The notes under the pieces are model-generated. The model did no database searches, was not told the origin of the DNA, and was given only the letters and a program-made list of their open reading frames with translations. 61,051 nucleotides of DNA from contig JAOAHX010000010.1 of the NCBI GenBank assembly GCA_026415035.1, positions 27,061 through 88,111 of the forward strand, read 5' to 3'. The DNA is from Thermodesulfobacteriota bacterium (GTDB taxonomy: Bacteria > Desulfobacterota > BSN033 > UBA1163). Shown here one piece after another: positions 1 through 61,051 of this stretch; positions within the stretch are counted from its first letter, which is position 1, and each line of letters begins with the position of its first letter. A program made the position numbers and the translations under genes.

Positions 1-33
1 ACGAAGAAAGAGGAAGTCTCCTCCCATGGATGA
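1..33 (+). CDS. Tail of an upstream gene (possibly tatA/tatB), partial
   Basis: Frame 1 is open from the window edge to a TGA at 31-33 and encodes a short charged tail ending TKKEEVSSHG. It overlaps the start of tatC by 8 bases, as in a translationally coupled operon. A charged, lysine/glutamate-rich C-terminus directly before tatC would fit TatA or TatB, but only ten residues are visible, so the identity is an inference from position. Confidence 0.3.
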   Translation, partial: TKKEEVSSHG

Positions 34-772
34 CCAGAAACTCCCCCTCACCGCTCATCTTCAGGAGCTCCGAAAACGTCTCATCCTCTCCTTCATCTCC
101 ATCGGCGTTGGATTCGTCATCTGTTACGCCTTCTCCCAGACCCTCTTCGACATCCTCTCCCGCCCCCTCCTGAAGGTGATGCCTCCTGGAGGGAGCCTCG
201 TCTTCACGAGCGTGGCGGAGGCCTTCTTCACCTACATGAAGGTCGCCTTTGTCGCCGGCCTCATGCTGGCCTCCCCTTTCGTCCTCTACCAGATCTGGGC
301 CTTCGTGGCCCCCGGCCTCTACCGCCACGAAAAGCAGTACGTGATCCCCTTTGTCACGGCAGGCTCTTTCTTTTTCGTCCTGGGAATCCTCTTTGCCTAC
401 TTCGTCGCCATTCCCGTGGGGTTCAAATTCCTCCTGGGCTATGCCACGGACTTCATCAAGCCGATGCCGAGCATGAAGGAGTACCTCTCCTTCAGCCTCA
501 AGTTTATCCTGGCCTTTGGGCTCGTCTTTCAATTTCCTGTCGTCCTCGTCTTGCTGGCGCGAATCGGGGTGGTCGATGCGAGGAGCATGGCCAGGCACAG
601 AAAGTATGCGATCCTCCTGATCTTTATCTTTGCGGCCGTGCTCACCCCGCCGGACATCCTCTCGCAACTTCTCATGGCCATCCCATTGATGGGGCTTTAC
701 GAACTGAGCATCCTCCTCTCGAAGGTCTTCGGAAAGAAGCGGAGCCCCCCCGAGGCGGAGAAGGGGGATTGA
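26..772 (+). CDS. tatC: Sec-independent protein translocase TatC
   Basis: TatC is the polytopic membrane component of the twin-arginine translocase; it recognises the RR signal peptide of folded proteins with TatB and recruits TatA. The 248-residue product has the family's conserved N-terminal HLQELRKRL (about 11-19), the PFVLYQIWAFVAPGLY block (about 85-100) and six hydrophobic segments, at normal length. The ATG at 26 overlaps the preceding frame, suggesting it is the last gene of a tat operon cut by the window edge. Molybdenum and Fe-S enzymes elsewhere in the window are typical of Tat-using anaerobes, although the Mo subunit here shows no RR signal itself. Confidence 0.97.
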   Translation: MDDQKLPLTAHLQELRKRLILSFISIGVGFVICYAFSQTLFDILSRPLLKVMPPGGSLVFTSVAEAFFTYMKVAFVAGLMLASPFVLYQIWAFVAPGLYRHEKQYVIPFVTAGSFFFVLGILFAYFVAIPVGFKFLLGYATDFIKPMPSMKEYLSFSLKFILAFGLVFQFPVVLVLLARIGVVDARSMARHRKYAILLIFIFAAVLTPPDILSQLLMAIPLMGLYELSILLSKVFGKKRSPPEAEKGD

Positions 773-793
773 GGACCTCGATGGACCCGAGAT

Positions 794-1483
794 ATGTCCG
801 AATCCCCCTATAAGATTTCGAAATGGCCGGAGAGGGAGAGGCCGAGAGAGCGGCTCCTTCAGCAGGGCCCCCAGCACCTGACCGAGGCCGAACTCCTCGG
901 GATCCTCATCGGAAAGGGGACAAGGAGGAAGACGGCCATCGATCTGGCCAGGGAACTCCTCGACCGCTATGGGTCGCTCGATAACCTCTTCACCCGCTCC
1001 CCCTCTGAATTGATGAAGGTGAAAGGGATCGGAGCGGCCAAGGCCGCCACCCTCTTTGCCGCCTTTCAGCTGGTGAGGCGTGTCCAGTCCGAAAGGAAGA
1101 CCGAGCGGCCCACCTTCAAACGCTCCGCCGACGTGAGGGACCACTACCTTCCCCTGTTGCGCGATCTCCGAAAGGAGGTCTTCAAGGTCCTCCTCCTCAA
1201 CCGTGCCAACCGTTTGATCAAAGAGGTCACCATCTCCGAGGGGACGCTCGATGCGAGCCTCGTCCATCCGAGAGAGGTCTTCCGGGAGGCCCTGCTCGAG
1301 TCTGCGGCCGGGGTCATCCTCCTCCACAATCATCCGAGCGGAAATCCCACCCCGAGCGAGGAAGACCTCCGGATCACCCGGCAGTTAGTCGAGGCGGGAC
1401 GGCTCATGGGGATCAAGGTCTACGACCACGTCATCCTCGCCGGAGACGACTACCGCAGCCTGGCAGACGAAGGATTGATTTGA
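794..1483 (+). CDS. radC: RadC family JAB/MPN domain protein
   Basis: A 229-residue RadC protein. The N-terminal half has a helix-hairpin-helix-like segment (MKVKGIGAAKA, about 75-85), and the C-terminal half has the JAMM/MPN metal site with HNHPSG at 178-183 and the downstream aspartate at 191. RadC was once linked to DNA repair but its cellular role is unsettled; JAMM proteins are usually zinc metalloproteases. It follows tatC after 21 bases and leads into the ATP-grasp gene after 6 bases, so the three are probably co-transcribed. The ATG at 794 gives the usual RERP(R/E)ERLL start region of the family. Confidence 0.95.
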   Translation: MSESPYKISKWPERERPRERLLQQGPQHLTEAELLGILIGKGTRRKTAIDLARELLDRYGSLDNLFTRSPSELMKVKGIGAAKAATLFAAFQLVRRVQSERKTERPTFKRSADVRDHYLPLLRDLRKEVFKVLLLNRANRLIKEVTISEGTLDASLVHPREVFREALLESAAGVILLHNHPSGNPTPSEEDLRITRQLVEAGRLMGIKVYDHVILAGDDYRSLADEGLI

Positions 1484-1489
1484 TCATCG

Positions 1490-2650
1490 ATGAGGGCGCT
1501 GGTCACCGATGGCCATTTCAGAAAGACACTCGCCGTAGTCCGTTCTCTGGGCCGAAGAGGGGTCGATGTGACCGTGGGAGAGAGGACCTTTCTCAACACC
1601 TCTTTCTTCTCAAGATATTGTTCGAAGAGGATCGTCTACCCTTCGCCCCGCCTGAGGCCCGACCAATTTATCGATTTCCTCCTTAAGGAGCTGAAAAGAA
1701 CCCGTTATGAGTGCCTCTTTCCGATGGAAGAGGAGACCCTCCTCCTCGTCGCCCGATACCGATCGGAGATCTCAAAGCACACCTATCTTCTCATCCCGGA
1801 GCTGGAGAAGCTCGAATTCGTCAGGGACAAGGCAAAGCTGATCCGGTTTGCAGAGGCCAGGGGCATTCCGGTGCCGAAGACCTTTGGATCCCCTTCGGAG
1901 CTCTCCCTGGGGCCTCTGGCCAAAGGGGATGGCTACGTAATCAAACCCAGGATCAGCTCGGGCTCCTTCGGGATCGCCTATGTCGAAAGGGAGGAAGATC
2001 TCCTCCCGTCTTATCAAAGGGTCCATCAACGTTATCCCTCTCCCCTGATTCAGGAGTACATCCCGGATGGAGGAGGGACCTTCGGATTTTCGGCCCTTTT
2101 CGATGAGGCCTCCGACGTGAAGGCGGCCTTCGTCCATAAAAAGTTGAGGATGTATCCGGTCCGGGGAGGCCCGAGCACGCTCAGGGAGGGGGTCGAACAT
2201 CCCGAGATCATGGAGCTCGGCCTCTCGCTCCTCAGGGCCCTTAAATGGGTGGGGGTCGCCATGGCGGAGTTCAAGGTCGATCCGAGAGACGGCCTTCCTA
2301 AATTGATGGAGGTCAACCCGAGGTTCTGGGGGTCGCTTCAGCTGGCCATCTTCTCTGAGGTCGATTTCCCCTATCTCATGTTGAGGCTGGCCCTGGGAGA
2401 GCGGTTCGACCCGGTCCTTCGCTACCCGGTCGGAAGGAGAGGCCGGTGGCTCCTCTTCGGAGACCTCCTCCACTTCTTCAACAACCCAGACCGATTCCGG
2501 CTCGACCCCCCTTTTTTCCGTCTCTTCGATCGAAACACCTGCGATGACATCCTCTCCAGAGAAGACCCCCTACCGATCCTCGGCGCGGCCTTGACCTTCT
2601 TCACCTTCCTCTACGACCCTGAGATGAAGCGATTCCTCGAACGGCGCTGA
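1490..2650 (+). CDS. ATP-grasp superfamily ligase, substrate unknown
   Basis: The 386-residue protein looks like a carbamoyl-phosphate-synthase-type ATP-grasp enzyme. It has an N-terminal Rossmann-like segment (ALVTDGHFRKTLAVVRSLG), a central ATP-grasp with GYVIKPRISSGSFGI (about 147-161) and IQEYIPDGGG (about 187-196), and the metal-binding end MEVNPRFWGSLQLAI (about 278-292). Such enzymes join a carboxylate to an amine or thiol through an acyl-phosphate. Nothing in the neighbours (radC before, rlpA after from its own promoter) fixes the substrate; similar proteins occur in peptide-like natural product, cofactor and surface-polymer loci. The fold is secure, the function is not. Confidence 0.8.
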   Translation: MRALVTDGHFRKTLAVVRSLGRRGVDVTVGERTFLNTSFFSRYCSKRIVYPSPRLRPDQFIDFLLKELKRTRYECLFPMEEETLLLVARYRSEISKHTYLLIPELEKLEFVRDKAKLIRFAEARGIPVPKTFGSPSELSLGPLAKGDGYVIKPRISSGSFGIAYVEREEDLLPSYQRVHQRYPSPLIQEYIPDGGGTFGFSALFDEASDVKAAFVHKKLRMYPVRGGPSTLREGVEHPEIMELGLSLLRALKWVGVAMAEFKVDPRDGLPKLMEVNPRFWGSLQLAIFSEVDFPYLMLRLALGERFDPVLRYPVGRRGRWLLFGDLLHFFNNPDRFRLDPPFFRLFDRNTCDDILSREDPLPILGAALTFFTFLYDPEMKRFLERR

Positions 2651-2707
2651 GACCTTTCAGGACCTTCCATGGCCTTTCGGGTTTCCTCTCTCAGGCCTGT
2701 TCGGTGA

Positions 2708-2736
2708 TTGCAACACGGGATGACATTCGGTATAAT
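2708..2736 (+). promoter_or_regulatory. Sigma-70-type promoter for rlpA and the ABC operon
   Basis: TTGCAA at 2708-2713 and a consensus TATAAT at 2731-2736 are separated by exactly 17 bases, about 55 bases upstream of the rlpA ATG. The promoter lies inside the in-frame extension that begins at GTG 2704, which argues that the extension is not translated. Confidence 0.7.
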
Positions 2737-2793
2737 GGCTACATAACACACGGCCTTAACGCCATCTCCCTTTTGGAACACCAACGATTCCCT

Positions 2794-3522
2794 ATGCGAA
2801 TGGCCTTCCTTCTCGTCCCTCTCGCATGCCTCCTGGCCTGCGTACCGAAACAGCGCGTAGCCATCGGGCCGAGGCCCATCGCCCCTTTTGAGGGGCAGGA
2901 GGTCAGGAGGGAACCCCCCAAAGAGGAAAAGGCACCTGAAGTCCAAATCGAGCGGCCGGCCAGGATCGAACGCCGGGAGAGCCTGAACGTCCAGTACGGC
3001 ATCGCCTCCTGGTATGGAGGGGAATTCCACGGCAGGCCGACCTCCAGCGGCGAAGTCTACGACATGTTTCAGCTCACCTGCGCCCACAACACCCTTCCCC
3101 TGGGGACGATGGTGATGGTGACCAACCTCGAAAACGGAAGATCCGTGGAGCTGCGGGTCAACGATCGCGGTCCTTTCGTGAAGGAGCGAATCCTCGACGT
3201 CTCCTATGCAGCGGCAAGGATCCTCGGGATGTGGGCAAAGGGCACGGCCTATGTAAAGGTGGAGTGGGTCGGACCGGGCCTCGAGGAGCTTATCGAGCGT
3301 TTCCACGTTCAGGTCGGCTCCTTCATCGAGGAGAAGAGGGCCCGGGACCTGGCCGAACAGTTAAAAAGGAATTTCGATAATGTTTATGTGGCGATCGTCG
3401 AGACCCAGACCCAGCGATACCACCGGGTGAGGATCGGGCCCTTCGACACGAGAGAGGCAGCCCTTCCCGCAGCCGAGAGGCTATCCCAGTTGGGATTCAA
3501 CGTCCTGGTCACGAACCGATGA
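2794..3522 (+). CDS. rlpA: RlpA-family septal-ring lipoprotein with SPOR domain
   Basis: RlpA proteins are outer-membrane lipoproteins that cleave peptidoglycan glycan strands stripped of stem peptides; their SPOR domain brings them to septal peptidoglycan. From the ATG at 2794 the 242-residue product has a lipoprotein signal ending LLAC (Cys16), a low-complexity linker, a double-psi beta-barrel (about 67-155, with GIASWYGGEFHGRPTSSGE and VNDRGPF) and a C-terminal SPOR domain (about 168-242). An in-frame GTG at 2704 would add 30 residues, but these cover the promoter and would bury the signal peptide, so 2794 is chosen. The stop overlaps the next gene by four bases (ATGA). Confidence 0.93.
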   Translation: MRMAFLLVPLACLLACVPKQRVAIGPRPIAPFEGQEVRREPPKEEKAPEVQIERPARIERRESLNVQYGIASWYGGEFHGRPTSSGEVYDMFQLTCAHNTLPLGTMVMVTNLENGRSVELRVNDRGPFVKERILDVSYAAARILGMWAKGTAYVKVEWVGPGLEELIERFHVQVGSFIEEKRARDLAEQLKRNFDNVYVAIVETQTQRYHRVRIGPFDTREAALPAAERLSQLGFNVLVTNR

Positions 3523-5153
3523 AGATCAAAACCCTCCTGGCCATCCCTCCACTGCTCTTTCTGCTTTTGATCGGGGTCAACCTCCTCTTCGTCACCCACC
3601 GGCCTCCCCAGAGGGTCAACCAGCTCATCATGAGCTCCATCGGCGATGCCTCCTTTCTCAACCCGATCCTGGCCCAGGATTCTGCCTCGAGCGAGATCAA
3701 CTCCCTCGTCTTCAACGGCCTCATCAAATATGACCGGAATCTTGAGAAATTCGTCGGGGTACTGGCCGAATCCTGGAAGGTGGAGGAAGGCCAGGAGCCG
3801 AGGATCACCTTCTTCCTCCGAAAGGGGGTTCGCTGGCACGACGGAAAAGAGTTCACGGCCCACGACGTAAAATTCACCTACGACAAGATCATGGACGAGA
3901 AGACGAACACGGTCCGCCGAAGCGACTACGAACTGGTCAAGAAGGCGGAGGTCCTGGACCCTCATACCTTTCGAGTAACCTACAAAGAGCCCTTCTCCCC
4001 CGGGCTTGGGACCTGGTCGATGGGCATCATTCCGAAGCACCTCCTCGAGAAGGAGGACATCAACACGACCGCCTTCAACCGGAGGCCCATCGGAACCGGC
4101 CCCTTTCGGTTCGTGGAGTGGGTGACCGATGAGAAGATCGTGGTCGAGGCCAATCCGGACTACTTCGAAGGAAGGCCGGGACTGGACAGGATCATCTACC
4201 GGATCATTCCCGAGACGTCCCTGAGCGAGATGGAGCTTCTCACCAAGGGGATCGACTACTACGGCGTCCTTCCCCACCAGTACCGGAGGATGAAGGAGGT
4301 GGACTTCCTCAAGATCTATTCCCAGCCGGTCTTCAGCTATACCTACCTCGGCTACAACTTGAGGAACCCCCTCTTCCAGGACAGGCGGGTCAGGCAGGCC
4401 TTCACCCATGCGATCAACCGGGAGGAGCTCGTCCAATACGTCCTCTACGGATTTGGATCGGTCATCAGCGGCCCCTTCCCCAGCCATCTCTGGTACTACA
4501 ACCCGAACGTAAAGCCCCTTCCTTACGATCCCGCAAAGGCCAAAAAACTTCTTGCCGAGGCCGGCTGGAGGGATACCGATGGAGACGGCATCCTCGACCG
4601 GGAGGGCAGGCCCTTTCGATTCAAATTGATCACCAACAGCGGAAACGAGATCCGAAAGGATGTGGGCGTGCTTGTCCAAAGGCAGCTCCGGGAGCTCGGT
4701 GTGGACGTCACCTTCGAGGTCTACGAGTGGAGCATCTTCCTCAAGAACTTCATCAACGCCAGGCACTTCGACGCCTGCATCCTCGGTTGGGCCCTCTCCC
4801 CGGACCCCGATGACTATATGATCTGGCACTCGAGCCAGATCGAGAAAGGGTTCAACTTCATCTCCTACCGCAACCCTGAGGCCGACAGGCTCTGGGAGGC
4901 GGGAAGGAGGGAGTACGATATCGAAAAGCGAAAGGCCATCTACTGGCGACTCCACGAATTGATCGCCGAGGACCAGCCCTATACCTTTCTCTACATGCCC
5001 CAGGGCCTCTCCGCCCTCCAGAGGAAGTTCTTCCTGGTCGAGAGGGACGCCTCCGGAAAGGAGATTTTCAAGGAGATCCGGCTGGAGAAGGCCGGCCTGA
5101 TGTACGACCTCATCAAGTGGACGGTCCCGAGGGGGATCGTGATGGAGCAGTAG
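3519..5153 (+). CDS. ABC transporter peptide-binding protein (SBP family 5)
   Basis: This is the extracytoplasmic substrate-binding protein of an oligopeptide/dipeptide-type ABC importer, 544 residues, of the DppA/OppA family. The N-terminus (about 5-26) is a hydrophobic stretch without a lipobox, suggesting a membrane anchor or signal peptide. Family features include WHDGKEFTAHDVKFTY (about 107-122) and GTGPFRFVEW (about 192-201). It overlaps rlpA by ATGA and is followed after 3 bases by the first permease. The ligand could be peptides, nickel or other small solutes; the sequence alone does not decide. Confidence 0.92.
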   Translation: MKIKTLLAIPPLLFLLLIGVNLLFVTHRPPQRVNQLIMSSIGDASFLNPILAQDSASSEINSLVFNGLIKYDRNLEKFVGVLAESWKVEEGQEPRITFFLRKGVRWHDGKEFTAHDVKFTYDKIMDEKTNTVRRSDYELVKKAEVLDPHTFRVTYKEPFSPGLGTWSMGIIPKHLLEKEDINTTAFNRRPIGTGPFRFVEWVTDEKIVVEANPDYFEGRPGLDRIIYRIIPETSLSEMELLTKGIDYYGVLPHQYRRMKEVDFLKIYSQPVFSYTYLGYNLRNPLFQDRRVRQAFTHAINREELVQYVLYGFGSVISGPFPSHLWYYNPNVKPLPYDPAKAKKLLAEAGWRDTDGDGILDREGRPFRFKLITNSGNEIRKDVGVLVQRQLRELGVDVTFEVYEWSIFLKNFINARHFDACILGWALSPDPDDYMIWHSSQIEKGFNFISYRNPEADRLWEAGRREYDIEKRKAIYWRLHELIAEDQPYTFLYMPQGLSALQRKFFLVERDASGKEIFKEIRLEKAGLMYDLIKWTVPRGIVMEQ

Positions 5154-5156
5154 CTT

Positions 5157-6116
5157 ATGACCCGGTATCTCATCCGACGCCTTTTTTATACCTTCATCAC
5201 CCTGGTCGGAATCAGCCTCATCTCCTGGGTGATCATTACCCAGGCCCCGGGAAGCCCGATCGCCCTCACCCTCGACCCGAAGGTCTCTCCCAAGATCATC
5301 GAGCAGATGGAGAAGAACTACGACCTCGACAAGCCGATCTACCTCCAGTACTTCCTCTGGCTCAAGCGCCTCTTCACCGGTCAGCTCTACTCCTTCAAGG
5401 ACGGAAGGCCTGTGCTGGAGAAGATCGGCGAAAAGATCGGAAACACCCTCCTCCTTAACGTCGTCTCCATCCTCATCATCTTCTCCCTGGCGATTCCCCT
5501 CGGGGTCTTCTCGGCCCGCAAGAGGTACTCCTTCCTCGACAATCTGGGCACCTTCGGGGCCTACCTCGGGATCTCCATCCCTGGGTTCTGGCTCGCCTAC
5601 CTCCTCATCCTCGCCACGGTCAAGCTCTTCGGCTACCCCGTCCTCGGGATGAGGTCTTTCGTGACCGAGGACCTGAGCACCCTGGAGGTGGTGCTCGACC
5701 GTCTCTGGCACCTCATGCTTCCATCGATCCTCCTCTCCATCGGAGGGATCGCCGCCCTCTCCCGTTACACCCGCTCCAGCATGCTGGAGGTCGTCCGGCA
5801 GGATTACATCCGGACCGCCAAGGCCAAGGGGTTACCCGAGGAGGAGGTCTATTATAAACACGCCCTGAGAAACGCCCTCCTCCCCATCGTTACCCTCTTC
5901 GGTTTCCTCATTCCCGGCCTCATCGGAGGGTCGATCATCATGGAGACGGTCTTTGCCTGGCCCGGGATCGGGAGGCTGGCCTATCAGTCGGTCCTCGCCA
6001 GGGACTACCCCGTGGTGATGACGATCAACACGATCACCGCCGTCCTCGTCCTTCTGGGAAATTTTATTGCCGACATGCTCTACGCCATCGTCGATCCGAG
6101 GATCAGGTATCAGTGA
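5157..6116 (+). CDS. Peptide-type ABC transporter permease, DppB/OppB family
   Basis: This 319-residue inner-membrane permease has the N-terminal MTRYLIRRLFYTFITLVG of the DppB family, an extracytoplasmic loop and five to six membrane segments. The ATPase-contacting EAA loop is visible as DYIRTAKAKGLPEEEVYYKHA followed by LRNALLP. It pairs with the DppC-type permease that overlaps its end to form the translocation channel. The ATG lies 3 bases after the binding-protein stop, and GGAG in the preceding codons can serve as ribosome binding site. Confidence 0.93.
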   Translation: MTRYLIRRLFYTFITLVGISLISWVIITQAPGSPIALTLDPKVSPKIIEQMEKNYDLDKPIYLQYFLWLKRLFTGQLYSFKDGRPVLEKIGEKIGNTLLLNVVSILIIFSLAIPLGVFSARKRYSFLDNLGTFGAYLGISIPGFWLAYLLILATVKLFGYPVLGMRSFVTEDLSTLEVVLDRLWHLMLPSILLSIGGIAALSRYTRSSMLEVVRQDYIRTAKAKGLPEEEVYYKHALRNALLPIVTLFGFLIPGLIGGSIIMETVFAWPGIGRLAYQSVLARDYPVVMTINTITAVLVLLGNFIADMLYAIVDPRIRYQ

Positions 6117-6156
6117 GGAAGGCCTTGAAAGGAGAAGGAAGGTCAAGGAGTTGAAG

Positions 6157-7005
6157 GTGGGCTATCAGACGAGGACCCTCTGGAGGTATTTCAAACGGAA
6201 CCGGCTGGCCCTCGGGGGCCTCTTCGTCATCCTCCTCGTCTTCTTCGTTGCGGGAACGGCGGCCTGGATCGCGCCCTACGATCCTGGAAAGACCGATGTC
6301 TCCCTCAAGCTGAAGCCTCCCTCCCTGAGCCATCCCCTGGGAACGGACCAGTTGGGAAGGGACGTCCTGAGCCGAATGCTCTATGGATCGCGCATCTCCC
6401 TCTCCGTCGGTTTTGTGGCGGTCGCCATCTCCCTCTTCATCGGCATCCTCGTGGGCGCGGTGGCAGGATATTACGGCGGGTGGATCGACTCCCTTCTGAT
6501 GCGCTTCGTCGACATCATGCTCTGCTTTCCCACCTTCTTCCTCATCCTCACGGTCGTCGCCCTCCTTGGCCCGAGCATCTTCAACATCATGCTCGTCATC
6601 GGCATCACCTCCTGGATGGGGACCTCCAGGTTCGTCAGGGCCGAATTCCTCTCCCTGAGGGAGAGGGACTACGTCCAGGCCGCAAAGGCGCTCGGCGTCA
6701 AGGACAGGAGGATCATCTTCAGGCACATCCTTCCCAATGGCCTGGCCCCGGTCTTCGTCACGGCCACCCTCGATGTGGCCACGGCCATCCTCGTGGAGGC
6801 GGGCTTGAGTTTCCTCGGCTTCGGGGTTCAACCCCCTGCCCCGAGCTGGGGAAATATCCTGACCGAGGGCAGGACCTATATCTTCGATGCCTGGTGGTTG
6901 ACCCTCTTTCCCGGGCTGGCCATCCTCATCACGGTCCTCTCGTTCAACCTCTTCGGTGAAGGCTTGAGGGATGCCCTCGATCCGCGGCTGAGGGGCTCGA
7001 GATAG
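6157..7005 (+). CDS. Peptide-type ABC transporter permease, DppC/OppC family
   Basis: The partner permease has the DppC-typical start (TLWRYFKRNRLALGG), the GTDQLGRDVLSRMLYGSRISL block and the EAA loop DYVQAAKALGVKDRRIIFRHILPN. I chose GTG 6157 because AAGGAG lies six bases upstream, giving 282 residues. TTG 6151 with AGGAAGG upstream is almost equally likely. An ATG at 6067 lies inside dppB and would give an unlikely basic extension. The two ATPase genes of the same transporter follow, but only after a 220-base gap holding a repeat element. Confidence 0.92.
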   Translation: MGYQTRTLWRYFKRNRLALGGLFVILLVFFVAGTAAWIAPYDPGKTDVSLKLKPPSLSHPLGTDQLGRDVLSRMLYGSRISLSVGFVAVAISLFIGILVGAVAGYYGGWIDSLLMRFVDIMLCFPTFFLILTVVALLGPSIFNIMLVIGITSWMGTSRFVRAEFLSLRERDYVQAAKALGVKDRRIIFRHILPNGLAPVFVTATLDVATAILVEAGLSFLGFGVQPPAPSWGNILTEGRTYIFDAWWLTLFPGLAILITVLSFNLFGEGLRDALDPRLRGSR

Positions 7006-7060
7006 TTGACAATCAAAGATCGAACAATGCAAATAATTACAAACGAAAGTAAAATGGTGC

Positions 7061-7122
7061 CATTGCGAGGAACCTCACTGACCGAAGCAATCTCAAGGGA
7101 TTGCCACGCTACGCTCGCAATG
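7061..7122. repeat. Compound inverted repeat (REP-like element)
   Basis: CATTGCGAG at 7061-7069 pairs with CTCGCAATG at 7114-7122, and between them GCAATC (7087-7092) pairs with GATTGC (7099-7104), making a nested two-hairpin structure of about 62 bases. It sits alone in the 220-base gap between the permease and ATPase genes. Elements of this kind (ATTGCGAGG..GAAGCAATC..) are scattered in intergenic DNA of several anaerobic bacterial groups; this comparison is from memory. Part of it, GAGATTGCTTCG read on the minus strand, recurs at 27635-27646 in front of dnaA. Confidence 0.75.
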
Positions 7123-7225
7123 AGAGAAGAAAGATTCTTGGAATGACTGTAACAATAATTAGTTCCTTTACAATAGCATCTGATGTCGCAAGCCTACGGG
7201 TTTATGGGAAGGTAAAAAGGCCTTT

Positions 7226-8203
7226 ATGGGAGCCCCTCTTTTGAACGTCCGCTCCCTGACCACTCGGTTCTATACGGAGGACGGGGTGGTGAGGGCGGTC
7301 GAGGATGTCAGTTTCGAGATCTACCCGGCAGAGGTCCTCTGCGTCGTGGGCGAATCGGGATGCGGAAAGAGCGTGACCGGCCTCACCCTCCTGAGGCTCA
7401 TTCCCATCCCTCCGGGGAGGATCGAGAGCGGAGAGATCTGGTTCGAAGGAAGAGACCTGCTGAGCCTCGACGAGAAGGAGATGGAGAGGGTGAGGGGAAA
7501 CGAGATCTCCATGATCTTCCAGGAGCCCATGACCTCGCTCAACCCTGTCTTCACCATCGGAAACCAGATCACCGAGGTCCTCAAACTCCATCAGGGCCTC
7601 GATAAGAGGGAGGCAAGAAGGAGGGCCGTCGAGATGCTCGATCGGGTGAGGATCCCCTCGCCCGAGGTGAGGATAGACGCCTATCCCCATCAGCTGAGCG
7701 GCGGCATGAGACAGCGGGCCATGATCGCCATGGCCCTCTCCTGCCAGCCCAAGCTTCTCATTGCCGATGAGCCGACCACCGCCCTCGATGTGACGATCCA
7801 GGCCCAGGTCCTGAGGCTTTTGAAGGAGATCCAGAGGGAGATGGGCATGGCCGTGATGCTCATCACCCACGACCTCGGCGTCGTCTCTGAGGTGGCCGAT
7901 CGGGTGGCGGTGATGTATGCGGGAAGGATCGTGGAGTCCGGCCCGATCGAGGCCATCTTCGGACGGATGCGACATCCTTATACCAAAGGGCTTTTAGAGT
8001 CGATCCCGAGGCTCGAGGAGAAAAAGAGGAGGCTCAATGCCATCCCTGGCCAGGTGCCAAACCCTTTGGACCTCCCCTCGGGCTGTAAATTCCACCCGAG
8101 ATGCTATCTGGCGATCGAGGCCTGCAAGATCGAGGAACCCCCTCTCCTCAAGGTCGAGGAGAACCATTACAGCCGTTGTATCCGGTGGAAAAACTGTTGT
8201 TGA
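7226..8203 (+). CDS. Peptide-type ABC transporter ATPase, DppD family
   Basis: This 325-residue ATPase has Walker A GESGCGKS (about 43-50), the Q-loop FQEPMTSLNPV, the signature LSGGMRQRAMIAMALS, Walker B LLIADEPTTALD and the switch histidine in ITHDLGVV. The C-terminus carries the oligopeptide/dipeptide ATPase tail with cysteines (SGCKFHPRCYLAIEACKIEEPPL) that in related proteins bind an Fe-S cluster. AAAAGG five bases before ATG 7226 supports this start. It forms a heterodimer with the next gene and energises the upstream permeases. Confidence 0.94.
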   Translation: MGAPLLNVRSLTTRFYTEDGVVRAVEDVSFEIYPAEVLCVVGESGCGKSVTGLTLLRLIPIPPGRIESGEIWFEGRDLLSLDEKEMERVRGNEISMIFQEPMTSLNPVFTIGNQITEVLKLHQGLDKREARRRAVEMLDRVRIPSPEVRIDAYPHQLSGGMRQRAMIAMALSCQPKLLIADEPTTALDVTIQAQVLRLLKEIQREMGMAVMLITHDLGVVSEVADRVAVMYAGRIVESGPIEAIFGRMRHPYTKGLLESIPRLEEKKRRLNAIPGQVPNPLDLPSGCKFHPRCYLAIEACKIEEPPLLKVEENHYSRCIRWKNCC

Positions 8204-8253
8204 GAGGAGAGGGCGGGACCTTGACTACTAAAGAGCCCCTCTGGATTTGAACG

Positions 8254-9222
8254 ATGTCCGAAGGCCAAAGCTTCCTCCAAGTCCAGGAGTTAAAAAAGTA
8301 CTTCTACCGGCAGAGGCTCTTCTCCTCCGATGGAGAGCCTGTCCGGGCGGTGGACGGGGTCTCCTTCTATATCCAAAAGGGAGAGACCCTCGGCCTGGTG
8401 GGTGAGAGCGGTTGCGGAAAGACGACCGCTGGCAAGGCCCTCCTGAGGTTGATCGAGCCGACCGCAGGCAAGGTCCTCTTCAAGGGGAGGGATATCCTCC
8501 GCCTCGGCCGGGAGGAGCTCCGGAGGTTGAGACCGTATATGCAGTTCATCTTCCAGGACCCCTATGAGTCGCTCAACCCGAGGATGAAGGTGGGCGAGAT
8601 CGTGGGCGAAGGCCTCGAGGTCCACCGGATCGCCACGGGAAAAGAGAAGGCCGAAAGGGTCTCAGAGGTCCTCAGGCAGGTCGGCCTCCATCCAGGGGAT
8701 GCGATGCGCTATCCCCACGAGTTCAGCGGCGGCCAGCGCCAGCGGATCGGCATCGCAAGGGCCATCTCCCTCCATCCCGAACTGATCGTCGCCGACGAAC
8801 CCGTCTCGGCCCTTGACGTTTCCATCCAGGCCCAGATCCTCAACCTCCTGATGGACCTAAGGGACCAACTGGGCCTCACCTACCTCTTCATCTCCCATGA
8901 CCTCCGGATCGTCAAACATGTGAGCGATCGAATCGCCGTGATGTACCTGGGAAAGATCGTGGAGATGGCCGAAGGAGACGAGCTCTTCCGACACCCCCTC
9001 CACCCCTACACCCAGATCCTGCTCCAAGCGATCCCGAAGCTCGACCCGAAAAAGCGGGGTGGGGAGAGGCCCCTGAGCGAGGAATCAAGACCCGCGGATC
9101 AGAACAAGGGATGCCTCTTCCAGCCCAGATGCCCCCACTCTAAGGAGAGGTGTCTCACCGAGGAGCCCATCCTCCTTGACCACGGCGTGGGCCACCTCGT
9201 GGCCTGCCACTTTCCCCTTTAA
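8254..9222 (+). CDS. Peptide-type ABC transporter ATPase, DppF family
   Basis: The second ATPase subunit is 322 residues long. It shows Walker [21 protein letters not shown], the signature [16 protein letters not shown], Walker [13 protein letters not shown] and ISHDLRIV, and the same cysteine-containing family tail ([15 protein letters not shown]). It follows DppD by 50 bases, and no strong ribosome binding site is visible before ATG 8254. Together these five genes make a complete importer: binding protein, two permeases and two ATPases. Confidence 0.94.
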
Positions 9223-9270
9223 TCACCCCGCCCCTTCGACCCGGTCCCTGATCCCAGCTCCGTCCAGCGC

Positions 9271-9299
9271 TTGACAGGCGACTATATTTATGTTAACTT
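9271..9299 (+). promoter_or_regulatory. Promoter for the lytic transglycosylase gene
   Basis: A consensus TTGACA (9271-9276) is followed after 17 bases by TAACTT (9294-9299). The ATG at 9328 lies about 22 bases past the expected transcription start and has AAGGGGG just upstream. A TTG start at 9271 would be the -35 box itself, so it is rejected. Confidence 0.65.
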
Positions 9300-9327
9300 T
9301 GTGAAACCTTGTTACAAGGGGGCTAAA

Positions 9328-9915
9328 ATGGGGTCTTACGGACTTGGGGGAGGAAAGAGGAGGTTAGCCTTCAGGATTTTCCTCGTCTTCATCATGACCG
9401 GCTTCTTCATCCATCTCTCCGACCCCTATGCCATCACCCAGAGCAGGAAAGAGGTGATAGAGGAGATCGGAAGGGTTTTGGAGAGGTATTCCACGGATAT
9501 CGATGAGAAGACTCGGATGCAACTGGCCGAGGCCATTTATGAGGAGTCGATCCGATATAACCATGACCCGAAGTTCATCCTGGCCCTCATCGCCATCGAA
9601 AGCTCTTTTAAGAACAGATCGGTCTCCGAAAAGGGAGCCATGGGGCTGATGCAGCTGATGCCCTACGTGGCTGAATCGATTGCCCGGGAGCTCGGGATCG
9701 AATGGAAGGGAGAATCGACCCTGTTCAATCCCCTCCTTAATTTAAGGATGGGCATCCATTACCTATCTCAGCTCATCAACCACTTCGAGGACCTCCGGAT
9801 CGCCCTGGTCGCCTATAACTACGGTCCGACCTATGTAAAGGGTCTGATCGATAAAAGGCAGAAACTCCCCGAAGACTTTTACAGGAAGGTGTTCATCACC
9901 TACCACACCCTCTGA
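9328..9915 (+). CDS. Lytic murein transglycosylase, SLT/MltE type
   Basis: This 195-residue enzyme has one N-terminal membrane segment or signal (about 12-30) and a C-terminal goose-lysozyme-like SLT domain. SLT motifs are present in order: ALIAIESSF with the catalytic Glu91, GAMGLMQLMP (about 103-112) and VAYNYGP near the end. Such enzymes cleave the MurNAc-GlcNAc bond and form 1,6-anhydroMurNAc during wall turnover or assembly of envelope-spanning machines. It is expressed alone from the promoter at 9271, with no assembly-system genes beside it. Confidence 0.9.
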   Translation: MGSYGLGGGKRRLAFRIFLVFIMTGFFIHLSDPYAITQSRKEVIEEIGRVLERYSTDIDEKTRMQLAEAIYEESIRYNHDPKFILALIAIESSFKNRSVSEKGAMGLMQLMPYVAESIARELGIEWKGESTLFNPLLNLRMGIHYLSQLINHFEDLRIALVAYNYGPTYVKGLIDKRQKLPEDFYRKVFITYHTL

Positions 9916-10251
9916 CCCACCGATTCGATAGCAATCCTCCGATTTTTGTGGTAAGTTATCCCCATAGGTCGATAACCGGGGCCATAGGTAAACCGACGTC
10001 CAAGGCTTAGAAGGCTGGTTTACCATGGTTCATCCCTGGTTCACTCCCTAATTCACCCCACGTCATTAAGGGATAGGGAGGACTTCATCCTTAAGTGAAT
10101 TCGAGTGGGGGCTGGTTCCTTGAGTGCCCCTTTTCTGAAGTTAAGTGTCGAAGCCCTGCCCTCAGCGGCCTTCACCCATCTCCATTGGTTCGATTTTATA
10201 CATCGGGAAGGTTATCATTAAAATAGACTAAGGGGGGACAGGGAGGTTCAG
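9916..10251. other. Non-coding gap with short repeats
   Basis: I see no gene in these 336 bases. The left part holds an inverted repeat, GGTAAACC (9987-9994) against GGTTTACC (10017-10024), and a direct repeat of CCATAGGT (9962-9969 and 9982-9989). The imperfect repeats GGTTCATCCC and GGTTCACTCCC follow at about 10027-10050. No clear promoter for the next gene is found; GGGAGG before ATG 10252 is its ribosome binding site. Confidence 0.5.
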
Positions 10252-11160
10252 ATGGCTTCCTTTCGACCCGCTTACCTCCAACTTTATGAACGCGGAGAGC
10301 TTAAGAATCGGATCGATCTCCTCATGGAGCACCTTAAGGAGTGCAGGCTCTGCCCGAGGCAGTGCCGGGTCAACCGGTCGGAGGGCGAGATAGGTTATTG
10401 CAGGGCCCCATCGGAGTTGATGGTCTCGAGCGCCTTCCCCCACTTCGGCGAAGAGCCGCCCCTGGTCGGATACCATGGATCGGGGACGATCTTCCTCACC
10501 CACTGCAACCTCCGGTGCGTCTTCTGCCAGAATCACGACATCAGCCACGGAGGCATGGGAGAGAGGATCTCCACCACCCAGTTGGCCAGGGCGATGAGGA
10601 GGCTCCAGGAGATCGGCTGCCACAACATCAACTTCGTGACCCCGACCCATTATGCCCCCCAGATCGTGGCCTCCCTTCCCGAGGCGATCGAACTGGGCGT
10701 GAGGCTTCCCATCGTCTATAACTGCTCCGGGTACGAGTCCCTGGAGGTGATCCAGCTTCTGGAGGGGATCGTCGACATCTACATGCCCGATGCGAAATAT
10801 ATGGACGAGAAACAGAGCCATCGATACTCCAATGCTCCGGATTACCCGGAGGTCCTGAAAAAGGTTCTCAAAGAGATGCACCGCCAGGTGGGCGACCTAA
10901 AGCTCAACGAATCAGGCATTGCCGAAAGGGGCCTTCTCATCCGTCACCTCGTCATGCCCAACGGAGTGGCCTCCTCGGAAGCGGTTCTGAAGTTCATCGC
11001 CGAGGAGATCTCGGTCGACTCCTATGTGAACATCATGGCCCAATACCGGCCCGAATACAGGGCCTTCGACTATCCCGAAATCAGCCGCAGGATCTCCCAA
11101 AAGGAGTTTACCGAGGCGATCCAGATCGCCAGACGACTCAAACTCTATCGGGGTTTTTAG
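10252..11160 (+). CDS. PflX-like radical SAM protein
   Basis: This 302-residue protein belongs to the pyruvate-formate-lyase-activase-like radical SAM group (COG1313, PflX-like), whose substrate is unknown. The radical SAM cluster motif is CNLRCVFC (Cys85, Cys89, Cys92). An additional cysteine set upstream (Cys31, Cys34, Cys38, Cys50) could hold a second Fe-S cluster. No glycyl-radical enzyme is encoded in the window, so an activase role for one cannot be argued from context. It directly abuts the next gene (TAG then GTG), and that gene overlaps polX, so the three form one unit. Confidence 0.88.
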   Translation: MASFRPAYLQLYERGELKNRIDLLMEHLKECRLCPRQCRVNRSEGEIGYCRAPSELMVSSAFPHFGEEPPLVGYHGSGTIFLTHCNLRCVFCQNHDISHGGMGERISTTQLARAMRRLQEIGCHNINFVTPTHYAPQIVASLPEAIELGVRLPIVYNCSGYESLEVIQLLEGIVDIYMPDAKYMDEKQSHRYSNAPDYPEVLKKVLKEMHRQVGDLKLNESGIAERGLLIRHLVMPNGVASSEAVLKFIAEEISVDSYVNIMAQYRPEYRAFDYPEISRRISQKEFTEAIQIARRLKLYRGF

Positions 11161-12051
11161 GTGGATTTGGAAGAGGCCCTTCGAGAGAACCGGTCCCTCA
11201 AAAGGAAGCTCCGGTCTCTCACCCGAGAGATCGAGTTGTTAAGGAGGGCTTCGGTTGAAGATCCCTCCGCTGTCGAAGGCCTTCTCAGGGCAAGGGGCTT
11301 GAGGGTCTTCAGGAAGAACCCCACCGATCGCCTCCTCTTCCCACCGGATCTCTCCCCTGAAGACCGGGACCGATTCTACGAGTCGATGAAGAAATACTCC
11401 TTCCGCCTGGTCCTCAGGGACATGATCAAACACCAAAATGGGTTCGGCGTCGGCGATCTGACCCGTTACTGTTCGACGAGGGTGGCCCGACACTACTGCG
11501 AGGTCCTGGAGGCGATGGGGATCCTCCAAAGGACAGGAAGACAGACCTACCGAACCCGACTCGCTCCTATCTTCAGCTTCGGCCCCACCCTGGAGTGGTT
11601 CATCGCCGAGATGTTCAAGAGGGAGTTTGCCTCGCCAGCCCTCTATGGCGTTAGCGTCAAGGGAACCCCCTCCGGCGGGGATTTCGACGTGGTCGCTTCT
11701 TGGAACCGGAGGCTCGTCTATGTGGAGGTGAAGTCCTCCCCACCCCGGGGGATCGAACGGCCCGAGATCACCACCTTCTTCTCGAGGCTGGAGGACCTCC
11801 TGCCCGATATGGCCGTCCTCTTCAACGATACTCAGCTCAGGATGAAGGACAAGCTGGTTGGGATGTTGGAGGAGGAGCTCGAGAGGAGATACGGTGCGGA
11901 ATCGGAGGAGCGCCACCCGGTGGTACGGCTGATCGAGGAGCTCTTCCATATTGGACACCGCATCTACCTCATCAACAGCAAAAAGGATGTGGTCGAGAAC
12001 TTTTCGAGCTGCCTAAGGGATTATCTCAGATACGGAGAGCCCCGAGCATGA
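11161..12051 (+). CDS. Uncharacterised protein with PD-(D/E)XK-like nuclease fold
   Basis: The family is not recognised. The 296-residue sequence begins with a charged coiled-coil-like helix (about 5-30) and continues with a helical, possibly winged-helix part (about 75-125). It then shows what looks like a PD-(D/E)XK active site: a glutamate-containing helix (145-150), GGDFDVVA with Asp176, and VYVEVKSS with Glu189 and Lys191. This spacing is typical of restriction-endonuclease-like folds, so metal-dependent DNA cleavage is a reasonable but untested inference. GTG 11161 begins exactly after the upstream stop, and the end overlaps polX by ATGA, implying a linked role in DNA processing. Confidence 0.7.
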   Translation: MDLEEALRENRSLKRKLRSLTREIELLRRASVEDPSAVEGLLRARGLRVFRKNPTDRLLFPPDLSPEDRDRFYESMKKYSFRLVLRDMIKHQNGFGVGDLTRYCSTRVARHYCEVLEAMGILQRTGRQTYRTRLAPIFSFGPTLEWFIAEMFKREFASPALYGVSVKGTPSGGDFDVVASWNRRLVYVEVKSSPPRGIERPEITTFFSRLEDLLPDMAVLFNDTQLRMKDKLVGMLEEELERRYGAESEERHPVVRLIEELFHIGHRIYLINSKKDVVENFSSCLRDYLRYGEPRA

Positions 12052-13760
12052 AGAACAGGGAGCTTGCCGACCTCTTCGAGAAGATGGCCGATGTGCTCGA
12101 ATTCAAAGGGGAGAATCCCTTTAAGGTGAACGCCTACCGAAAGGCCGCAAGGCTTCTCGGCGACCTCACCCAGGATATCGAAGAGATCGCCGAAAGTGGC
12201 CGACTCCGAAAGATCCCGGGGATCGGTGAAGGAATCTCCCAGAAGATCGAAGAATATCTGAAGACCGGGAGGGTGGCTAAATTTGAGGAGGCCAAAAAGG
12301 GGATCTCGGACGAGTTGATCGCCATGATGGAGATCCCGGGAATGGGACCGAAGACCCTCGCCCTCCTCCACAAAGAGAGGCGGATCGAATCCCTATCCCA
12401 GTTGGAGAAGGCCCTGAGCGATGGCTCCCTCCTCGACCTCCCCGGGATGGGTGAAAAGAAGATCGAGAATATCCGGCGGGGCATCGAGCTCCTCAAACAG
12501 AGCAAGGGAAGGATGAACCTCGGCATGGCCTTTCCTGTGGCCAAAAGGATCGTGGAGGCCCTGCGCAAAGCCACAGGTTCCGAAAGGATCCAGTGGGCAG
12601 GCTCCCTGAGGAGGATGCGGGAGGATATCGGCGACATCGACATCCTCGCCACGGGTCCGAATCCGGAGAGGATCATCCAGACCTTCACCCATCTCCCCGA
12701 GGTGAAAGAGATCTTGGCTTCGGGCGAGACCAAGGCCTCGGTCATCGTCGAAGGGGGCCTTCAGATCGACCTCCGCGTCGTCGAGGAGGACTCCTACGGC
12801 GCAGCCCTGCAATATTTCACGGGATCGAAGGCCCATAACATTCGCCTGAGGGGGATCGCAAAGGCCAAGGGGATCAAGATCAACGAGTACGGGGTCTTCA
12901 AGGGCGAAAGAAAGATTGGCGGAAAAGAGGAGGCGGAGGTCTACGAGGCCCTCGGCATGGTCTGGATCGAACCCGAACTCCGGGAGGATCGGGGAGAGAT
13001 CGAGGCCGCGCTCGAGGGGGGGCTTCCCGATTTGATCGAAGAGTCGGAGATCCGGGGAGACTTCCATGTCCACTCCAACTGGAGCGACGGCACCTCGCCC
13101 ATCGAAGAGGTCGCTGAGGCTGCCCGGAAAAAGGGCTATGAGTATGTGGCCATCTGCGATCATACGAGGTCCTTGAGGATCACCCACGGCCTCGATGAGA
13201 CGAGATTGACGAAGCAGATGGAGGAGATCGACCGGCTCAACGAGAGGCTGAAAGGGTTTCGGATCCTCAAGGGTGCGGAGGTCGACATCCTGAGCGATGG
13301 GAGGCTCGACCTTCCCGATAAGGTCCTCCAGAGGCTCGACATCGTGGTCGCCTCGGTCCACAGCGGCTTCAAGCAGGATCGGGAGAAGATGACCCGGCGG
13401 ATGGTCAAGGCCCTCGAAAACCCCTTTGTCCATATCCTCGGACATCCCACCGGAAGGCTCTTAGGATCGAGGGCTCCGTATGAGGTGGAACTGGAGGAGG
13501 TGATGGCCGCGGCAAAGCGATATGGAAAGGCCCTTGAGCTCAATGCCTATGCCGAACGCCTCGATCTCAACGACCTCCACTGTCGAAAAGCAAAGGAGAT
13601 GGGCGTGAGGGTGGCCATCGGAACCGATACCCACCATCTCGACCAGCTCTGGATGATGAGCTTGGGGGTGGCGGTGGCCAGAAGGGGATGGCTCGAAAGG
13701 AGGGACGTCCTGAACACCCTTCCCTTGAAGGACCTCCTGAGGTGGTGCCGGAAAGGGTAA
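12048..13760 (+). CDS. polX: PolX family DNA polymerase/3'-5' exonuclease with PHP domain
   Basis: From ATG 12048 the product is 570 residues, the usual bacterial PolX length. It has an N-terminal helix-hairpin-helix region (PGIGEGISQKI, PGMGPKTLALL, PGMGEKKIENI) and the Pol-beta nucleotidyltransferase core, with GSLRR (185-189) and the metal aspartates DID (196-198). A C-terminal PHP domain starts at GDFHVHSNWSDGT (about 340). The family fills short gaps in base-excision repair, and the PHP part supplies exonuclease or AP-endonuclease activity. The frame stays open further upstream to 11700, but that part is antiphase to the preceding gene, and the ATGA overlap at 12048-12051 decides the start. 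Confidence 0.95.
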   Translation: MKNRELADLFEKMADVLEFKGENPFKVNAYRKAARLLGDLTQDIEEIAESGRLRKIPGIGEGISQKIEEYLKTGRVAKFEEAKKGISDELIAMMEIPGMGPKTLALLHKERRIESLSQLEKALSDGSLLDLPGMGEKKIENIRRGIELLKQSKGRMNLGMAFPVAKRIVEALRKATGSERIQWAGSLRRMREDIGDIDILATGPNPERIIQTFTHLPEVKEILASGETKASVIVEGGLQIDLRVVEEDSYGAALQYFTGSKAHNIRLRGIAKAKGIKINEYGVFKGERKIGGKEEAEVYEALGMVWIEPELREDRGEIEAALEGGLPDLIEESEIRGDFHVHSNWSDGTSPIEEVAEAARKKGYEYVAICDHTRSLRITHGLDETRLTKQMEEIDRLNERLKGFRILKGAEVDILSDGRLDLPDKVLQRLDIVVASVHSGFKQDREKMTRRMVKALENPFVHILGHPTGRLLGSRAPYEVELEEVMAAAKRYGKALELNAYAERLDLNDLHCRKAKEMGVRVAIGTDTHHLDQLWMMSLGVAVARRGWLERRDVLNTLPLKDLLRWCRKG

Positions 13761-13781
13761 CGATCTTTTAAATCCGATCGA

Positions 13782-14567
13782 TCAGACGAACCACTTCATC
13801 GAGACCACGTTCACCCCCGAGGCCTTCAGCTCTTCCCGGATCCTCCTGACCATCTGGACCGCGGCAGGATTGTCTCCGTGGACGCAGAGCGTATCGGCCC
13901 AGAGATCGATCTCCGTTCCGTCGATGGCCACGACCTTTCCCTCGACCGCCATCTTCAAGGCCCTTTTGGCCACAAGCTCGTGATCCTCGATCACCGCTCC
14001 CTTCTCCCTCCGGGGGACGAGGGAGCCGTCTCTGCGGTAAGCCCTGTCGGGAAAGGCCTCGAAGGCGATGCGGATCCCGTAACGTTTCCCCATCTCGAGA
14101 AGGGGTTCGTTGTTCGAGGAGGCGAGGGCGACTAGGATGATCTCCTTGTCCACTTTCGAGATCGCCTCGGCCATGGCCTCCCAGATCCTCGGATTGGCCA
14201 CGGCCATGTTGTAGAGCGCTCCGTGGGCCTTCACATGCTGAAGCCGAAGCCCTTGAGAGACGACAAAGGCCTGGAGCGCACCGGTCTGGTAGACGATATA
14301 GTCCTGGATCTCCTCGAGGGTGGCATCGAGATTCCTTCTGCCAAAGCCGATCAGGTCCGGAAAGCCGGGATGGGCCCCCACCTCCACGCCATATCGCTTC
14401 GCCAAGGCGACGGTCTTTCGCATCACCGAGGGATCTCCGGCATGGAACCCGCAGGCGATGTTGGCAGAGGTGAGGTAGGGGATCACCTCCTCGTCCATCC
14501 CCAGTTTGTAGGCACCGAAGCTCTCTCCCACGTCGGAGTTTAGGTCGATCTGGATCTTGCTGCTCAT
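13782..14567 (-). CDS. pxpA: 5-oxoprolinase subunit PxpA (LamB/YcsF family)
   Basis: This 261-residue protein belongs to the LamB/YcsF family, whose PxpA member acts with PxpB and PxpC to hydrolyse 5-oxoproline to glutamate using ATP. The conserved IDLNSDVGESFGAYKLG stands at the N-terminus, with SANIACGFHAGDP, GAHPGFPD and VKAHGALYN following. The ATG at 14567 has GGAGGAG upstream and overlaps the ferredoxin stop by four bases. No pxpB or pxpC is nearby. Tight coupling to a 2-oxoacid:ferredoxin oxidoreductase suggests a link between glutamate recovery and 2-oxoglutarate, which is inference. Confidence 0.88.
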   Translation of the reverse strand: MSSKIQIDLNSDVGESFGAYKLGMDEEVIPYLTSANIACGFHAGDPSVMRKTVALAKRYGVEVGAHPGFPDLIGFGRRNLDATLEEIQDYIVYQTGALQAFVVSQGLRLQHVKAHGALYNMAVANPRIWEAMAEAISKVDKEIILVALASSNNEPLLEMGKRYGIRIAFEAFPDRAYRRDGSLVPRREKGAVIEDHELVAKRALKMAVEGKVVAIDGTEIDLWADTLCVHGDNPAAVQMVRRIREELKASGVNVVSMKWFV

Positions 14568-14914
14568 CTTGACTCCTCCAGGACCATCTCGATCGCCCCC
14601 TTCGGGCAGATGGCGGCGCAGATGCCACAGCCCTTGCAGTAGTCGAGGTCGATCTGGACCTCTCCGGTCTTCTCGTCGCGGGTGATGCAGAGATCGGGAC
14701 AGAGGAGACTGCAGAGATCGCAGGACTGGCAATCCCTCAGCCCGAGACACCGCTCCGCCTCCCGGACCGCCTCTTCCCTGAGAAGACCCTCCTCCATCGA
14801 GGGCTCGCCTTTTCTCCTGTCCCTCGTCGAAGGGGCTTTCCCTCTAACCTTCTGAACCGCCTCTTTTTTACATTCCCTGGTCATACCCCGAAGGACGAAC
14901 TCCTCAAAGGTCAC
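14564..14914 (-). CDS. 2[4Fe-4S] ferredoxin-like subunit of the Kor complex
   Basis: The protein has an N-terminal basic extension and two cluster motifs, CQSCDLCSLLCP and CKGCGICAAICP, each CxxCxxCxxxC(P). In four-subunit 2-oxoacid:ferredoxin oxidoreductases this is the delta (ferredoxin) subunit. Here it stands at the end of the Kor gene series rather than at its head. GTG 14914 directly follows the upstream stop; ATG 14884 is an alternative start that would shorten the basic tail. It probably passes electrons between the oxidoreductase and the GltD-like flavoprotein encoded just upstream. Confidence 0.87.
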   Translation of the reverse strand: MTFEEFVLRGMTRECKKEAVQKVRGKAPSTRDRRKGEPSMEEGLLREEAVREAERCLGLRDCQSCDLCSLLCPDLCITRDEKTGEVQIDLDYCKGCGICAAICPKGAIEMVLEESR

Positions 14915-16291
14915 TCATCTCAGATACTCGGCAATGGCCTCTGCCCCTCTCTTCCCTGCTGCGATGGCCTCGATGGCCCAGCCCGGTCCGGTCACCATAT
15001 CACCGCCCGCAAAGACCCCCTTGAGATTCGTCTGACCTTTCTCATCGACCCGTACCGTTCCGTCAGGATTTCTCTCAAGCCCTTTTAAATAGCGAGAATC
15101 GATTCCCTGGCCGATCGCGGGGATGATCATATCGGCCTCGACCGTGAAATTGGAGCCTTCCACCGGAACCGGCCTTCTCCGTCCCGTCTCGTCCGGCTCG
15201 GCAAGCCGCATCCGGATACACTCCATCCCAGAAACCCTTCCCGCCCTTCCCGTGATCCTGACCGGTGCGGTGAGGAAGTGAAGTCTCACTCCTTCCCTGA
15301 CGGCCTGATCGACCTCCTCGGCGATGGCCGGCATCTCTCTCCTCGAACGCCTGTAATAGAGATCGATCCTTTTTGCACCGAGCCGAAGCAAACACCGGGC
15401 CACATCGATGGCCACATTTCCGCCGCCGATGACCGCGACCTTACTGCCCGTTTCGACCTTCCTGCCGAGATTGACCTTTCTCAAAAACTCGACTCCAGGA
15501 TGAACTCCCTGAAGGGACTCTCCCGGGATGTTCAGCCTTAAACTTCGGTGAGCCCCCATCGAGAGGAAGATGGCATCAAAGCCCGAACGCTGAAGGATCG
15601 TTCCGTCTCCTTCCAAACGGAAGGGCCGATTCACCTCCATCTCCACCCCCAGCCTCCGGATCCCTTCGACCTCCATCTCCAGGACCTCTCTCGGCAAACG
15701 AAAGGAGGGGATTCCCACCCGGAGCATCCCACCCAGGACGGGAAGGGCTTCGAAGAGCGTCACCCTGAAGCCCTTGAGGGTCAGATCGTTGGCACAGGCC
15801 AGGCCAGCCGGACCAGAACCCACCACCAAGATCCTCTCCCGTCTCATCCTTCCCGCCACCTTCCACCTCTGCTCACTCCGGCCCTGCTCTGCGATAAAGC
15901 GCTTGAGCAACCGGATGGGGACCGGGCGATCCACGCCCTCTCTCAGACAGGCTTCCTCGCAGGGATGGTGGCAGATGTAGCCGCAGACGCCGGGCAGGGG
16001 ATTGACCTCGCGGATCAGGTCGAGGGCCTCCCTGTACTTCCCTTTGGCGATCAGGGCCACATAGCCCCTCGCATCCTGATGGATGGGGCAGGCCTCCTGA
16101 CAGGGAGGAAGGGGGATCCTTCCCTTTGAAGGAGGATCGGCCATCTTTTCGCGATAGAGCGTCCCTCGGAGGCTCTCCTCCTCCTTCCGGTATTCGGGAA
16201 TCCACTCCGCAGGACATCCCCTCAGGCAGATGTCGCAACTACGGCATTTAGAAGGGTGGAGCAGGGGGCGATGGGTTCTTCCTTCAACCAT
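14915..16291 (-). CDS. GltD-like NAD(P)H:ferredoxin-type flavoprotein
   Basis: The 458-residue protein has an extra N-terminal [4Fe-4S] motif (Cys16, 19, 22, 26). Next comes the GltD-type cluster domain (cysteines 64, 68, 103, 107, 111, 115), then two Rossmann folds: FAD-binding GSGPAG at 158-163 and NAD(P)-binding VIGGGNVAIDVA around 285. It resembles the glutamate synthase small subunit and NfnB, but no glutamate synthase large subunit is present. It lies inside the korCBA operon, overlapping korC by eight bases, so a role linking the Kor ferredoxin pool to NAD(P)H is likely. The added N-terminal cluster could be the ferredoxin contact. Confidence 0.85.
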   Translation of the reverse strand: MVEGRTHRPLLHPSKCRSCDICLRGCPAEWIPEYRKEEESLRGTLYREKMADPPSKGRIPLPPCQEACPIHQDARGYVALIAKGKYREALDLIREVNPLPGVCGYICHHPCEEACLREGVDRPVPIRLLKRFIAEQGRSEQRWKVAGRMRRERILVVGSGPAGLACANDLTLKGFRVTLFEALPVLGGMLRVGIPSFRLPREVLEMEVEGIRRLGVEMEVNRPFRLEGDGTILQRSGFDAIFLSMGAHRSLRLNIPGESLQGVHPGVEFLRKVNLGRKVETGSKVAVIGGGNVAIDVARCLLRLGAKRIDLYYRRSRREMPAIAEEVDQAVREGVRLHFLTAPVRITGRAGRVSGMECIRMRLAEPDETGRRRPVPVEGSNFTVEADMIIPAIGQGIDSRYLKGLERNPDGTVRVDEKGQTNLKGVFAGGDMVTGPGWAIEAIAAGKRGAEAIAEYLR

Positions 16292-16832
16292 AGACCTTCC
16301 TCCCCAGCTCCATTCCGACCCGAAGGGCCTGAAGGTTGAGCGGACGGAACCGCTCGCTCACGTGCATGGCGATAGCCTTGCGAAGGGCCTTGGCCGAGAC
16401 GAGTTTTGTGATTTGGATGAGGGCCCCGAGGAAGACGATGTTGGCCACCTGCTTATTCTTCAACCGCTTCACCGAGACCTCGGTGGCAGGGATGCCGAGA
16501 TGCTTTACCCGAAGGTCTGCCCTCGGCTCCACCAAGGTCTGGTCGAAGAGGATGAGGCCCGTCTCCGGCCTCACCTCAGTGCAGTAGGTATTGTAAGCGC
16601 CCTGGGACATGGCAACCAGGACGTCGGCAACCGTCAGGTGAGGAAAATCGACCGGTCCTTCCGAGAAGATGATCTCCGACTTACAGCCCGAACCCCTGGC
16701 CTGTGCTCCATAGGAATTGGAACCGGAGATATATTTCCCTTCCAAGACGCCCGCCTGTCCCAAGAGGAGGCCTGCGAGGACCACCCCCTGACCGCCGAAG
16801 CCGCTCAGCCGGATCTGTTTGATCTCGGTCAT
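16284..16832 (-). CDS. korC: 2-oxoacid:ferredoxin oxidoreductase gamma subunit
   Basis: This 182-residue protein is the gamma subunit, which helps bind coenzyme A in the 2-oxoglutarate/2-oxoacid ferredoxin oxidoreductase complex. It has the typical RLSGFGGQGVVLAGLLLGQA start and the YGAQARGSGCKSEI block (about 43-56). The ATG at 16832 overlaps the korB stop by four bases; the frame is open further upstream but those codons lie inside korB. Symbols follow the KorABC naming; the preferred 2-oxoacid is not certain. Confidence 0.92.
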   Translation of the reverse strand: MTEIKQIRLSGFGGQGVVLAGLLLGQAGVLEGKYISGSNSYGAQARGSGCKSEIIFSEGPVDFPHLTVADVLVAMSQGAYNTYCTEVRPETGLILFDQTLVEPRADLRVKHLGIPATEVSVKRLKNKQVANIVFLGALIQITKLVSAKALRKAIAMHVSERFRPLNLQALRVGMELGRKVYG

Positions 16833-17587
16833 GAGAGGAACTCTCCCGTGATGATCTTTTCTGCCAACTCCTCCTCCGACATCCCCTCGGCCTCCTCTTC
16901 GAGGATGCAGCGCCGGATCAGATCCCGGATCATCTCGTCCGGCCGGTCGAGCCGATTGCGTCTCCCGTACTGGGTGGGACAGGGGGAGAGGACCTCGATG
17001 AAGGAGAACCCCTGATGACGAAGGGCCTTCTTGATCGATTGGATGAGCGCCACGGGCTGGGTGACGGCGTAGCGGGCGACGTAGGTGGCCCCAGCTCCCA
17101 CCACCAGTTTGCAAAGATCGAAAGGACGGTAGGGATTTCCTTCCTCGGTCGTGGCCGTCTTCGAGCCGTGAGGAGTGGTGGAGGCCACCTGTCCTCCGGT
17201 CATGCCGTAGATCATGTTGTTGGCGCAGATCACCTTGAGATCGATATTCCTTCTGGCGGCATGGATGAGGTGGTTTCCTCCGATGGAGGAGAGGTCCCCA
17301 TCTCCGCTCACCACCACCACGCAGAGCTCGGGGTTGAAGAGCTTGGCACCCGTGGCAAAGGCGAGCGCCCTGCCGTGAAGGGTGTGGAGGGTGTCGCCAT
17401 TATAATGAGGGCTCGGGATCCAGGCCGCGCAACCGATGCCCGACACGAAGAGCATCTTCTTCATGTCCATTTTCAGCTCATCGATGGCCCTCAGAAGGAG
17501 GCCCATCAGGATCCCGTGTCCACAACCTGGGCAGAAGGGCGTCGACTTGACACCAGGGCGGATATATTGTTCAAGGGCTCGGGCCAT
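16829..17587 (-). CDS. korB: 2-oxoacid:ferredoxin oxidoreductase beta subunit (TPP-binding)
   Basis: This subunit binds thiamine pyrophosphate and a [4Fe-4S] cluster and carries out oxidative decarboxylation to acyl-CoA. The 252-residue sequence has the N-terminal CPGCGHG (Cys19, Cys22) and the TPP/Mg motif GDGDLSSIGGNHLIHAARRN followed by VICANNMIYGMTGGQ. AAGGA eight bases before ATG 17587 supports the start. It lies 16 bases after korA and overlaps korC. In anaerobes the reaction may run either way, feeding or draining reduced ferredoxin. Confidence 0.94.
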   Translation of the reverse strand: MARALEQYIRPGVKSTPFCPGCGHGILMGLLLRAIDELKMDMKKMLFVSGIGCAAWIPSPHYNGDTLHTLHGRALAFATGAKLFNPELCVVVVSGDGDLSSIGGNHLIHAARRNIDLKVICANNMIYGMTGGQVASTTPHGSKTATTEEGNPYRPFDLCKLVVGAGATYVARYAVTQPVALIQSIKKALRHQGFSFIEVLSPCPTQYGRRNRLDRPDEMIRDLIRRCILEEEAEGMSEEELAEKIITGEFLS

Positions 17588-17603
17588 CGGCGGGTCCTTT
17601 TCC

Positions 17604-18743
17604 CTAAAGTTTCTTCAAGGTTTCGATGATCCGCTCCGGCCGGATCACCTCTCCGTTGGTCTGGTTGAGGGGAATCACGTCGCAGGAGACGTATTTCTTG
17701 ATCTCTCCGGCCACCTGCCCGAGGTTCATCTCAGGGACGAGGATCCTCTTCACCTTCCGCCCCATTTCAGCCACCTCTTCGTCCGGAAAGGGCCAGAGCG
17801 TCTTGAGCCTCATCATCCCCACCCTCACGCCTTCTTTCCTCAGCCGCTTGACCGCATAGAGGCTGGTGCGGGCCGTGAACCCGTAGGCGACGAGGCCCAC
17901 CTCCGCCTCGTCGAGAAAATAGAATTCGGTTTCGATGATAGAGGCCTTATGGTTCAGGATCTTGAGGTTGATCCGCCTGACCAGTTTCGCATGGACCTCC
18001 GGGTCATCGGTCTTCCGATAGCCAAAACCGTCGTGGGTGGAGCCGGTCACGGAGAGGCGCTCTCCCTCTCCGAAGGCGGCCATGGGAGGAACGCCGTCCT
18101 CCTCTTCGGTGTCGAACGGCGCCTCGCCCTTCTTCTTCTTTCGGTCCCAAACCTCCACTTTTGAGGCCACCTGGATCGTCTCCCGGAGATGGCCGATCGC
18201 CTCGTCGGCCATCACCAGCGCCGGCACGCGGAACCGTTCGCTGAGGTTGAAGGCGCGGACCGTCAGATCGTACATCTCCTGCGAAGACCAGGGAGAGAGG
18301 GCGATCACCTGATAATCCCCATGGGAGCCCCATTTGGCCTGCATGATGTCTCCGCTTCCGACCCGGGTGGCCTGGCCGGTGCAAGGGCCTGCCCTCTGGA
18401 CATCGACGATGACGCAGGGCGTCTCGGTAAAGGCCGCATATCCGATCGACTCCTGCATCAGGCTGAATCCTGGCCCGGAGGTGGCGGTCATGGCCTTGGC
18501 CCCTGCCCAGGAGGCTCCGATCACCGCAGAGATGGAGGCGATCTCATCCTCCATCTGAATGAAGACGCCACCGACCTGTCTCATCCGAAGGGCCATCCGC
18601 TCCATCAACTCGCTCGAGGGCGTGATCGGATAGCCCGCATAAAATCGGCATCCCGCGGCGAGCGCCCCCTCTGCGGAGGCCTCATTGCCTGATAAATAAT
18701 AGGTCCCCTTCGGTAAGGGGGAGTCGACCCATCTCGGCTCCAT
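17604..18743 (-). CDS. korA: 2-oxoacid:ferredoxin oxidoreductase alpha subunit
   Basis: The alpha subunit (379 residues from ATG 18743) has the family start YYLSGNEASAEGALAAGCRFYAGYPITPSSE, split here only by my citation, and the block MTATSGPGFSLMQESIG. A charged internal segment before EDGVPPMAAFGEG is normal for the 2-oxoglutarate/branched-chain type. The start is uncertain: GTG 18773 also has GGAGGAG upstream but almost no spacing, and a GGATCC-TTCA-GGATCC hairpin lies between the two candidates (18755-18770). It is the first gene of a six-gene operon (korA, korB, korC, gltD-like, ferredoxin, pxpA). Confidence 0.93.
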   Translation of the reverse strand: MEPRWVDSPLPKGTYYLSGNEASAEGALAAGCRFYAGYPITPSSELMERMALRMRQVGGVFIQMEDEIASISAVIGASWAGAKAMTATSGPGFSLMQESIGYAAFTETPCVIVDVQRAGPCTGQATRVGSGDIMQAKWGSHGDYQVIALSPWSSQEMYDLTVRAFNLSERFRVPALVMADEAIGHLRETIQVASKVEVWDRKKKKGEAPFDTEEEDGVPPMAAFGEGERLSVTGSTHDGFGYRKTDDPEVHAKLVRRINLKILNHKASIIETEFYFLDEAEVGLVAYGFTARTSLYAVKRLRKEGVRVGMMRLKTLWPFPDEEVAEMGRKVKRILVPEMNLGQVAGEIKKYVSCDVIPLNQTNGEVIRPERIIETLKKL

Positions 18744-18808
18744 CTTCCTCGTCAAGGATCCTGAAGGATCCACCTCCTCCGAAGAGATCTTTCAACGGTC
18801 GGCGTTCA

Positions 18809-18837
18809 CATATAACAGAAAAGAATCTTCTTGACAA
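18809..18837 (-). promoter_or_regulatory. Promoter for the kor operon
   Basis: Reading the minus strand, TTGTCA (18837-18832) is followed after 17 bases by TATATG (18814-18809). This is about 65 bases before the korA start. Its -35 box overlaps, on the opposite strand, the -35 box of the rightward promoter at 18831. Confidence 0.6.
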
Positions 18838-18859
18838 ATTCTAAATTAAAGGGGATAAA
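18831..18859 (+). promoter_or_regulatory. Rightward promoter for the small-protein module
   Basis: Consensus TTGACA (18831-18836) is followed after 17 bases by GATAAA (18854-18859), with a second register, ATAAAT, one base further on. It faces away from the kor promoter and shares five bases of its -35 region, so both cannot easily be occupied at once. Confidence 0.55.
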
Positions 18860-18895
18860 TAATTCAAACCCGATGACGGAGGAGGTGATCGGAAC

Positions 18896-18964
18896 ATGGC
18901 ATGTGGCAAGACCCACGGCAAGGCAACGAAGACGACAAAGAAACCGAAGTCGAAGAAGAAGTAA
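18896..18964 (+). CDS. Possible 22-residue basic peptide
   Basis: A short frame from ATG 18896 encodes MACGKTHGKATKTTKKPKSK plus KK. GGAGGAGGTG, an excellent ribosome binding site, lies 8-17 bases upstream, flanked by a CCGAT/ATCGG inverted repeat (18870-18874 and 18888-18892). Together with its own promoter this makes translation plausible. The sequence is lysine/threonine-rich with one Cys and one His; I recognise no family. It could equally be a leader peptide whose translation controls the lipoprotein gene downstream. Confidence 0.45.
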   Translation: MACGKTHGKATKTTKKPKSKKK

Positions 18965-19001
18965 TTTGACCGGGTAAACCAAAAGAGAAGCCATTTTTTT
19001 C

Positions 19002-19094
19002 TTGACAAAGGGAGGGTTTTTTGTTATTCGATAAACCTATATTTGACAATAGGGGACGTAAAGTCCGAGCACTCCACGAAAGGAGGTGAATTGA
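19002..19094 (+). promoter_or_regulatory. TTGACA box and structured leader before the small lipoprotein gene
   Basis: TTGACA occurs at 19002-19007 with only a weak -10 (TATTCG at 19025-19030). Three adjoining stem-loops follow: CCTAT/ATAGG (19036-19040 with 19049-19053), GGAC-GTAAA-GTCC (19054-19066) and CACTCC-ACGAAA-GGAGGTG (19070-19088). The last hairpin pairs the ribosome binding site of the next gene. The string AAACC..GGGGACGTAAAGTCC resembles the core of the c-di-GMP-I (GEMM) riboswitch, but the rest of that aptamer is not evident. Confidence 0.4.
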
Positions 19095-19253
19095 ATGAAG
19101 AGGTTGGTCAGCATCGTTTTGGCATTGGCCATGATGGCAATCTTCTCGTTTGGTTGTGGAACGCCAGGGGACACCAAGATCAAATGCCCGAAATGTGGCG
19201 CCGTATTTACGGTGGATGAGGGCTTGGCCGAAATTCAGAAGAAAGGCTTCTAA
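19095..19253 (+). CDS. Small lipoprotein with zinc-ribbon-like CPKCG motif
   Basis: This 52-residue gene starts at ATG 19095 behind AAAGGAGGTGA. Residues 1-21 form a lipoprotein signal (MKRLVSIVLALAMMAIFSFG then Cys21; the -3 to -1 residues SFG are acceptable). The mature part is about 30 residues and contains IKCPKCGAVFTVDEG, like half of a zinc ribbon of the MJ0042/FmdB style. One CxxC alone suggests metal binding by a dimer or a partner protein. Function is unknown. A strong terminator follows at 19305. Confidence 0.75.
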   Translation: MKRLVSIVLALAMMAIFSFGCGTPGDTKIKCPKCGAVFTVDEGLAEIQKKGF

Positions 19254-19304
19254 CTCGAAGGAAAAGCGATCACTGATTCCTCTGGAGGAAAGAGACCATA
19301 AGTT

Positions 19305-19338
19305 AAGGGGGAAGGGAGAAATCCTCTCTTCCCTTTTT
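19305..19338 (+). terminator. Intrinsic terminator of the small lipoprotein unit
   Basis: GGGAAGGGAGA and TCTCTTCCC pair around a short loop (about 19309-19333, with a two-base bulge), followed by TTTTTATTTTCTTTT. The T-run is on the + side, so it ends rightward transcription before the convergent B3/B4 gene. Confidence 0.8.
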
Positions 19339-19347
19339 ATTTTCTTT

Positions 19348-20058
19348 TCAGAAAAAGAACTCCTGAGAGGGGTGCTCCCGGTTGAGGACGGTTGAGAAGA
19401 GTCGTCCTCCAAAAGAGTGGGAAATCCTTTCGGAGAGATCGCCGATGATCGCCTCGGCCATGGCCTTGTCTCCTACCTCGCCCAGGAGGTCGATGGGAAT
19501 GAAGATCTTTTTCGTCCTCTCCGTTACCTTATCCTTCTCGCACTGACGCCAGACCCAGTTCCGGGTCAGCACCTCTTCATCATCTCGATAGACCAGCTCC
19601 CCTTTTGGAACGATGATGGTCTCTCCGCCTCCCATGGGGGTGAAGGGCTCCCATCCTTCAGCGAATCGGAGATGGATATTGCCTTTGACCGTATCCAAGT
19701 CATGTCCCCCCATCGGCACGAGATGTTTCAAGGAGAGGGCGTTATAGAGATCGACCAGTGGATTGATCTTGGGGAACGGATCTCCTTTGAGGATCCTCCT
19801 CACCATCGATTCGATCGAACTCGGAAACTTGCTCCCCGAAATCCCGACCTTGCTCAATGCGGCCCTCCAGGGTTTGATCCGGGGATGATCTTGGGCCTTT
19901 TCGCTGACGAAACCTTTCCTCAACGCCTCGATGACCTGACCGAGGAATCGGTCTATCTCCCCAGGGTCCTTGGGGGAGTGAAGATCCACAGCGACCACCA
20001 TTCCGATGGTGAGATCGGGTAGCAGATCGAACAGCTCTTGCTGAATGGAAAAACGCAT
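19348..20058 (-). CDS. B3/B4 tRNA-binding-domain protein
   Basis: The 236-residue protein matches the stand-alone B3/B4 domain family (COG3382), related to the editing-type domain of the phenylalanyl-tRNA synthetase beta subunit. Visible blocks are PSSIESMVRRILKG, KINPLVDLYNALSLKHLVPMGGHDLD and the later GEPFTP-like stretch (EGWEPFTPMGGGE) with a final NWVWRQCEKDKVT. Family members are presumed to hydrolyse or sense mischarged tRNA, but this is weakly established. It is a single gene on the minus strand; no clear promoter was found. Confidence 0.8.
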   Translation of the reverse strand: MRFSIQQELFDLLPDLTIGMVVAVDLHSPKDPGEIDRFLGQVIEALRKGFVSEKAQDHPRIKPWRAALSKVGISGSKFPSSIESMVRRILKGDPFPKINPLVDLYNALSLKHLVPMGGHDLDTVKGNIHLRFAEGWEPFTPMGGGETIIVPKGELVYRDDEEVLTRNWVWRQCEKDKVTERTKKIFIPIDLLGEVGDKAMAEAIIGDLSERISHSFGGRLFSTVLNREHPSQEFFF

Positions 20059-20632
20059 GAACCCACCTCTTTACTTTCCTTACCATCTAATTCGATGAGG
20101 TGTCAACAGACCTTGAACCTCCTACTTGAAAATATGGTTTGAGGATCACTCTTGGCCTGATGTTTGATCTCGGCCGATATGCCTTTCCATTTTATTGACA
20201 TTATATTTGCAAAATATTAAATAATTTCAATTATTTATATGATTTGTTCCCCTTGTTCTTCAATGGAAATGGCACATCTATATTTAAAAACCCTCTTGAT
20301 CTTTGTCTCAGATGGGTTGGCTTTTGGGCGGAGCGCATCAGAAAATCTTCAGAAAATCTAATGAGAAAGAGATGTTGGTATTTTGGATCTAATTGGTTTC
20401 TCCTACCAAGAAAAGGCCTATTTCAACTCTTCAAAGTCCTTATTAAACCCTTTGAGAGGAAACCTTCCCTTTTTGAGCAAACAAAGCTCCCTTTTCTAAA
20501 TCATGGACAGTCGAACCTGTTGGGAGAGAGGCAAGTTCATGTCCAGCGATGGCAGCTGGCTTTCCTTGCACGGCTTTTTGATTCCGGGTCTAAAAGACGA
20601 AACTTTCTCCTTCGGAAAAAGGGTTTGAGGTA
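20059..20632. other. Gene-poor AT-rich block next to parS
   Basis: No convincing gene lies in these 574 bases. The left part has an unusually AT-rich run (about 20190-20245). A rightward promoter-like pair lies there: TTGACA at 20195-20200, 17 bases, then TAAATA at 20218-20223. A 147-codon frame starting at TTG 20244 runs to 20687 and into the 3' end of mnmE; it has no ribosome binding site, an odd composition and no recognisable motif. No DnaA boxes were found. Where mnmG, rsmG and parAB often follow mnmE, nothing recognisable remains. Confidence 0.5.
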
Positions 20633-20648
20633 TGTTTCACGTGAAACA
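20633..20648. other. parS centromere site
   Basis: TGTTTCACGTGAAACA is a perfect 16-base palindrome identical to the widely conserved ParB-binding parS consensus. It lies directly after the mnmE stop codon and about 7 kb from dnaA, as expected for an origin-proximal parS. No parB and no canonical chromosomal parA are in the window, so the ParB that uses this site must be encoded elsewhere. Confidence 0.92.
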
Positions 20649-22061
20649 TCATTTACCTATGCAGAATTGTTCGAAAATTCTATTTAGGACATCCTCTGGG
20701 GTTGTCTCTCCCACCATCTCCCCAAGGCTAAGGAGGGCAGATCTAATTTCTAACGCTATGAACTCAAAGGAGACCCCTTCTTCGAGCCCTTTTACAGCTC
20801 TTAAGAGACTCTCTTTTACCTCTAAAAGAATCTTTTTATGTCTCAGGTTGGCAATGATAAGGTGTTCAGGGGTCGCCCTCACCCCTCGTCTGACCATCAG
20901 ATCGAAGACAGTCCTTTTCAAATCCTCGATCCCCTCTTTTTTCAGCGCAGAGATCGAAACGATGGGATCATGAGGAAATCGATTCTTAAGCGCCTCCATC
21001 GAAACCCTCATTGGAAGATCCCTTTTGTTCAAGACAACCACCTTCTTCTTTCCCTCGATTTCGGCCGCAATCTCAAAATCGTCCGGTTCGAGGGGTTGGC
21101 TTCCATCCAGGACGAGGAGGATGAGGTCGGCGGTTGCGGCCTTCTCTTTCGCTCGAAGGACGCCCTCCTGTTCGATCGAATCCCTCGTCTTTCTCAACCC
21201 TGCAGTGTCCATAAGACGAACGGGGATTCCCTGGATGTTGAGAACTTCCTCGATCACGTCCCTGGTCGTTCCTGGAATAGGGGTCACGATTGCTCGATCT
21301 TGATTCATTAAGACGTTGAGAAGGCTTGACTTGCCTACATTGGTCTTTCCGATGATGGCGCAGGAAATCCCCTCCCTGAAGATCGAACCCTCCTCGTAGG
21401 TGGATATCCAATCCCCAACCATTTGAATAAGGTCGAGAAGTTCCCTCCTCACCTCCTCTATCGACATCTCGTCGATCTCTTCGTCGGGAAAATCGATATG
21501 GGCCTCTATCCTGGCAAGGAAGTTTAACAATTTCTCCCTGAGGTTACAGACTTCCCTGAATAGCGTTCCTTTGAGCTGTTGGTTGGCAATTTCGATCCCC
21601 TCGGCCGTCTTCGCTTTGATGAGATCGATGACCGCCTCGGCCTGAGTGAGGTCGATGCGGCCATTAAGAAAGGCCCTTTTTGTGAACTCTCCGGGTTGGG
21701 CCAACCTCGCCCCTTCTCCTATGACCAACTCCAAGACTTTCTGGAGGATGAGATAGCCTCCGTGGCAATGGATCTCAGCAACATCCTCTCGGGTATAAGT
21801 CTTCGGTGCCCTCATCAAGACAACCAGAACTTCATCTAAAGTGATACCCGTCTTGGGGTCTTCGATATGACCATAATAGAAGCGATGAGAGATGAAGGAG
21901 GAGGTCTCTTTGGTAGGCTTAAAAATCCTTTTGAGAATGGGTTCGGACAGCGGTCCGCTTATGCGGACAATTCCGATACCGCTCTCGCCGAGGGGGGTCG
22001 ATATGGCTGCGATCGTCTCTTCGGAAGAAGTGGATGGAGCTCTTGATGGATCCGTATCCAT
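20649..22061 (-). CDS. mnmE: tRNA modification GTPase MnmE
   Basis: MnmE, with MnmG, installs the 5-carboxymethylaminomethyl group on wobble uridine 34 of several tRNAs. It has the N-terminal tetrahydrofolate-binding domain (IAAISTPLGESGIGIVRISG), an inserted G domain (GKTNVGKSSLLN, TTRD, DTAGLRKT, NKRD) and the C-terminal FCIGK carrying the catalytic cysteine. ATG 22061 gives 470 residues; a TTG three codons earlier (22070) overlaps the jag stop and is possible. mnmG is not next to it, although it often is. Confidence 0.96.
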   Translation of the reverse strand: MDTDPSRAPSTSSEETIAAISTPLGESGIGIVRISGPLSEPILKRIFKPTKETSSFISHRFYYGHIEDPKTGITLDEVLVVLMRAPKTYTREDVAEIHCHGGYLILQKVLELVIGEGARLAQPGEFTKRAFLNGRIDLTQAEAVIDLIKAKTAEGIEIANQQLKGTLFREVCNLREKLLNFLARIEAHIDFPDEEIDEMSIEEVRRELLDLIQMVGDWISTYEEGSIFREGISCAIIGKTNVGKSSLLNVLMNQDRAIVTPIPGTTRDVIEEVLNIQGIPVRLMDTAGLRKTRDSIEQEGVLRAKEKAATADLILLVLDGSQPLEPDDFEIAAEIEGKKKVVVLNKRDLPMRVSMEALKNRFPHDPIVSISALKKEGIEDLKRTVFDLMVRRGVRATPEHLIIANLRHKKILLEVKESLLRAVKGLEEGVSFEFIALEIRSALLSLGEMVGETTPEDVLNRIFEQFCIGK

Positions 22062-22066
22062 CCGAT

Positions 22067-22519
22067 TCAAAGGCCTTTACTCTTAGGAAGGATCCTAATC
22101 TTTTTCATCTCGCCATCGCCGAGGCTAACCGTCTCAATGGCCGGATCGTTCTTCAAGGCCAGGTGGATTATCCTCCGATCATGAGGAGTATAGGGACCGA
22201 TGGCGAGCGGTTGGCCTTCCCTTTTCACCTTCTCCCCAAGTCGGAGGGCCATCTTGGTGAGGGAGTCAATCCTCCTCGCCTTATATCCGTTAATATCAAG
22301 GAAAACCTTTATGTTTTCCTTAAGCCTCTTATTCACCATTCGGTTGAATAGAAATTGGAGGGAGTCGAGCGTCCGTCCATGTTTGCCGATCAAAACCCCC
22401 TCCCGGTCTCCCTTCAGGTTGAAGAAGAGGCCTTCCTCATTGAGGGAGACCTCCACTAAGGATTGGAATCCCATCAATCTTAAAAGGTCTTCCATCATTG
22501 CTTGGGCTGTAGAAATCAT
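22067..22519 (-). CDS. jag: Jag/KhpB family RNA-binding protein (KH-R3H)
   Basis: This protein has a KH-like domain (LNEEGLFFNLKGDREGVLIGKHGRTLDSLQ split across about 25-60) and a C-terminal R3H domain with YKARR and PHDRRIIHLAL. The N-terminal Jag-N domain found in many homologues is absent, as is common in Gram-negative versions. ATG 22519 has AAGGAT five bases upstream; GTG 22534 is an alternative. It sits between yidC and mnmE in the conserved rpmH-rnpA-yidD-yidC-jag-mnmE order. It probably binds RNA and affects envelope-related translation. Confidence 0.88.
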   Translation of the reverse strand: MISTAQAMMEDLLRLMGFQSLVEVSLNEEGLFFNLKGDREGVLIGKHGRTLDSLQFLFNRMVNKRLKENIKVFLDINGYKARRIDSLTKMALRLGEKVKREGQPLAIGPYTPHDRRIIHLALKNDPAIETVSLGDGEMKKIRILPKSKGL

Positions 22520-22540
22520 TTTATCCTTCGACACATTCCA

Positions 22541-24253
22541 TCACCATTTTCTATTCACGATATATTGATGGGCAATCGAGAGGATGTTAGTGACCATCCA
22601 GTAGAGGACCAAACCCGAAGGGAAATTTAAAAAGAGGAAGGTGAACATAATGGGCATGAGCATGAACAATCTCGCCTGCGCCGGGTCAGCAGCGGTCGGG
22701 GTCATCTTCTGCTGGATGACCATGGTGGCCCCCATGAGGATCGGGGTGATATAGATAGGATCCTTAGCAGAGAGATCCCTGATCCAGAGGATGAATGCGG
22801 CATGTCTCAGTTCGATGGAATTGTGCAACGCATTATAAAGTGCTATGAAAACGGGGATTTGAATAAGCATCGGGAGACAACCGCTCATCGGGTTAATCCT
22901 CCTCCTCTTATAGAGGAGCATGATCTCGTGCTGAAGCCTCGCCTTATCATTCTTGTATTGTTCTCTTAACCGGTTCATTTCCGGCTGGACCTTCTGCATC
23001 TCCCTCATCGATTTCATACTGATCTGGGTCAGGGGGAGAAAGAGGATTTTGAGAAGGATGCTCAAGATGATGATGTCGATGCCAAAATTTTTTGTGACCT
23101 GATGGGTCAATTTTAGGAACCATAGAAGGGGTTTTGCTATGACCGTGAAAAATCCAAAATCGACCAGACCCTCGGCTCCAACCCCAAGCTCTTTAAGAGG
23201 GTCTGTTAGCTTTGGCCCCAAATAGAGACGGAAACTTCTTGAGACCGTACCTTGGGATTGTATGGAAAAGGGGGGCGAGGTCAATTGGGCTTTTAGGATA
23301 TTCTTCTCTCCTCCCTTTATATTCAACTGGATATTATTTTCAGAAGGGGTGGGAACGATAAGGGCCGTGAAATACTCTCCGGCAAAGGCAAACCATCGGA
23401 TCTGGCCCTGATCTGCCACCTCAAATGGCTCAAGGCTTCTCTTGGGAGCCCCACACCCAGGGGTGCAGCCTCCACTCCCTGTTCCCCCGAGGTCCTTTTT
23501 TTCGATTCTTTGATCTTTCATGAATAGATACTTGAGCCCATAATCTTTATTTTCATGATCGGCAAACTTTTCCAACTCGACCTTTCCTATCCATTCGATT
23601 CCAAGCTGGGCCATCATCTCGTTCTTTGTTTGGTTCTGAACCTCGATCTTTATATCGATGTGGTCTCCTTCGGAAGAGAAAATGAATTTCTTTAACAATT
23701 TCAATCCATTGCCGAGTTCTTGGGTAAATGTGACCTCCCCTTTTTCACCCGGTTTCAGGAGTTGGATCCCATCCTTATCCACCTCCCATCCGAAAGGATC
23801 GATGGTTGGCTGCACGATAAGGCCGAGGGGAAGCCCCTCCTCTTCGCTCGTATTGACGAGGTCGAGGGGTTTTGGCTTTTCAGGTTCTTGAACCTTTCCT
23901 CCGAAGAGCCCTTTGACGAATTTGGTGAGTTGTAGGGTGATGGGAGACTCTTCGATCCGATCGCGATAATGTTTCAGCTTGAAATGTTTTAACCGCGCAT
24001 CTGCGTTGGTGAGGGTGGCCGTGAAATTTCTCGTCTCAATGACAATTTCTTTCTTCGGGATCACCTTAGGTTTCGGAAGGGGTTTTTCTTCCTTCGAAGC
24101 TTTCATCTCCTTCTTCGGTTGGGGAACGACCTCTCCCTTTTTCTCCTCCTGAGGTGGCTTAACCGGCGGAAATAATTTTGTTTGGATGATCCCCCAACCG
24201 AAAATGACTAAAAAAGTCAATATGATAGCTAACAGTGCCCTTTTATCGATCAT
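22541..24253 (-). CDS. yidC: Membrane protein insertase YidC
   Basis: YidC inserts and folds inner-membrane proteins alone or with Sec. The 570-residue product has an N-terminal transmembrane anchor ([20 protein letters not shown]), a proline/lysine-rich linker and a large periplasmic beta-domain. The C-terminal five-helix core begins near [20 protein letters not shown] and includes the loop [21 protein letters not shown] and [19 protein letters not shown] 24253 overlaps the yidD stop by ATGA; the frame extends eight codons further but lacks a better start. The periplasmic domain contains an unusual glycine/cysteine stretch, [15 protein letters not shown]. Confidence 0.96.
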
Positions 24254-24525
24254 CGATTTCTCTCTGCTTCCCTCCATGCGGTTCGACCGGAGGCCTCCAA
24301 GGGGTCATAACCCCCTGGGTTGAACGGATGGCACCTGAGGAGCCTTCTGAAGGCCAGCCACCCGCCAAGGGCTATCCCATACCGCTCGATCGCCTCTATT
24401 GCATAGTTAGAACAGGAGGGGGAGAAGCGGCAGCATGGGCCGAACCACAAGGAGATCGTCCTCTGGTAGGTTCGAATCATCAAAATAGAGAGGCCTTTGA
24501 GATTCATTTGAGCCTTTCCGGCCAT
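24250..24525 (-). CDS. yidD: YidD family membrane protein insertion efficiency factor
   Basis: This small protein (91 residues) shows the family's conserved [29 protein letters not shown] and [12 protein letters not shown], cited here as one motif run interrupted by the variable middle. The three conserved cysteines are present. YidD is thought to assist YidC-dependent insertion at the membrane. ATG 24525 comes directly after the rnpA stop and the end overlaps yidC, so the genes are translationally coupled. Confidence 0.94.
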
Positions 24526-24861
24526 TCAGACCAGGACCTTTTTCAATTCCCTCTCGACCTCGTGATAGGAGTTCGGGAGGTCTCCCTTCTTCACCAGGAT
24601 GACAATATCGAGGGCTCCCTGGATCTGGTGTTTATTTAAGCGAAAGAATTCGCGGAGGTATCGTTTCATCCGATTCCGGGTGCTTGCCGATCCAACCTCC
24701 TTTTTTACGACGATGCCCAGGCGATGGTGTTCTCTCCGGTTTTCATAAAGGTAGAGAAGGTAATGTTTGGTGGAGAGCTTCCTTCCGGATCTCATCGCCC
24801 TTCTGAAGTCATCTGAAAGGGCAATCCTCTCCTTTCGGGTGAAACGGAACAATCCTCTCAC
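24526..24861 (-). CDS. rnpA: Ribonuclease P protein component
   Basis: RnpA supports the catalytic RNase P RNA in maturing tRNA 5' ends. The 111-residue basic protein has FTRKERIALSDDFRRAMRSGRK at the front and the RNR signature region VGSASTRNRMKRYLREFFR. The start is GTG 24861, overlapping the rpmH stop by one base, in the normal rpmH-rnpA arrangement. Confidence 0.95.
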   Translation of the reverse strand: MRGLFRFTRKERIALSDDFRRAMRSGRKLSTKHYLLYLYENRREHHRLGIVVKKEVGSASTRNRMKRYLREFFRLNKHQIQGALDIVILVKKGDLPNSYHEVERELKKVLV

Positions 24862-24995
24862 TAAACCGTCAGCCTCTTCCTTCCCTTGGCCCTCCTCCGT
24901 TTCAGGACTTTTCGGCCGCTGCGAGTAGACATCCTTTCCAAGAAGCCGTGCGTCCTTTTACGTCTGATCGTGCTCGGTTGGTAGGTTCGCTTCAT
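24861..24995 (-). CDS. rpmH: 50S ribosomal protein L34
   Basis: The 44-residue basic protein [20 protein letters not shown]... matches L34 over its full length. ATG 24995 is chosen; the frame continues upstream through the promoter to 25157, but that extension is not L34-like. It heads the leftward operon rpmH-rnpA-yidD-yidC-jag-mnmE from the promoter at 25048-25076. Confidence 0.97.
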
Positions 24996-25047
24996 GGGAA
25001 TCCTCTTTCGAGACGTGTCTTGTTTTTTGAAATGATTAAACTTTTTG

Positions 25048-25076
25048 AATAAACCATATTTCTTCCAAAAAGTCAA
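25048..25076 (-). promoter_or_regulatory. Promoter for rpmH operon
   Basis: On the minus strand TTGACT (25076-25071) is followed after 17 bases by TTTATT (25053-25048), about 52 bases before the rpmH ATG. It lies back to back with the gyrA promoter, 18 bases apart, marking the point where leftward and rightward transcription diverge. Confidence 0.65.
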
Positions 25077-25094
25077 GATCGGCAGGTATTTCGG

Positions 25095-25123
25095 TTGACA
25101 GGCAACCCGATTTATATTAAGTT
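25095..25123 (+). promoter_or_regulatory. Promoter for gyrA
   Basis: Consensus TTGACA (25095-25100), a 17-base spacer and TAAGTT (25118-25123) lie about 32 bases upstream of ATG 25156. An AT-rich stretch (TTTATATTAAGTTTTT) covers the -10 region. Confidence 0.6.
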
Positions 25124-25155
25124 TTTCAACAAAATTGACCGGTTCTGGAGTGCCC

Positions 25156-27582
25156 ATGAACGAGCCTCAGATGGCCATCCCCATCAATATCGAAGACGAG
25201 ATGAAACGGTCCTATATGGACTATGCGATGAGCGTCATCATCGGCCGGGCCCTTCCCGACGTAAGGGACGGGCTAAAACCCGTTCATCGCCGGATCCTTT
25301 ATGCGATGAACGAACTAAACAACGATTGGGATAAACCCTATAAGAAGTCGGCCAGGATTGTCGGGGACGTCATCGGGAAGTATCACCCCCATGGGGATAT
25401 GGCGGTCTACGATGCCATCGTCAGGATGGCCCAGGATTTCTCGCTCCGTTATCCCTTGATCGATGGCCAGGGAAATTTCGGATCGATCGATGGCGATCCG
25501 CCCGCCGCGATGCGTTATACGGAGATCCGCATGGCCAAACTGGCCCATGAGCTTCTGGCCGATATCGATAAAGAGACGGTCGATTTCATCCCAAACTACG
25601 ACGAATCCCTTTTAGAGCCCTCTGTCCTTCCCTCCAAATTCCCCAACCTCATTGTGAACGGGTCTTCGGGAATCGCGGTGGGAATGGCCACCAACATCCC
25701 CCCCCACAATCTAAACGAGGTCATCGATGGACTGATCGCCCTCATCGACAACCCGGAGCTCACGACCGACGAGCTGATGTCCCATATCCCGGGGCCGGAT
25801 TTCCCGACAGGGGGGTTCATCTACGGACGCGATGGAATTCGTTCGGCTTATGAAACGGGAAAGGGCGTCATCCAACTCCGGGCGAGGGCCTTTATCGAGA
25901 GGGACAAGAGAGGCGAGCGGGAGAGCATCGTCGTCACGGAGCTCCCCTACCAGACCAACAAGGCCAAGCTGATCGAAAGGATCGCCGAGTTGATTCAGGA
26001 GAAGGTGATCGAGGGGATCTCTGCGGTCCGGGACGAATCGGACCGAGAGGGGATGCGCGTGGTCATCGAGCTGAGACGGAACGAGGTCCCAGAGGTCATC
26101 CTCAACCAGCTTTACAAGAACACCCAGATGCAGACCTCCTTCGGCATCATCCTCTTGGCCATCCACCAAAACCAACCCAAGCTCCTCTCCTTAAAAGAGA
26201 TGCTCCACCTCTTCCTCCTTCACCGCAAGGAGGTCGTCACCCGGCGGTCCCTCTTCGAACTGAGGAAAGCGGAGGCCCGGGCCCATATCCTAGAGGGCCT
26301 CAAAAAGGCGATCGACCAGATCGATGCGGTCATCACCACGATTAAAACCTCCAAAACCCCAAAAGAGGCCAAAGAGCGGTTGATGGATCGCTTTGAGCTT
26401 TCCGAAGAACAGGCCCAGGCCATTCTCGACATGAGGCTTCAGCGCCTGACCAACCTGGAGCAACGGAAGATCGTCGAAGAGTACGAGGAGACGATCAAGC
26501 TGATCAATCGCCTCCGGGATATCCTGGCCAGCGAACGCCTGATGCTCAACGTGATCAAAGAAGAGCTCCTTTCGATCAAAACCTCTTATGGGGATGAGAG
26601 ACAGACGGAGATCGTGGACGTCGCCCCGGAGATCCGGATCGAAGACCTCATCGCCGAGGAGGAGATGGTGGTCACCATCACCCACTCCGGGTATATCAAG
26701 CGAAATCCCATCAGTCTTTATCGGAGCCAGCACCGGGGCGGAAAGGGGAAGGTGGGGATCAACGTGAAGGAGGAGGACTTCGTCGAAGACCTCTTCATCG
26801 CCTCGACCCATGACTACCTCCTCTTTTTCACCGACGCGGGAAAGATCTACTGGAAGAAGGTCCACGAAATTCCCCAGGCGGGCCGCTTGACCCGGGGAAA
26901 GGCGATCGTCAATCTCCTCAACCTCGGCCCGGAGGAGAAGGTGACGACGATCCTCTCCCTCAAAGATTTTGCCCCGGGCAAGTTCATCACCTTTGCGACC
27001 AAAAACGGGACGATCAAGAAGACCGCCCTCGAGGCCTACAGCAACCCCCGATCCGGAGGCATCATCGCCATCGGCCTCGACGAAGGGGACGAACTCATCT
27101 CCACCAAATTGACCGATGGGAAACAGCACCTCTTCATCGGAACGAAACTGGGCAAGGCCATCCACTTCCCCGAAAACCAGGTCCGGGAGATGGGCCGGAC
27201 GGCACGGGGGATTCGCGGGATCCGCCTGGCCAAAGGGGATGAGGTCGTCGCCATGGAGGTGGTCCATCCCCACACCTCCTTGTTGACGGTCACCGAAAAC
27301 GGTTATGGAAAACGATCGATGGCCTCGGAATATCGGATTCAGAACCGAGGGGGGAGTGGAATCTTCACCGTCAAGAGGACGAAGAAGACCGGGGATGTCG
27401 TCGGCATTAAGTCGATTACCGACGAGGATGAACTCATGATCATCTCCAATAAAGGAAGGATCATCCGGTTGAGGGCGGCCGACATTCCTATCCAGGGAAG
27501 AAGTACCCAGGGCGTAAGGCTCATCACCCTCGAAGAATCGGAACGGGTGGTGGCCGTGGCCAAACTGGCCGAAAGAGATTAA
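25156..27582 (+). CDS. gyrA: DNA gyrase subunit A
   Basis: GyrA breaks and rejoins DNA in the A2B2 gyrase that introduces negative supercoils. The 808-residue product has the N-terminal [20 protein letters not shown], the catalytic tyrosine Tyr121 in [10 protein letters not shown], and a six-bladed C-terminal domain. The GyrA-box is [13 protein letters not shown], near residue 525; its QRGGKG-type motif separates gyrase from ParC. ATG 25156 has TGGAG upstream; TTG 25135 would add seven residues. Its position between rpmH and dnaA is unusual. Confidence 0.97.
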
Positions 27583-27792
27583 AAAAGACTTGATTTTTTT
27601 TTTAATTAGGGTTATTGGTATTTCGGTTTCCAGAGAGATTGCTTCGTCCACAAAACCAATCCCCTCAGATACACAATTAAATCATTTTTCCACAATTGTG
27701 GAAACGCTGTGAAAAAAGCTATATAATTTGTTCAAATGATTTGTTTTTTTCTTTCGGGGTATTTCCTGCCTAACCCCTAAAATCTTCTTCTT
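27583..27792. other. Candidate origin of replication (oriC)
   Basis: This 210-base gap between gyrA and dnaA is AT-rich and contains several DnaA-box-like sites: TTTTCCACA (27686-27694), its inverted partner TGTGGAAAC (27697-27705), and TCGTCCACA (27644-27652). It also has an A/T-only run (about 27578-27606, ATTAAAAAA..TTTTTTAAT) that could unwind. No perfect TTATCCACA is present. The gene context (dnaA, dnaN, gyrB to the right, rpmH operon to the left, parS 7 kb away) is the standard origin neighbourhood. Whether this gap is the functional oriC is inference. Confidence 0.5.
27686..27727 (+). promoter_or_regulatory. dnaA promoter overlapped by a DnaA-box palindrome
   Basis: A perfect 18-base palindrome TTTCCACAATTGTGGAAA (27687-27704) holds two opposed DnaA-like boxes. 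A consensus -10, TATAAT, lies at 27722-27727, and its -35 position falls on the right half of the palindrome, where no good -35 hexamer is seen. The layout suggests DnaA regulates its own gene. The dnaA start at 27793 lacks a Shine-Dalgarno sequence. Confidence 0.6.
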
Positions 27793-29163
27793 ATGCCCGA
27801 TACCATCCGCGTCGAATCCAAGGATGATCTGTGGTCTAAAGTCTCTGCCCTTCTGAGAGAGAGGATCGGCCAACAGAATTTCGACATCTGGATCAAACCC
27901 GTTCACCTCCGATCGTTGGAGGGTGAGAAGGTCGAAGTGGAGGTGCCCAACCGCTTCTTCAAGGAGTGGATCCAAGAACACTACTCGACCCAGATCAAGG
28001 AAGCCATCTCCTTTTTGACCCAGAGGTCTTTTAATCTCCAATTTCGAATCAAAAATGAGCCCCCTCCTTCTCGGGCGGCCACGAAAGGGTTTAATGCTTC
28101 TGAAAATCCATTGCCTTTTACCTCCTCCCCGCCGAGATCTCCCTTCAACCCGAAATATACCTTTGAGAACTTTGTGGTGGGGCCGGGCAACCAATTCGCA
28201 AACGCGGCCTGCCTGGCCGTGGCCAATGTGCCGGCTAAAAATTACAACCCCCTTTTCATCTATGGGGGCGTGGGATTGGGAAAAACCCACCTCCTTCATG
28301 CCATCGGGAACCATATCCTCCAGCACCGGGTCATCCCCGACCTGAAGAAGATCTGTTACACCTCTGCGGAGGAATTCACCAACGAAATGATCAACTCCAT
28401 CCGGTTTGAAAAGATGGAGGAGTTTCGAAATAAATATCGACGGATGGACATCCTCCTGATTGACGATATTCAATTCATCGCGGGTAAGGAGAGAACCCAG
28501 GCTGAATTTTTTCACACCTTCAATTCCCTATATGAGGCGAGAAAACAGATCGTCGTGACGAGCGATAAATTCCCAAAAGACATCCCCCATTTCGAAGAAC
28601 GTCTCCGATCCCGTTTCGAGTGGGGGTTGATCGCCGACATCCAACCGCCGGATATCGAAACCAAGGTGGCGATCCTCCGAAAGAAGGCCGAGATCGAAGG
28701 GATTCAACTTCCCAATGACGTCGCCTTCTTCCTCGCCTCCCAGATCGACTCCAATATTCGAATGCTGGAAGGATGCCTCATTCGGATCGGGGCCTTTGCC
28801 TCCCTCTCCCAAACTCACATCGACCTTCCGATGGCCAAAGAGGTCTTGAAGAATATCATTAAACCCAGGGAGGAGTCGGTCTCCATCGAGGCGATCCAGA
28901 AGGTGGTGGCCAACCATTTCAATCTGAGGCTATCCGATTTTAAAGTGAAACGGAAGAACAAAGGATATGTTTTGCCCCGGCAGATTGCGATCTATCTGGC
29001 TCGAAAAATGACCAACCTCTCTCTGATTGAGATCGGAGAAAAGTTCGGAGGCAAAGATCATTCCACCGTCCTCCACTCCATCAAAAAGGTGGAGGAAAGG
29101 ATGGCCGAGGATCCCTCTTTCAAAGAGAAGATCGATCATCTGATGAGTCGAATTCCATCTTAA
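27793..29163 (+). CDS. dnaA: Chromosomal replication initiator DnaA
   Basis: DnaA binds DnaA boxes and opens oriC as an ATP-dependent filament. The 456-residue protein has domain I (about 10-80), a linker, and the AAA+ core with Walker A GGVGLGKTH and Walker B LLIDDIQFIAGKERTQ. The C-terminal DNA-binding domain carries the signature GGKDHSTVLHSIKK. The ATG at 27793 is preceded by a pyrimidine-rich stretch (ATCTTCTTCTT) and no ribosome binding site, in contrast to dnaN and gyrB, hinting at low or regulated translation. Confidence 0.98.
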   Translation: MPDTIRVESKDDLWSKVSALLRERIGQQNFDIWIKPVHLRSLEGEKVEVEVPNRFFKEWIQEHYSTQIKEAISFLTQRSFNLQFRIKNEPPPSRAATKGFNASENPLPFTSSPPRSPFNPKYTFENFVVGPGNQFANAACLAVANVPAKNYNPLFIYGGVGLGKTHLLHAIGNHILQHRVIPDLKKICYTSAEEFTNEMINSIRFEKMEEFRNKYRRMDILLIDDIQFIAGKERTQAEFFHTFNSLYEARKQIVVTSDKFPKDIPHFEERLRSRFEWGLIADIQPPDIETKVAILRKKAEIEGIQLPNDVAFFLASQIDSNIRMLEGCLIRIGAFASLSQTHIDLPMAKEVLKNIIKPREESVSIEAIQKVVANHFNLRLSDFKVKRKNKGYVLPRQIAIYLARKMTNLSLIEIGEKFGGKDHSTVLHSIKKVEERMAEDPSFKEKIDHLMSRIPS

Positions 29164-29373
29164 AAGGATGTGGAGATCTTGTGGAACCCAGAAGGCCCGA
29201 TCTTCGATTCCTTCCTTCAAACCGTCTCTTTCGTCTTTTTCAAACGAAACGAGAGGCCCCTCTTCGTTTTAAGGATCGCAGGGATCGTCCCTTTTTCCCC
29301 AATTCCACAGAAAACGATGATGAAGGTGAAAAGGCACTTTTAGAAAAGATCGGAGAAGTCAGAGGAGGAAAAG

Positions 29374-30504
29374 ATGTCCTATTTTGAGATCCAGAAGAAG
29401 GACTTTCTCAGGGGATTAGGATTGATGCAGGGAATTGCGGGAAGGAAGACGACCCTTCCCATCCTCTCCCACATCTTTCTGGAATGGAAGGAGGACAGCC
29501 TCTTTCTGACCGGAACCGATCTTCAAACCGGCATTCAGGAAGCCCTTCCGGCCAAGGTCCACCAGAACGGGAAGGCCTCGGTCTCATCGAAAAAACTATA
29601 CGAGATCATTCGGGAGCTCCCGGAGGAGACGATCCACATCCAAAAGAGAGAGAACCACTGGATCCAACTCCGATGTGGAAAGTCCCTCTTCAACCTCGCC
29701 GGATTGGATCCGGAGGACTTTCCTTCCCTTCCAACCTGGCAAGACAAACCTTGGTCGACCCATCCCCTCCGGACGGTCCGGGAGATGATCGAAAAGACCG
29801 TCTTTGCCGCCTCCAATGAGGAATCCCGGTACCATCTCAACGGGATCCTCTTCGTCCAGCGAAAGGCCGGTGGGAAGGAGACCTTAAGGATGGTGGCCAC
29901 CGATGGACACCGCCTCTCTTTGATCGATCGGGAGGCCCCCACCATCCCCGGGATCGGCAAAGGGGTCATCCTCCCGAAAAAGGGGATCCTCGAAATCAAA
30001 AAGATCCTCGGAGACAAAGAAGAGGTGGAGGAGGTCGGGATCGGGTTCGATCCGACCCATGCCTTCTTTAAACTGGGGTCCTCCTTAATGGTCATCCGGC
30101 TGATCGACGGGGAGTTTCCCGATTATGAACAGGTCATTCCGAAGGAAAACGATAAAAGCCTCGTGATGAAGAAGGACCTCATCTATGGGTCGTTGAAACG
30201 GGTGGCGACCATGGCCAGTGAGAGGTCAGAAGGCATCAAGCTTTCGATTAAGAGGAATGTGATGGAACTCTCTTCGTATCATCAGGACTTCGGGGATGCG
30301 AAGGAAGAGGTGGAGATCGAGTATGAAGGGCCTCCCCTCGAGATCGGCTTCAACGCCCGATATCTGATGGAAGCCATCCAGTCCTTCGATGTCGAGGAGG
30401 TTCTCTTCGAGCTCAAAGATGATGGGAGTCCAGGAGTTCTCCGACCCTATCCTCCCCAGACCGCTCCCCAACACCTCAACATCATTATGCCCATGAGAAT
30501 GTGA
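29374..30504 (+). CDS. dnaN: DNA polymerase III sliding clamp (beta subunit)
   Basis: The 376-residue beta clamp has three similar subdomains and encircles DNA to tether polymerase III. Recognisable parts include GRKTTLPILSHIFLEW near the N-terminus, RMVATDGHRLSL in the middle and the C-terminal IIMPMRM. GAGGAGG lies eight bases before ATG 29374. A 210-base gap with no gene separates it from dnaA; recF, which commonly follows dnaN, is missing and gyrB comes next. Confidence 0.97.
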   Translation: MSYFEIQKKDFLRGLGLMQGIAGRKTTLPILSHIFLEWKEDSLFLTGTDLQTGIQEALPAKVHQNGKASVSSKKLYEIIRELPEETIHIQKRENHWIQLRCGKSLFNLAGLDPEDFPSLPTWQDKPWSTHPLRTVREMIEKTVFAASNEESRYHLNGILFVQRKAGGKETLRMVATDGHRLSLIDREAPTIPGIGKGVILPKKGILEIKKILGDKEEVEEVGIGFDPTHAFFKLGSSLMVIRLIDGEFPDYEQVIPKENDKSLVMKKDLIYGSLKRVATMASERSEGIKLSIKRNVMELSSYHQDFGDAKEEVEIEYEGPPLEIGFNARYLMEAIQSFDVEEVLFELKDDGSPGVLRPYPPQTAPQHLNIIMPMRM

Positions 30505-30546
30505 GCCTCTTCGTCCTCAAACGGTCTCTCACTGCCCGCTCATTGA

Positions 30547-32973
<2,427 letters not shown>

Positions 32974-33018
32974 CCCTAAGGGGGCAACCCGGAGGCCTCC
33001 CTCGGGACGGATGGAGAG

Positions 33019-33672
33019 ATGCTCATCGTCGGGGTGACCGGAGGTGCGGGGAGCGGAAAGACGACGGTCAGCCGGATCTTCCAAGAGGAAGGCGCCTATG
33101 TCATCGATGCCGATCAGATCGCCCGGGAACTCGTCCAACCCCGGCGGCAGGCCTGGAGAGAGATTGTCCGGGCCTTCGGGAGGGCCATTCTCCGAGAGGA
33201 TGCGACGATCGACCGGAAACGGTTGGCGGAACTGGTCTTTTCCGACCCCGAGCGGAGGGAGGTTTTAAACCGGATCCTCCACCCCCGGATCAAACGAGCC
33301 ATGGAAAAGAAGGTGAGGCTGATCGGCCGTCGGGATCCCCAGGCCATCGTCATCCTCGACGCGCCCCTGTTGATCGAGACCGGGTTGGATCGGGAGATGG
33401 ACCGAGTGATCGTCGTCACCTCGAAGGTGAGGCAGCAGATCGAAAGATTGAAGAGGAGGGCTTCGTTGACCGAAGAGGAGGCCAGGAGGATCCTCCGTTC
33501 CCAAATGAGGATCGGAGAGAAGGTGAAGAAGGCCGACCATGTGATTCGAAACGAGGGTGAGTTGGAGGAGACCCGAAGAAAGGCGAGGGAGGTCTTTCAA
33601 GAGCTGAAGCGCCTCGCCAAAGGAGAAGGGGCTCCCAAGGGAACTTCACCATCGATCCGGAGGGGCCCGTGA
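33019..33672 (+). CDS. coaE: Dephospho-CoA kinase
   Basis: CoaE phosphorylates the 3'-hydroxyl of dephospho-CoA in the last step of coenzyme A synthesis. The 217-residue P-loop kinase has GVTGGAGSGKTTVSR (about 5-19), the following DADQIARELV and the LID region with RQQIERLKRRASLTEEEARRI (cited without its neighbours). It lies 45 bases after gyrB and 61 before rho, so co-transcription is likely. Confidence 0.94.
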   Translation: MLIVGVTGGAGSGKTTVSRIFQEEGAYVIDADQIARELVQPRRQAWREIVRAFGRAILREDATIDRKRLAELVFSDPERREVLNRILHPRIKRAMEKKVRLIGRRDPQAIVILDAPLLIETGLDREMDRVIVVTSKVRQQIERLKRRASLTEEEARRILRSQMRIGEKVKKADHVIRNEGELEETRRKAREVFQELKRLAKGEGAPKGTSPSIRRGP

Positions 33673-33733
33673 TTTGGCCACCGCTCCGGAGAGATAGGTC
33701 TCGAACCCAATGAAGGAGGAAAAAGGACAGCCT

Positions 33734-34987
33734 ATGGACATCAAAGAATTGAAGAAGATGAAGATCAATGAGTTGACCAAGATCGCCCGAGAGCTCAACG
33801 TGGAAGGGGCAAGCGGGATGAGAAAACAGGACCTCATCTTCGCCATCCTCCAGGCCCAGACCGAGAAGAATGGCCTGATCTTCGGAGAGGGGGTGCTGGA
33901 GATCCTTCCCGACGGATTCGGGTTCTTGAGGGCACCCGATTATAACTATCTGCCCGGCCCGGATGACATCTATATCTCGCCCTCCCAGATCCGGCGATTC
34001 AACCTACGAACGGGCGACACGGTTTCGGGCCAGATCCGGCCTCCCAAGGACACGGAGCGATATTTCGCCATGTTGAAGGTGGAGATGGTGAACCACGAAG
34101 ATCCAGAGGTGGCCCGGGACAAGATCCTCTTCGACAACCTGACCCCTCTCTATCCCATGGAGAGGATCCGCCTCGAGGTGGAGGATGATCCGACGAATTA
34201 CTCGGCTAGGGTGATGGATCTCCTCACCCCCATCGGAAAGGGACAGCGGGGGCTCATCGTGGCGGCTCCGAGAACGGGCAAGACGATGCTGCTGCAGACC
34301 ATCGCCCATAGCATCACAAAGAATCACAAAGAGATCACCTTGATCGTCCTCCTCATCGACGAACGGCCCGAGGAGGTGACCGACATGGAACGCTCCGTCG
34401 ATGCCGAGGTCATCAGTTCCACCTTCGATGAGCCGGCCCAGCGCCATATCCAGGTGGCGGAGATGGTGATCGAGAAGGCCAAGAGGCTGGTGGAACATAA
34501 GAGGGATGTGGTCATCCTTCTCGACAGCATCACCCGTCTGGCCAGGGCCTACAATACCGTCGTTCCTCCCAGCGGAAAGATCCTCTCCGGAGGCATCGAT
34601 GCCAACGCCCTACAGAAGCCCAAACGATTCTTCGGGGCGGCGAGGAATGTCGAGGAGGGAGGGAGCCTCACGATCATCGGGACCGCCCTGATCGATACCG
34701 GAAGCCGGATGGACGAGGTGATCTTTGAGGAGTTCAAGGGGACGGGAAATATGGAGATCAACCTCGACCGACGACTGGTGGACCGCAGGGTCTTCCCCTC
34801 GATCGATATCCAGCGTTCCGGCACCCGAAAGGAGGAGCTCCTTCTGGATCCAAACGATCTGAACCGCATCTGGCTTCTGAGAAAGGTGCTGCAGCCCATG
34901 AACCCGGTCGACAGCATGGAGTTTCTGCTCGAGAAGATGCGGGCCACCAAGAACAACCGGGAGTTCCTCGATTCGATGAATCAATGA
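33734..34987 (+). CDS. rho: Transcription termination factor Rho
   Basis: Rho is the hexameric RNA translocase that ends transcription. The 417-residue product starts [21 protein letters not shown] and has the RNA-binding domain with [12 protein letters not shown]. The ATPase follows, with P-loop [21 protein letters not shown] and the Q/R-loop [21 protein letters not shown] region. ATG 33710 would add eight residues and lacks an upstream ribosome binding site, whereas AAAGGA lies before ATG 33734. Rho followed by rpmE and prfA is a common arrangement. Confidence 0.97.
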
Positions 34988-35050
34988 GGAAGGCCGTCCC
35001 ATTGATTCTCCCTTTCAAATCGGTTAAATAGAACCCTGGAGGCGTACGAG

Positions 35051-35266
35051 ATGAAGAAGGATATCCACCCCAAGATGTACGATACGGTGATCAAGTGTGC
35101 CTGCGGCGCGACCTTCGAGACCCAGAGCACGAAGAAGGAGATCCATGTGGAGATCTGCTCGAATTGCCATCCCTTCTTCACAGGGAAGCAGAAGTACGTG
35201 GACTCTGCTGGGAGGATCGAACGGTTTAAAAAGAAGTACGGAGAGCCGGTTGAGAAGAAAGCCTGA
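35051..35266 (+). CDS. rpmE: 50S ribosomal protein L31, zinc-binding type
   Basis: The 71-residue protein starts [19 protein letters not shown] and has four cysteines (16, 18, 36, 39), so it is the C+ zinc-binding form of L31. Such forms also serve as a zinc store. GGAGG overlaps the bases before ATG 35051. An intrinsic hairpin follows at 35301. Confidence 0.97.
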
Positions 35267-35300
35267 GAGATCGACCCTCCCTCCCCACCCCCGACGGGAT

Positions 35301-35322
35301 GGTTTTCCCTTTTGGGAAAACC
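35301..35322 (+). terminator. Stem-loop after rpmE
   Basis: GGTTTTCCC-TTTT-GGGAAAACC is a perfect nine-base-pair hairpin 35 bases past the rpmE stop. The following CCTTTCCC is only weakly T-rich, so it may end transcription partially or protect the upstream mRNA. The 250-base interval 35267-35516 holds no gene. Confidence 0.55.
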
Positions 35323-35516
35323 CTTTCCCACTCCCGAGGATTTTCATCCATCCCTGTAGCGATTTCCTCAGTCGTCATTAGTGTCCCCGGAGAAGACCGA
35401 GGCCTTTGGGAAAGGCGGCTTCAAGGGACCCGACCCCCCGGCGCTGCCTTGGTTAAGAGAAGAGGCTTGAAGGCCATGGAACTCCCTTTCATGGGAGAGA
35501 GGTTTGGGAAGAGGAG

Positions 35517-36578
35517 ATGTTCGAGAAATTGGAAGAGGTGGAGCGCCGGTATGAGGCGCTGACCCACCTTCTGAGCCGGCCCGAGGTGATCGGCAACCAG
35601 GTCGAGCTCCAGAAGGTGGCCAAGGAGTTTTCCGAAATCGGGAAGGTGGTCGACCTCTACCGGAGATGGAAGAGGGTCGAAGAGGAGATCAAGGAGAACC
35701 GCCTCCTCCTTGCCGAGAACGAAGACGAGGAGATGAAGGGCTTAATCAAGGAGGACCTTCTCCAGCTCGGCGAGGCCAAGGAGAGGCTCGAGAAGGAGTT
35801 GAGACAGGCCCTGCTTCCGAAAGACCCCAACGATGAGAAGAATATCCTCCTCGAGATCCGGGCGGGAACCGGGGGAGACGAGGCGGCCCTCTTCGCCGCC
35901 GACCTCTTTCGGATGTATGCCAGATATGCGGAGAAGAACCGCTGGCGCGTGGAGATCATGAGCCAGAATTTGACCGGCGTGGGCGGGTTCAAAGAGGTCA
36001 TCGCCCTGATCGAGGGCAAGGGGGTCTACAGCCGATTGAAATACGAAAGCGGTGTCCACCGGGTTCAGAGGGTTCCGGTCACCGAGGCCCAAGGCCGGAT
36101 CCACACCTCCACGGTCACCGTGGCGATCCTGCCGGAGGCGGAGGAGGTGGAGGTGGAGATCGATCCCAACGACCTCCGGATCGACATCTTTCGTTCGTCA
36201 GGCCCGGGAGGTCAGAGCGTCAATACGACCGACTCCGCCGTCCGGATCACCCACCTTCCGACGAATATCGTCGTCACCTGTCAGGACGAGAAATCCCAAC
36301 ACAAGAACAAGGCCAAGGCCCTGAAGATCCTCCGGGCGAGGCTCCTCGATCAGGCCCGACAGCAGAAGGAGAAGGAGATCTCCGAACAGCGGAAGAGTCA
36401 GGTCGGCACGGGGGAGCGGAGCGAGCGAATCCGGACCTACAACTTTCCTCAAGGTCGGGTGACCGACCACCGGATTGGCCTCACCCTCTACCGGTTGAAC
36501 GAGATCTTAGACGGAGACCTCGACGAGATCCTCGATGCCTTGATCACCCACTATCAGGCCGAGGCGCTCAAAGGTTAA
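35517..36578 (+). CDS. prfA: Peptide chain release factor 1
   Basis: RF1 releases the peptide at UAA and UAG. The 353-residue protein has the codon-recognition tripeptide PVT in [12 protein letters not shown] (RF1-type PxT, not the SPF of RF2) and the catalytic GGQ in [20 protein letters not shown]. The GGQ glutamine is the substrate of PrmC, encoded next. AGAGGAG directly precedes ATG 35517. Confidence 0.97.
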
Positions 36579-36600
36579 AGGGGGCCGGAGGGATCGGGGG

Positions 36601-37491
36601 ATGACGATCCTGGAGGCGCTCAGGCAGACGATCGATGCCCTGAAAGATCGGGGGATTGAGAACCCAAGGTTGGAGGCCGAGCTTTTATTGGCCCACTCCC
36701 TTGGCCTCAGCAAAGAGAAGCTCTATACCTGCCTTCGAGACCCGATGCCGGAGCCGAGGAAGGAGACGTTGGGAGAGTTGGTCCGACGGAGGACCTGCCG
36801 AGAACCCCTTCCGTATATCTTGGGCCGTCAGGAGTTCTGGTCGATCGACCTGAAGGTCGATCCCCGGGTCCTCATCCCGAGGCCCGAGACCGAACACCTG
36901 GTAGAGGAGGCCCTTGTGATCCTGAAGTCCCTTTCCTCTCCAAGGGAGCCGGTGGTGTTGGAATTGGGGACGGGAAGCGGCGCGATCGCCATCTCCCTCG
37001 TCAAAGAGGCAAAGGAGATCTTTCTCGTGGCGACCGACATTTCGGAGGAGGCGCTGAAGGTGGCTCGGGAGAACGCCGAAGGGGCTTCGGTCTCTAACCG
37101 GATCCGATTTGTGAGGGGTGATCTTCTTCAACCTTTTCTTCCGAGAGGCGGCTTCGATCTGATCCTCTCGAACCCTCCTTATATCCCCGAGCCTGCGATC
37201 GAGGGGCTGATGCCCGAGATTAGGCATTACGAGCCCCTGATCGCCCTGAGGGGAGGTGAGGACGGTCTCGATTTTTATAGACGCTTGATCCCCCAGTGTC
37301 CCTCCTATCTCAGGGAGGGCGGCTGGCTCCTTCTCGAAGTGGGAAGCCAACAGGCGGGGATCGTTTTGAAGATGATGGAGGAGGACGGCCGATATCAGCT
37401 CGTGGAGATCCTCAAAGACCTTTCCGGACGTGAAAGGGTGGTGAAGGCCCAGCGGCGGAGGACCTTAAATGGGTTGCCCCAAGCGGGGTGA
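36601..37491 (+). CDS. prmC: Release factor glutamine methyltransferase PrmC
   Basis: PrmC (HemK) N5-methylates the GGQ glutamine of RF1 and RF2. The 296-residue protein has the N-terminal helical domain, the SAM-binding [15 protein letters not shown] (about 119-133) and the NPPY catalytic motif followed by [18 protein letters not shown]. It lies 22 bases downstream of prfA, the normal pairing. Confidence 0.96.
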
Positions 37492-37547
37492 GAACGAATC
37501 TTCCTTCTTTTTTAGACCTCCAGAGGAAACGGGGATGGGGTTTTGAC

Positions 37548-38807
37548 ATGGACAAGATCGTCATCCAAGGCGGCGAAAGATTGATTGGAGAGGTGGAGAT
37601 CAGCGGGTCGAAGAATGCCTCCCTCCCGATCTTCGCGGCCACACTCCTAACCGAAGGGGAGAGCCGCCTTTACAACGTCCCCAAGTTGAGGGATATTGTC
37701 ACCATCGGAAAGGTTTTACAGAATCTGGGCGTCAAGGTCATCGAGGAAGACGGGGTCTATCGGGTCGATGCCACGGAGATTACGAACGATGAGGCCCCTT
37801 ACGATTTGGTCAAGACGATGCGGGCCTCCATCCTCGTCTTGGGACCTCTTCTGGCTCGGAGACGAAAGGCGAGGGTCTCCCTTCCCGGAGGTTGCGCCAT
37901 AGGTGCCCGGCCGATCAACCTCCATCTGATGGGCCTGGAGGCCATGGGCGCCAAGATCGATCTCCGGAGGGGGTATGTGGAGGCCGAGGCCGACCGGTTG
38001 AGAGGCGCCACGATCACCTTCGACACCGTCACCGTGACCGGGACTGAGAATCTGATGATGGCCGCCACATTGGCCGAGGGGAAGACCGTATTGCGGAATG
38101 CGGCCATGGAACCGGAGGTGGTCGATCTGGCCCATTTCTTGAGGAAGATGGGGGCGAAGATCGAAGGAGCGGGCACCGCCGTCATCGAGATCGAGGGGGT
38201 GGAGGGCCTCCATCCGGCGGAGCATACCGTCATCTCCGACCGAATCGAGGCCGGGACCTTGATGGTGGCAGCCGGATTGACGCGAGGCCACATCAAACTG
38301 CTTAGGTGTCCCATTCACCATATGGAGATCGTCGTCCATAAACTCCGCGAGACGGGGATGGAGATCGAGCCCGAGGCCGATGGGGTGAGGGTGGTGGGGA
38401 CGAGAAGGATCCGGAGCGCCGATATCAAGACCCAACCCTATCCAGGATTTCCGACAGATATGCAGGCCCAGTTCATGAGCTTGATGTCCCTCGCCAGGGG
38501 GTTGAGCGTCATCACGGAGACGATCTTCGAAAATCGCTTCATCCACGTGAACGAACTTCAGAGGATGGGCGCCGACATCCGGATCCACGGAAATACGGCG
38601 ATCATCCAGGGGGTGGAGCGTTTGAGCGGGGCCCAGGTCATGGCGACCGATCTGAGGGCAAGCGCCTCCCTGGTGCTTGCAGGTCTGGCGGCAGATGGGA
38701 CAACGGAGATTTCGAGGGTTTACCACCTGGATCGGGGGTATGAAGGCCTCGACCGAAAATTGGCCAAACTCGGGGCCAACATCCGGAGGGTGCCTGAAGG
38801 AGGTTGA
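37548..38807 (+). CDS. murA: UDP-N-acetylglucosamine 1-carboxyvinyltransferase MurA
   Basis: MurA transfers enolpyruvate to UDP-GlcNAc, the first committed step of peptidoglycan synthesis. The 419-residue enzyme begins [16 protein letters not shown] and keeps the catalytic cysteine, Cys116 in [15 protein letters not shown], so it should be sensitive to fosfomycin. The frame is open to 37488, but ATG 37548 matches the family start. It is located between prmC and hisD, a frequent arrangement. Confidence 0.97.
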
Positions 38808-38839
38808 GGGCTTGGTGGCGGGAGAAAGGGTTCGTGAGA

Positions 38840-40144
38840 ATGGGCTTTACCGTCAGGGTGCTTCGATCGGGTGAGAAGGATTTCGAACAATATCTCCGGA
38901 GGTTGGAGCGGAGGATGGTCGAGGACCCATCCTCCCTCGAGAAGAAGGTCCGCTCCATCCTGAACGACGTGAGGAAGCACGGCGATCGTGCCTTGATCGA
39001 ATATACGTCCCGTTTCGACCAGGTTCGACTCCGTCCCGAACAGATCGAAGTGAAACCCGAGGAGGTGAGGGAGGCCCGAAAGAAGGTCTCCGCGGATTTC
39101 TTAGGGACGCTTAGGAGGGCCTGCCAACGGATCCGGACCTTTCACCGGCTCTCGAAGCGAAGCGAGAGGCTTCGATGGATCGAGAAAGGAATCCGGATCG
39201 AACAGGTGACGAGACCCCTTGAGAGGGTCGGGATCTACATCCCGGGAGGGAAGGCCTCCTACCCTTCGACCGTCCTGATGGCCGCCCTCCCTGCCAGGGT
39301 GGCGGGGGTAAAAGAGATCGTGATGACGACCCCGCCTCATTTGGGAGGGCTCAGCCCGGCGGTGCTCGCGGCGGCCGACCTTGCGGGCGTGGACAGGGTC
39401 TTCAGGGTGGGAGGCGTTCAGGCCATCGGGGCCTTGGCCTACGGCACCGAGACGGTTCCAAAGGTGGATAAGATCGTGGGCCCGGGAAACCGCTATGTGG
39501 CGATCGCCAAAAGGCTCGTCTACGGTTCGGTCGATCTGGATATGGTGGCCGGGCCGAGCGAGATCGTCATCATCTCGGACGGAGAGGTCCCGGCCTCCTT
39601 TGTGGCCGCCGACCTGCTCTCGCAGGCCGAACATGACGAAGCCGCCCTTTCTCTCCTCATCACTCCCTCGGAGGCCTTCGCCGAAGGCGTGAGGGGAGAA
39701 TTGGAGAGGCAGTTGGGGGAGCTTCGGAGGGCGAGGATTGCCCGCAGAAGCCTCCGGCAACGAGGCGCCATCCTGATCGTTCGAGATCTTGAGGAGGCCA
39801 TCGGGGTGGCCAACCGGATCGCGGCCGAACACCTCGAACTCTGCCTAAGGCATCCCCGCCGGCTCGTCGGCTCGGTGATCCATGCAGGAGCGGTCTTTCT
39901 CGGCCCCCATACGCCGGAGGCGATCGGAGACTATCTCGCAGGTCCGAACCACATCCTTCCCACTGCGGGGGCAGCCCGCTATGCCTCGGCCCTGGGGGTG
40001 GCAGATTTTCAAAAGAGGATCAACCTGATGGAATTCAGCAGAAAGGCCTTGGGTCGTTTTGAGGATGATGTGAGGCGGCTGGCCGAGTGGGAGGGGTTGG
40101 AAGGCCATTACCGTTCCTTAAAGGTAAGAGGCCTGGGAAGGTGA
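38840..40144 (+). CDS. hisD: Histidinol dehydrogenase
   Basis: HisD oxidises histidinol to histidine in two NAD-dependent steps. The 434-residue protein has RVGIYIPGGKASYPSTVLM, GNRYVAIAKRLVYG, DMVAGPSEIVII and SQAEHDEAA, the zinc and substrate regions. AAAGGG nine bases before ATG 38840 supports this start; the TTG at 38804 overlaps murA and adds a poorly conserved piece. It opens the histidine gene series. Confidence 0.96.
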   Translation: MGFTVRVLRSGEKDFEQYLRRLERRMVEDPSSLEKKVRSILNDVRKHGDRALIEYTSRFDQVRLRPEQIEVKPEEVREARKKVSADFLGTLRRACQRIRTFHRLSKRSERLRWIEKGIRIEQVTRPLERVGIYIPGGKASYPSTVLMAALPARVAGVKEIVMTTPPHLGGLSPAVLAAADLAGVDRVFRVGGVQAIGALAYGTETVPKVDKIVGPGNRYVAIAKRLVYGSVDLDMVAGPSEIVIISDGEVPASFVAADLLSQAEHDEAALSLLITPSEAFAEGVRGELERQLGELRRARIARRSLRQRGAILIVRDLEEAIGVANRIAAEHLELCLRHPRRLVGSVIHAGAVFLGPHTPEAIGDYLAGPNHILPTAGAARYASALGVADFQKRINLMEFSRKALGRFEDDVRRLAEWEGLEGHYRSLKVRGLGR

Positions 40145-40162
40145 GGGGAGAGGAGGGCGAAG

Positions 40163-40756
40163 GTGAAGGAGGATCGAAGGGCAGAGGTGAGGCGGAAGAC
40201 GAAGGAGACGGAGGTCCATCTCAAGATCAATTTGGATGGCTCCGGCGCCCATTCGATCCGGACCGGCCTTCCCTTCTTCGATCACATGCTCAGTCTTTTG
40301 GTTTACCACGGCCGTATGGATCTCACGTTGAAGGCGGAAGGCGACCTCCAGGTGGATGCCCACCATACGGTCGAGGACGTGGGGATCTGTCTTGGCGAGG
40401 CGATCCGCAAGGCCCTTGGCGAGGCCAAAGGGATCATGCGATATGGATGGGGCATGGTTCCGATGGACGAGGCCTTGGTCTCGGTGGCCCTCGATCTCTC
40501 GATGAGGCCCTTCCTCGTCTACCATGTGAAGCTGAGGCGGTCGAGGATCGGGACCTTCGATCTCGAACTGGTCGAGGAGTTTTTAAAGGCCCTGACCCAT
40601 CAGGCGAGGATGACCTTGCATGTCAACCTCCTCTATGGGAGGAACAGCCATCACATGGTCGAATCGATTTTCAAAGGCCTGGGAAGGGCGTTGAGGGAGG
40701 CGATCTCAAGGGACGAGCGGACCATGGGGGTCCCCTCGACCAAGGGCGTCCTGTAA
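40163..40756 (+). CDS. hisB: Imidazoleglycerol-phosphate dehydratase
   Basis: HisB dehydrates imidazole glycerol phosphate using two manganese ions. The 197-residue single-function enzyme has GLPFFDHML, DAHHTVEDVGICLGEA and GRNSHHMVESIFKG, containing the two histidine-rich metal motifs. GTG 40163 has GGAGG six bases upstream. The phosphatase step is not fused here. Confidence 0.96.
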   Translation: MKEDRRAEVRRKTKETEVHLKINLDGSGAHSIRTGLPFFDHMLSLLVYHGRMDLTLKAEGDLQVDAHHTVEDVGICLGEAIRKALGEAKGIMRYGWGMVPMDEALVSVALDLSMRPFLVYHVKLRRSRIGTFDLELVEEFLKALTHQARMTLHVNLLYGRNSHHMVESIFKGLGRALREAISRDERTMGVPSTKGVL

Positions 40757-40772
40757 ATCGAACAGGTCAACG

Positions 40773-41390
40773 ATGAAGCCAAAGATCGCGATCGTCGATT
40801 ACGGCATGGGGAATCTGCGAAGCGTTCAGAAGGCCTTCGAACGGGTCGGATTCGAGGCCCATCTCGCCCATCACCCTCGGGAGATCCAGGACGCCTCGGC
40901 CATCGTCCTGCCCGGGGTCGGCGCCTTCCGGGATGCGATGGAGAACCTGCGGAGGTTCGGATTCATCGAACCCATTCTTCGATCCATCGAGGGGGGCAAG
41001 CCCTATCTCGGCATCTGTTTGGGCCTTCAGATCCTCTTCACGGAGAGCGAGGAGTTCGGGCCCTGCAGGGGCCTCGATCTCGTTAAAGGGAGGGTGGTGA
41101 GGTTTCGACCCGATGGGGAGCATAAGGTGCCGCACATGGGTTGGAATTCGATCGAAATGAGGAAGGAGGCGCCTCCCCTTCGGGGAGTGGAGAGCGGGTC
41201 GTACGTCTACTTCGTCCACTCCTACTACGTCCTTCCGGAAGAGGAGGAGTGGGTCTCCACCCTCACTCCATACGGGGTCCTCTTTGCTTCGAGCATCTCC
41301 AAGGAGAACATCTTTGCCACCCAGTTCCACCCGGAGAAGAGTCAGAGGATCGGATTAAAGATCTTGGAAAATTTTGTAAAATCCATCTGA
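40773..41390 (+). CDS. hisH: Imidazole glycerol phosphate synthase glutaminase subunit
   Basis: HisH releases ammonia from glutamine and delivers it to HisF. The 205-residue class I amidotransferase has the nucleophile Cys82 in LGICLGLQILF and the partners His186 and Glu188 in FHPEKS. It begins IAIVDYGMGNLRSV. The partner hisF is 3 kb downstream, after three unrelated genes and hisA. Confidence 0.96.
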   Translation: MKPKIAIVDYGMGNLRSVQKAFERVGFEAHLAHHPREIQDASAIVLPGVGAFRDAMENLRRFGFIEPILRSIEGGKPYLGICLGLQILFTESEEFGPCRGLDLVKGRVVRFRPDGEHKVPHMGWNSIEMRKEAPPLRGVESGSYVYFVHSYYVLPEEEEWVSTLTPYGVLFASSISKENIFATQFHPEKSQRIGLKILENFVKSI

Positions 41391-41459
41391 TCCGCCGGCC
41401 GTGAGCCCCCGTGTCGGCGAGGCCGAAGGGGCAAGGTCAAGGCGAAGAAGGAGCGATGG

Positions 41460-42293
41460 ATGAACGAGGTAAGCGTCGGAGCGATTCGAATCGGAAAAGG
41501 AAACCCCCTCGTCCTGGTCGCAGGGCCCTGCGTGATCGAGGCCGAATCGGTTGTCCTGGAGATTGCGGAGACCTTGAAGGAACTCTGTCAACGTATGGAG
41601 ATCCCCTTGATCTTCAAGGCCTCCTATGAGAAGGACAACCGGAGCTCGGAGAAGTTTTACAGGGGACCCGGGCTTAGAGAGGGGCTGAAGATCTTGTCGA
41701 AGGTGAAGGAGCGCTTCGATCTTCCGGTCCTTTCCGATGTCCACCGGATGGAGGACATCGACCAGGCCAAAGAGGTGTTGGACATCATCCAGATCCCTGC
41801 CTTCCTCTGCCAACAGACCAGCCTCCTGCTAAAGGCGGGCGAATCCGGCAGGGGGATCAATATCAAGAAGGGCCAGTTCCTCGCTCCGGAGAACATGGCG
41901 GCCGCGGTGAAGAAGGTCTATAGCACGGGCAATTCCCAGGTCCTTCTGACGGAGCGGGGGACCTGTTTCGGATATAATAAGTTGGTCTCGGACCTCTGCG
42001 CCATCCCCATCATGCAGGGGATCGGTTGTCCGGTCCTCTTCGATGCGACCCATATCGTGAGGAATTATGGCATCCCGAGCGACGACCCGAAGGGAGGCAG
42101 CCCCCAGTATGTCCCCCATCTCGTTCGGGCAGCCGTGGCCGTAGGGTGCAACGGCCTCTTCCTCGAAACCCATCCCAGACCGGCAGAGGCCCTATGCGAC
42201 GCTTCGAGCATGATCCCCCTCCATGAGATGGAAGGGATCCTCCTGCAGAGCAAGGCCATTCACCGCTTGGTCAGAGAGTGGGGGATCGTTTGA
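41460..42293 (+). CDS. kdsA: 3-deoxy-8-phosphooctulonate synthase (metal-dependent type)
   Basis: KdsA condenses arabinose 5-phosphate with phosphoenolpyruvate to form Kdo-8-phosphate for lipopolysaccharide. The 277-residue enzyme has VLVAGPCVIEAES, in which Cys24 is the metal-ligand cysteine of the metal-dependent class (the other class has asparagine). FKASYEKDNRSS and DATHIVRNYG follow. It is unusual inside a histidine operon; no kdsB, kdsC or kdsD is nearby. AAGGAG lies before ATG 41460. Confidence 0.95.
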   Translation: MNEVSVGAIRIGKGNPLVLVAGPCVIEAESVVLEIAETLKELCQRMEIPLIFKASYEKDNRSSEKFYRGPGLREGLKILSKVKERFDLPVLSDVHRMEDIDQAKEVLDIIQIPAFLCQQTSLLLKAGESGRGINIKKGQFLAPENMAAAVKKVYSTGNSQVLLTERGTCFGYNKLVSDLCAIPIMQGIGCPVLFDATHIVRNYGIPSDDPKGGSPQYVPHLVRAAVAVGCNGLFLETHPRPAEALCDASSMIPLHEMEGILLQSKAIHRLVREWGIV

Positions 42294-42352
42294 GAAGAAA
42301 ACGTCCGGGATTCGGATTTCCTACTTCATTCTGACGGAGAGGAGGGCTCAGC

Positions 42353-43006
42353 GTGAAGATCTTTCTCGATACGGCCAATCTCGAAGAGATCCGGAAGGCC
42401 AATGCCCTGGGGTTGGTCGATGGCGTCACCACCAACCCGACTTTGCTCGCCAAAGAGGGGGAGGCCCCAGAGACCCTGATTCGGAAGATATCGAAAGAGG
42501 TGAACGGACCGGTCAATGTGGAGGTCACTGGCCTCACCTGCGAGGAGATCCTAAAGGAGGCCAGAACGCTGGCCACCTGGGGGGACGAGATCGTGATCAA
42601 GATCCCCATCAATCCCGAAGGCCTGAAGGCGGTGAGGAGCCTCTCGGCGGAGGGAATTCCCACCAACGTTACCCTCATCTTCTCGCCGGCCCAGGCCCTG
42701 TTGGCGGCAAAGGCGGGCGCAACCTATATCTGCCCGTTCTTGGGGAGGCTCGATGATGTCAGCTTTGACGGCCTCGAACTGGTCCAACAGATCCGGGAGA
42801 TCTATGACAACTATGAGGAGCTGGAGACCCGGATCATCGTGGCCAGCGTCCGAAACCCCATCCACGTGATCGAGGCCGCGCGCATGGGTGCGGAGATCGT
42901 GACCCTCCCTCCGCCGATCCTTTACCAGATGTTCAAACACCCCCTCACCGATAAGGGGATCGAGCAGTTTTTGGAGGATGCCAAAAAGATCGGGGCCAAG
43001 ACATGA
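42353..43006 (+). CDS. Transaldolase/fructose-6-phosphate aldolase family protein
   Basis: The 217-residue protein belongs to the short transaldolase family (TalC/FSA). It has MKIFLDTANLEEIRKA, TTNPTLLAKEG and the Schiff-base lysine, Lys83 in VIKIPINPEG. Short members work either as true transaldolases in the pentose phosphate pathway or as fructose-6-phosphate aldolases; key residues are not distinctive enough here. GGAGG seven bases before GTG 42353 supports the start. The stop overlaps the next gene by ATGA. Confidence 0.92.
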   Translation: MKIFLDTANLEEIRKANALGLVDGVTTNPTLLAKEGEAPETLIRKISKEVNGPVNVEVTGLTCEEILKEARTLATWGDEIVIKIPINPEGLKAVRSLSAEGIPTNVTLIFSPAQALLAAKAGATYICPFLGRLDDVSFDGLELVQQIREIYDNYEELETRIIVASVRNPIHVIEAARMGAEIVTLPPPILYQMFKHPLTDKGIEQFLEDAKKIGAKT

Positions 43007-43692
43007 CCTTCGCTCATTTTTCGAGACAGAGAGGGCCCAGGAAGGCCCGAACCCTTTTTCATTACGGGGCAGGCCTGATCCTGATCAGCTCCATCCTATT
43101 TCAAAGCTTAGATGCCCTCGGTCAGCAGATGCCTCGTCTCGTGATCCTGCCCTTCTTCGTGGAGCGAGAGGCCTCCTGCCCGGTCTGCAAGGTCGTCTTT
43201 AGGAGGGGGGAGATCCATTTCTCCGGCCCCGGCACGGCGACCCGCCTCCTCTATCAAAAGATCGGGGCGATGGGGAGCTTCGCTCTCATTCCACAGGAAA
43301 GGGTGGAGGAGGCCCTCTCCTCCCATAGCCCACGGGCCTTCGAAGAGGAGCCTCGCTCCTCCTCGATTGAACTGGGAAAGGAGCTCCGGAGCGATTTTGT
43401 GTTGGTCGGGTTCCTCTTCCGGTTCGAAGAGAGGGTCGGCTCTTCGGTGGGCGTGGAGCGGCCAGCCTCCGTGGGGTTCGATCTTCATCTCTTTCGGGTG
43501 AAGGACGGGAAGGAGGTCTGGAGGGGCCGCATGGATGAGACGCAGCGACCCTTGAGCGAGAATCTCTTCAAGATGGGCTCCTTCTTCCGGAGAAAGGCCC
43601 GGTGGCTTACGGCCGAGGAACTGACCCGCGTGGGGATGGAGGAGGTTTTCAGGCGATTTCCTGGCGGGAAAGAGCTGGAGGAGAGAAGATGA
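43003..43692 (+). CDS. Exported protein of unknown function
   Basis: I do not recognise a characterised family. The 229-residue product has a basic N-terminus, a hydrophobic signal-like segment (about 20-40) and a mature part starting RLVILPFFVE. A CPVC pair follows (Cys59, Cys62). The LPF.. start and the repeated mention of 'level in the cell' type residues (FVLVGFLFRFEERVG, KEVWRGRMDETQ) recall periplasmic CsgG/GNA1162-like envelope proteins. It is translationally coupled on both sides (ATGA with the transaldolase gene and ATGA with hisA), so it is clearly an operon member. Confidence 0.7.
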   Translation: MTFAHFSRQRGPRKARTLFHYGAGLILISSILFQSLDALGQQMPRLVILPFFVEREASCPVCKVVFRRGEIHFSGPGTATRLLYQKIGAMGSFALIPQERVEEALSSHSPRAFEEEPRSSSIELGKELRSDFVLVGFLFRFEERVGSSVGVERPASVGFDLHLFRVKDGKEVWRGRMDETQRPLSENLFKMGSFFRRKARWLTAEELTRVGMEEVFRRFPGGKELEERR

Positions 43693-44444
43693 TCGTCATC
43701 CCTGCGATCGATCTGAAGGATGGAAAGTGCGTGAGGCTCATCCAGGGGAGGATCGATCAGGAGACGATCTATTCCGAGGACCCCGTCGAGATGGCCAGAT
43801 ACTGGGAGGCCAAGGGCGCAGAGAGGCTCCACCTGGTCGATCTCAACGGCGCCATCATCGGCAGGCCTTTCCATCCCCATCTGATCGAGGAGATCCTTCG
43901 ATCCATCCGGATCCCTGTCGAGATCGGAGGGGGAATTCGGGAGATGGCCACGATCGAGCACTACCTCCGATGCGGTGCCCGCTGGGTCATCCTCGGAACG
44001 GCTGCCCTCAAAAACCGTCCCTTCCTCGAGGAGGCCTGCCGTGAGTTTCCCGATCGGGTTATCCTCGGCCTCGACGCAAAAGGGGGGAAGGTGGCGGTCG
44101 AGGGGTGGGGAGAGGTGAGCTCCCTCTCCGCAAGGGAGCTGGTCGGCCAGGTCGAAGGGATCGGCCTTGCGGCCATCATCTTCACCGACATCAACAGGGA
44201 TGGGATGGCCTCGGGTTTGAATCTCGAGGCCACGAGAGAGCTGGCCCGTTCCACTTCCATTCCCGTCATCGCCTCGGGCGGGGCCTCCAGGATCGAAGAG
44301 ATCGAGGCGCTGATGGCCCTCGAGCCCGAGGGCGTGATCGGGGTCATCGTGGGTCGGGCCCTTTATACAGGTGCGATCGATCTGAAAGAGGCCCTCGAGC
44401 TCACTCAAAGGAAAGCGGGAGGGGCGGGTTTGGGGAGATGTTAG
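43689..44444 (+). CDS. hisA: ProFAR isomerase (HisA)
   Basis: HisA isomerises ProFAR to PRFAR in histidine synthesis. The 251-residue TIM barrel begins [17 protein letters not shown] with the catalytic aspartate, and has VEIGGGIR and [12 protein letters not shown] with the second aspartate. ATG 43689 overlaps the preceding stop (ATGA); an upstream in-frame start at 43602 would lie inside the previous gene. hisF overlaps its end by seven bases. Confidence 0.96.
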
Positions 44445-45193
44445 CGAAACGGATCATCCCCTGTCTCGACGTGAAAGATGGACGGGTCGTGAAAGGAACC
44501 CGTTTCGTCGACCTGAAGGACGCAGGCGATCCCGTCGAGAACGCAAAGGCCTACGATGAGCAGGGCGCCGACGAGATCGCCTTCTTAGACATCACCGCGA
44601 GCCATGAGAAGAGGGATATCCTCATCGACCTCGTCCGACGGACCGCCGAGGAGGTCTTTATTCCCCTCGTCGTGGGAGGCGGGGTGAGAGACCTGGAGGA
44701 TATCCGGAACCTTTTGATGGCCGGGGCGGACAAGGTCTCGATCAACACCGCCGCGGTCCAAGACCCTTTTCTGGTGGAAAGGGCCTCGAAGCGTTTCGGA
44801 AGTCAGTGCATCGTGATCGCCATCGATGCCAAGCGGAGAGGGTCGGGCTGGGAGGTCTATACGCATGGTGGGAGAACTCCCACTGGGATCGATGCGATCC
44901 AATGGGCGATGAGGATGGAGGCCCTGGGCGCGGGCGAGATCCTTCTGACCAGCATGGACCGGGACGGGACGAAGGAGGGCTACGATATCGAACTGACCCG
45001 GACCGTTGCCGAAAGCGTGAGCATCCCGGTCATCGCCTCGGGAGGGGTCGGAACCCTCGAACACCTTTACGAGGGACTCGTCCTTGGAAAGGCGGATGCC
45101 GTTCTTGCGGCCTCGATCTTCCACTACCGGGAATATACCATCCCGAGGGTCAAAGCCTACCTAAAAGAGAGGGGCATCACGGTGAGAATGTAG
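44438..45193 (+). CDS. hisF: Imidazole glycerol phosphate synthase cyclase subunit
   Basis: HisF uses ammonia from HisH to convert PRFAR to imidazole glycerol phosphate and AICAR. The 251-residue TIM barrel starts [20 protein letters not shown] with Asp11, has Asp130 in [11 protein letters not shown], and contains VVGGGVRD and [16 protein letters not shown] 44438 gives the standard length. Confidence 0.97.
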
Positions 45194-45209
45194 AGAGAGG
45201 GATCGAAGG

Positions 45210-45680
45210 GTGGATCGATTCATCCTCTTGCTGGGCACGGGCCTCGGCACCGGTTACGCTCCCTTCGCTCCAGGCACGATGGGGACGCTCCTGGCCATCC
45301 CACTCTATTATGGGCTCTCAGAAATTCCCTCCCCCCTCTACGAACTCACGCTGGCCGGCCTTTTCTTTCTCTCCGTTTGGGTGGCTGAGAAGGCCGGCGC
45401 CCTTTTGGGTCAAAAAGATGACCCCAGGATCGTCATCGACGAGATCATGGGCTTCTTCGTGACGACCCTCTGGATGCCGAAAACGGTCCTGTTCATCCTC
45501 GTCGGCTTCGTCCTCTTTCGTTTTTTCGACATCCTGAAACCCCCTCCGATCCGTCTGATGGAGAAGATGAGAGGGGGCTATGGAGTGGTCCTTGATGATG
45601 TCGTGGCTGGCCTCTATGCCAACCTCCTTCTCCATTGGACCGCTTGGATCGCTCCTTCTTTTCAGGCCTTCCTCCCTTAG
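45210..45680 (+). CDS. pgpA: Phosphatidylglycerophosphatase A
   Basis: PgpA dephosphorylates phosphatidylglycerol phosphate at the inner membrane. The 156-residue protein has GTGLGTGYAPFAPGTMGTL near the N-terminus, IDEIMGFFVT and RFFDILKPPP, and the later GGYGVVLDDVVAGLYANL, with several membrane segments. GTG 45210 follows hisF by 16 bases. Confidence 0.93.
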   Translation: MDRFILLLGTGLGTGYAPFAPGTMGTLLAIPLYYGLSEIPSPLYELTLAGLFFLSVWVAEKAGALLGQKDDPRIVIDEIMGFFVTTLWMPKTVLFILVGFVLFRFFDILKPPPIRLMEKMRGGYGVVLDDVVAGLYANLLLHWTAWIAPSFQAFLP

Positions 45681-45711
45681 GGATTCGGGGGAGGTTCGGG
45701 GAGGCTATCGG

Positions 45712-46200
45712 GTGGGGAAGAGATCGTTGGAAAAAATCATCGGAGATCGTTTGCGAGAAAACGGCTGGACCCTCTCCGTCGCCGAATCGTGCACCGGAGG
45801 GCTGATCTGCGACCGGATCACGGATGTCCCTGGGAGTTCAGACTACTTCCTGGGCGGGATGGTCAACTACAGCAATGAATCGAAGGCGAAGCACTTGGCG
45901 GTGCCGAAGAAGGAGATAGGTAGGTACGGGGCAGTGAGCGCCCAGGTGGCCAAAAGGATGGCCCAAGGCGTTCGAAAGGCCTTTGGCACCACCTTTGGGT
46001 TATCCACCACGGGCATCGCCGGTCCCACCGGAGGAACAAGGGAGAAACCGGTCGGCCTCGTCTTCATCGGGGTGGCCCATGGGAGAAAGGCAGAGGTGAT
46101 TCGGTTGAAGCTGAAAGGTTCGAGGAGGGAGATCAAAGAGAAGTCGGCCGAAGAAGGCCTCCGCTTCCTTTGCAGGATCCTTTTCCAAGGCCAGCCCTAA
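45712..46200 (+). CDS. pncC: Nicotinamide-nucleotide amidase (CinA C-terminal domain)
   Basis: PncC deamidates nicotinamide mononucleotide to nicotinic acid mononucleotide in NAD recycling. From GTG 45712 the protein is 162 residues, a stand-alone CinA C-terminal domain. It contains SVAESCTGGLICDRIT (22-37), GGMVNYSNESKA and TGIAGPTGGT. GGGGAGG seven bases upstream decides the start; the frame is open to 45580, inside pgpA. There is no N-terminal CinA domain. pgpA followed by cinA/pncC is a common gene pair. Confidence 0.93.
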   Translation: MGKRSLEKIIGDRLRENGWTLSVAESCTGGLICDRITDVPGSSDYFLGGMVNYSNESKAKHLAVPKKEIGRYGAVSAQVAKRMAQGVRKAFGTTFGLSTTGIAGPTGGTREKPVGLVFIGVAHGRKAEVIRLKLKGSRREIKEKSAEEGLRFLCRILFQGQP

Positions 46201-46340
46201 GAGATCCCATAGGAAGGGGGGCTTCGGAAGCCGAAGCGAACCCCTACGCTGGCCATCGCCTGATTTGCAACCTTTCGGGAAAGGCTCTGGAAGTGGTCTT
46301 TTCTCGAGGGGAGGGCGTTTTTCAAGAGGAGAGATACGGG

Positions 46341-46829
46341 ATGGAGGAAAAGGCGCTCACCCCCCAGAGGGTTCGGTACTTGACGAAGGATTACTCCCGG
46401 GGATTTATCGGAGATGTGGGGTTTAAGGCGATCCGATTCGGGAGGGGTTATCTCGAATCAAGGTTAAGAATTTTTGATCGCCATCGTCAGCAAGACCATT
46501 ACATCCACGCCGGGGTGATCGCGACGATGGCCGATCACACGGCAGGATATGCGGCCTTCACCCTCGTTCCCGAAGACCACAGGATCCTGACGATCGAATT
46601 CAAGATCAACTTTCTCTGGCCCGCCTATGGAAAGGCCCTCGTCTGCAGGTCGAAAATCGTCAAGGAGGGGAGGCAGATTTTGGTCGGGGAGAGCGAGGTC
46701 TTCGACCAGCGCGAGGAGGGCGAGGAGCTGGTTGCCAAGGCCATGGTCACCCTGAGGTCGATCCACCAGAGCAGGATCAAACCGGTCGGGCCGACCTCCT
46801 CCAAAAAGAAAGAGGGCAGAGCCTCATAA
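46341..46829 (+). CDS. PaaI-like hotdog-fold thioesterase
   Basis: The 162-residue product is a hotdog protein of the PaaI/acyl-CoA thioesterase group, with YIHAGVIATMADHTAGYAAF (54-73). That stretch supplies the conserved His56-Ala-Gly and Asp65 used to activate water. It probably hydrolyses an acyl- or aryl-CoA ester. ATG 46341 is chosen; the frame is open to 46170, overlapping pncC, but that segment has no hotdog character. A lysine-rich tail follows the fold. Confidence 0.82.
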   Translation: MEEKALTPQRVRYLTKDYSRGFIGDVGFKAIRFGRGYLESRLRIFDRHRQQDHYIHAGVIATMADHTAGYAAFTLVPEDHRILTIEFKINFLWPAYGKALVCRSKIVKEGRQILVGESEVFDQREEGEELVAKAMVTLRSIHQSRIKPVGPTSSKKKEGRAS

Positions 46830-46840
46830 GGGCCTGCCCT
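46813..46840 (-). terminator. Terminator between thioesterase gene and nfnB
   Basis: AGGGCAG-A-GCC (46813-46823) pairs with GGC-CTGCCCT (46831-46840) around TCATAAG. Read leftward it is followed by CTTTCTTTTT, the T-run of an intrinsic terminator for nfnB. The stem overlaps the stop codon of the convergent thioesterase gene. Confidence 0.7.
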
Positions 46841-46863
46841 CCCCTTCGATTTTCCAGTCCGAT

Positions 46864-48276
46864 TCAATGGTTCATCAGATACTCGTGGATGGAGTTGGCC
46901 GCTTTCCTTCCCGCTCCCATGGCGAGGATGACGGTCGCCGAGCCGGTGACGATATCCCCGCCTGCCCAGACCCCTCTTTTGGACGTCTTTCCGGTCTCGG
47001 GATCGGTGACGATGTAGCCCCTCTTGTTCAGTTCGAGGCCTGGCGTGGTGGTGGTGAGAAGGGGGTTGGCACCGGTGCCGATGGCGACGACGGCCAAGTC
47101 GCATTCGAGCTGAAATTCCGAGCCCTTGATCGGGATGGGTCTCCGCCTCCCCGACTCGTCCGGCTCGCCCAGTTCCATGCGAAGGCACTCGACGCCCGTC
47201 ACCCAGCCGTTGTCGTCTCCTAAGAACCGGACGGGGGCGGTCAGGAGGTAGAACTGGACACCCTCCTCCTCGGCATGATGGATCTCCTCGATTCGGGCGG
47301 GCATCTCCTCCCTCGATCTCCGATAGATGATGCGGACGGTATCGGCGCCCAGGCGGATGGCGGTTCGAGCCGCATCCATGGCCACGTTTCCCGCTCCGAA
47401 GACGGCCACGTTCTTCCCCCGGGCGATGGGAGTGTCGTACTGGGGAAAGAGGTAGGCCTTCATCAGGTTGGATCGGGTCAGATACTCGTTGGCCGAGTAG
47501 ATGCCACAGAAATTCTCGCCGGGAATGTTTAAAAACGTCGGAAGGCCAGCTCCCAGCCCTAAGAAGACGGCATCGTACTCTTGGAGGAGTTCATCGACGG
47601 TCTCGATCCTGCCGATGACGCAGTTGCATTCGATTTTAACGCCCAACTGCTCCAGGTAGTTGACCTCGGCCTGGACGATATCCTTGGGCAGACGAAATTC
47701 GGGGATGCCGTAGATGAGGACGCCCCCTGGTTTATGGAGGGCCTCGAAGATGGTCACCTCGTGTCCCTTCAGGATGAGGTCTCCGGCCACGGTCAGGCCC
47801 GCAGGGCCTGAACCCACGACGGCCACCTTCTTCCCCGTGGACGGTGCCTTCTCTGGGATGAAGATCTGTCCCTTCTCCCGTTCCCAGTCGGCGGCAAATC
47901 GCTCGAGGCGGCCGATGGCCACCGGCTCGTCCTTCTTCCCGACGATGCAGAGCTTTTCGCACTGGTCCTCCTGGGGACAGACCCTTCCGCAGATGGCTGG
48001 CAGACTGTTCCGTTCCTTCAGTTTTCTGGCAGCGCCGACGAAGTCGCCCTCGAGGATCAGCTTGATGAAGGCCGGGATGTCGATCTCGACCGGACACCCC
48101 TCGATGCACTTCGGTTTCTTACACTGGATGCAACGGCTCGCCTCCAACTGGGCCAGCTCGGGCGTATACCCGTAAGGGACCTCGTTGAAATTCTTCGCCC
48201 TCACCTTGGGGTCCTGTTCGGGCATCTTCTGTCTCGGGATTTTCACTTTCTCCTTTTTCTCTTTTTCTTCGGCCAT
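46864..48276 (-). CDS. nfnB: NfnB-like NADPH-dependent flavoprotein (GltD family)
   Basis: NfnB is the large subunit of NADH-dependent ferredoxin:NADP+ oxidoreductase, an electron-bifurcating enzyme; close relatives were first called sulfide dehydrogenase or glutamate synthase small subunit. The 470-residue protein has an N-terminal domain with cysteines 49, 52, 57, 61 and 96, 100, 106, 110 for two [4Fe-4S] clusters, FAD-binding GSGPAG (155-160) and an NAD(P)-binding AVFGAGNVAMDAART region. The neighbouring nfnA supplies the partner. No glutamate synthase large subunit is nearby, supporting the Nfn assignment. Confidence 0.9.
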   Translation of the reverse strand: MAEEKEKKEKVKIPRQKMPEQDPKVRAKNFNEVPYGYTPELAQLEASRCIQCKKPKCIEGCPVEIDIPAFIKLILEGDFVGAARKLKERNSLPAICGRVCPQEDQCEKLCIVGKKDEPVAIGRLERFAADWEREKGQIFIPEKAPSTGKKVAVVGSGPAGLTVAGDLILKGHEVTIFEALHKPGGVLIYGIPEFRLPKDIVQAEVNYLEQLGVKIECNCVIGRIETVDELLQEYDAVFLGLGAGLPTFLNIPGENFCGIYSANEYLTRSNLMKAYLFPQYDTPIARGKNVAVFGAGNVAMDAARTAIRLGADTVRIIYRRSREEMPARIEEIHHAEEEGVQFYLLTAPVRFLGDDNGWVTGVECLRMELGEPDESGRRRPIPIKGSEFQLECDLAVVAIGTGANPLLTTTTPGLELNKRGYIVTDPETGKTSKRGVWAGGDIVTGSATVILAMGAGRKAANSIHEYLMNH

Positions 48277-48286
48277 CTTCCTTCCC

Positions 48287-49120
48287 CTATCGTCCCAACT
48301 CTTTAAACCGATCCATGGAGATCTTCTCTTCGGTCAGATAGGCCCTCTGCCGTTTGATCAGCTCGTCGTAGTCGACTAAATGGCCATCGAATTCCGGGCC
48401 ATCCACGCAGCAGAACATCGTCTTTCCCCCAACGGTGACCCGGCAGGCCCCGCACATCCCCGTGGCATCGACCATGATGGGGTTGAGGCTCACCATCGTC
48501 TTCACCCCGTACTCTTTCGTCATCTTGCAGAGGAACTTCATCATGGGCACCGGCCCGATCCCCACCACCAGTTTCACCTCCTTTTGCTCATCGAGGATCT
48601 TCTTGAGGACATCGGTGACGAAACCATGGTGGCCATAACTTCCGTCATCGGTCGTCACCCTCAGATCGTGGCTGGCCGCCCTCATCTCCTCCTCGAGGAT
48701 GAGAAGGTCCTTGGTCCGAGCGCCGATGATGGCGATGACATGATTCCCCGCCTCCTTGAAGGCCCTGGTGATGGGATAGACCACAGCCACCCCTGTCCCG
48801 CCACCCACGCAGACCACGGTTCCGAGATTTTCGATATGGGTGGGCCTTCCGAGGGGTCCGATAATGTCTTGAATCGTATCGCCCACGTTGAAGGTTCTCA
48901 AAAGGGCCGTGCTTTTTCCGACCACCTGAAAGATGAGATCGATCGTCCCATTGACCGGATCTGTCCCGGCCATGGTCAGGGGGATTCGCTCACCGGTCTC
49001 GTTGGCCCTCAAGACGACAAATTGACCAGGTTTCGCCTTCCTGGCAATCCTTGGGGCTTCTACCTTGAAATGACAGACGGTATTTTCGGCCATCTCCCTT
49101 TTGAATGTGATCCTGAACAA
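48287..49120 (-). CDS. nfnA: NfnA-like ferredoxin-NADP reductase subunit
   Basis: This is the small Nfn subunit, with FAD and one [2Fe-2S] cluster. The 277-residue product has the flavin motif ERIPLTMAG, the nucleotide-binding VCVGGGTGVAVVYPITRAFK and the C-terminal MCGACRVTVGGKTMFCCVDGPEFDGH, whose four cysteines bind [2Fe-2S]. The start is TTG 49120 behind GGGGAGGAG. An in-frame ATG at 49198 exists but lies upstream of the promoter, so those 26 codons are not transcribed from it. Together with nfnB it couples NADH, NADPH and ferredoxin pools. Confidence 0.9.
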   Translation of the reverse strand: MFRITFKREMAENTVCHFKVEAPRIARKAKPGQFVVLRANETGERIPLTMAGTDPVNGTIDLIFQVVGKSTALLRTFNVGDTIQDIIGPLGRPTHIENLGTVVCVGGGTGVAVVYPITRAFKEAGNHVIAIIGARTKDLLILEEEMRAASHDLRVTTDDGSYGHHGFVTDVLKKILDEQKEVKLVVGIGPVPMMKFLCKMTKEYGVKTMVSLNPIMVDATGMCGACRVTVGGKTMFCCVDGPEFDGHLVDYDELIKRQRAYLTEEKISMDRFKELGR

Positions 49121-49162
49121 GGCTCCTCCCCTTTCTGAAAAATATTTCACAAAGCCCGCTAA

Positions 49163-49191
49163 TATATAAACCACCCCACCTCCGAAGTCAA
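49163..49191 (-). promoter_or_regulatory. Promoter for nfnAB
   Basis: On the minus strand TTGACT (49191-49186), a 17-base spacer and TATATA (49168-49163) make a near-consensus promoter about 43 bases before TTG 49120. Confidence 0.7.
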
Positions 49192-49252
49192 TCATCAAAT
49201 TCCGACCGGTCTCATGGGCGTTTGGTCGAGGCCCCCCTAGTTTCGGAAGTTC

Positions 49253-49281
49253 TTGACAACCCTTAAAAATTCAATTATAAA
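49253..49281 (+). promoter_or_regulatory. Strong promoter upstream of the rpsU leader
   Basis: Consensus TTGACA (49253-49258), exactly 17 bases, then TATAAA (49276-49281). It is one of the best promoter matches in the window, yet a full terminator lies only 58 bases further on. Confidence 0.75.
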
Positions 49282-49287
49282 TGAAAT

Positions 49288-49374
49288 TAACCAATTCTTG
49301 GAAAAGACGGCCTGAACTGAATAAAAAGTTTTTGGGGACCCCCAGAGACTCTTTAGGAAGTCCTGGGGGTTTTT
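49288..49374 (+). ncRNA. Candidate ~87-nt small RNA or attenuated leader
   Basis: The interval between the promoter at 49253 and the terminator ending at 49374 contains no ORF. The predicted transcript would begin near 49288, start with a small CCAA-TTC-TTGG hairpin (49291-49301) and end in the strong terminator stem. It could be a free-standing small RNA, or a leader whose terminator sets read-through into rpsU 177 bases downstream. I recognise no known RNA family. Confidence 0.45.
49339..49374 (+). terminator. Intrinsic terminator before rpsU
   Basis: CCCCCAG (49339-49345) and GACT (49347-49350) pair with AGTC (49359-49362) and CTGGGGG (49363-49369), with one bulged A and loop CTTTAGGA, followed by TTTTTAATTTT. 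The structure and T-run are strong and + stranded. The 177 bases from here to rpsU contain no convincing gene. Confidence 0.88.
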
Positions 49375-49551
49375 AATTTTAAGGAGAAGAGGGGTGGGCC
49401 AGGGCGATTTCCCTCCACAACGGCCCCTCCTTCATGGAACCTTCCCTCAGGGTGAACGAGGCGAAACCTCAAAAACAGCGACGAGGCCTCTCCAAGGGAG
49501 GTCCGAGAGGTCGAAAGCGGTCGCAATCAAGCAAGAAAGAAGGGGGAACCT

Positions 49552-49746
49552 TTGGAAGTCAAAGTTCAGAACGATCAGATCGAACATGCGATCAAGGCCT
49601 TGAAACGACAGCTCGCCAAGGACGGCATACTCAAGGAGTTGAAGAAGAGGAGGGCCTATGAAAAGCCCTCCGTGAAGAAGAAGCGAAAACAACAGGAGGC
49701 CAGAAGGAGAAGGCAGAAGGCCGCGCGCCGACGGTTTTCGAGGTAG
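49552..49746 (+). CDS. rpsU: 30S ribosomal protein S21
   Basis: The 64-residue basic protein (MEVKVQNDQIEHAIKALKRQ...) matches S21 over its full length, ending in an Arg/Lys-rich tail. The start is TTG 49552 with AGGGGG five bases upstream. It is preceded by the promoter-terminator cassette, suggesting its expression may be set by read-through. The frames that overlap it (for example 49434-49661) are not genes. Confidence 0.94.
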   Translation: MEVKVQNDQIEHAIKALKRQLAKDGILKELKKRRAYEKPSVKKKRKQQEARRRRQKAARRRFSR

Positions 49747-49785
49747 GGGGCTTTTCGGTCCAGGCCGGGAGGCCTTTGGGGGAAG

Positions 49786-50604
49786 TTACTCCGGATTGGC
49801 CGAAAGGCTATAAAAGGTTTGCTTGTAAGAGTCTCTTAAGAGGGTCAGCGACTCTTTGATCTCGTTGAAAGATCGCTTCAAGGCCTCATATCTCTGTTCC
49901 AACTCTGTCTTTTGGGCAAAGGTCTCCTCGAGCCGGGCCTGGAGTTCCCGGTTCTCCTCCCTAATATAAGAGATCTCCCGTTCATTCATCCTTCCTTTTA
50001 TCTTCGAAAGTTCACTCATTTCGATCTGAGCTTCCAGCTCGCGGACTCTGGCCAAGGCCTCTTCCTTTTCGGAAAGGGCCTTTAAGAGTTCCTCCCTTGT
50101 GGCTTTCAGTTCCTGTTGCACCTCTCGGAGCTTCCGGAGGGCTTCGTCGTTTTCCTCTTTGAGGTAGGCGAGTTCGGTCTGGGCCTCTTTGTATTTCTGG
50201 AGCTCCCTTTTCTCATTCTCCAAGGCCGCTTTCAAGGCCTTATTCTCCAGGGTGAGCTGATGGAGGGTCTTCTGCTTATGGCCGAGGTCCATCTCGAGGG
50301 CCTTCTGGGTTCGGCTGGAGACGAGGAGCTGGGTATGGAGGTCTTCGATCAATTTGAGCACCTCCAGGTCTTGGCCGGGAGGGGTCTCCGAGGGAGAAGA
50401 AGGCAAAGGGGAGACCCTTTTTTCGGGGGAGGCCCGCAGGGGATCCCCTTCCAGAGGTTCCTCGGCGGAGATCTCCTCCAGAGGAAGGAATCCTTTGGAA
50501 TCTTCCGGAGGGGGCGATTCGGCCGACTTCTTCATCTTGGGCATCTTCTCCGCCACGCTCCGGTCAAACCCATCGGCCGTCATCACCTGCGTCTTGATCG
50601 CCAT
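49786..50604 (-). CDS. Long coiled-coil protein of the ParA operon
   Basis: No characterised family is recognised. The 272-residue protein has a disordered, Pro/Ser/Glu-rich N-terminus (about 20-78) and then a nearly continuous coiled coil (about 80-265) with regular heptads of Leu and charged residues. There is no signal peptide or membrane segment, so it is cytoplasmic. It is the last gene of the ribbon-helix-helix/HEAT/ParA operon. A disordered head plus a long coiled coil is what adaptor or scaffold partners of ParA-type ATPases look like (PomX, for example), but this is composition-level similarity. Confidence 0.75.
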   Translation of the reverse strand: MAIKTQVMTADGFDRSVAEKMPKMKKSAESPPPEDSKGFLPLEEISAEEPLEGDPLRASPEKRVSPLPSSPSETPPGQDLEVLKLIEDLHTQLLVSSRTQKALEMDLGHKQKTLHQLTLENKALKAALENEKRELQKYKEAQTELAYLKEENDEALRKLREVQQELKATREELLKALSEKEEALARVRELEAQIEMSELSKIKGRMNEREISYIREENRELQARLEETFAQKTELEQRYEALKRSFNEIKESLTLLRDSYKQTFYSLSANPE

Positions 50605-50662
50605 CTTTAACGTCCTCCTCTCTGTTCTTCAGAAAAACCAGTCGGTTCGTCCCTCTCCTCCC

Positions 50663-50995
50663 TCACTTAAGCCTCTCTTTCATGTATTCCTCCATGGTCT
50701 TCAACATCTCGATGATCTTCTCGACCTCTGTCTTCACCTTGACGATCTCCTCGAGGACCCGGTTCGCCCGTTTCAGGTCGTACTCCAGGGCAGACCGTAT
50801 CGTCAGGGAGGAACGGAGTTCGGAGTAGAGCGTATGGATTCGATCGGCGATCTCCTCCTTTCGGGACTCTTCGGCCAATCGCTTGAGGGGAGAGACCACC
50901 TTGGGCTCGGTGACGTCCCAGGGTTTTTCGATGGGATCTTTATTGTGGGTGTTGGGAAATTTTTGGGCCACATTGTTGGTGAATTCATCGGTCAT
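50663..50995 (-). CDS. Small coiled-coil protein of the ParA operon
   Basis: A 110-residue protein of unknown function. The first 45 residues are polar; residues about 47-108 form a helical, coiled-coil-prone segment (SELRSSLTIRSALEYDLKRAN.. and KVKTEVEKIIEMLKTMEEYM). It overlaps the parA stop by 11 bases, indicating translational coupling with the ATPase. Small partner proteins made this way often regulate ParA ATPases; I cannot tell whether this one does. Confidence 0.75.
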   Translation of the reverse strand: MTDEFTNNVAQKFPNTHNKDPIEKPWDVTEPKVVSPLKRLAEESRKEEIADRIHTLYSELRSSLTIRSALEYDLKRANRVLEEIVKVKTEVEKIIEMLKTMEEYMKERLK

Positions 50996-52016
50996 GTCCG
51001 TTTCCTTTCATCCAGAAGATTTCTTCGATCAAGTCTTCGATATCCTGAGCCCCCTTCGAGGCCTGGTCGAAGAGGAAGATGGGCCTTCCCTGGCTGGTGG
51101 CCTCTGCGATCTTGGTATCCTGTCGAACGACCGTGTTGAGGAGGTACTTTTTATAGTGGGTCTCCAAGGCTTTTTTGGAGCGCCTGCAGATCCGGTGAGA
51201 TTCGTTGTAGCGGTTTAGGAAGATGAAGATATTTTCGAAGACGAAGGAGAAATCCTCCTCGATGGTGGAGAGGGTTTCAAAGAGGATCTTCAGGCCATGA
51301 TAGGAGAGAAAGTCGGCCAGGACCGGGATGAGGAGATCGTTGGAGGCCAGAATGGCATTGAGGTTGAGGAGGCCGATGCTGGGAGAGGCATCCATCACGA
51401 TGACGTCGTAGCTCTTCTCCAGGGGTTGGAGAAGGCGTTTCAGCCGGAACTCCCTGGAGTTCATGGAGAAGAGGGAGAGCTCCACGGGCGAGAGGTTCAG
51501 GTTCGAGGGGATGATGTCGAGCGTGGCAAGATCCGTTTTGACGATGATCTTTTCGACCTCCTCCCTTTCGACCAGGGCGTTATAGAGGGTTTTGGAGTAG
51601 TGTTCGTTGTTCAGGCCCAAACACTGGGTGAGGTGTCCCTGGGGATCGAGGTCGATGAGAAGGACCCTGAACCCCATCTGGGCCAGGCGAAATCCGTAGG
51701 AGGCTGAGAGGGAGCTCTTCCCCGTCCCGCCCTTGAAGTTGAGGAAGAGCTGTTTTCGGACCGACGAGATGGGAAGGGGAAGGGAGAGGTATTGGCGATA
51801 GGCGATCACATCCTCCGGTTTATAATATCTCTCTTTCCGTTCATTCCTCTTTGCCGGCGGGAGGATGCCCAGGGACTCTTTTTCGAAGAGTTCCTCTTTT
51901 GAAATTCCGAGGAGCTTGGCGAAGACCTGGGCAGAGTAGACCCGGTCGCCCAGGATCTGGGCTTTTAACGGGGCAGAGGAACCTGAGGCAGGGGCCATCA
52001 ATTTTTCGGACTCCAT
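50985..52016 (-). CDS. ParA-family ATPase with N-terminal MerR-like HTH
   Basis: The 343-residue protein has a MerR-like DNA-binding segment (about 26-76: YSAQVFAKLLGI..ERYYKPEDVIAYRQYL) and then a ParA/Soj-type ATPase. It shows the deviant Walker A KGGTGKSS with signature Lys95 and Lys100, LLIDLDPQG and Walker B VIVMDASPS. An HTH before the ATPase is typical of plasmid type Ia ParA, but no parB follows and the neighbours are a HEAT protein and two coiled-coil proteins. It therefore probably positions some cellular structure or acts as a repressor as well. ATG 52016 follows the HEAT stop by one base. Confidence 0.9.
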   Translation of the reverse strand: MESEKLMAPASGSSAPLKAQILGDRVYSAQVFAKLLGISKEELFEKESLGILPPAKRNERKERYYKPEDVIAYRQYLSLPLPISSVRKQLFLNFKGGTGKSSLSASYGFRLAQMGFRVLLIDLDPQGHLTQCLGLNNEHYSKTLYNALVEREEVEKIIVKTDLATLDIIPSNLNLSPVELSLFSMNSREFRLKRLLQPLEKSYDVIVMDASPSIGLLNLNAILASNDLLIPVLADFLSYHGLKILFETLSTIEEDFSFVFENIFIFLNRYNESHRICRRSKKALETHYKKYLLNTVVRQDTKIAEATSQGRPIFLFDQASKGAQDIEDLIEEIFWMKGNGHDR

Positions 52017-52017
52017 C

Positions 52018-52749
52018 TCATCCCTTGTCTGCGTGTGAGGCCTTCAGGGGCCTTTCGAGGATCCGATTTAATTCTTCCCTTGCCCACCGACGGACCTCCG
52101 GATCCGCATCTTTCATGGCCTCGAGCAGACGTTCCTCACCTTCCTCAGGGTGAGACGTGAGCAGAGAGGAGAGGGCCGCCTTTCTCACCCTTGCATCTTT
52201 ATCCTTAGAGAGCGCCACGAGGATGGGAAAGTCACCTTCGACCGGATTCCATCCCAGCAGGGTGGCCACCTTTCTCCTCACCCAAGGGGACTCGTCACTT
52301 AAAAACTGCATGAGGAGGTTTAAGTCCATCTTCTCTTTGAACCGAAATATCCCTTTGAGGGCCACCAATCTGACCCTCGGGTCGGGGTCCTTCAAATACT
52401 TTTTGAGAAACGGAGAGACGATGGGATTGCCAAAGGTGATCAGCATGGAGAGGGCTTCGGCCCTCACCCCTCCGTCGGGATCGGAGAGGATTTCCTGGAG
52501 AAGGGGTACGGGAAGGGACAGGTGGGATTTTTCAAGGTAATATTTTATGGCGAGCACCCTGATCTTTGGATCAGGATGCTTGAGGTCTGATATGGCCTGC
52601 TTCAACCTCTGGAGGACCACAAGGGATTCGGAGAACTTCGACTCTAAATCCCCTCTCTCTGCAAGATCGGGTGAGGGAGATCTTGAAGCCCAGGCATTCT
52701 CTTCGGCTTCGTTCGATTTCAAATAGATCAGTCGAAAACGGTCGGTCAA
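52018..52749 (-). CDS. HEAT-repeat protein of the ParA operon
   Basis: The 243-residue product is almost entirely HEAT repeats: about five units, each with a DPDPRVRLVAL-type hinge (DPKIRVLAI, DPDGGVRAEAL, DPDPRVRLVAL, SPWVRRKVATL, DARVRKAAL, DPEVRRWAREEL). Such solenoids serve as protein-binding platforms. The start is TTG 52749, overlapping the upstream stop by four bases, with GAGGAG eight bases before it. Operon partners are a ribbon-helix-helix protein and a ParA ATPase. Confidence 0.85.
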   Translation of the reverse strand: MTDRFRLIYLKSNEAEENAWASRSPSPDLAERGDLESKFSESLVVLQRLKQAISDLKHPDPKIRVLAIKYYLEKSHLSLPVPLLQEILSDPDGGVRAEALSMLITFGNPIVSPFLKKYLKDPDPRVRLVALKGIFRFKEKMDLNLLMQFLSDESPWVRRKVATLLGWNPVEGDFPILVALSKDKDARVRKAALSSLLTSHPEEGEERLLEAMKDADPEVRRWAREELNRILERPLKASHADKG

Positions 52750-52970
52750 TTGGATTTCTCCTCGGAACCCTGCTCTTTTTGACTCCCCTTCTCTTTCCCA
52801 CCGGCCTTGAAATCGAATTTCAATTGTTCAGAATATTTATCGAGAAGCATGTCCAGGGCCTCCCTCACGTAGACCGCCTGGGGAACTTTTGTCCTGTCGG
52901 AGAGCCTTTTTAAGGCCTCCACTTGATCGCTATTGATATAGATCGTTCTGGCAACCTTTGTCTGGGACAA
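52746..52970 (-). CDS. Ribbon-helix-helix protein, likely operon regulator
   Basis: The 74-residue protein has a ribbon-helix-helix fold: a beta strand ARTIYINSDQ followed by helices VEALKRLSDRT and PQAVYVREALDMLLDKY, then a charged tail. It resembles CopG/ParD-like DNA-binding proteins that regulate their own operons. TTG 52970 is chosen because GGAGGG lies seven bases upstream. An earlier TTG at 52985 would start almost at the transcription start. It heads the operon, and the inverted repeat at 52997-53022 in its promoter is its probable operator. Confidence 0.8.
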   Translation of the reverse strand: MSQTKVARTIYINSDQVEALKRLSDRTKVPQAVYVREALDMLLDKYSEQLKFDFKAGGKEKGSQKEQGSEEKSN

Positions 52971-52996
52971 GGATCTTCCCTCCAACAGTTTGAGTT

Positions 52997-53025
52997 ACAA
53001 TATAATACAATACATATATTGTCAA
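52997..53025 (-). promoter_or_regulatory. Promoter within an inverted-repeat operator
   Basis: On the minus strand TTGACA (53025-53020) leads to TATATT (53004-52999) or TATTGT (53002-52997). Both boxes overlap the arms of the inverted repeat ACAATATA (52997-53004) and TATATTGT (53015-53022), separated by ten bases. A third related element, ACAATACA, lies between them. A ribbon-helix-helix repressor binding these repeats would block both promoter boxes. Confidence 0.65.
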
Positions 53026-53144
53026 GGACAAAATTGAACACCCTATCCGCTCCCTAATCCCGTTGAATTTTAAGATTTTTTGATAACCCGGAGCTTTGTG
53101 AAGTTCCCTGCCAAGGGGATCCTACAAGGAGTTTCTTCAAAGGG

Positions 53145-54035
53145 TTATCCGTTATTTCCTCGGGTCTTGATCTCCAAAGGTTCGATATGGACCACCACAT
53201 CGGTCACCCCTGGAAACTCCCTCTTTATTTTATTCTCAATGGCATTGGAAAGGTGGTGGGCTTTATGGACATCCATTGCTCGGTCAACGAGGACATGAAG
53301 ATCCATATGGATATCATCTACCCGTCCTCTGCTCCGGATTTTATGGCATTCCTTTACCCCTCGAATCCCGAGGACGATCCTTTCCACTTCCTGGACAGGG
53401 ATGGCGATGGCGTCACTGAGCACGCGGGTGGTCTCCCGGAGGATTTGGACCGCGGCATATCCGATAAAGAGGGCCACAAGAAGGGAGACGATGGGGTCGA
53501 TGATGGGATAACCCAGCTTGACCGCGAGGAGGGCGATGAGGACCGAAAAGGAGGTGAGGAGGTCCGCCCGGGTGTGGAGCGAGTCGGAGAGGAGAAGATC
53601 GCTATTGAGCTCCCTTCCTTTTTTGGTTTCAAAATACACGGTCCATAGATTGACCGTGATGGTGAGGCTCATCACCAAGAAGGAGTCGGGGCCTACGAGG
53701 GGCACCATCGGTCTCAGGAGCCTGCCGATCCCCTCTCGGATGACATTGAAGCAGAAAAGGAAGAGAAGGGCAGCGACGGCCATTGCGGTAAGGGTCTCAT
53801 ATTTTTTGTGGCCATAAGGATGAGTGGGATCGACGGGGCGGGAGGCCATCCAGAGGCCCAGGAGCCCCACAAGGTTGGAGGATCCGTCTGAGAGGGAGTG
53901 GAAACCATCCGCCGTCATGCTCGTCGATCGGATCCTCCACCCGTAAAGGAGTTTTACGAGGGCGACCCCCAAATTGAGGAGGAGGGTGAATAACAGAACA
54001 CGGCCGATTTGGCGATAGCGGCTTCCGGTGTCCAA
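53145..54035 (-). CDS. Cation diffusion facilitator (CDF) family transporter
   Basis: The 296-residue protein has six membrane segments and a cytoplasmic C-terminal domain. Metal-site residues are present as D43xxH46xxxD50 in TADGFHSLSDGSS and D151xxH154xxxD158 in DSLHTRADL. This fits an Fe/Zn-type proton antiporter (FieF-like) that exports divalent metal. The start is TTG 54035 with GGGAG upstream. It stands alone between the ParA operon and the molybdenum enzyme genes; a 52-base-spaced inverted repeat (GATAACCC 53082-53089, GGGTTATC 53142-53149) surrounds its 3' end. Confidence 0.92.
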   Translation of the reverse strand: MDTGSRYRQIGRVLLFTLLLNLGVALVKLLYGWRIRSTSMTADGFHSLSDGSSNLVGLLGLWMASRPVDPTHPYGHKKYETLTAMAVAALLFLFCFNVIREGIGRLLRPMVPLVGPDSFLVMSLTITVNLWTVYFETKKGRELNSDLLLSDSLHTRADLLTSFSVLIALLAVKLGYPIIDPIVSLLVALFIGYAAVQILRETTRVLSDAIAIPVQEVERIVLGIRGVKECHKIRSRGRVDDIHMDLHVLVDRAMDVHKAHHLSNAIENKIKREFPGVTDVVVHIEPLEIKTRGNNG

Positions 54036-54166
54036 TGCCTACTCCCGTTGGTGTCTTAAAAAACGAGCTTCTTCCATCGGCCCATCCCTTTCGAGGAGAA
54101 GGGTTCATCGAGCCGAGCTGCCTCCCTCCGAAGTAGGCCTCCTCGTTGGAGGCTGGGTTGATGGAG

Positions 54167-56524
54167 TCAGGGAGATGAGGCTTCCAAGAGGGCCCGTTTG
54201 ATCAGGGTCTTGGTGATCTCGACCTTATAAAGATTCATCGGCAGAGGGACGGCACTTGTGACGGCCCGTTGAGCTGCAGCAGAGGCAAGCTCCTCGTCGA
54301 TGGGATGGCCGATGAGGGCCTCCTCGGCGGCCTTGGCCCGAATGGGCTCCGGTGCCACACCTCCGAGGGCGATGGATGCCCCCGCACATTTTCCGTTTTC
54401 GATTCTGAGGACCGAGGCGACGCTCACGATCCCGAAGTCGACCGGTGTCCTCAAGGTGAATTTTAGGAAGCTTTGTCTGGAGCCGTCTCTGCGAATCGGG
54501 ATCTGAACCTCCTTGACCACTTCCTCCGGTTCGAGAAGGGTCGAACGGGTGGCGGTTGCGGTGAAGAAGTCCTGGGCATCGATCGTCCTCTTGGAGGTGA
54601 CGACCCTGGCCTCGAGGGCGGTGAGGACGACGCCGAGGTCAGAAGGGGTGACGGCGATGCAACCGCAGTGGAAGCAGCGGCTCGCTTCGGTCTCGATCTC
54701 CTTCGGGTCGAGACTTCCCACCTCCTCCTTTTCCATCGTTTTTAGACGTTCGGCGACGGACAACAGGGGAAGCCTGACCCGGGAGGCCTCAACGAAGGAG
54801 GCGCTTGCATAGGGGGATTCTGACCTCCCCGTCGAAGGGAAGAGCGATTTGCCGCTCAAGGACCTCTCGATGAGATCCGCAGCCTCCCTGGCCGAGGCGA
54901 TGGCCTTTACCACCGTGGAGGGACCGCTTACGAGATCGCCCCCGGCAAAGAGGTTCTTTCCGAGCCAGAGGGCCGATGAATCCGTTTTAGACACCTTCTT
55001 TCGGAATTGGGCCGGGAGGAGAGAGAGATCTGGCTCTTCTCCCACGGCCTTGATGATCGCATCGAAGGGGGCGGTGAAATCAGAACCTTTTATGGGGATG
55101 GGCTTGGGGCGACCTGAGGCATCCGGAGGGCCAAGCCTAATCCGGATAGATTTTAGAAGGAAATCCCCTTCCCTTTTAACGATCTCCGTGGGCTGGGCAA
55201 GGAACTCGAATGCGACCCCCTCCTCAGCGGCCCTCTCCACCTCGTCCTTGAAGGCGGGCATCTCGGCCCGGGTGCGGCGATAGATCACGACCGGCTCTCC
55301 TCCAAGCCTCCGGAGGGTGCGGGCCACATCGATGGCCACATTGCCGCCTCCGATAACGGCCACCCTCTTTCCCGGGAGCTCTCGGAGCCCCTCGTTCACC
55401 CGGTTCAGGAATTGAAGGCCAGAGAGGGCGTATCGTTCGGCCTCGATGCCGAGGGGCCTCTCCTTCCAGGCCCCGGTCGCAAGGAAGACGGCATCGAAGT
55501 CTTTCATCAACGATGATAGGGGTAGCTCTTTTCCAACAGGGATGCCCACCTTGAACTTGACCCCCATCGCCTTCAAGGCCTCGATCTGCCTTCTCACGAT
55601 CTCTTTGGGCAACCGGTAAGCCGGGATGCTGTAAAGAAGCATCCCGCCAGGCTCTGAAGCCCTCTCAAATACCGTGATCCGATGACCCGCTCTCCGGAGG
55701 TAGTAGGCCGCTGCCAACCCGGCAGGTCCGGAGCCGACGATGGCGATGGATCTGCCTCCCTTCTTCTTTGGTGATGCGTAAAATTCGTCCCTCCTCTCGA
55801 GGACCCAGTCGCCAAGGAAGCGTTCGATGCTCCGGATGGCGACGGGTTCATCGAATTGGGTCCGGTTGCATTCCGGCTCGCAGAAGATAGGACAGACCCT
55901 TCCCGTGATGGCCGGCATGGGATTGAAGTCAAGAAGGATCCGGGCCGCCTCCGCGAGATCGCCCCTCCTCATCTCCTTCAAGAAGGCGGGGATATTTGTA
56001 TGAGCCGGACAATTTGAGGTACAAGGGTAGGACAAAAGGGGGGCTGCGCCGAATATGGAGTGATATCTGTGGTCTCCGGTCAAGGCGTTACAGAGCGTTC
56101 CCCCTTTTCGAAGGCAGAGGATCCTTCCGCCGAGGTGATCGGGATAGCGATAATACCAGCAACGGACATCCTGACAGAGATTTCCGCCGAGGGTGGCGAC
56201 GTTTCGGATCTGGGGGGTGGCTACCGAGCGGGCCGCATCGACCAGGGCCTTGCAATTCTCTTTGAGCAGAGGGGAACGGACGATATCGGAGAGCTTGGTC
56301 AAGGCCCCGATCTTCACCAGACCTTTCTCCTCTTTGATGTAGTCGAGGTCTGGGAGGGTCTTGATGTTGATGACGACTTCGGGATAATCCGGAAGGCACT
56401 CCGCCTTGAGGGTCGGGATCAGGTCGGTGCCCCCTGCATTGAGGACCGCCTTTCCTTCGTACTCTTTGAGGAGGGCCGAGGCCTCTTCGACGGTCTGTGC
56501 GTGAAGATGCCTAAAGGGTCTCAT
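54167..56524 (-). CDS. HcrB-like FAD subunit with inserted GltD-type NAD(P)H module
   Basis: In this 785-residue protein residues 1-160 are the first part of a molybdenum-hydroxylase FAD subunit (LNAGGTDLIP 28-37, TLGGNLC 111-117). It carries an HcrB-like cysteine series, Cys122, Cys137 and Cys145. Residues about 161-620 are a complete GltD-like module: Fe-S cysteines (168, 172, 211, 215, 219), FAD motif GSGPAG (264-269) and nucleotide motif IGGGNVAIDVA (391-401). The FAD subunit resumes at Cys622 (CIAVTPSDLGVVL) and continues to the end. In 4-hydroxybenzoyl-CoA reductase HcrB four cysteines of this loop bind [4Fe-4S], so the module sits between ligands three and four. The gene overlaps the Mo-subunit stop by 14 bases. 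Confidence 0.88.
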   Translation of the reverse strand: MRPFRHLHAQTVEEASALLKEYEGKAVLNAGGTDLIPTLKAECLPDYPEVVINIKTLPDLDYIKEEKGLVKIGALTKLSDIVRSPLLKENCKALVDAARSVATPQIRNVATLGGNLCQDVRCWYYRYPDHLGGRILCLRKGGTLCNALTGDHRYHSIFGAAPLLSYPCTSNCPAHTNIPAFLKEMRRGDLAEAARILLDFNPMPAITGRVCPIFCEPECNRTQFDEPVAIRSIERFLGDWVLERRDEFYASPKKKGGRSIAIVGSGPAGLAAAYYLRRAGHRITVFERASEPGGMLLYSIPAYRLPKEIVRRQIEALKAMGVKFKVGIPVGKELPLSSLMKDFDAVFLATGAWKERPLGIEAERYALSGLQFLNRVNEGLRELPGKRVAVIGGGNVAIDVARTLRRLGGEPVVIYRRTRAEMPAFKDEVERAAEEGVAFEFLAQPTEIVKREGDFLLKSIRIRLGPPDASGRPKPIPIKGSDFTAPFDAIIKAVGEEPDLSLLPAQFRKKVSKTDSSALWLGKNLFAGGDLVSGPSTVVKAIASAREAADLIERSLSGKSLFPSTGRSESPYASASFVEASRVRLPLLSVAERLKTMEKEEVGSLDPKEIETEASRCFHCGCIAVTPSDLGVVLTALEARVVTSKRTIDAQDFFTATATRSTLLEPEEVVKEVQIPIRRDGSRQSFLKFTLRTPVDFGIVSVASVLRIENGKCAGASIALGGVAPEPIRAKAAEEALIGHPIDEELASAAAQRAVTSAVPLPMNLYKVEITKTLIKRALLEASSP

Positions 56525-58811
56525 CTCGGACCTCCTTTCTGACCCCCCCAGGGATCTTTCCCAGGGCCTTGAGCACCCTCTCCGGTGTGACCGGATATTC
56601 GTGCATCCAGACGCCGAGGGCGTTCGAAACGGCCATGAGCACGGCCGCCGGGCCAGGGGAGGTGGCGATTTCGCCCACGCCCACCGCATGGAACCGGTGG
56701 CTCGGGATGGGCGTTTCGAAGACGACATTCTCGATGGGAGGGAGCTCCGAGAAGGTCCGCCACTTGTAATCGATCATGTTGGCGTTGAGGATATGGCCCG
56801 TCCTCCGGTCGAGGATCGTCTCTTCGAAGATGGCGCTGTCGATGCCTCCCGAGCCGAGACATCCGTTGAGCTGGCCTTCGATGCCCAAGGGATCGATCAC
56901 CTGGCCGACGTCCGTGGCATTGACGACCCTCACCAAAGTGACCTTTCCCGTCTCCGTATCGACCTCGACCTCCACAAAGCTCATCATGCAGTTCGACAGG
57001 GTGTAGTCGGGTTCGAACCTTCCGTATCCCGTGATCGTCCGGTCCACGCCGATCGCCTTCCAGGAGATCCTCCTCTCGGGTCGGCCCTTGACGAAGACGA
57101 CCCCATCCTCTGTCTCGAGCTCCGATGGATCGGCCTGAAGCTTGGGAGCCAGGAGCTCGAAGAGCTTCCTCCGGGCATCCTCCGCCGCGGCGATCACCGC
57201 CCCTCCGATCGCATAGGTCCCCCTGGAACCGGCCGGTCCAAATTCATAGGGATTGATCAACGAATCGGAAGGGGTGATGGAGACCTTCTCGATGGGAATC
57301 TGCAGGACCTCGGCCACCATCCTGACGAAGTTGGTCCTCTGCCCGGTCCCGTGTTCGGTGACGCACGAAAAGAGCATGGCCGTGCCATCGGGATGGAGCC
57401 GGACGTAGGCTTCGGAGGCGTCCTCGCCGATATCGGCATTGCCGTGGACACCCACCCCGACCCCCCTCCTTTTGGGGCCCTCCACCGAGGTCGGTTTTAA
57501 CCACCCTTTCCACTTCTCCTCCCAGCCGAACCGCCTGGCCCCCTCCTCCATCGCCCTCGAAAAGTCGAGGCCTCGGTAGGTGTACCAGAGCCCGTCTCGC
57601 CAGAAGTATCCGTCGCCGGGCTTGACGAAGTTCTTCTTGAGAAACTGGAAGGGATCGATCTCCAGCCGCTCCATGGCCAGGCTCAGGATGGGGATGAGGG
57701 TACACTTCAGTTCCTGGCCCCCGAAGCCGCGGACGATGCCCGAGGCGTTCCGGTTGGTGCAGACGATGACGGGCTTAAGATTCCAGTTGGGACAGCGGAC
57801 AGCGATCTGGACCTCGCCACAGCCCACGGCCACCTGGGATTGGGTGGTCATCGAGTAATATCCCGTGTCGATGAGCCAAGTCCCTGAAATGGCGGTCACC
57901 GTCCCGTCCCGTTTCATGCCGACCTTGGCCTTCATCCGGCAGCCGATCCGCATCGTGAAGGTGGCCAGATGCTCCTCCTTGGTGAAGACGAGTTTGACCG
58001 GTTTTCCCGTGGCCCGGCTCAAAAGGGCGGCATAGGTCTGGACCTGCCATGACATGAATTTCGACCCATAGCTTCCGCCGCAGGGGCCGCCGATCGTCCT
58101 CACCTCGACCTTCCTTCCCATCACATGGTGGAGGGTGATCTTGTCCATGTAGGAGGCCTGATTGGAGACCCAGAGCGTCACCTTGTTCGGTTCCTCCCAA
58201 AGGGCAATGGCTCCGGGCGGTTCGGGAGGGAGGGGATTGGGGAGGTTTTCGTAGCTGAAAGTCCCTTCGGTGATGACATCGGCCTCCTGAAATCCCTTCT
58301 CCACATCGCCCATCACGACCTCCTGGAGGGCCTTGGGGCCGAAGAAGGGAACCCCAGGCGTGACGACATTTCCAGGAAATTCCTCATAAAGCTGGGGCGC
58401 GCCAGGCTTTAAGGCCTCTTCCATATCGAAGACCGCTGGGAGGATCTCGTACTCGACCTCGATCAAACTTAGGGCCTTCCTGGCGACCTCCTCGCTTGTG
58501 GCCGCCACAAGGGCGACCGCATCTCCCACGTAGCGGACCTTCCTGTCGAGGATGCGGGTCGCACGGGGGGTGCCGCCTCGCCACTCCGGGACATCTTCAT
58601 AGGTGAGAATGGCTTCCACTCCTTCGAGCTTCTCGGCCTTTCCCTTGTCGATCCTCTTGATCAGGGCATGGGCGTGGGGGCTTCTCAGGACCTTTCCGTA
58701 AAGCATTCCAGGGATCTTCAGATCGTTCAGGAACTTCGCCCCGCCCGTGACGATCTCCTCGGCGTCTCTCCTGGGCATGGCCTTGCCGATATAACGGTAC
58801 GTCTTCTCCAT
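56511..58811 (-). CDS. Molybdopterin-binding subunit of a xanthine-oxidase-family enzyme
   Basis: The 766-residue protein is the large catalytic subunit of the xanthine dehydrogenase/aldehyde oxidase/4-hydroxybenzoyl-CoA reductase family. Blocks include GKVLRSPHAHALI, RYVGDAVALVAA, GGPCGGSYGSKF, RGFGGQELKC and the C-terminal GVGEIATSP carrying the conserved catalytic glutamate. No Tat signal is present, so the enzyme is probably cytoplasmic. It matches a heterotrimer with the 2Fe-2S subunit before it and the FAD subunit after it. An acyl-CoA ligase upstream suggests a CoA thioester substrate; the exact one cannot be read from sequence. Confidence 0.92.
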   Translation of the reverse strand: MEKTYRYIGKAMPRRDAEEIVTGGAKFLNDLKIPGMLYGKVLRSPHAHALIKRIDKGKAEKLEGVEAILTYEDVPEWRGGTPRATRILDRKVRYVGDAVALVAATSEEVARKALSLIEVEYEILPAVFDMEEALKPGAPQLYEEFPGNVVTPGVPFFGPKALQEVVMGDVEKGFQEADVITEGTFSYENLPNPLPPEPPGAIALWEEPNKVTLWVSNQASYMDKITLHHVMGRKVEVRTIGGPCGGSYGSKFMSWQVQTYAALLSRATGKPVKLVFTKEEHLATFTMRIGCRMKAKVGMKRDGTVTAISGTWLIDTGYYSMTTQSQVAVGCGEVQIAVRCPNWNLKPVIVCTNRNASGIVRGFGGQELKCTLIPILSLAMERLEIDPFQFLKKNFVKPGDGYFWRDGLWYTYRGLDFSRAMEEGARRFGWEEKWKGWLKPTSVEGPKRRGVGVGVHGNADIGEDASEAYVRLHPDGTAMLFSCVTEHGTGQRTNFVRMVAEVLQIPIEKVSITPSDSLINPYEFGPAGSRGTYAIGGAVIAAAEDARRKLFELLAPKLQADPSELETEDGVVFVKGRPERRISWKAIGVDRTITGYGRFEPDYTLSNCMMSFVEVEVDTETGKVTLVRVVNATDVGQVIDPLGIEGQLNGCLGSGGIDSAIFEETILDRRTGHILNANMIDYKWRTFSELPPIENVVFETPIPSHRFHAVGVGEIATSPGPAAVLMAVSNALGVWMHEYPVTPERVLKALGKIPGGVRKEVRDETL

Positions 58812-58815
58812 CTCC

Positions 58816-59322
58816 CTACCTCGTTAGGCCCGAAGCGGCCCTCACGGCCCTGACCACCTGATAGTGGGCGATGCACCTGCAGAAGTTTCCCGAGAGGGCC
58901 TCCTTCACCTCGTCCTCCGTGGGATTTGGATTCTCCATCAGGAGGGCCTTTGCGCTCATGAGGATTCCGGGGGTGCAGAAGCCGCACTGGAAGGCGGAGT
59001 GGTCGATGAAGGCCTGCTGGAGGGGATCGAGGGCTCCGGTCTCCGGGTCCTTCAGGCCCTCGATGGTGGTGATCCTTCTTCCGTCGCACTCGACGGTCAG
59101 GGTGAGGCAAGAGAGGATCGCCCGGCCCTCCATCAACACCGTGCAGCATCCGCAGGCGCCGTGGCCGCAGGAGACCTTCGTTCCCGTCAACCCGAGGGTT
59201 TCGCGCAAGGTATGGGCAAGGGTATGGGAGGGTTTGACCTGATGGGGTCTTTCACCTACCTCGAACTGGTGGGTCTGGCCGTTGACGATCAGCCTCACCC
59301 TCTTCTGTCTCATCCCTTTCAT
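58816..59322 (-). CDS. [2Fe-2S] subunit of the molybdenum hydroxylase
   Basis: The 168-residue subunit has the plant-type [2Fe-2S] motif CGHGACGCC with the fourth cysteine in LSC, and the second, family-specific cluster QCGFCTPG with NFCRCIAHY. It relays electrons between the molybdenum centre and the FAD subunit (HcrC/CoxS/XdhC-like). ATG 59322 overlaps the ligase stop by ATGA, and the stop lies five bases before the Mo-subunit gene, so all four genes are one operon. Confidence 0.94.
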   Translation of the reverse strand: MKGMRQKRVRLIVNGQTHQFEVGERPHQVKPSHTLAHTLRETLGLTGTKVSCGHGACGCCTVLMEGRAILSCLTLTVECDGRRITTIEGLKDPETGALDPLQQAFIDHSAFQCGFCTPGILMSAKALLMENPNPTEDEVKEALSGNFCRCIAHYQVVRAVRAASGLTR

Positions 59323-60983
59323 CCCCGGTTCTCCTTTTCGGTCTTTAAACGATATCTTTCTCGCAACTCCTTCTTCAGGACCTTGCCCTGGGGGCTCTTT
59401 GGGAGGGAGGAGACGAACTCCACGGACCTCGGGGCCTTGAAACCTGCGATCCGTTCTTTACAGAACCGGATGATCTCCTCGGCGCTGGCCCTTGCCCCTT
59501 CCTTGAGGACGATGAGGGCATGGACCCTCTCAACCCACTTCTCGTCTGGGAGGCCAATGACCGCCGCCTCCAGGACCGCGGGATGCCGGTAGAGGACCTC
59601 CTCCACCTCCCTCGGATAGACGTTTTCGCCTCCCGAGATGATCATCTCCTTCTTCCGGTCGACGATGTAGAGGTAGCCACGCTCATCATAATAACCCATG
59701 TCTCCGGTGTGTAGCCACCCCTCTTTGATCGTCTCGGCCGTAAGTTCGGGCTTTCTCCAGTAACCCGACATGATCCATCGGCTCCGGACGATGATCTCGC
59801 CCACCTCGAAGGGTTCGAGATCCCTTCCCTCTTCGTCGACGATCCGGACATGGACGCCGAGGCAGGGCTTTCCGCAGGAGGCAAGGACCCTTTGCTCCGT
59901 TTCCGTTTTAGAGATCGCCTTGTGGTCCTCCACGGTAAGGATGGTGATGTCAGGGCCTGACTCGGACTGACCATAGCCCTGTCCAAAGATGGGGCCGAAT
60001 CGGGCGATCCCCCTCTTGAGCAGCTCAATGGGCATCGGGGAGGCCGCATACCAGATCTGTTTGAGACTGCTGAGGTCGTACCGATCGAGGTCCGGCAAGG
60101 CGAGGATGGCCACCAGATGGGTCGGGACGATGTGGAGGTCGGTCGCCCTTTCGTTCTGGATCGTCAGAAGGGTTGCCGAGGGATCGAAGGATCGATTCGT
60201 CATGATCACGTTGGTTGCGCCGATCAGGAAGAAGGCCCAGAAATGGGACCATCCGCCGATGTGGAAGAGGGGAAGGATCATCACGTGTCGGTCCTGATGT
60301 CTCAGGCCCGCGGTCAGGATCTTCGTCCTCGCCTCTTCGATCTTCTTCTGGTGGGTGTAGAGGGCGGCCCGGGGGATGCCCGTGGTGCCGCTGGTGTAGA
60401 AGAGGATGAAGGGGTCATCTTCCTCCACGTCGGTCTCCGGTTCGGTGTCGGAGAAGCGGCCAAGGAGGTCGTCGTAGAAGGCCATCCCGGCTGCTTCTTC
60501 CTCGAGGGAGACGTAGTGGTCAATCCCGGGCAGGCGGTCTTTGAGGGAATTCACCAGGGGGATGAGCTCCTTTCCGACGAAGAGGATCTTCGCCCCGGAA
60601 TCATGGATGATCTCGACGAGCTCTCCCGGCTGAAGCCTTGGGCTAAAGGGCACGGCGATGAAGCCGCCCTTCATGGCCGCTCCATTCACCTCGGCGCACT
60701 CAAGGCAGTTCCAGGAGAGGAGGCCGATGCCATCGCCCTTCTTCAGGCCCATCGCTTGAAGGGCATGGATGAGCCGGTTCACCTTGGCATTGAAGGCCGA
60801 GAAGGTGACCCTTTTGGAACCGTAGATAAAAGCCTCTTTTTCGGGGTAGAGGAGGGCATTCCGGTATAGGAGGTCGGCATAGGTGCCGATCTTGTATCGA
60901 CTCAATTCTTTGAGAAGGAATTTCTTGGACGTTCGATTCCCCAAAGGGAAATTTGAAAGATGGCCAAGGAGTGCCGAGGCCAT
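59319..60983 (-). CDS. AMP-forming acyl-CoA ligase
   Basis: The 554-residue ANL-family enzyme activates a carboxylic acid as an adenylate and transfers it to CoA. Motifs are YTSGTTGIPRAALYTHQK (196-213), the GYGQSESGPD region, TGDMGYYDERGYLYIVDRKK and the C-terminal catalytic lysine in KSPQGKVLKKEL. The usual lysine of the glycine-rich loop (TSGTTGxPK) is arginine here (Arg205). As first gene of the molybdenum-hydroxylase operon it probably supplies its CoA-ester substrate, for example an aromatic acid; this is inference. ATG 60983 has no clear ribosome binding site, so the true start may be a little downstream. Confidence 0.88.
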   Translation of the reverse strand: MASALLGHLSNFPLGNRTSKKFLLKELSRYKIGTYADLLYRNALLYPEKEAFIYGSKRVTFSAFNAKVNRLIHALQAMGLKKGDGIGLLSWNCLECAEVNGAAMKGGFIAVPFSPRLQPGELVEIIHDSGAKILFVGKELIPLVNSLKDRLPGIDHYVSLEEEAAGMAFYDDLLGRFSDTEPETDVEEDDPFILFYTSGTTGIPRAALYTHQKKIEEARTKILTAGLRHQDRHVMILPLFHIGGWSHFWAFFLIGATNVIMTNRSFDPSATLLTIQNERATDLHIVPTHLVAILALPDLDRYDLSSLKQIWYAASPMPIELLKRGIARFGPIFGQGYGQSESGPDITILTVEDHKAISKTETEQRVLASCGKPCLGVHVRIVDEEGRDLEPFEVGEIIVRSRWIMSGYWRKPELTAETIKEGWLHTGDMGYYDERGYLYIVDRKKEMIISGGENVYPREVEEVLYRHPAVLEAAVIGLPDEKWVERVHALIVLKEGARASAEEIIRFCKERIAGFKAPRSVEFVSSLPKSPQGKVLKKELRERYRLKTEKENRG

Positions 60984-60998
60984 TGCCCAAATAAAATT

Positions 60999-61034
60999 CG
61001 GTCTTCTGCAGGTTTGACCTTCTGCTGAAGACCG
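60999..61034 (-). terminator. Stem-loop upstream of the ligase gene
   Basis: CGGTCTTC (60999-61006) pairs with GAAGACCG (61027-61034), with a smaller AGGT/ACCT stem inside the loop. Read leftward it is followed by AATTTTATTT, so it may end transcription of a gene beyond the window, or form a leader structure 16 bases before the ligase ATG. Confidence 0.5.
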
Positions 61035-61051
61035 TAAAAACTACTCACATT

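Follow-up and report, generated by a model that had tools for sequence, protein, structure and literature searches.

Organization of the fused gene and its operon

The window, which is the whole 61,051-nucleotide stretch of DNA analyzed here, carries an apparent four-gene operon in which the genes for a CoA ligase, a 2Fe-2S subunit, a molybdenum (Mo) subunit and, in last place, a fused FAD subunit follow each other, overlapping or separated by just a few bases (Table 1). The fused gene begins with an ATG at 56524 and ends with a stop codon at 54167–54169; the coordinates given for it in the earlier note were correct, but the minus strand has to be added. Residues are numbered here from Met1, and Pfam and alignment positions run one higher. 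With the latter numbering, FAD_binding_5 was detected at 5–119 (117 bits, cut-off 27), Fer4_20 at 168–245 (81 bits, cut-off 26), Pyr_redox_2 at 260–546 (99 bits, cut-off 26) and CO_deh_flav_C at 693–783 (64 bits, cut-off 26). This is the order anticipated for a domain search, namely an FAD-subunit N-part, GltD and an FAD-subunit C-part, and all scores were well over the Pfam cut-offs. A second, weaker FAD_binding_5 stretch was located past the insert, and the four Pfam families were present, in identical order, in all of the 45 relatives scanned.

Table 1. Features of the fused gene and its operon in the window
Feature	Residues or length	Position	Strand	Basis or remark
Fused gene: XO-family Mo enzyme FAD subunit with internal GltD/NfnB-type module	785 aa	54167..56524	-	Pfam, relatives
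FAD-subunit N-part (FAD_binding_5)	1-160	56045..56524	-	Pfam, alignment to 5y6q_B
Cluster-loop cysteines in N-part	C122, C137, C145	56159-56161, 56114-56116, 56090-56092	-	Invariant, 53/53
Insert, GltD/NfnB-type	~162-621	54662..56041	-	Comparison with unfused homologs (own genome, genus) and 5y6q_B
Fer4_20 Fe-S domain	167-244	55793..56026	-	Pfam
Presumed cluster ligands of Fer4_20 domain	C168, C172, C211, C215, C219, E234			All invariant
FAD/NAD(P)-binding domain (Pyr_redox_2)	259-545	54890..55750	-	Pfam
Junction motif EASRCFHCGC	613-622 (C617, C620, C622)	54659..54688	-	Conservation, alignment
FAD-subunit C-part (CO_deh_flav_C)	622-785	54170..54661	-	Pfam
Mo (molybdopterin) subunit	766 aa	56511..58811	-	Pfam; overlaps fused-gene start by 14 bases
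2x[2Fe-2S] subunit	168 aa	58816..59322	-	Pfam
AMP-forming acyl-CoA ligase, first operon gene	554 aa	59319..60983	-	Pfam; 4-base overlap with next gene

The domain content of the gene products is that of a three-subunit enzyme of the xanthine-oxidase (XO) family of molybdenum hydroxylases, with Ald_Xan_dh_C, MoCoBD_1 and MoCoBD_2 in the Mo subunit, Fer2 and Fer2_2 in the small subunit, and FAD_binding_5 and CO_deh_flav_C in the medium subunit. The best PDB match of the Mo subunit was 1rm6_A (HcrA), with which it shared 31.5% identity. Filing the enzyme as a 4-hydroxybenzoyl-CoA reductase (HCR) was rejected, because all three subunits scored well under the HCR equivalog cut-offs (TIGR03193/03194/03195: 155.8 of 257.8, 391.1 of 994.6 and 122.9 of 404.6 bits).

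The arrangement of the subunit genes was largely retained among the fusion loci described below: the Mo subunit gene was directly upstream of the fusion at 49 of the 54 testable loci, and the 2Fe-2S subunit gene was nearby at 48 of 49. In two further species of the genus, a CoA ligase with 71% identity to that of the window is encoded next to the fusion operon. Overall, a CoA ligase was found near 6 of the 62 fusion loci, so that a CoA-ester substrate cannot hold for the whole family. Neighbors elsewhere, judged by eye and from sequence only, resembled genes for MFS, TRAP-type and ABC transporters as well as MocA-like genes. The rarity of the ligase and these lineage-specific neighbors suggest that substrates probably differ between lineages.

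Elsewhere in the window, positions 46864–49198 of the minus strand carry a gene for a free-standing NfnB-like protein next to one for an NfnA-like (DHODB-type) protein, about 5 kb from the fusion; this pair could plausibly serve the organism as a bifurcating supply of NADP(H). A short GltD-like protein of 458 aa with Fer4_20 and Pyr_redox_2 is encoded at 14915–16291 (minus strand), beside a LamB/YcsF gene (13782–14750).

Position of the insertion in the [4Fe-4S] loop

The empty insertion site was observed in unfused homologs. The loop sequence is RCWYYRNAPFHCWLKGGRACFAIGGENAYHAILGAGHCQAVHPSDLAPAL in the homolog encoded by the genome of the window itself (L030:3827-4792) and RCWYYRYPCHIGGPILCLRKGGNTCPAVRGDHRYHAIMGGKGCMAVCPSDLA in one from another species of the genus that has no fusion (G011, L188). 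At the corresponding site the fused protein reads RCWYYRYPDHLGGRILCLRKGGTLCNALTGDHRYHSIFGA, followed by approximately 460 residues of insert and then by CGCIAVTPSDLGVVL. When the two flanks were joined, the aldehyde oxidase medium subunit 5y6q_B aligned with them end to end, with the four cysteines in register. Since both the flanks and the empty sites align across the join, the insertion falls between the third and the fourth cysteine of an HCR/PaoB-type [4Fe-4S] loop. The earlier note had assigned the insertion to an HcrB-type cluster loop and had taken C622 for its fourth cysteine, and both assignments are borne out by the unbroken alignment of the unfused homologs and 5y6q_B. The fused FAD subunit accordingly has the four-cysteine loop of a predicted [4Fe-4S] cluster, made up of C122, C137, C145 and C622, each located where it had been placed before; C622 would complete this cluster from the far side of the insert. 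Two further, unfused FAD subunits with a four-cysteine loop, L029 and L030 (G000:C6 and G000:C3), are encoded in the same genome. The loop of L029 has the HcrB spacing, and that of L030 is longer.

A displaced cysteine pair in the GltD module

The insert is of the GltD/NfnB type, in that Fer4_20 is followed by Pyr_redox_2, both over their Pfam cut-offs. GltD, NfnB and DPD start with the motif EAxRCxxC, the two cysteines of which are ligands of the distal cluster. An N-terminal EAxRCxxC ahead of CxxxCP was absent before C168 in the insert, which starts at C168xxxC172P; the sequence EASRCFHC (C617, C620) is found at its end and is followed by G-C622. The module, described previously as complete, thus has its Fer4_20 and FAD/NAD(P) domains, but not in the ordinary arrangement, as the first two cluster cysteines are at the C-terminal end. 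The same C-terminal tail, EAxRCxxCGC behind the FAD/NAD(P) domain of a GltD module, is present in NfnA and StnC-like PDB chains, which were the best PDB matches of the insert.

Together with C168 and C219, the pair C617 and C620 would make up the distal cluster. C620 and C622 are one glycine apart, and two presumed cluster ligands so spaced should, on geometric grounds, lie close to each other. These two cysteines would join the distal cluster of the GltD module to the loop cluster of the FAD subunit.

Predicted structure

AlphaFold2 modeling of the window protein with 52 relatives gave a pLDDT of 90.7 and a pTM of 0.86, and similar values were obtained for a Hungatella protein, L091 (pLDDT 90.1, pTM 0.86). 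In the window model, pLDDT was lower (76–84) for the loop at residues 121–150. HcrB (1rm6_B) was aligned to the model by VIA-align with a Z of 38 over 310 of 323 residues at 2.0 Å, spanning residues 1..785, and the GltD part of StnC (8oh5_C) was aligned with a Z of 45.5 over 445 residues at 163..620. Both matches were reproduced with the L091 model. FAD subunits with a cluster loop aligned over 303–318 residues and loopless ones over approximately 266–278, which suggests that the cluster loop is reproduced in the models. As predicted by AlphaFold2, a whole HcrB-like domain is restored around a whole StnC/NfnA-like GltD module. A structure prediction of the protein alone had been proposed as a check on whether C622 folds back to the other loop cysteines, and the fold alignments make it unlikely that C622 lies far from C122, C137 and C145.

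Distribution and conservation of the fusion

A search of the window's own genome yielded one full-length match, plus many separate GltD and FAD-subunit genes. Full-length fusions were found in five of ten species of the genus (63–71% identity) and in three further families of the phylum (49–59% identity). Among 395 genomes drawn from the phylum, 12 exceeded the threshold, 11 of them with fusions and one with a plain GltD; one of the fusions was cut by a contig end and one had a broken frame. A wider search, in which genome contigs were scanned with an alignment of the C-terminal junction, gave 62 fusion loci in about six phyla, of which 53 were full-length. By hand tally of the record titles, 20 of the 62 loci were Deltaproteobacteria-type, 21 were from Clostridia, 10 from Chloroflexi, 9 from Actinobacteria, 1 from a Spirochaete and 1 from SAR324. 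The sources include the complete or isolate genomes of Clostridium asparagiforme DSM 15981 (CP102272), Hungatella hathewayi (CP102274), Angelakisella massiliensis and NZ_LT629945.

The genome containing the window is a draft in 81 contigs, and the earlier note had named an assembly fusion of two genes as a finding that would overturn its proposal. The identical join recurred across five species of the genus, three other families of the phylum and the complete or isolate genomes CP102272, CP102274 and NZ_LT629945. This recurrence excludes such an origin, and the probability that the gene is an assembly or sequencing artifact is negligible.

The cysteines C122, C137, C145, C168, C172, C211, C215, C219, C617, C620 and C622 were invariant in the 53 relatives, in which C617, C620 and C622 formed part of the search pattern. 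These last three were also present in 11 of 11 proteins from a set collected by whole-protein or profile search, and their equivalents are kept in Enterocloster copies outside the search pattern (RCMNCGCYAV). C117, which is no proposed ligand, was replaced by A or G in ten of the 53. Both E234, at the site of the Glu ligand of the NfnB proximal cluster, and the flavin-site Arg R304 were invariant, as were, over about six phyla, the two nucleotide-binding glycine motifs of the insert.

Two individual cases may be recorded here. In one fused copy (L047; G102:C159) a TGA interrupts the insert in its second half and the coding sequence runs onward in another frame, which may be a sequencing error or mark a pseudogene. 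The gut isolate of C. asparagiforme (G400) carries three distinct fusions (C1:1474711, C1:3045514 and C1:4132785), each with its own Mo subunit, indicating that the family has diversified within one genome.

Origin of the insert and apparent exchange of the NAD(P) domain

In a phylogenetic tree with 26 sampled free GltD sequences, the inserts formed one group (SH-aLRT 99), which indicates that the module was captured once within this sample. The tree of the FAD-subunit flanks required four changes, with several unfused rows nested among the fused ones. The nested unfused FAD subunits are best read as later losses or exchanges, and their position suggests that, over evolutionary time, the core enzyme can do without the insert.

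The Pyr_redox_2 domain of the window protein contains the NADPH-like motif GGGN...IYRRTRAEMPA. Among the 53 inserts, 19, including that of the window, carried YRR at this site and 33 carried CLE or CVE; the YRR class appears NADPH-like by comparison with GltD and NfnB. Two Syntrophorhabdaceae-type fusions, L050 and L053, were 77% and 62% identical in their flanks and 69–70% identical in the Fe-S and FAD parts of the insert, but just 45% and 33% identical in the NAD(P) part. Their NAD(P) domains (approximately 346–560 of the insert in window numbering) differ in class (YRR versus CLE), and the first half of the NAD(P) part of L050 was 73% identical to that of a Chloroflexi fusion, L058. This domain alone appears to have been swapped, which speaks for a nucleotide site that is in use.

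Proposed electron path

To our knowledge, HCR-type enzymes depend on ferredoxin, and few reductive enzymes of the XO family are known. A complete NAD(P)H module placed at the cluster loop and recurring across about six phyla suggests that the enzyme encoded in the window probably takes its electrons directly from NAD(P)H and not from ferredoxin. We consider it likely that the fusion provides an HCR-like molybdo-hydroxylase with a hard-wired NAD(P)H port, which most probably serves a reductive reaction. The protein would be the medium subunit of a three-subunit XO-family molybdoenzyme, with a GltD/NfnB-type module built in at the [4Fe-4S] loop. NADPH (probably, judging from the YRR motif) would reduce the insert's own FAD, and single electrons would pass from this FAD to the proximal cluster (C172, C211, C215, E234), then to the distal cluster (C168 and C219 with the displaced pair C617 and C620) and on to the HCR/PaoB-type loop cluster (C122, C137, C145, C622). 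From the loop cluster they would move to the flavin of the FAD subunit, then through the pair of [2Fe-2S] clusters in the small subunit, and finally to the Mo center. The fused protein would in this way stand in for the ferredoxin, or separate reductase, that feeds 4-hydroxybenzoyl-CoA reductase. Because the operon includes a CoA ligase, an aromatic or other acyl-CoA would most likely be the substrate that is reduced in this genus.

In HCR, the loop cluster hands electrons to FAD and onward to Mo. In StnC, the GltD module oxidizes NADPH and electrons run along [4Fe-4S] clusters 9–18 Å apart (PMC10482914). The union of these two chains at the shared junction would be the simplest reading of the fused protein. 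Reduction is favored by the resemblance to HCR and by the operon context, since a subunit like that of HCR must be supplied with electrons, which the insert would deliver at that entry point. The reverse flow, in which the Mo site hydroxylates its substrate and the GltD module passes the electrons to NAD(P)+ as in an NAD(P)+-linked dehydrogenase, has in its favor that most XO-family enzymes are oxidative, that the Mo subunit falls short of the HCR equivalog cut-off (391 versus 995 bits), and that lineage-specific neighbors, which from their sequences include MFS carriers and TRAP-type and ABC transporters, suggest differing substrates. A loop of the HCR/PaoB type and a Mo subunit resembling HcrA speak against it, yet PaoABC is oxidative and has a loop cluster. 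XO-family enzymes moreover possess an FAD site, which in XDH reacts directly with NAD+, and this would make an added Fe-S/flavin relay superfluous for oxidation. On these grounds we regard an oxidative enzyme as rather unlikely.

An insert FAD that splits electron pairs as in NfnB, with low-potential electrons going to the Mo/loop-cluster branch and a second acceptor also being served (flavin-based bifurcation or confurcation), is improbable. It is consistent with the invariance of E234, at the place of the NfnB Glu ligand, and of R304, which corresponds by motif to R201 of NfnB, and also with the Lys that replaces this Glu in the non-bifurcating homolog StnC (PMC10482914). R304-type Arg is present in StnC too, however, no second outlet is visible in the module, and an NfnA-like or other high-potential partner is neither fused to nor conserved adjacent to the fusion. 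It is likewise improbable that a bifurcating NfnB-type insert drives a low-potential electron through the shared-junction clusters to Mo, which would make the enzyme an energy-coupled molybdo-reductase in need of no reduced ferredoxin. The existence of unfused relatives would fit an insert that is passive or regulatory, binding a nucleotide or stabilizing the subunit outside the electron path, but neither the presumed cluster ligands nor the two glycine motifs vary across about six phyla, both junctions lie at cluster cysteines, and the NAD(P) domain switches between its YRR and CLE types as one unit; such a role therefore has very little probability. If the hard-wired NAD(P)H port is real, it would explain how such enzymes could run on NAD(P)H in fermenters and syntrophs. 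The signature CxxCGC-AV-PSD after a GltD module would pick out candidate reductive Mo enzymes in genomes, including those of gut Clostridia. The family would also offer a natural example of one redox protein inserted into another exactly at a cluster, and one in which NADPH-like and CLE-type nucleotide-binding domains appear to have replaced one another.

Comparison with known systems

A described example of the fused architecture was not found in the searchable literature, which was mostly without subscription papers, in agreement with the earlier statement that no enzyme with such wiring was known. In a 2018 survey of approximately 5,900 genomes, the new fusion partners listed for the DMSO-reductase family include GltD, whereas those for the XO family do not (PMC6147048). 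The architecture is real and widespread, and apparently an undescribed variant.

Ucdh, the urolithin C dehydroxylase of Enterocloster bolteae, was compared as an NADH-driven XO-family enzyme from a genus whose genomes carry fusions, and no fused member could be tied to a characterized enzyme. Ucdh is a three-subunit reductive XO-family enzyme that, when purified, uses NADH as donor and not ferredoxin; its catalytic subunit is approximately 32.7% identical and 49.2% similar to HcrA and has >90% orthologs in a few Enterocloster species (PMC12771579). The fusion-linked Mo subunit of Enterocloster (L136, L137 and L139) was at least 94% identical in three species and at most 45% identical in others, with 26% identity to HcrA. 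An adjacent unfused enzyme, found in five species, has a Mo subunit with 33.0% identity and 50% similarity to HcrA and an ordinary, loopless FAD subunit. The evidence conflicts, because the species distribution of Ucdh fits the fusion-linked Mo subunit and its HcrA identity fits the adjacent unfused enzyme; on balance, it points to the unfused enzyme.

HcrB of Thauera aromatica (1RM6, 1SB3) has the same FAD-subunit fold and the four-cysteine loop for an extra [4Fe-4S] cluster, but is without an insert and belongs to an enzyme that receives its electrons from ferredoxin. The medium subunits PaoB and that of the Methylobacillus aldehyde oxidase (5G5G, 5Y6Q) are also of the loop type, and 5y6q_B is unbroken across the join with its four loop cysteines in register; they differ in having no insert and in belonging to aldehyde oxidases. 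NfnB and GltD (4YLF, 5JCA, 2VDC) match the Fer4_20 and FAD/NAD(P) domains of the insert with Z of 33–38, and the Glu is kept at the place of the proximal-cluster ligand. Their EAxRCxxC is N-terminal, whereas that of the insert is C-terminal, and they are free-standing subunits and not nested. StnC and the NfnA of NfnABC (8OH5, 9BOV, 9N5U) are the closest to the insert, as they match it including the C-terminal EAxRCxxCGC tail, and in them an NADPH module feeds the cluster chain of a larger redox enzyme, as is proposed for the fusion. In StnC and NfnA, however, the module is joined end to end with NuoG/FdhF-like domains of the DMSO-reductase superfamily, whereas in the fused protein it is nested in an XO-family FAD subunit.
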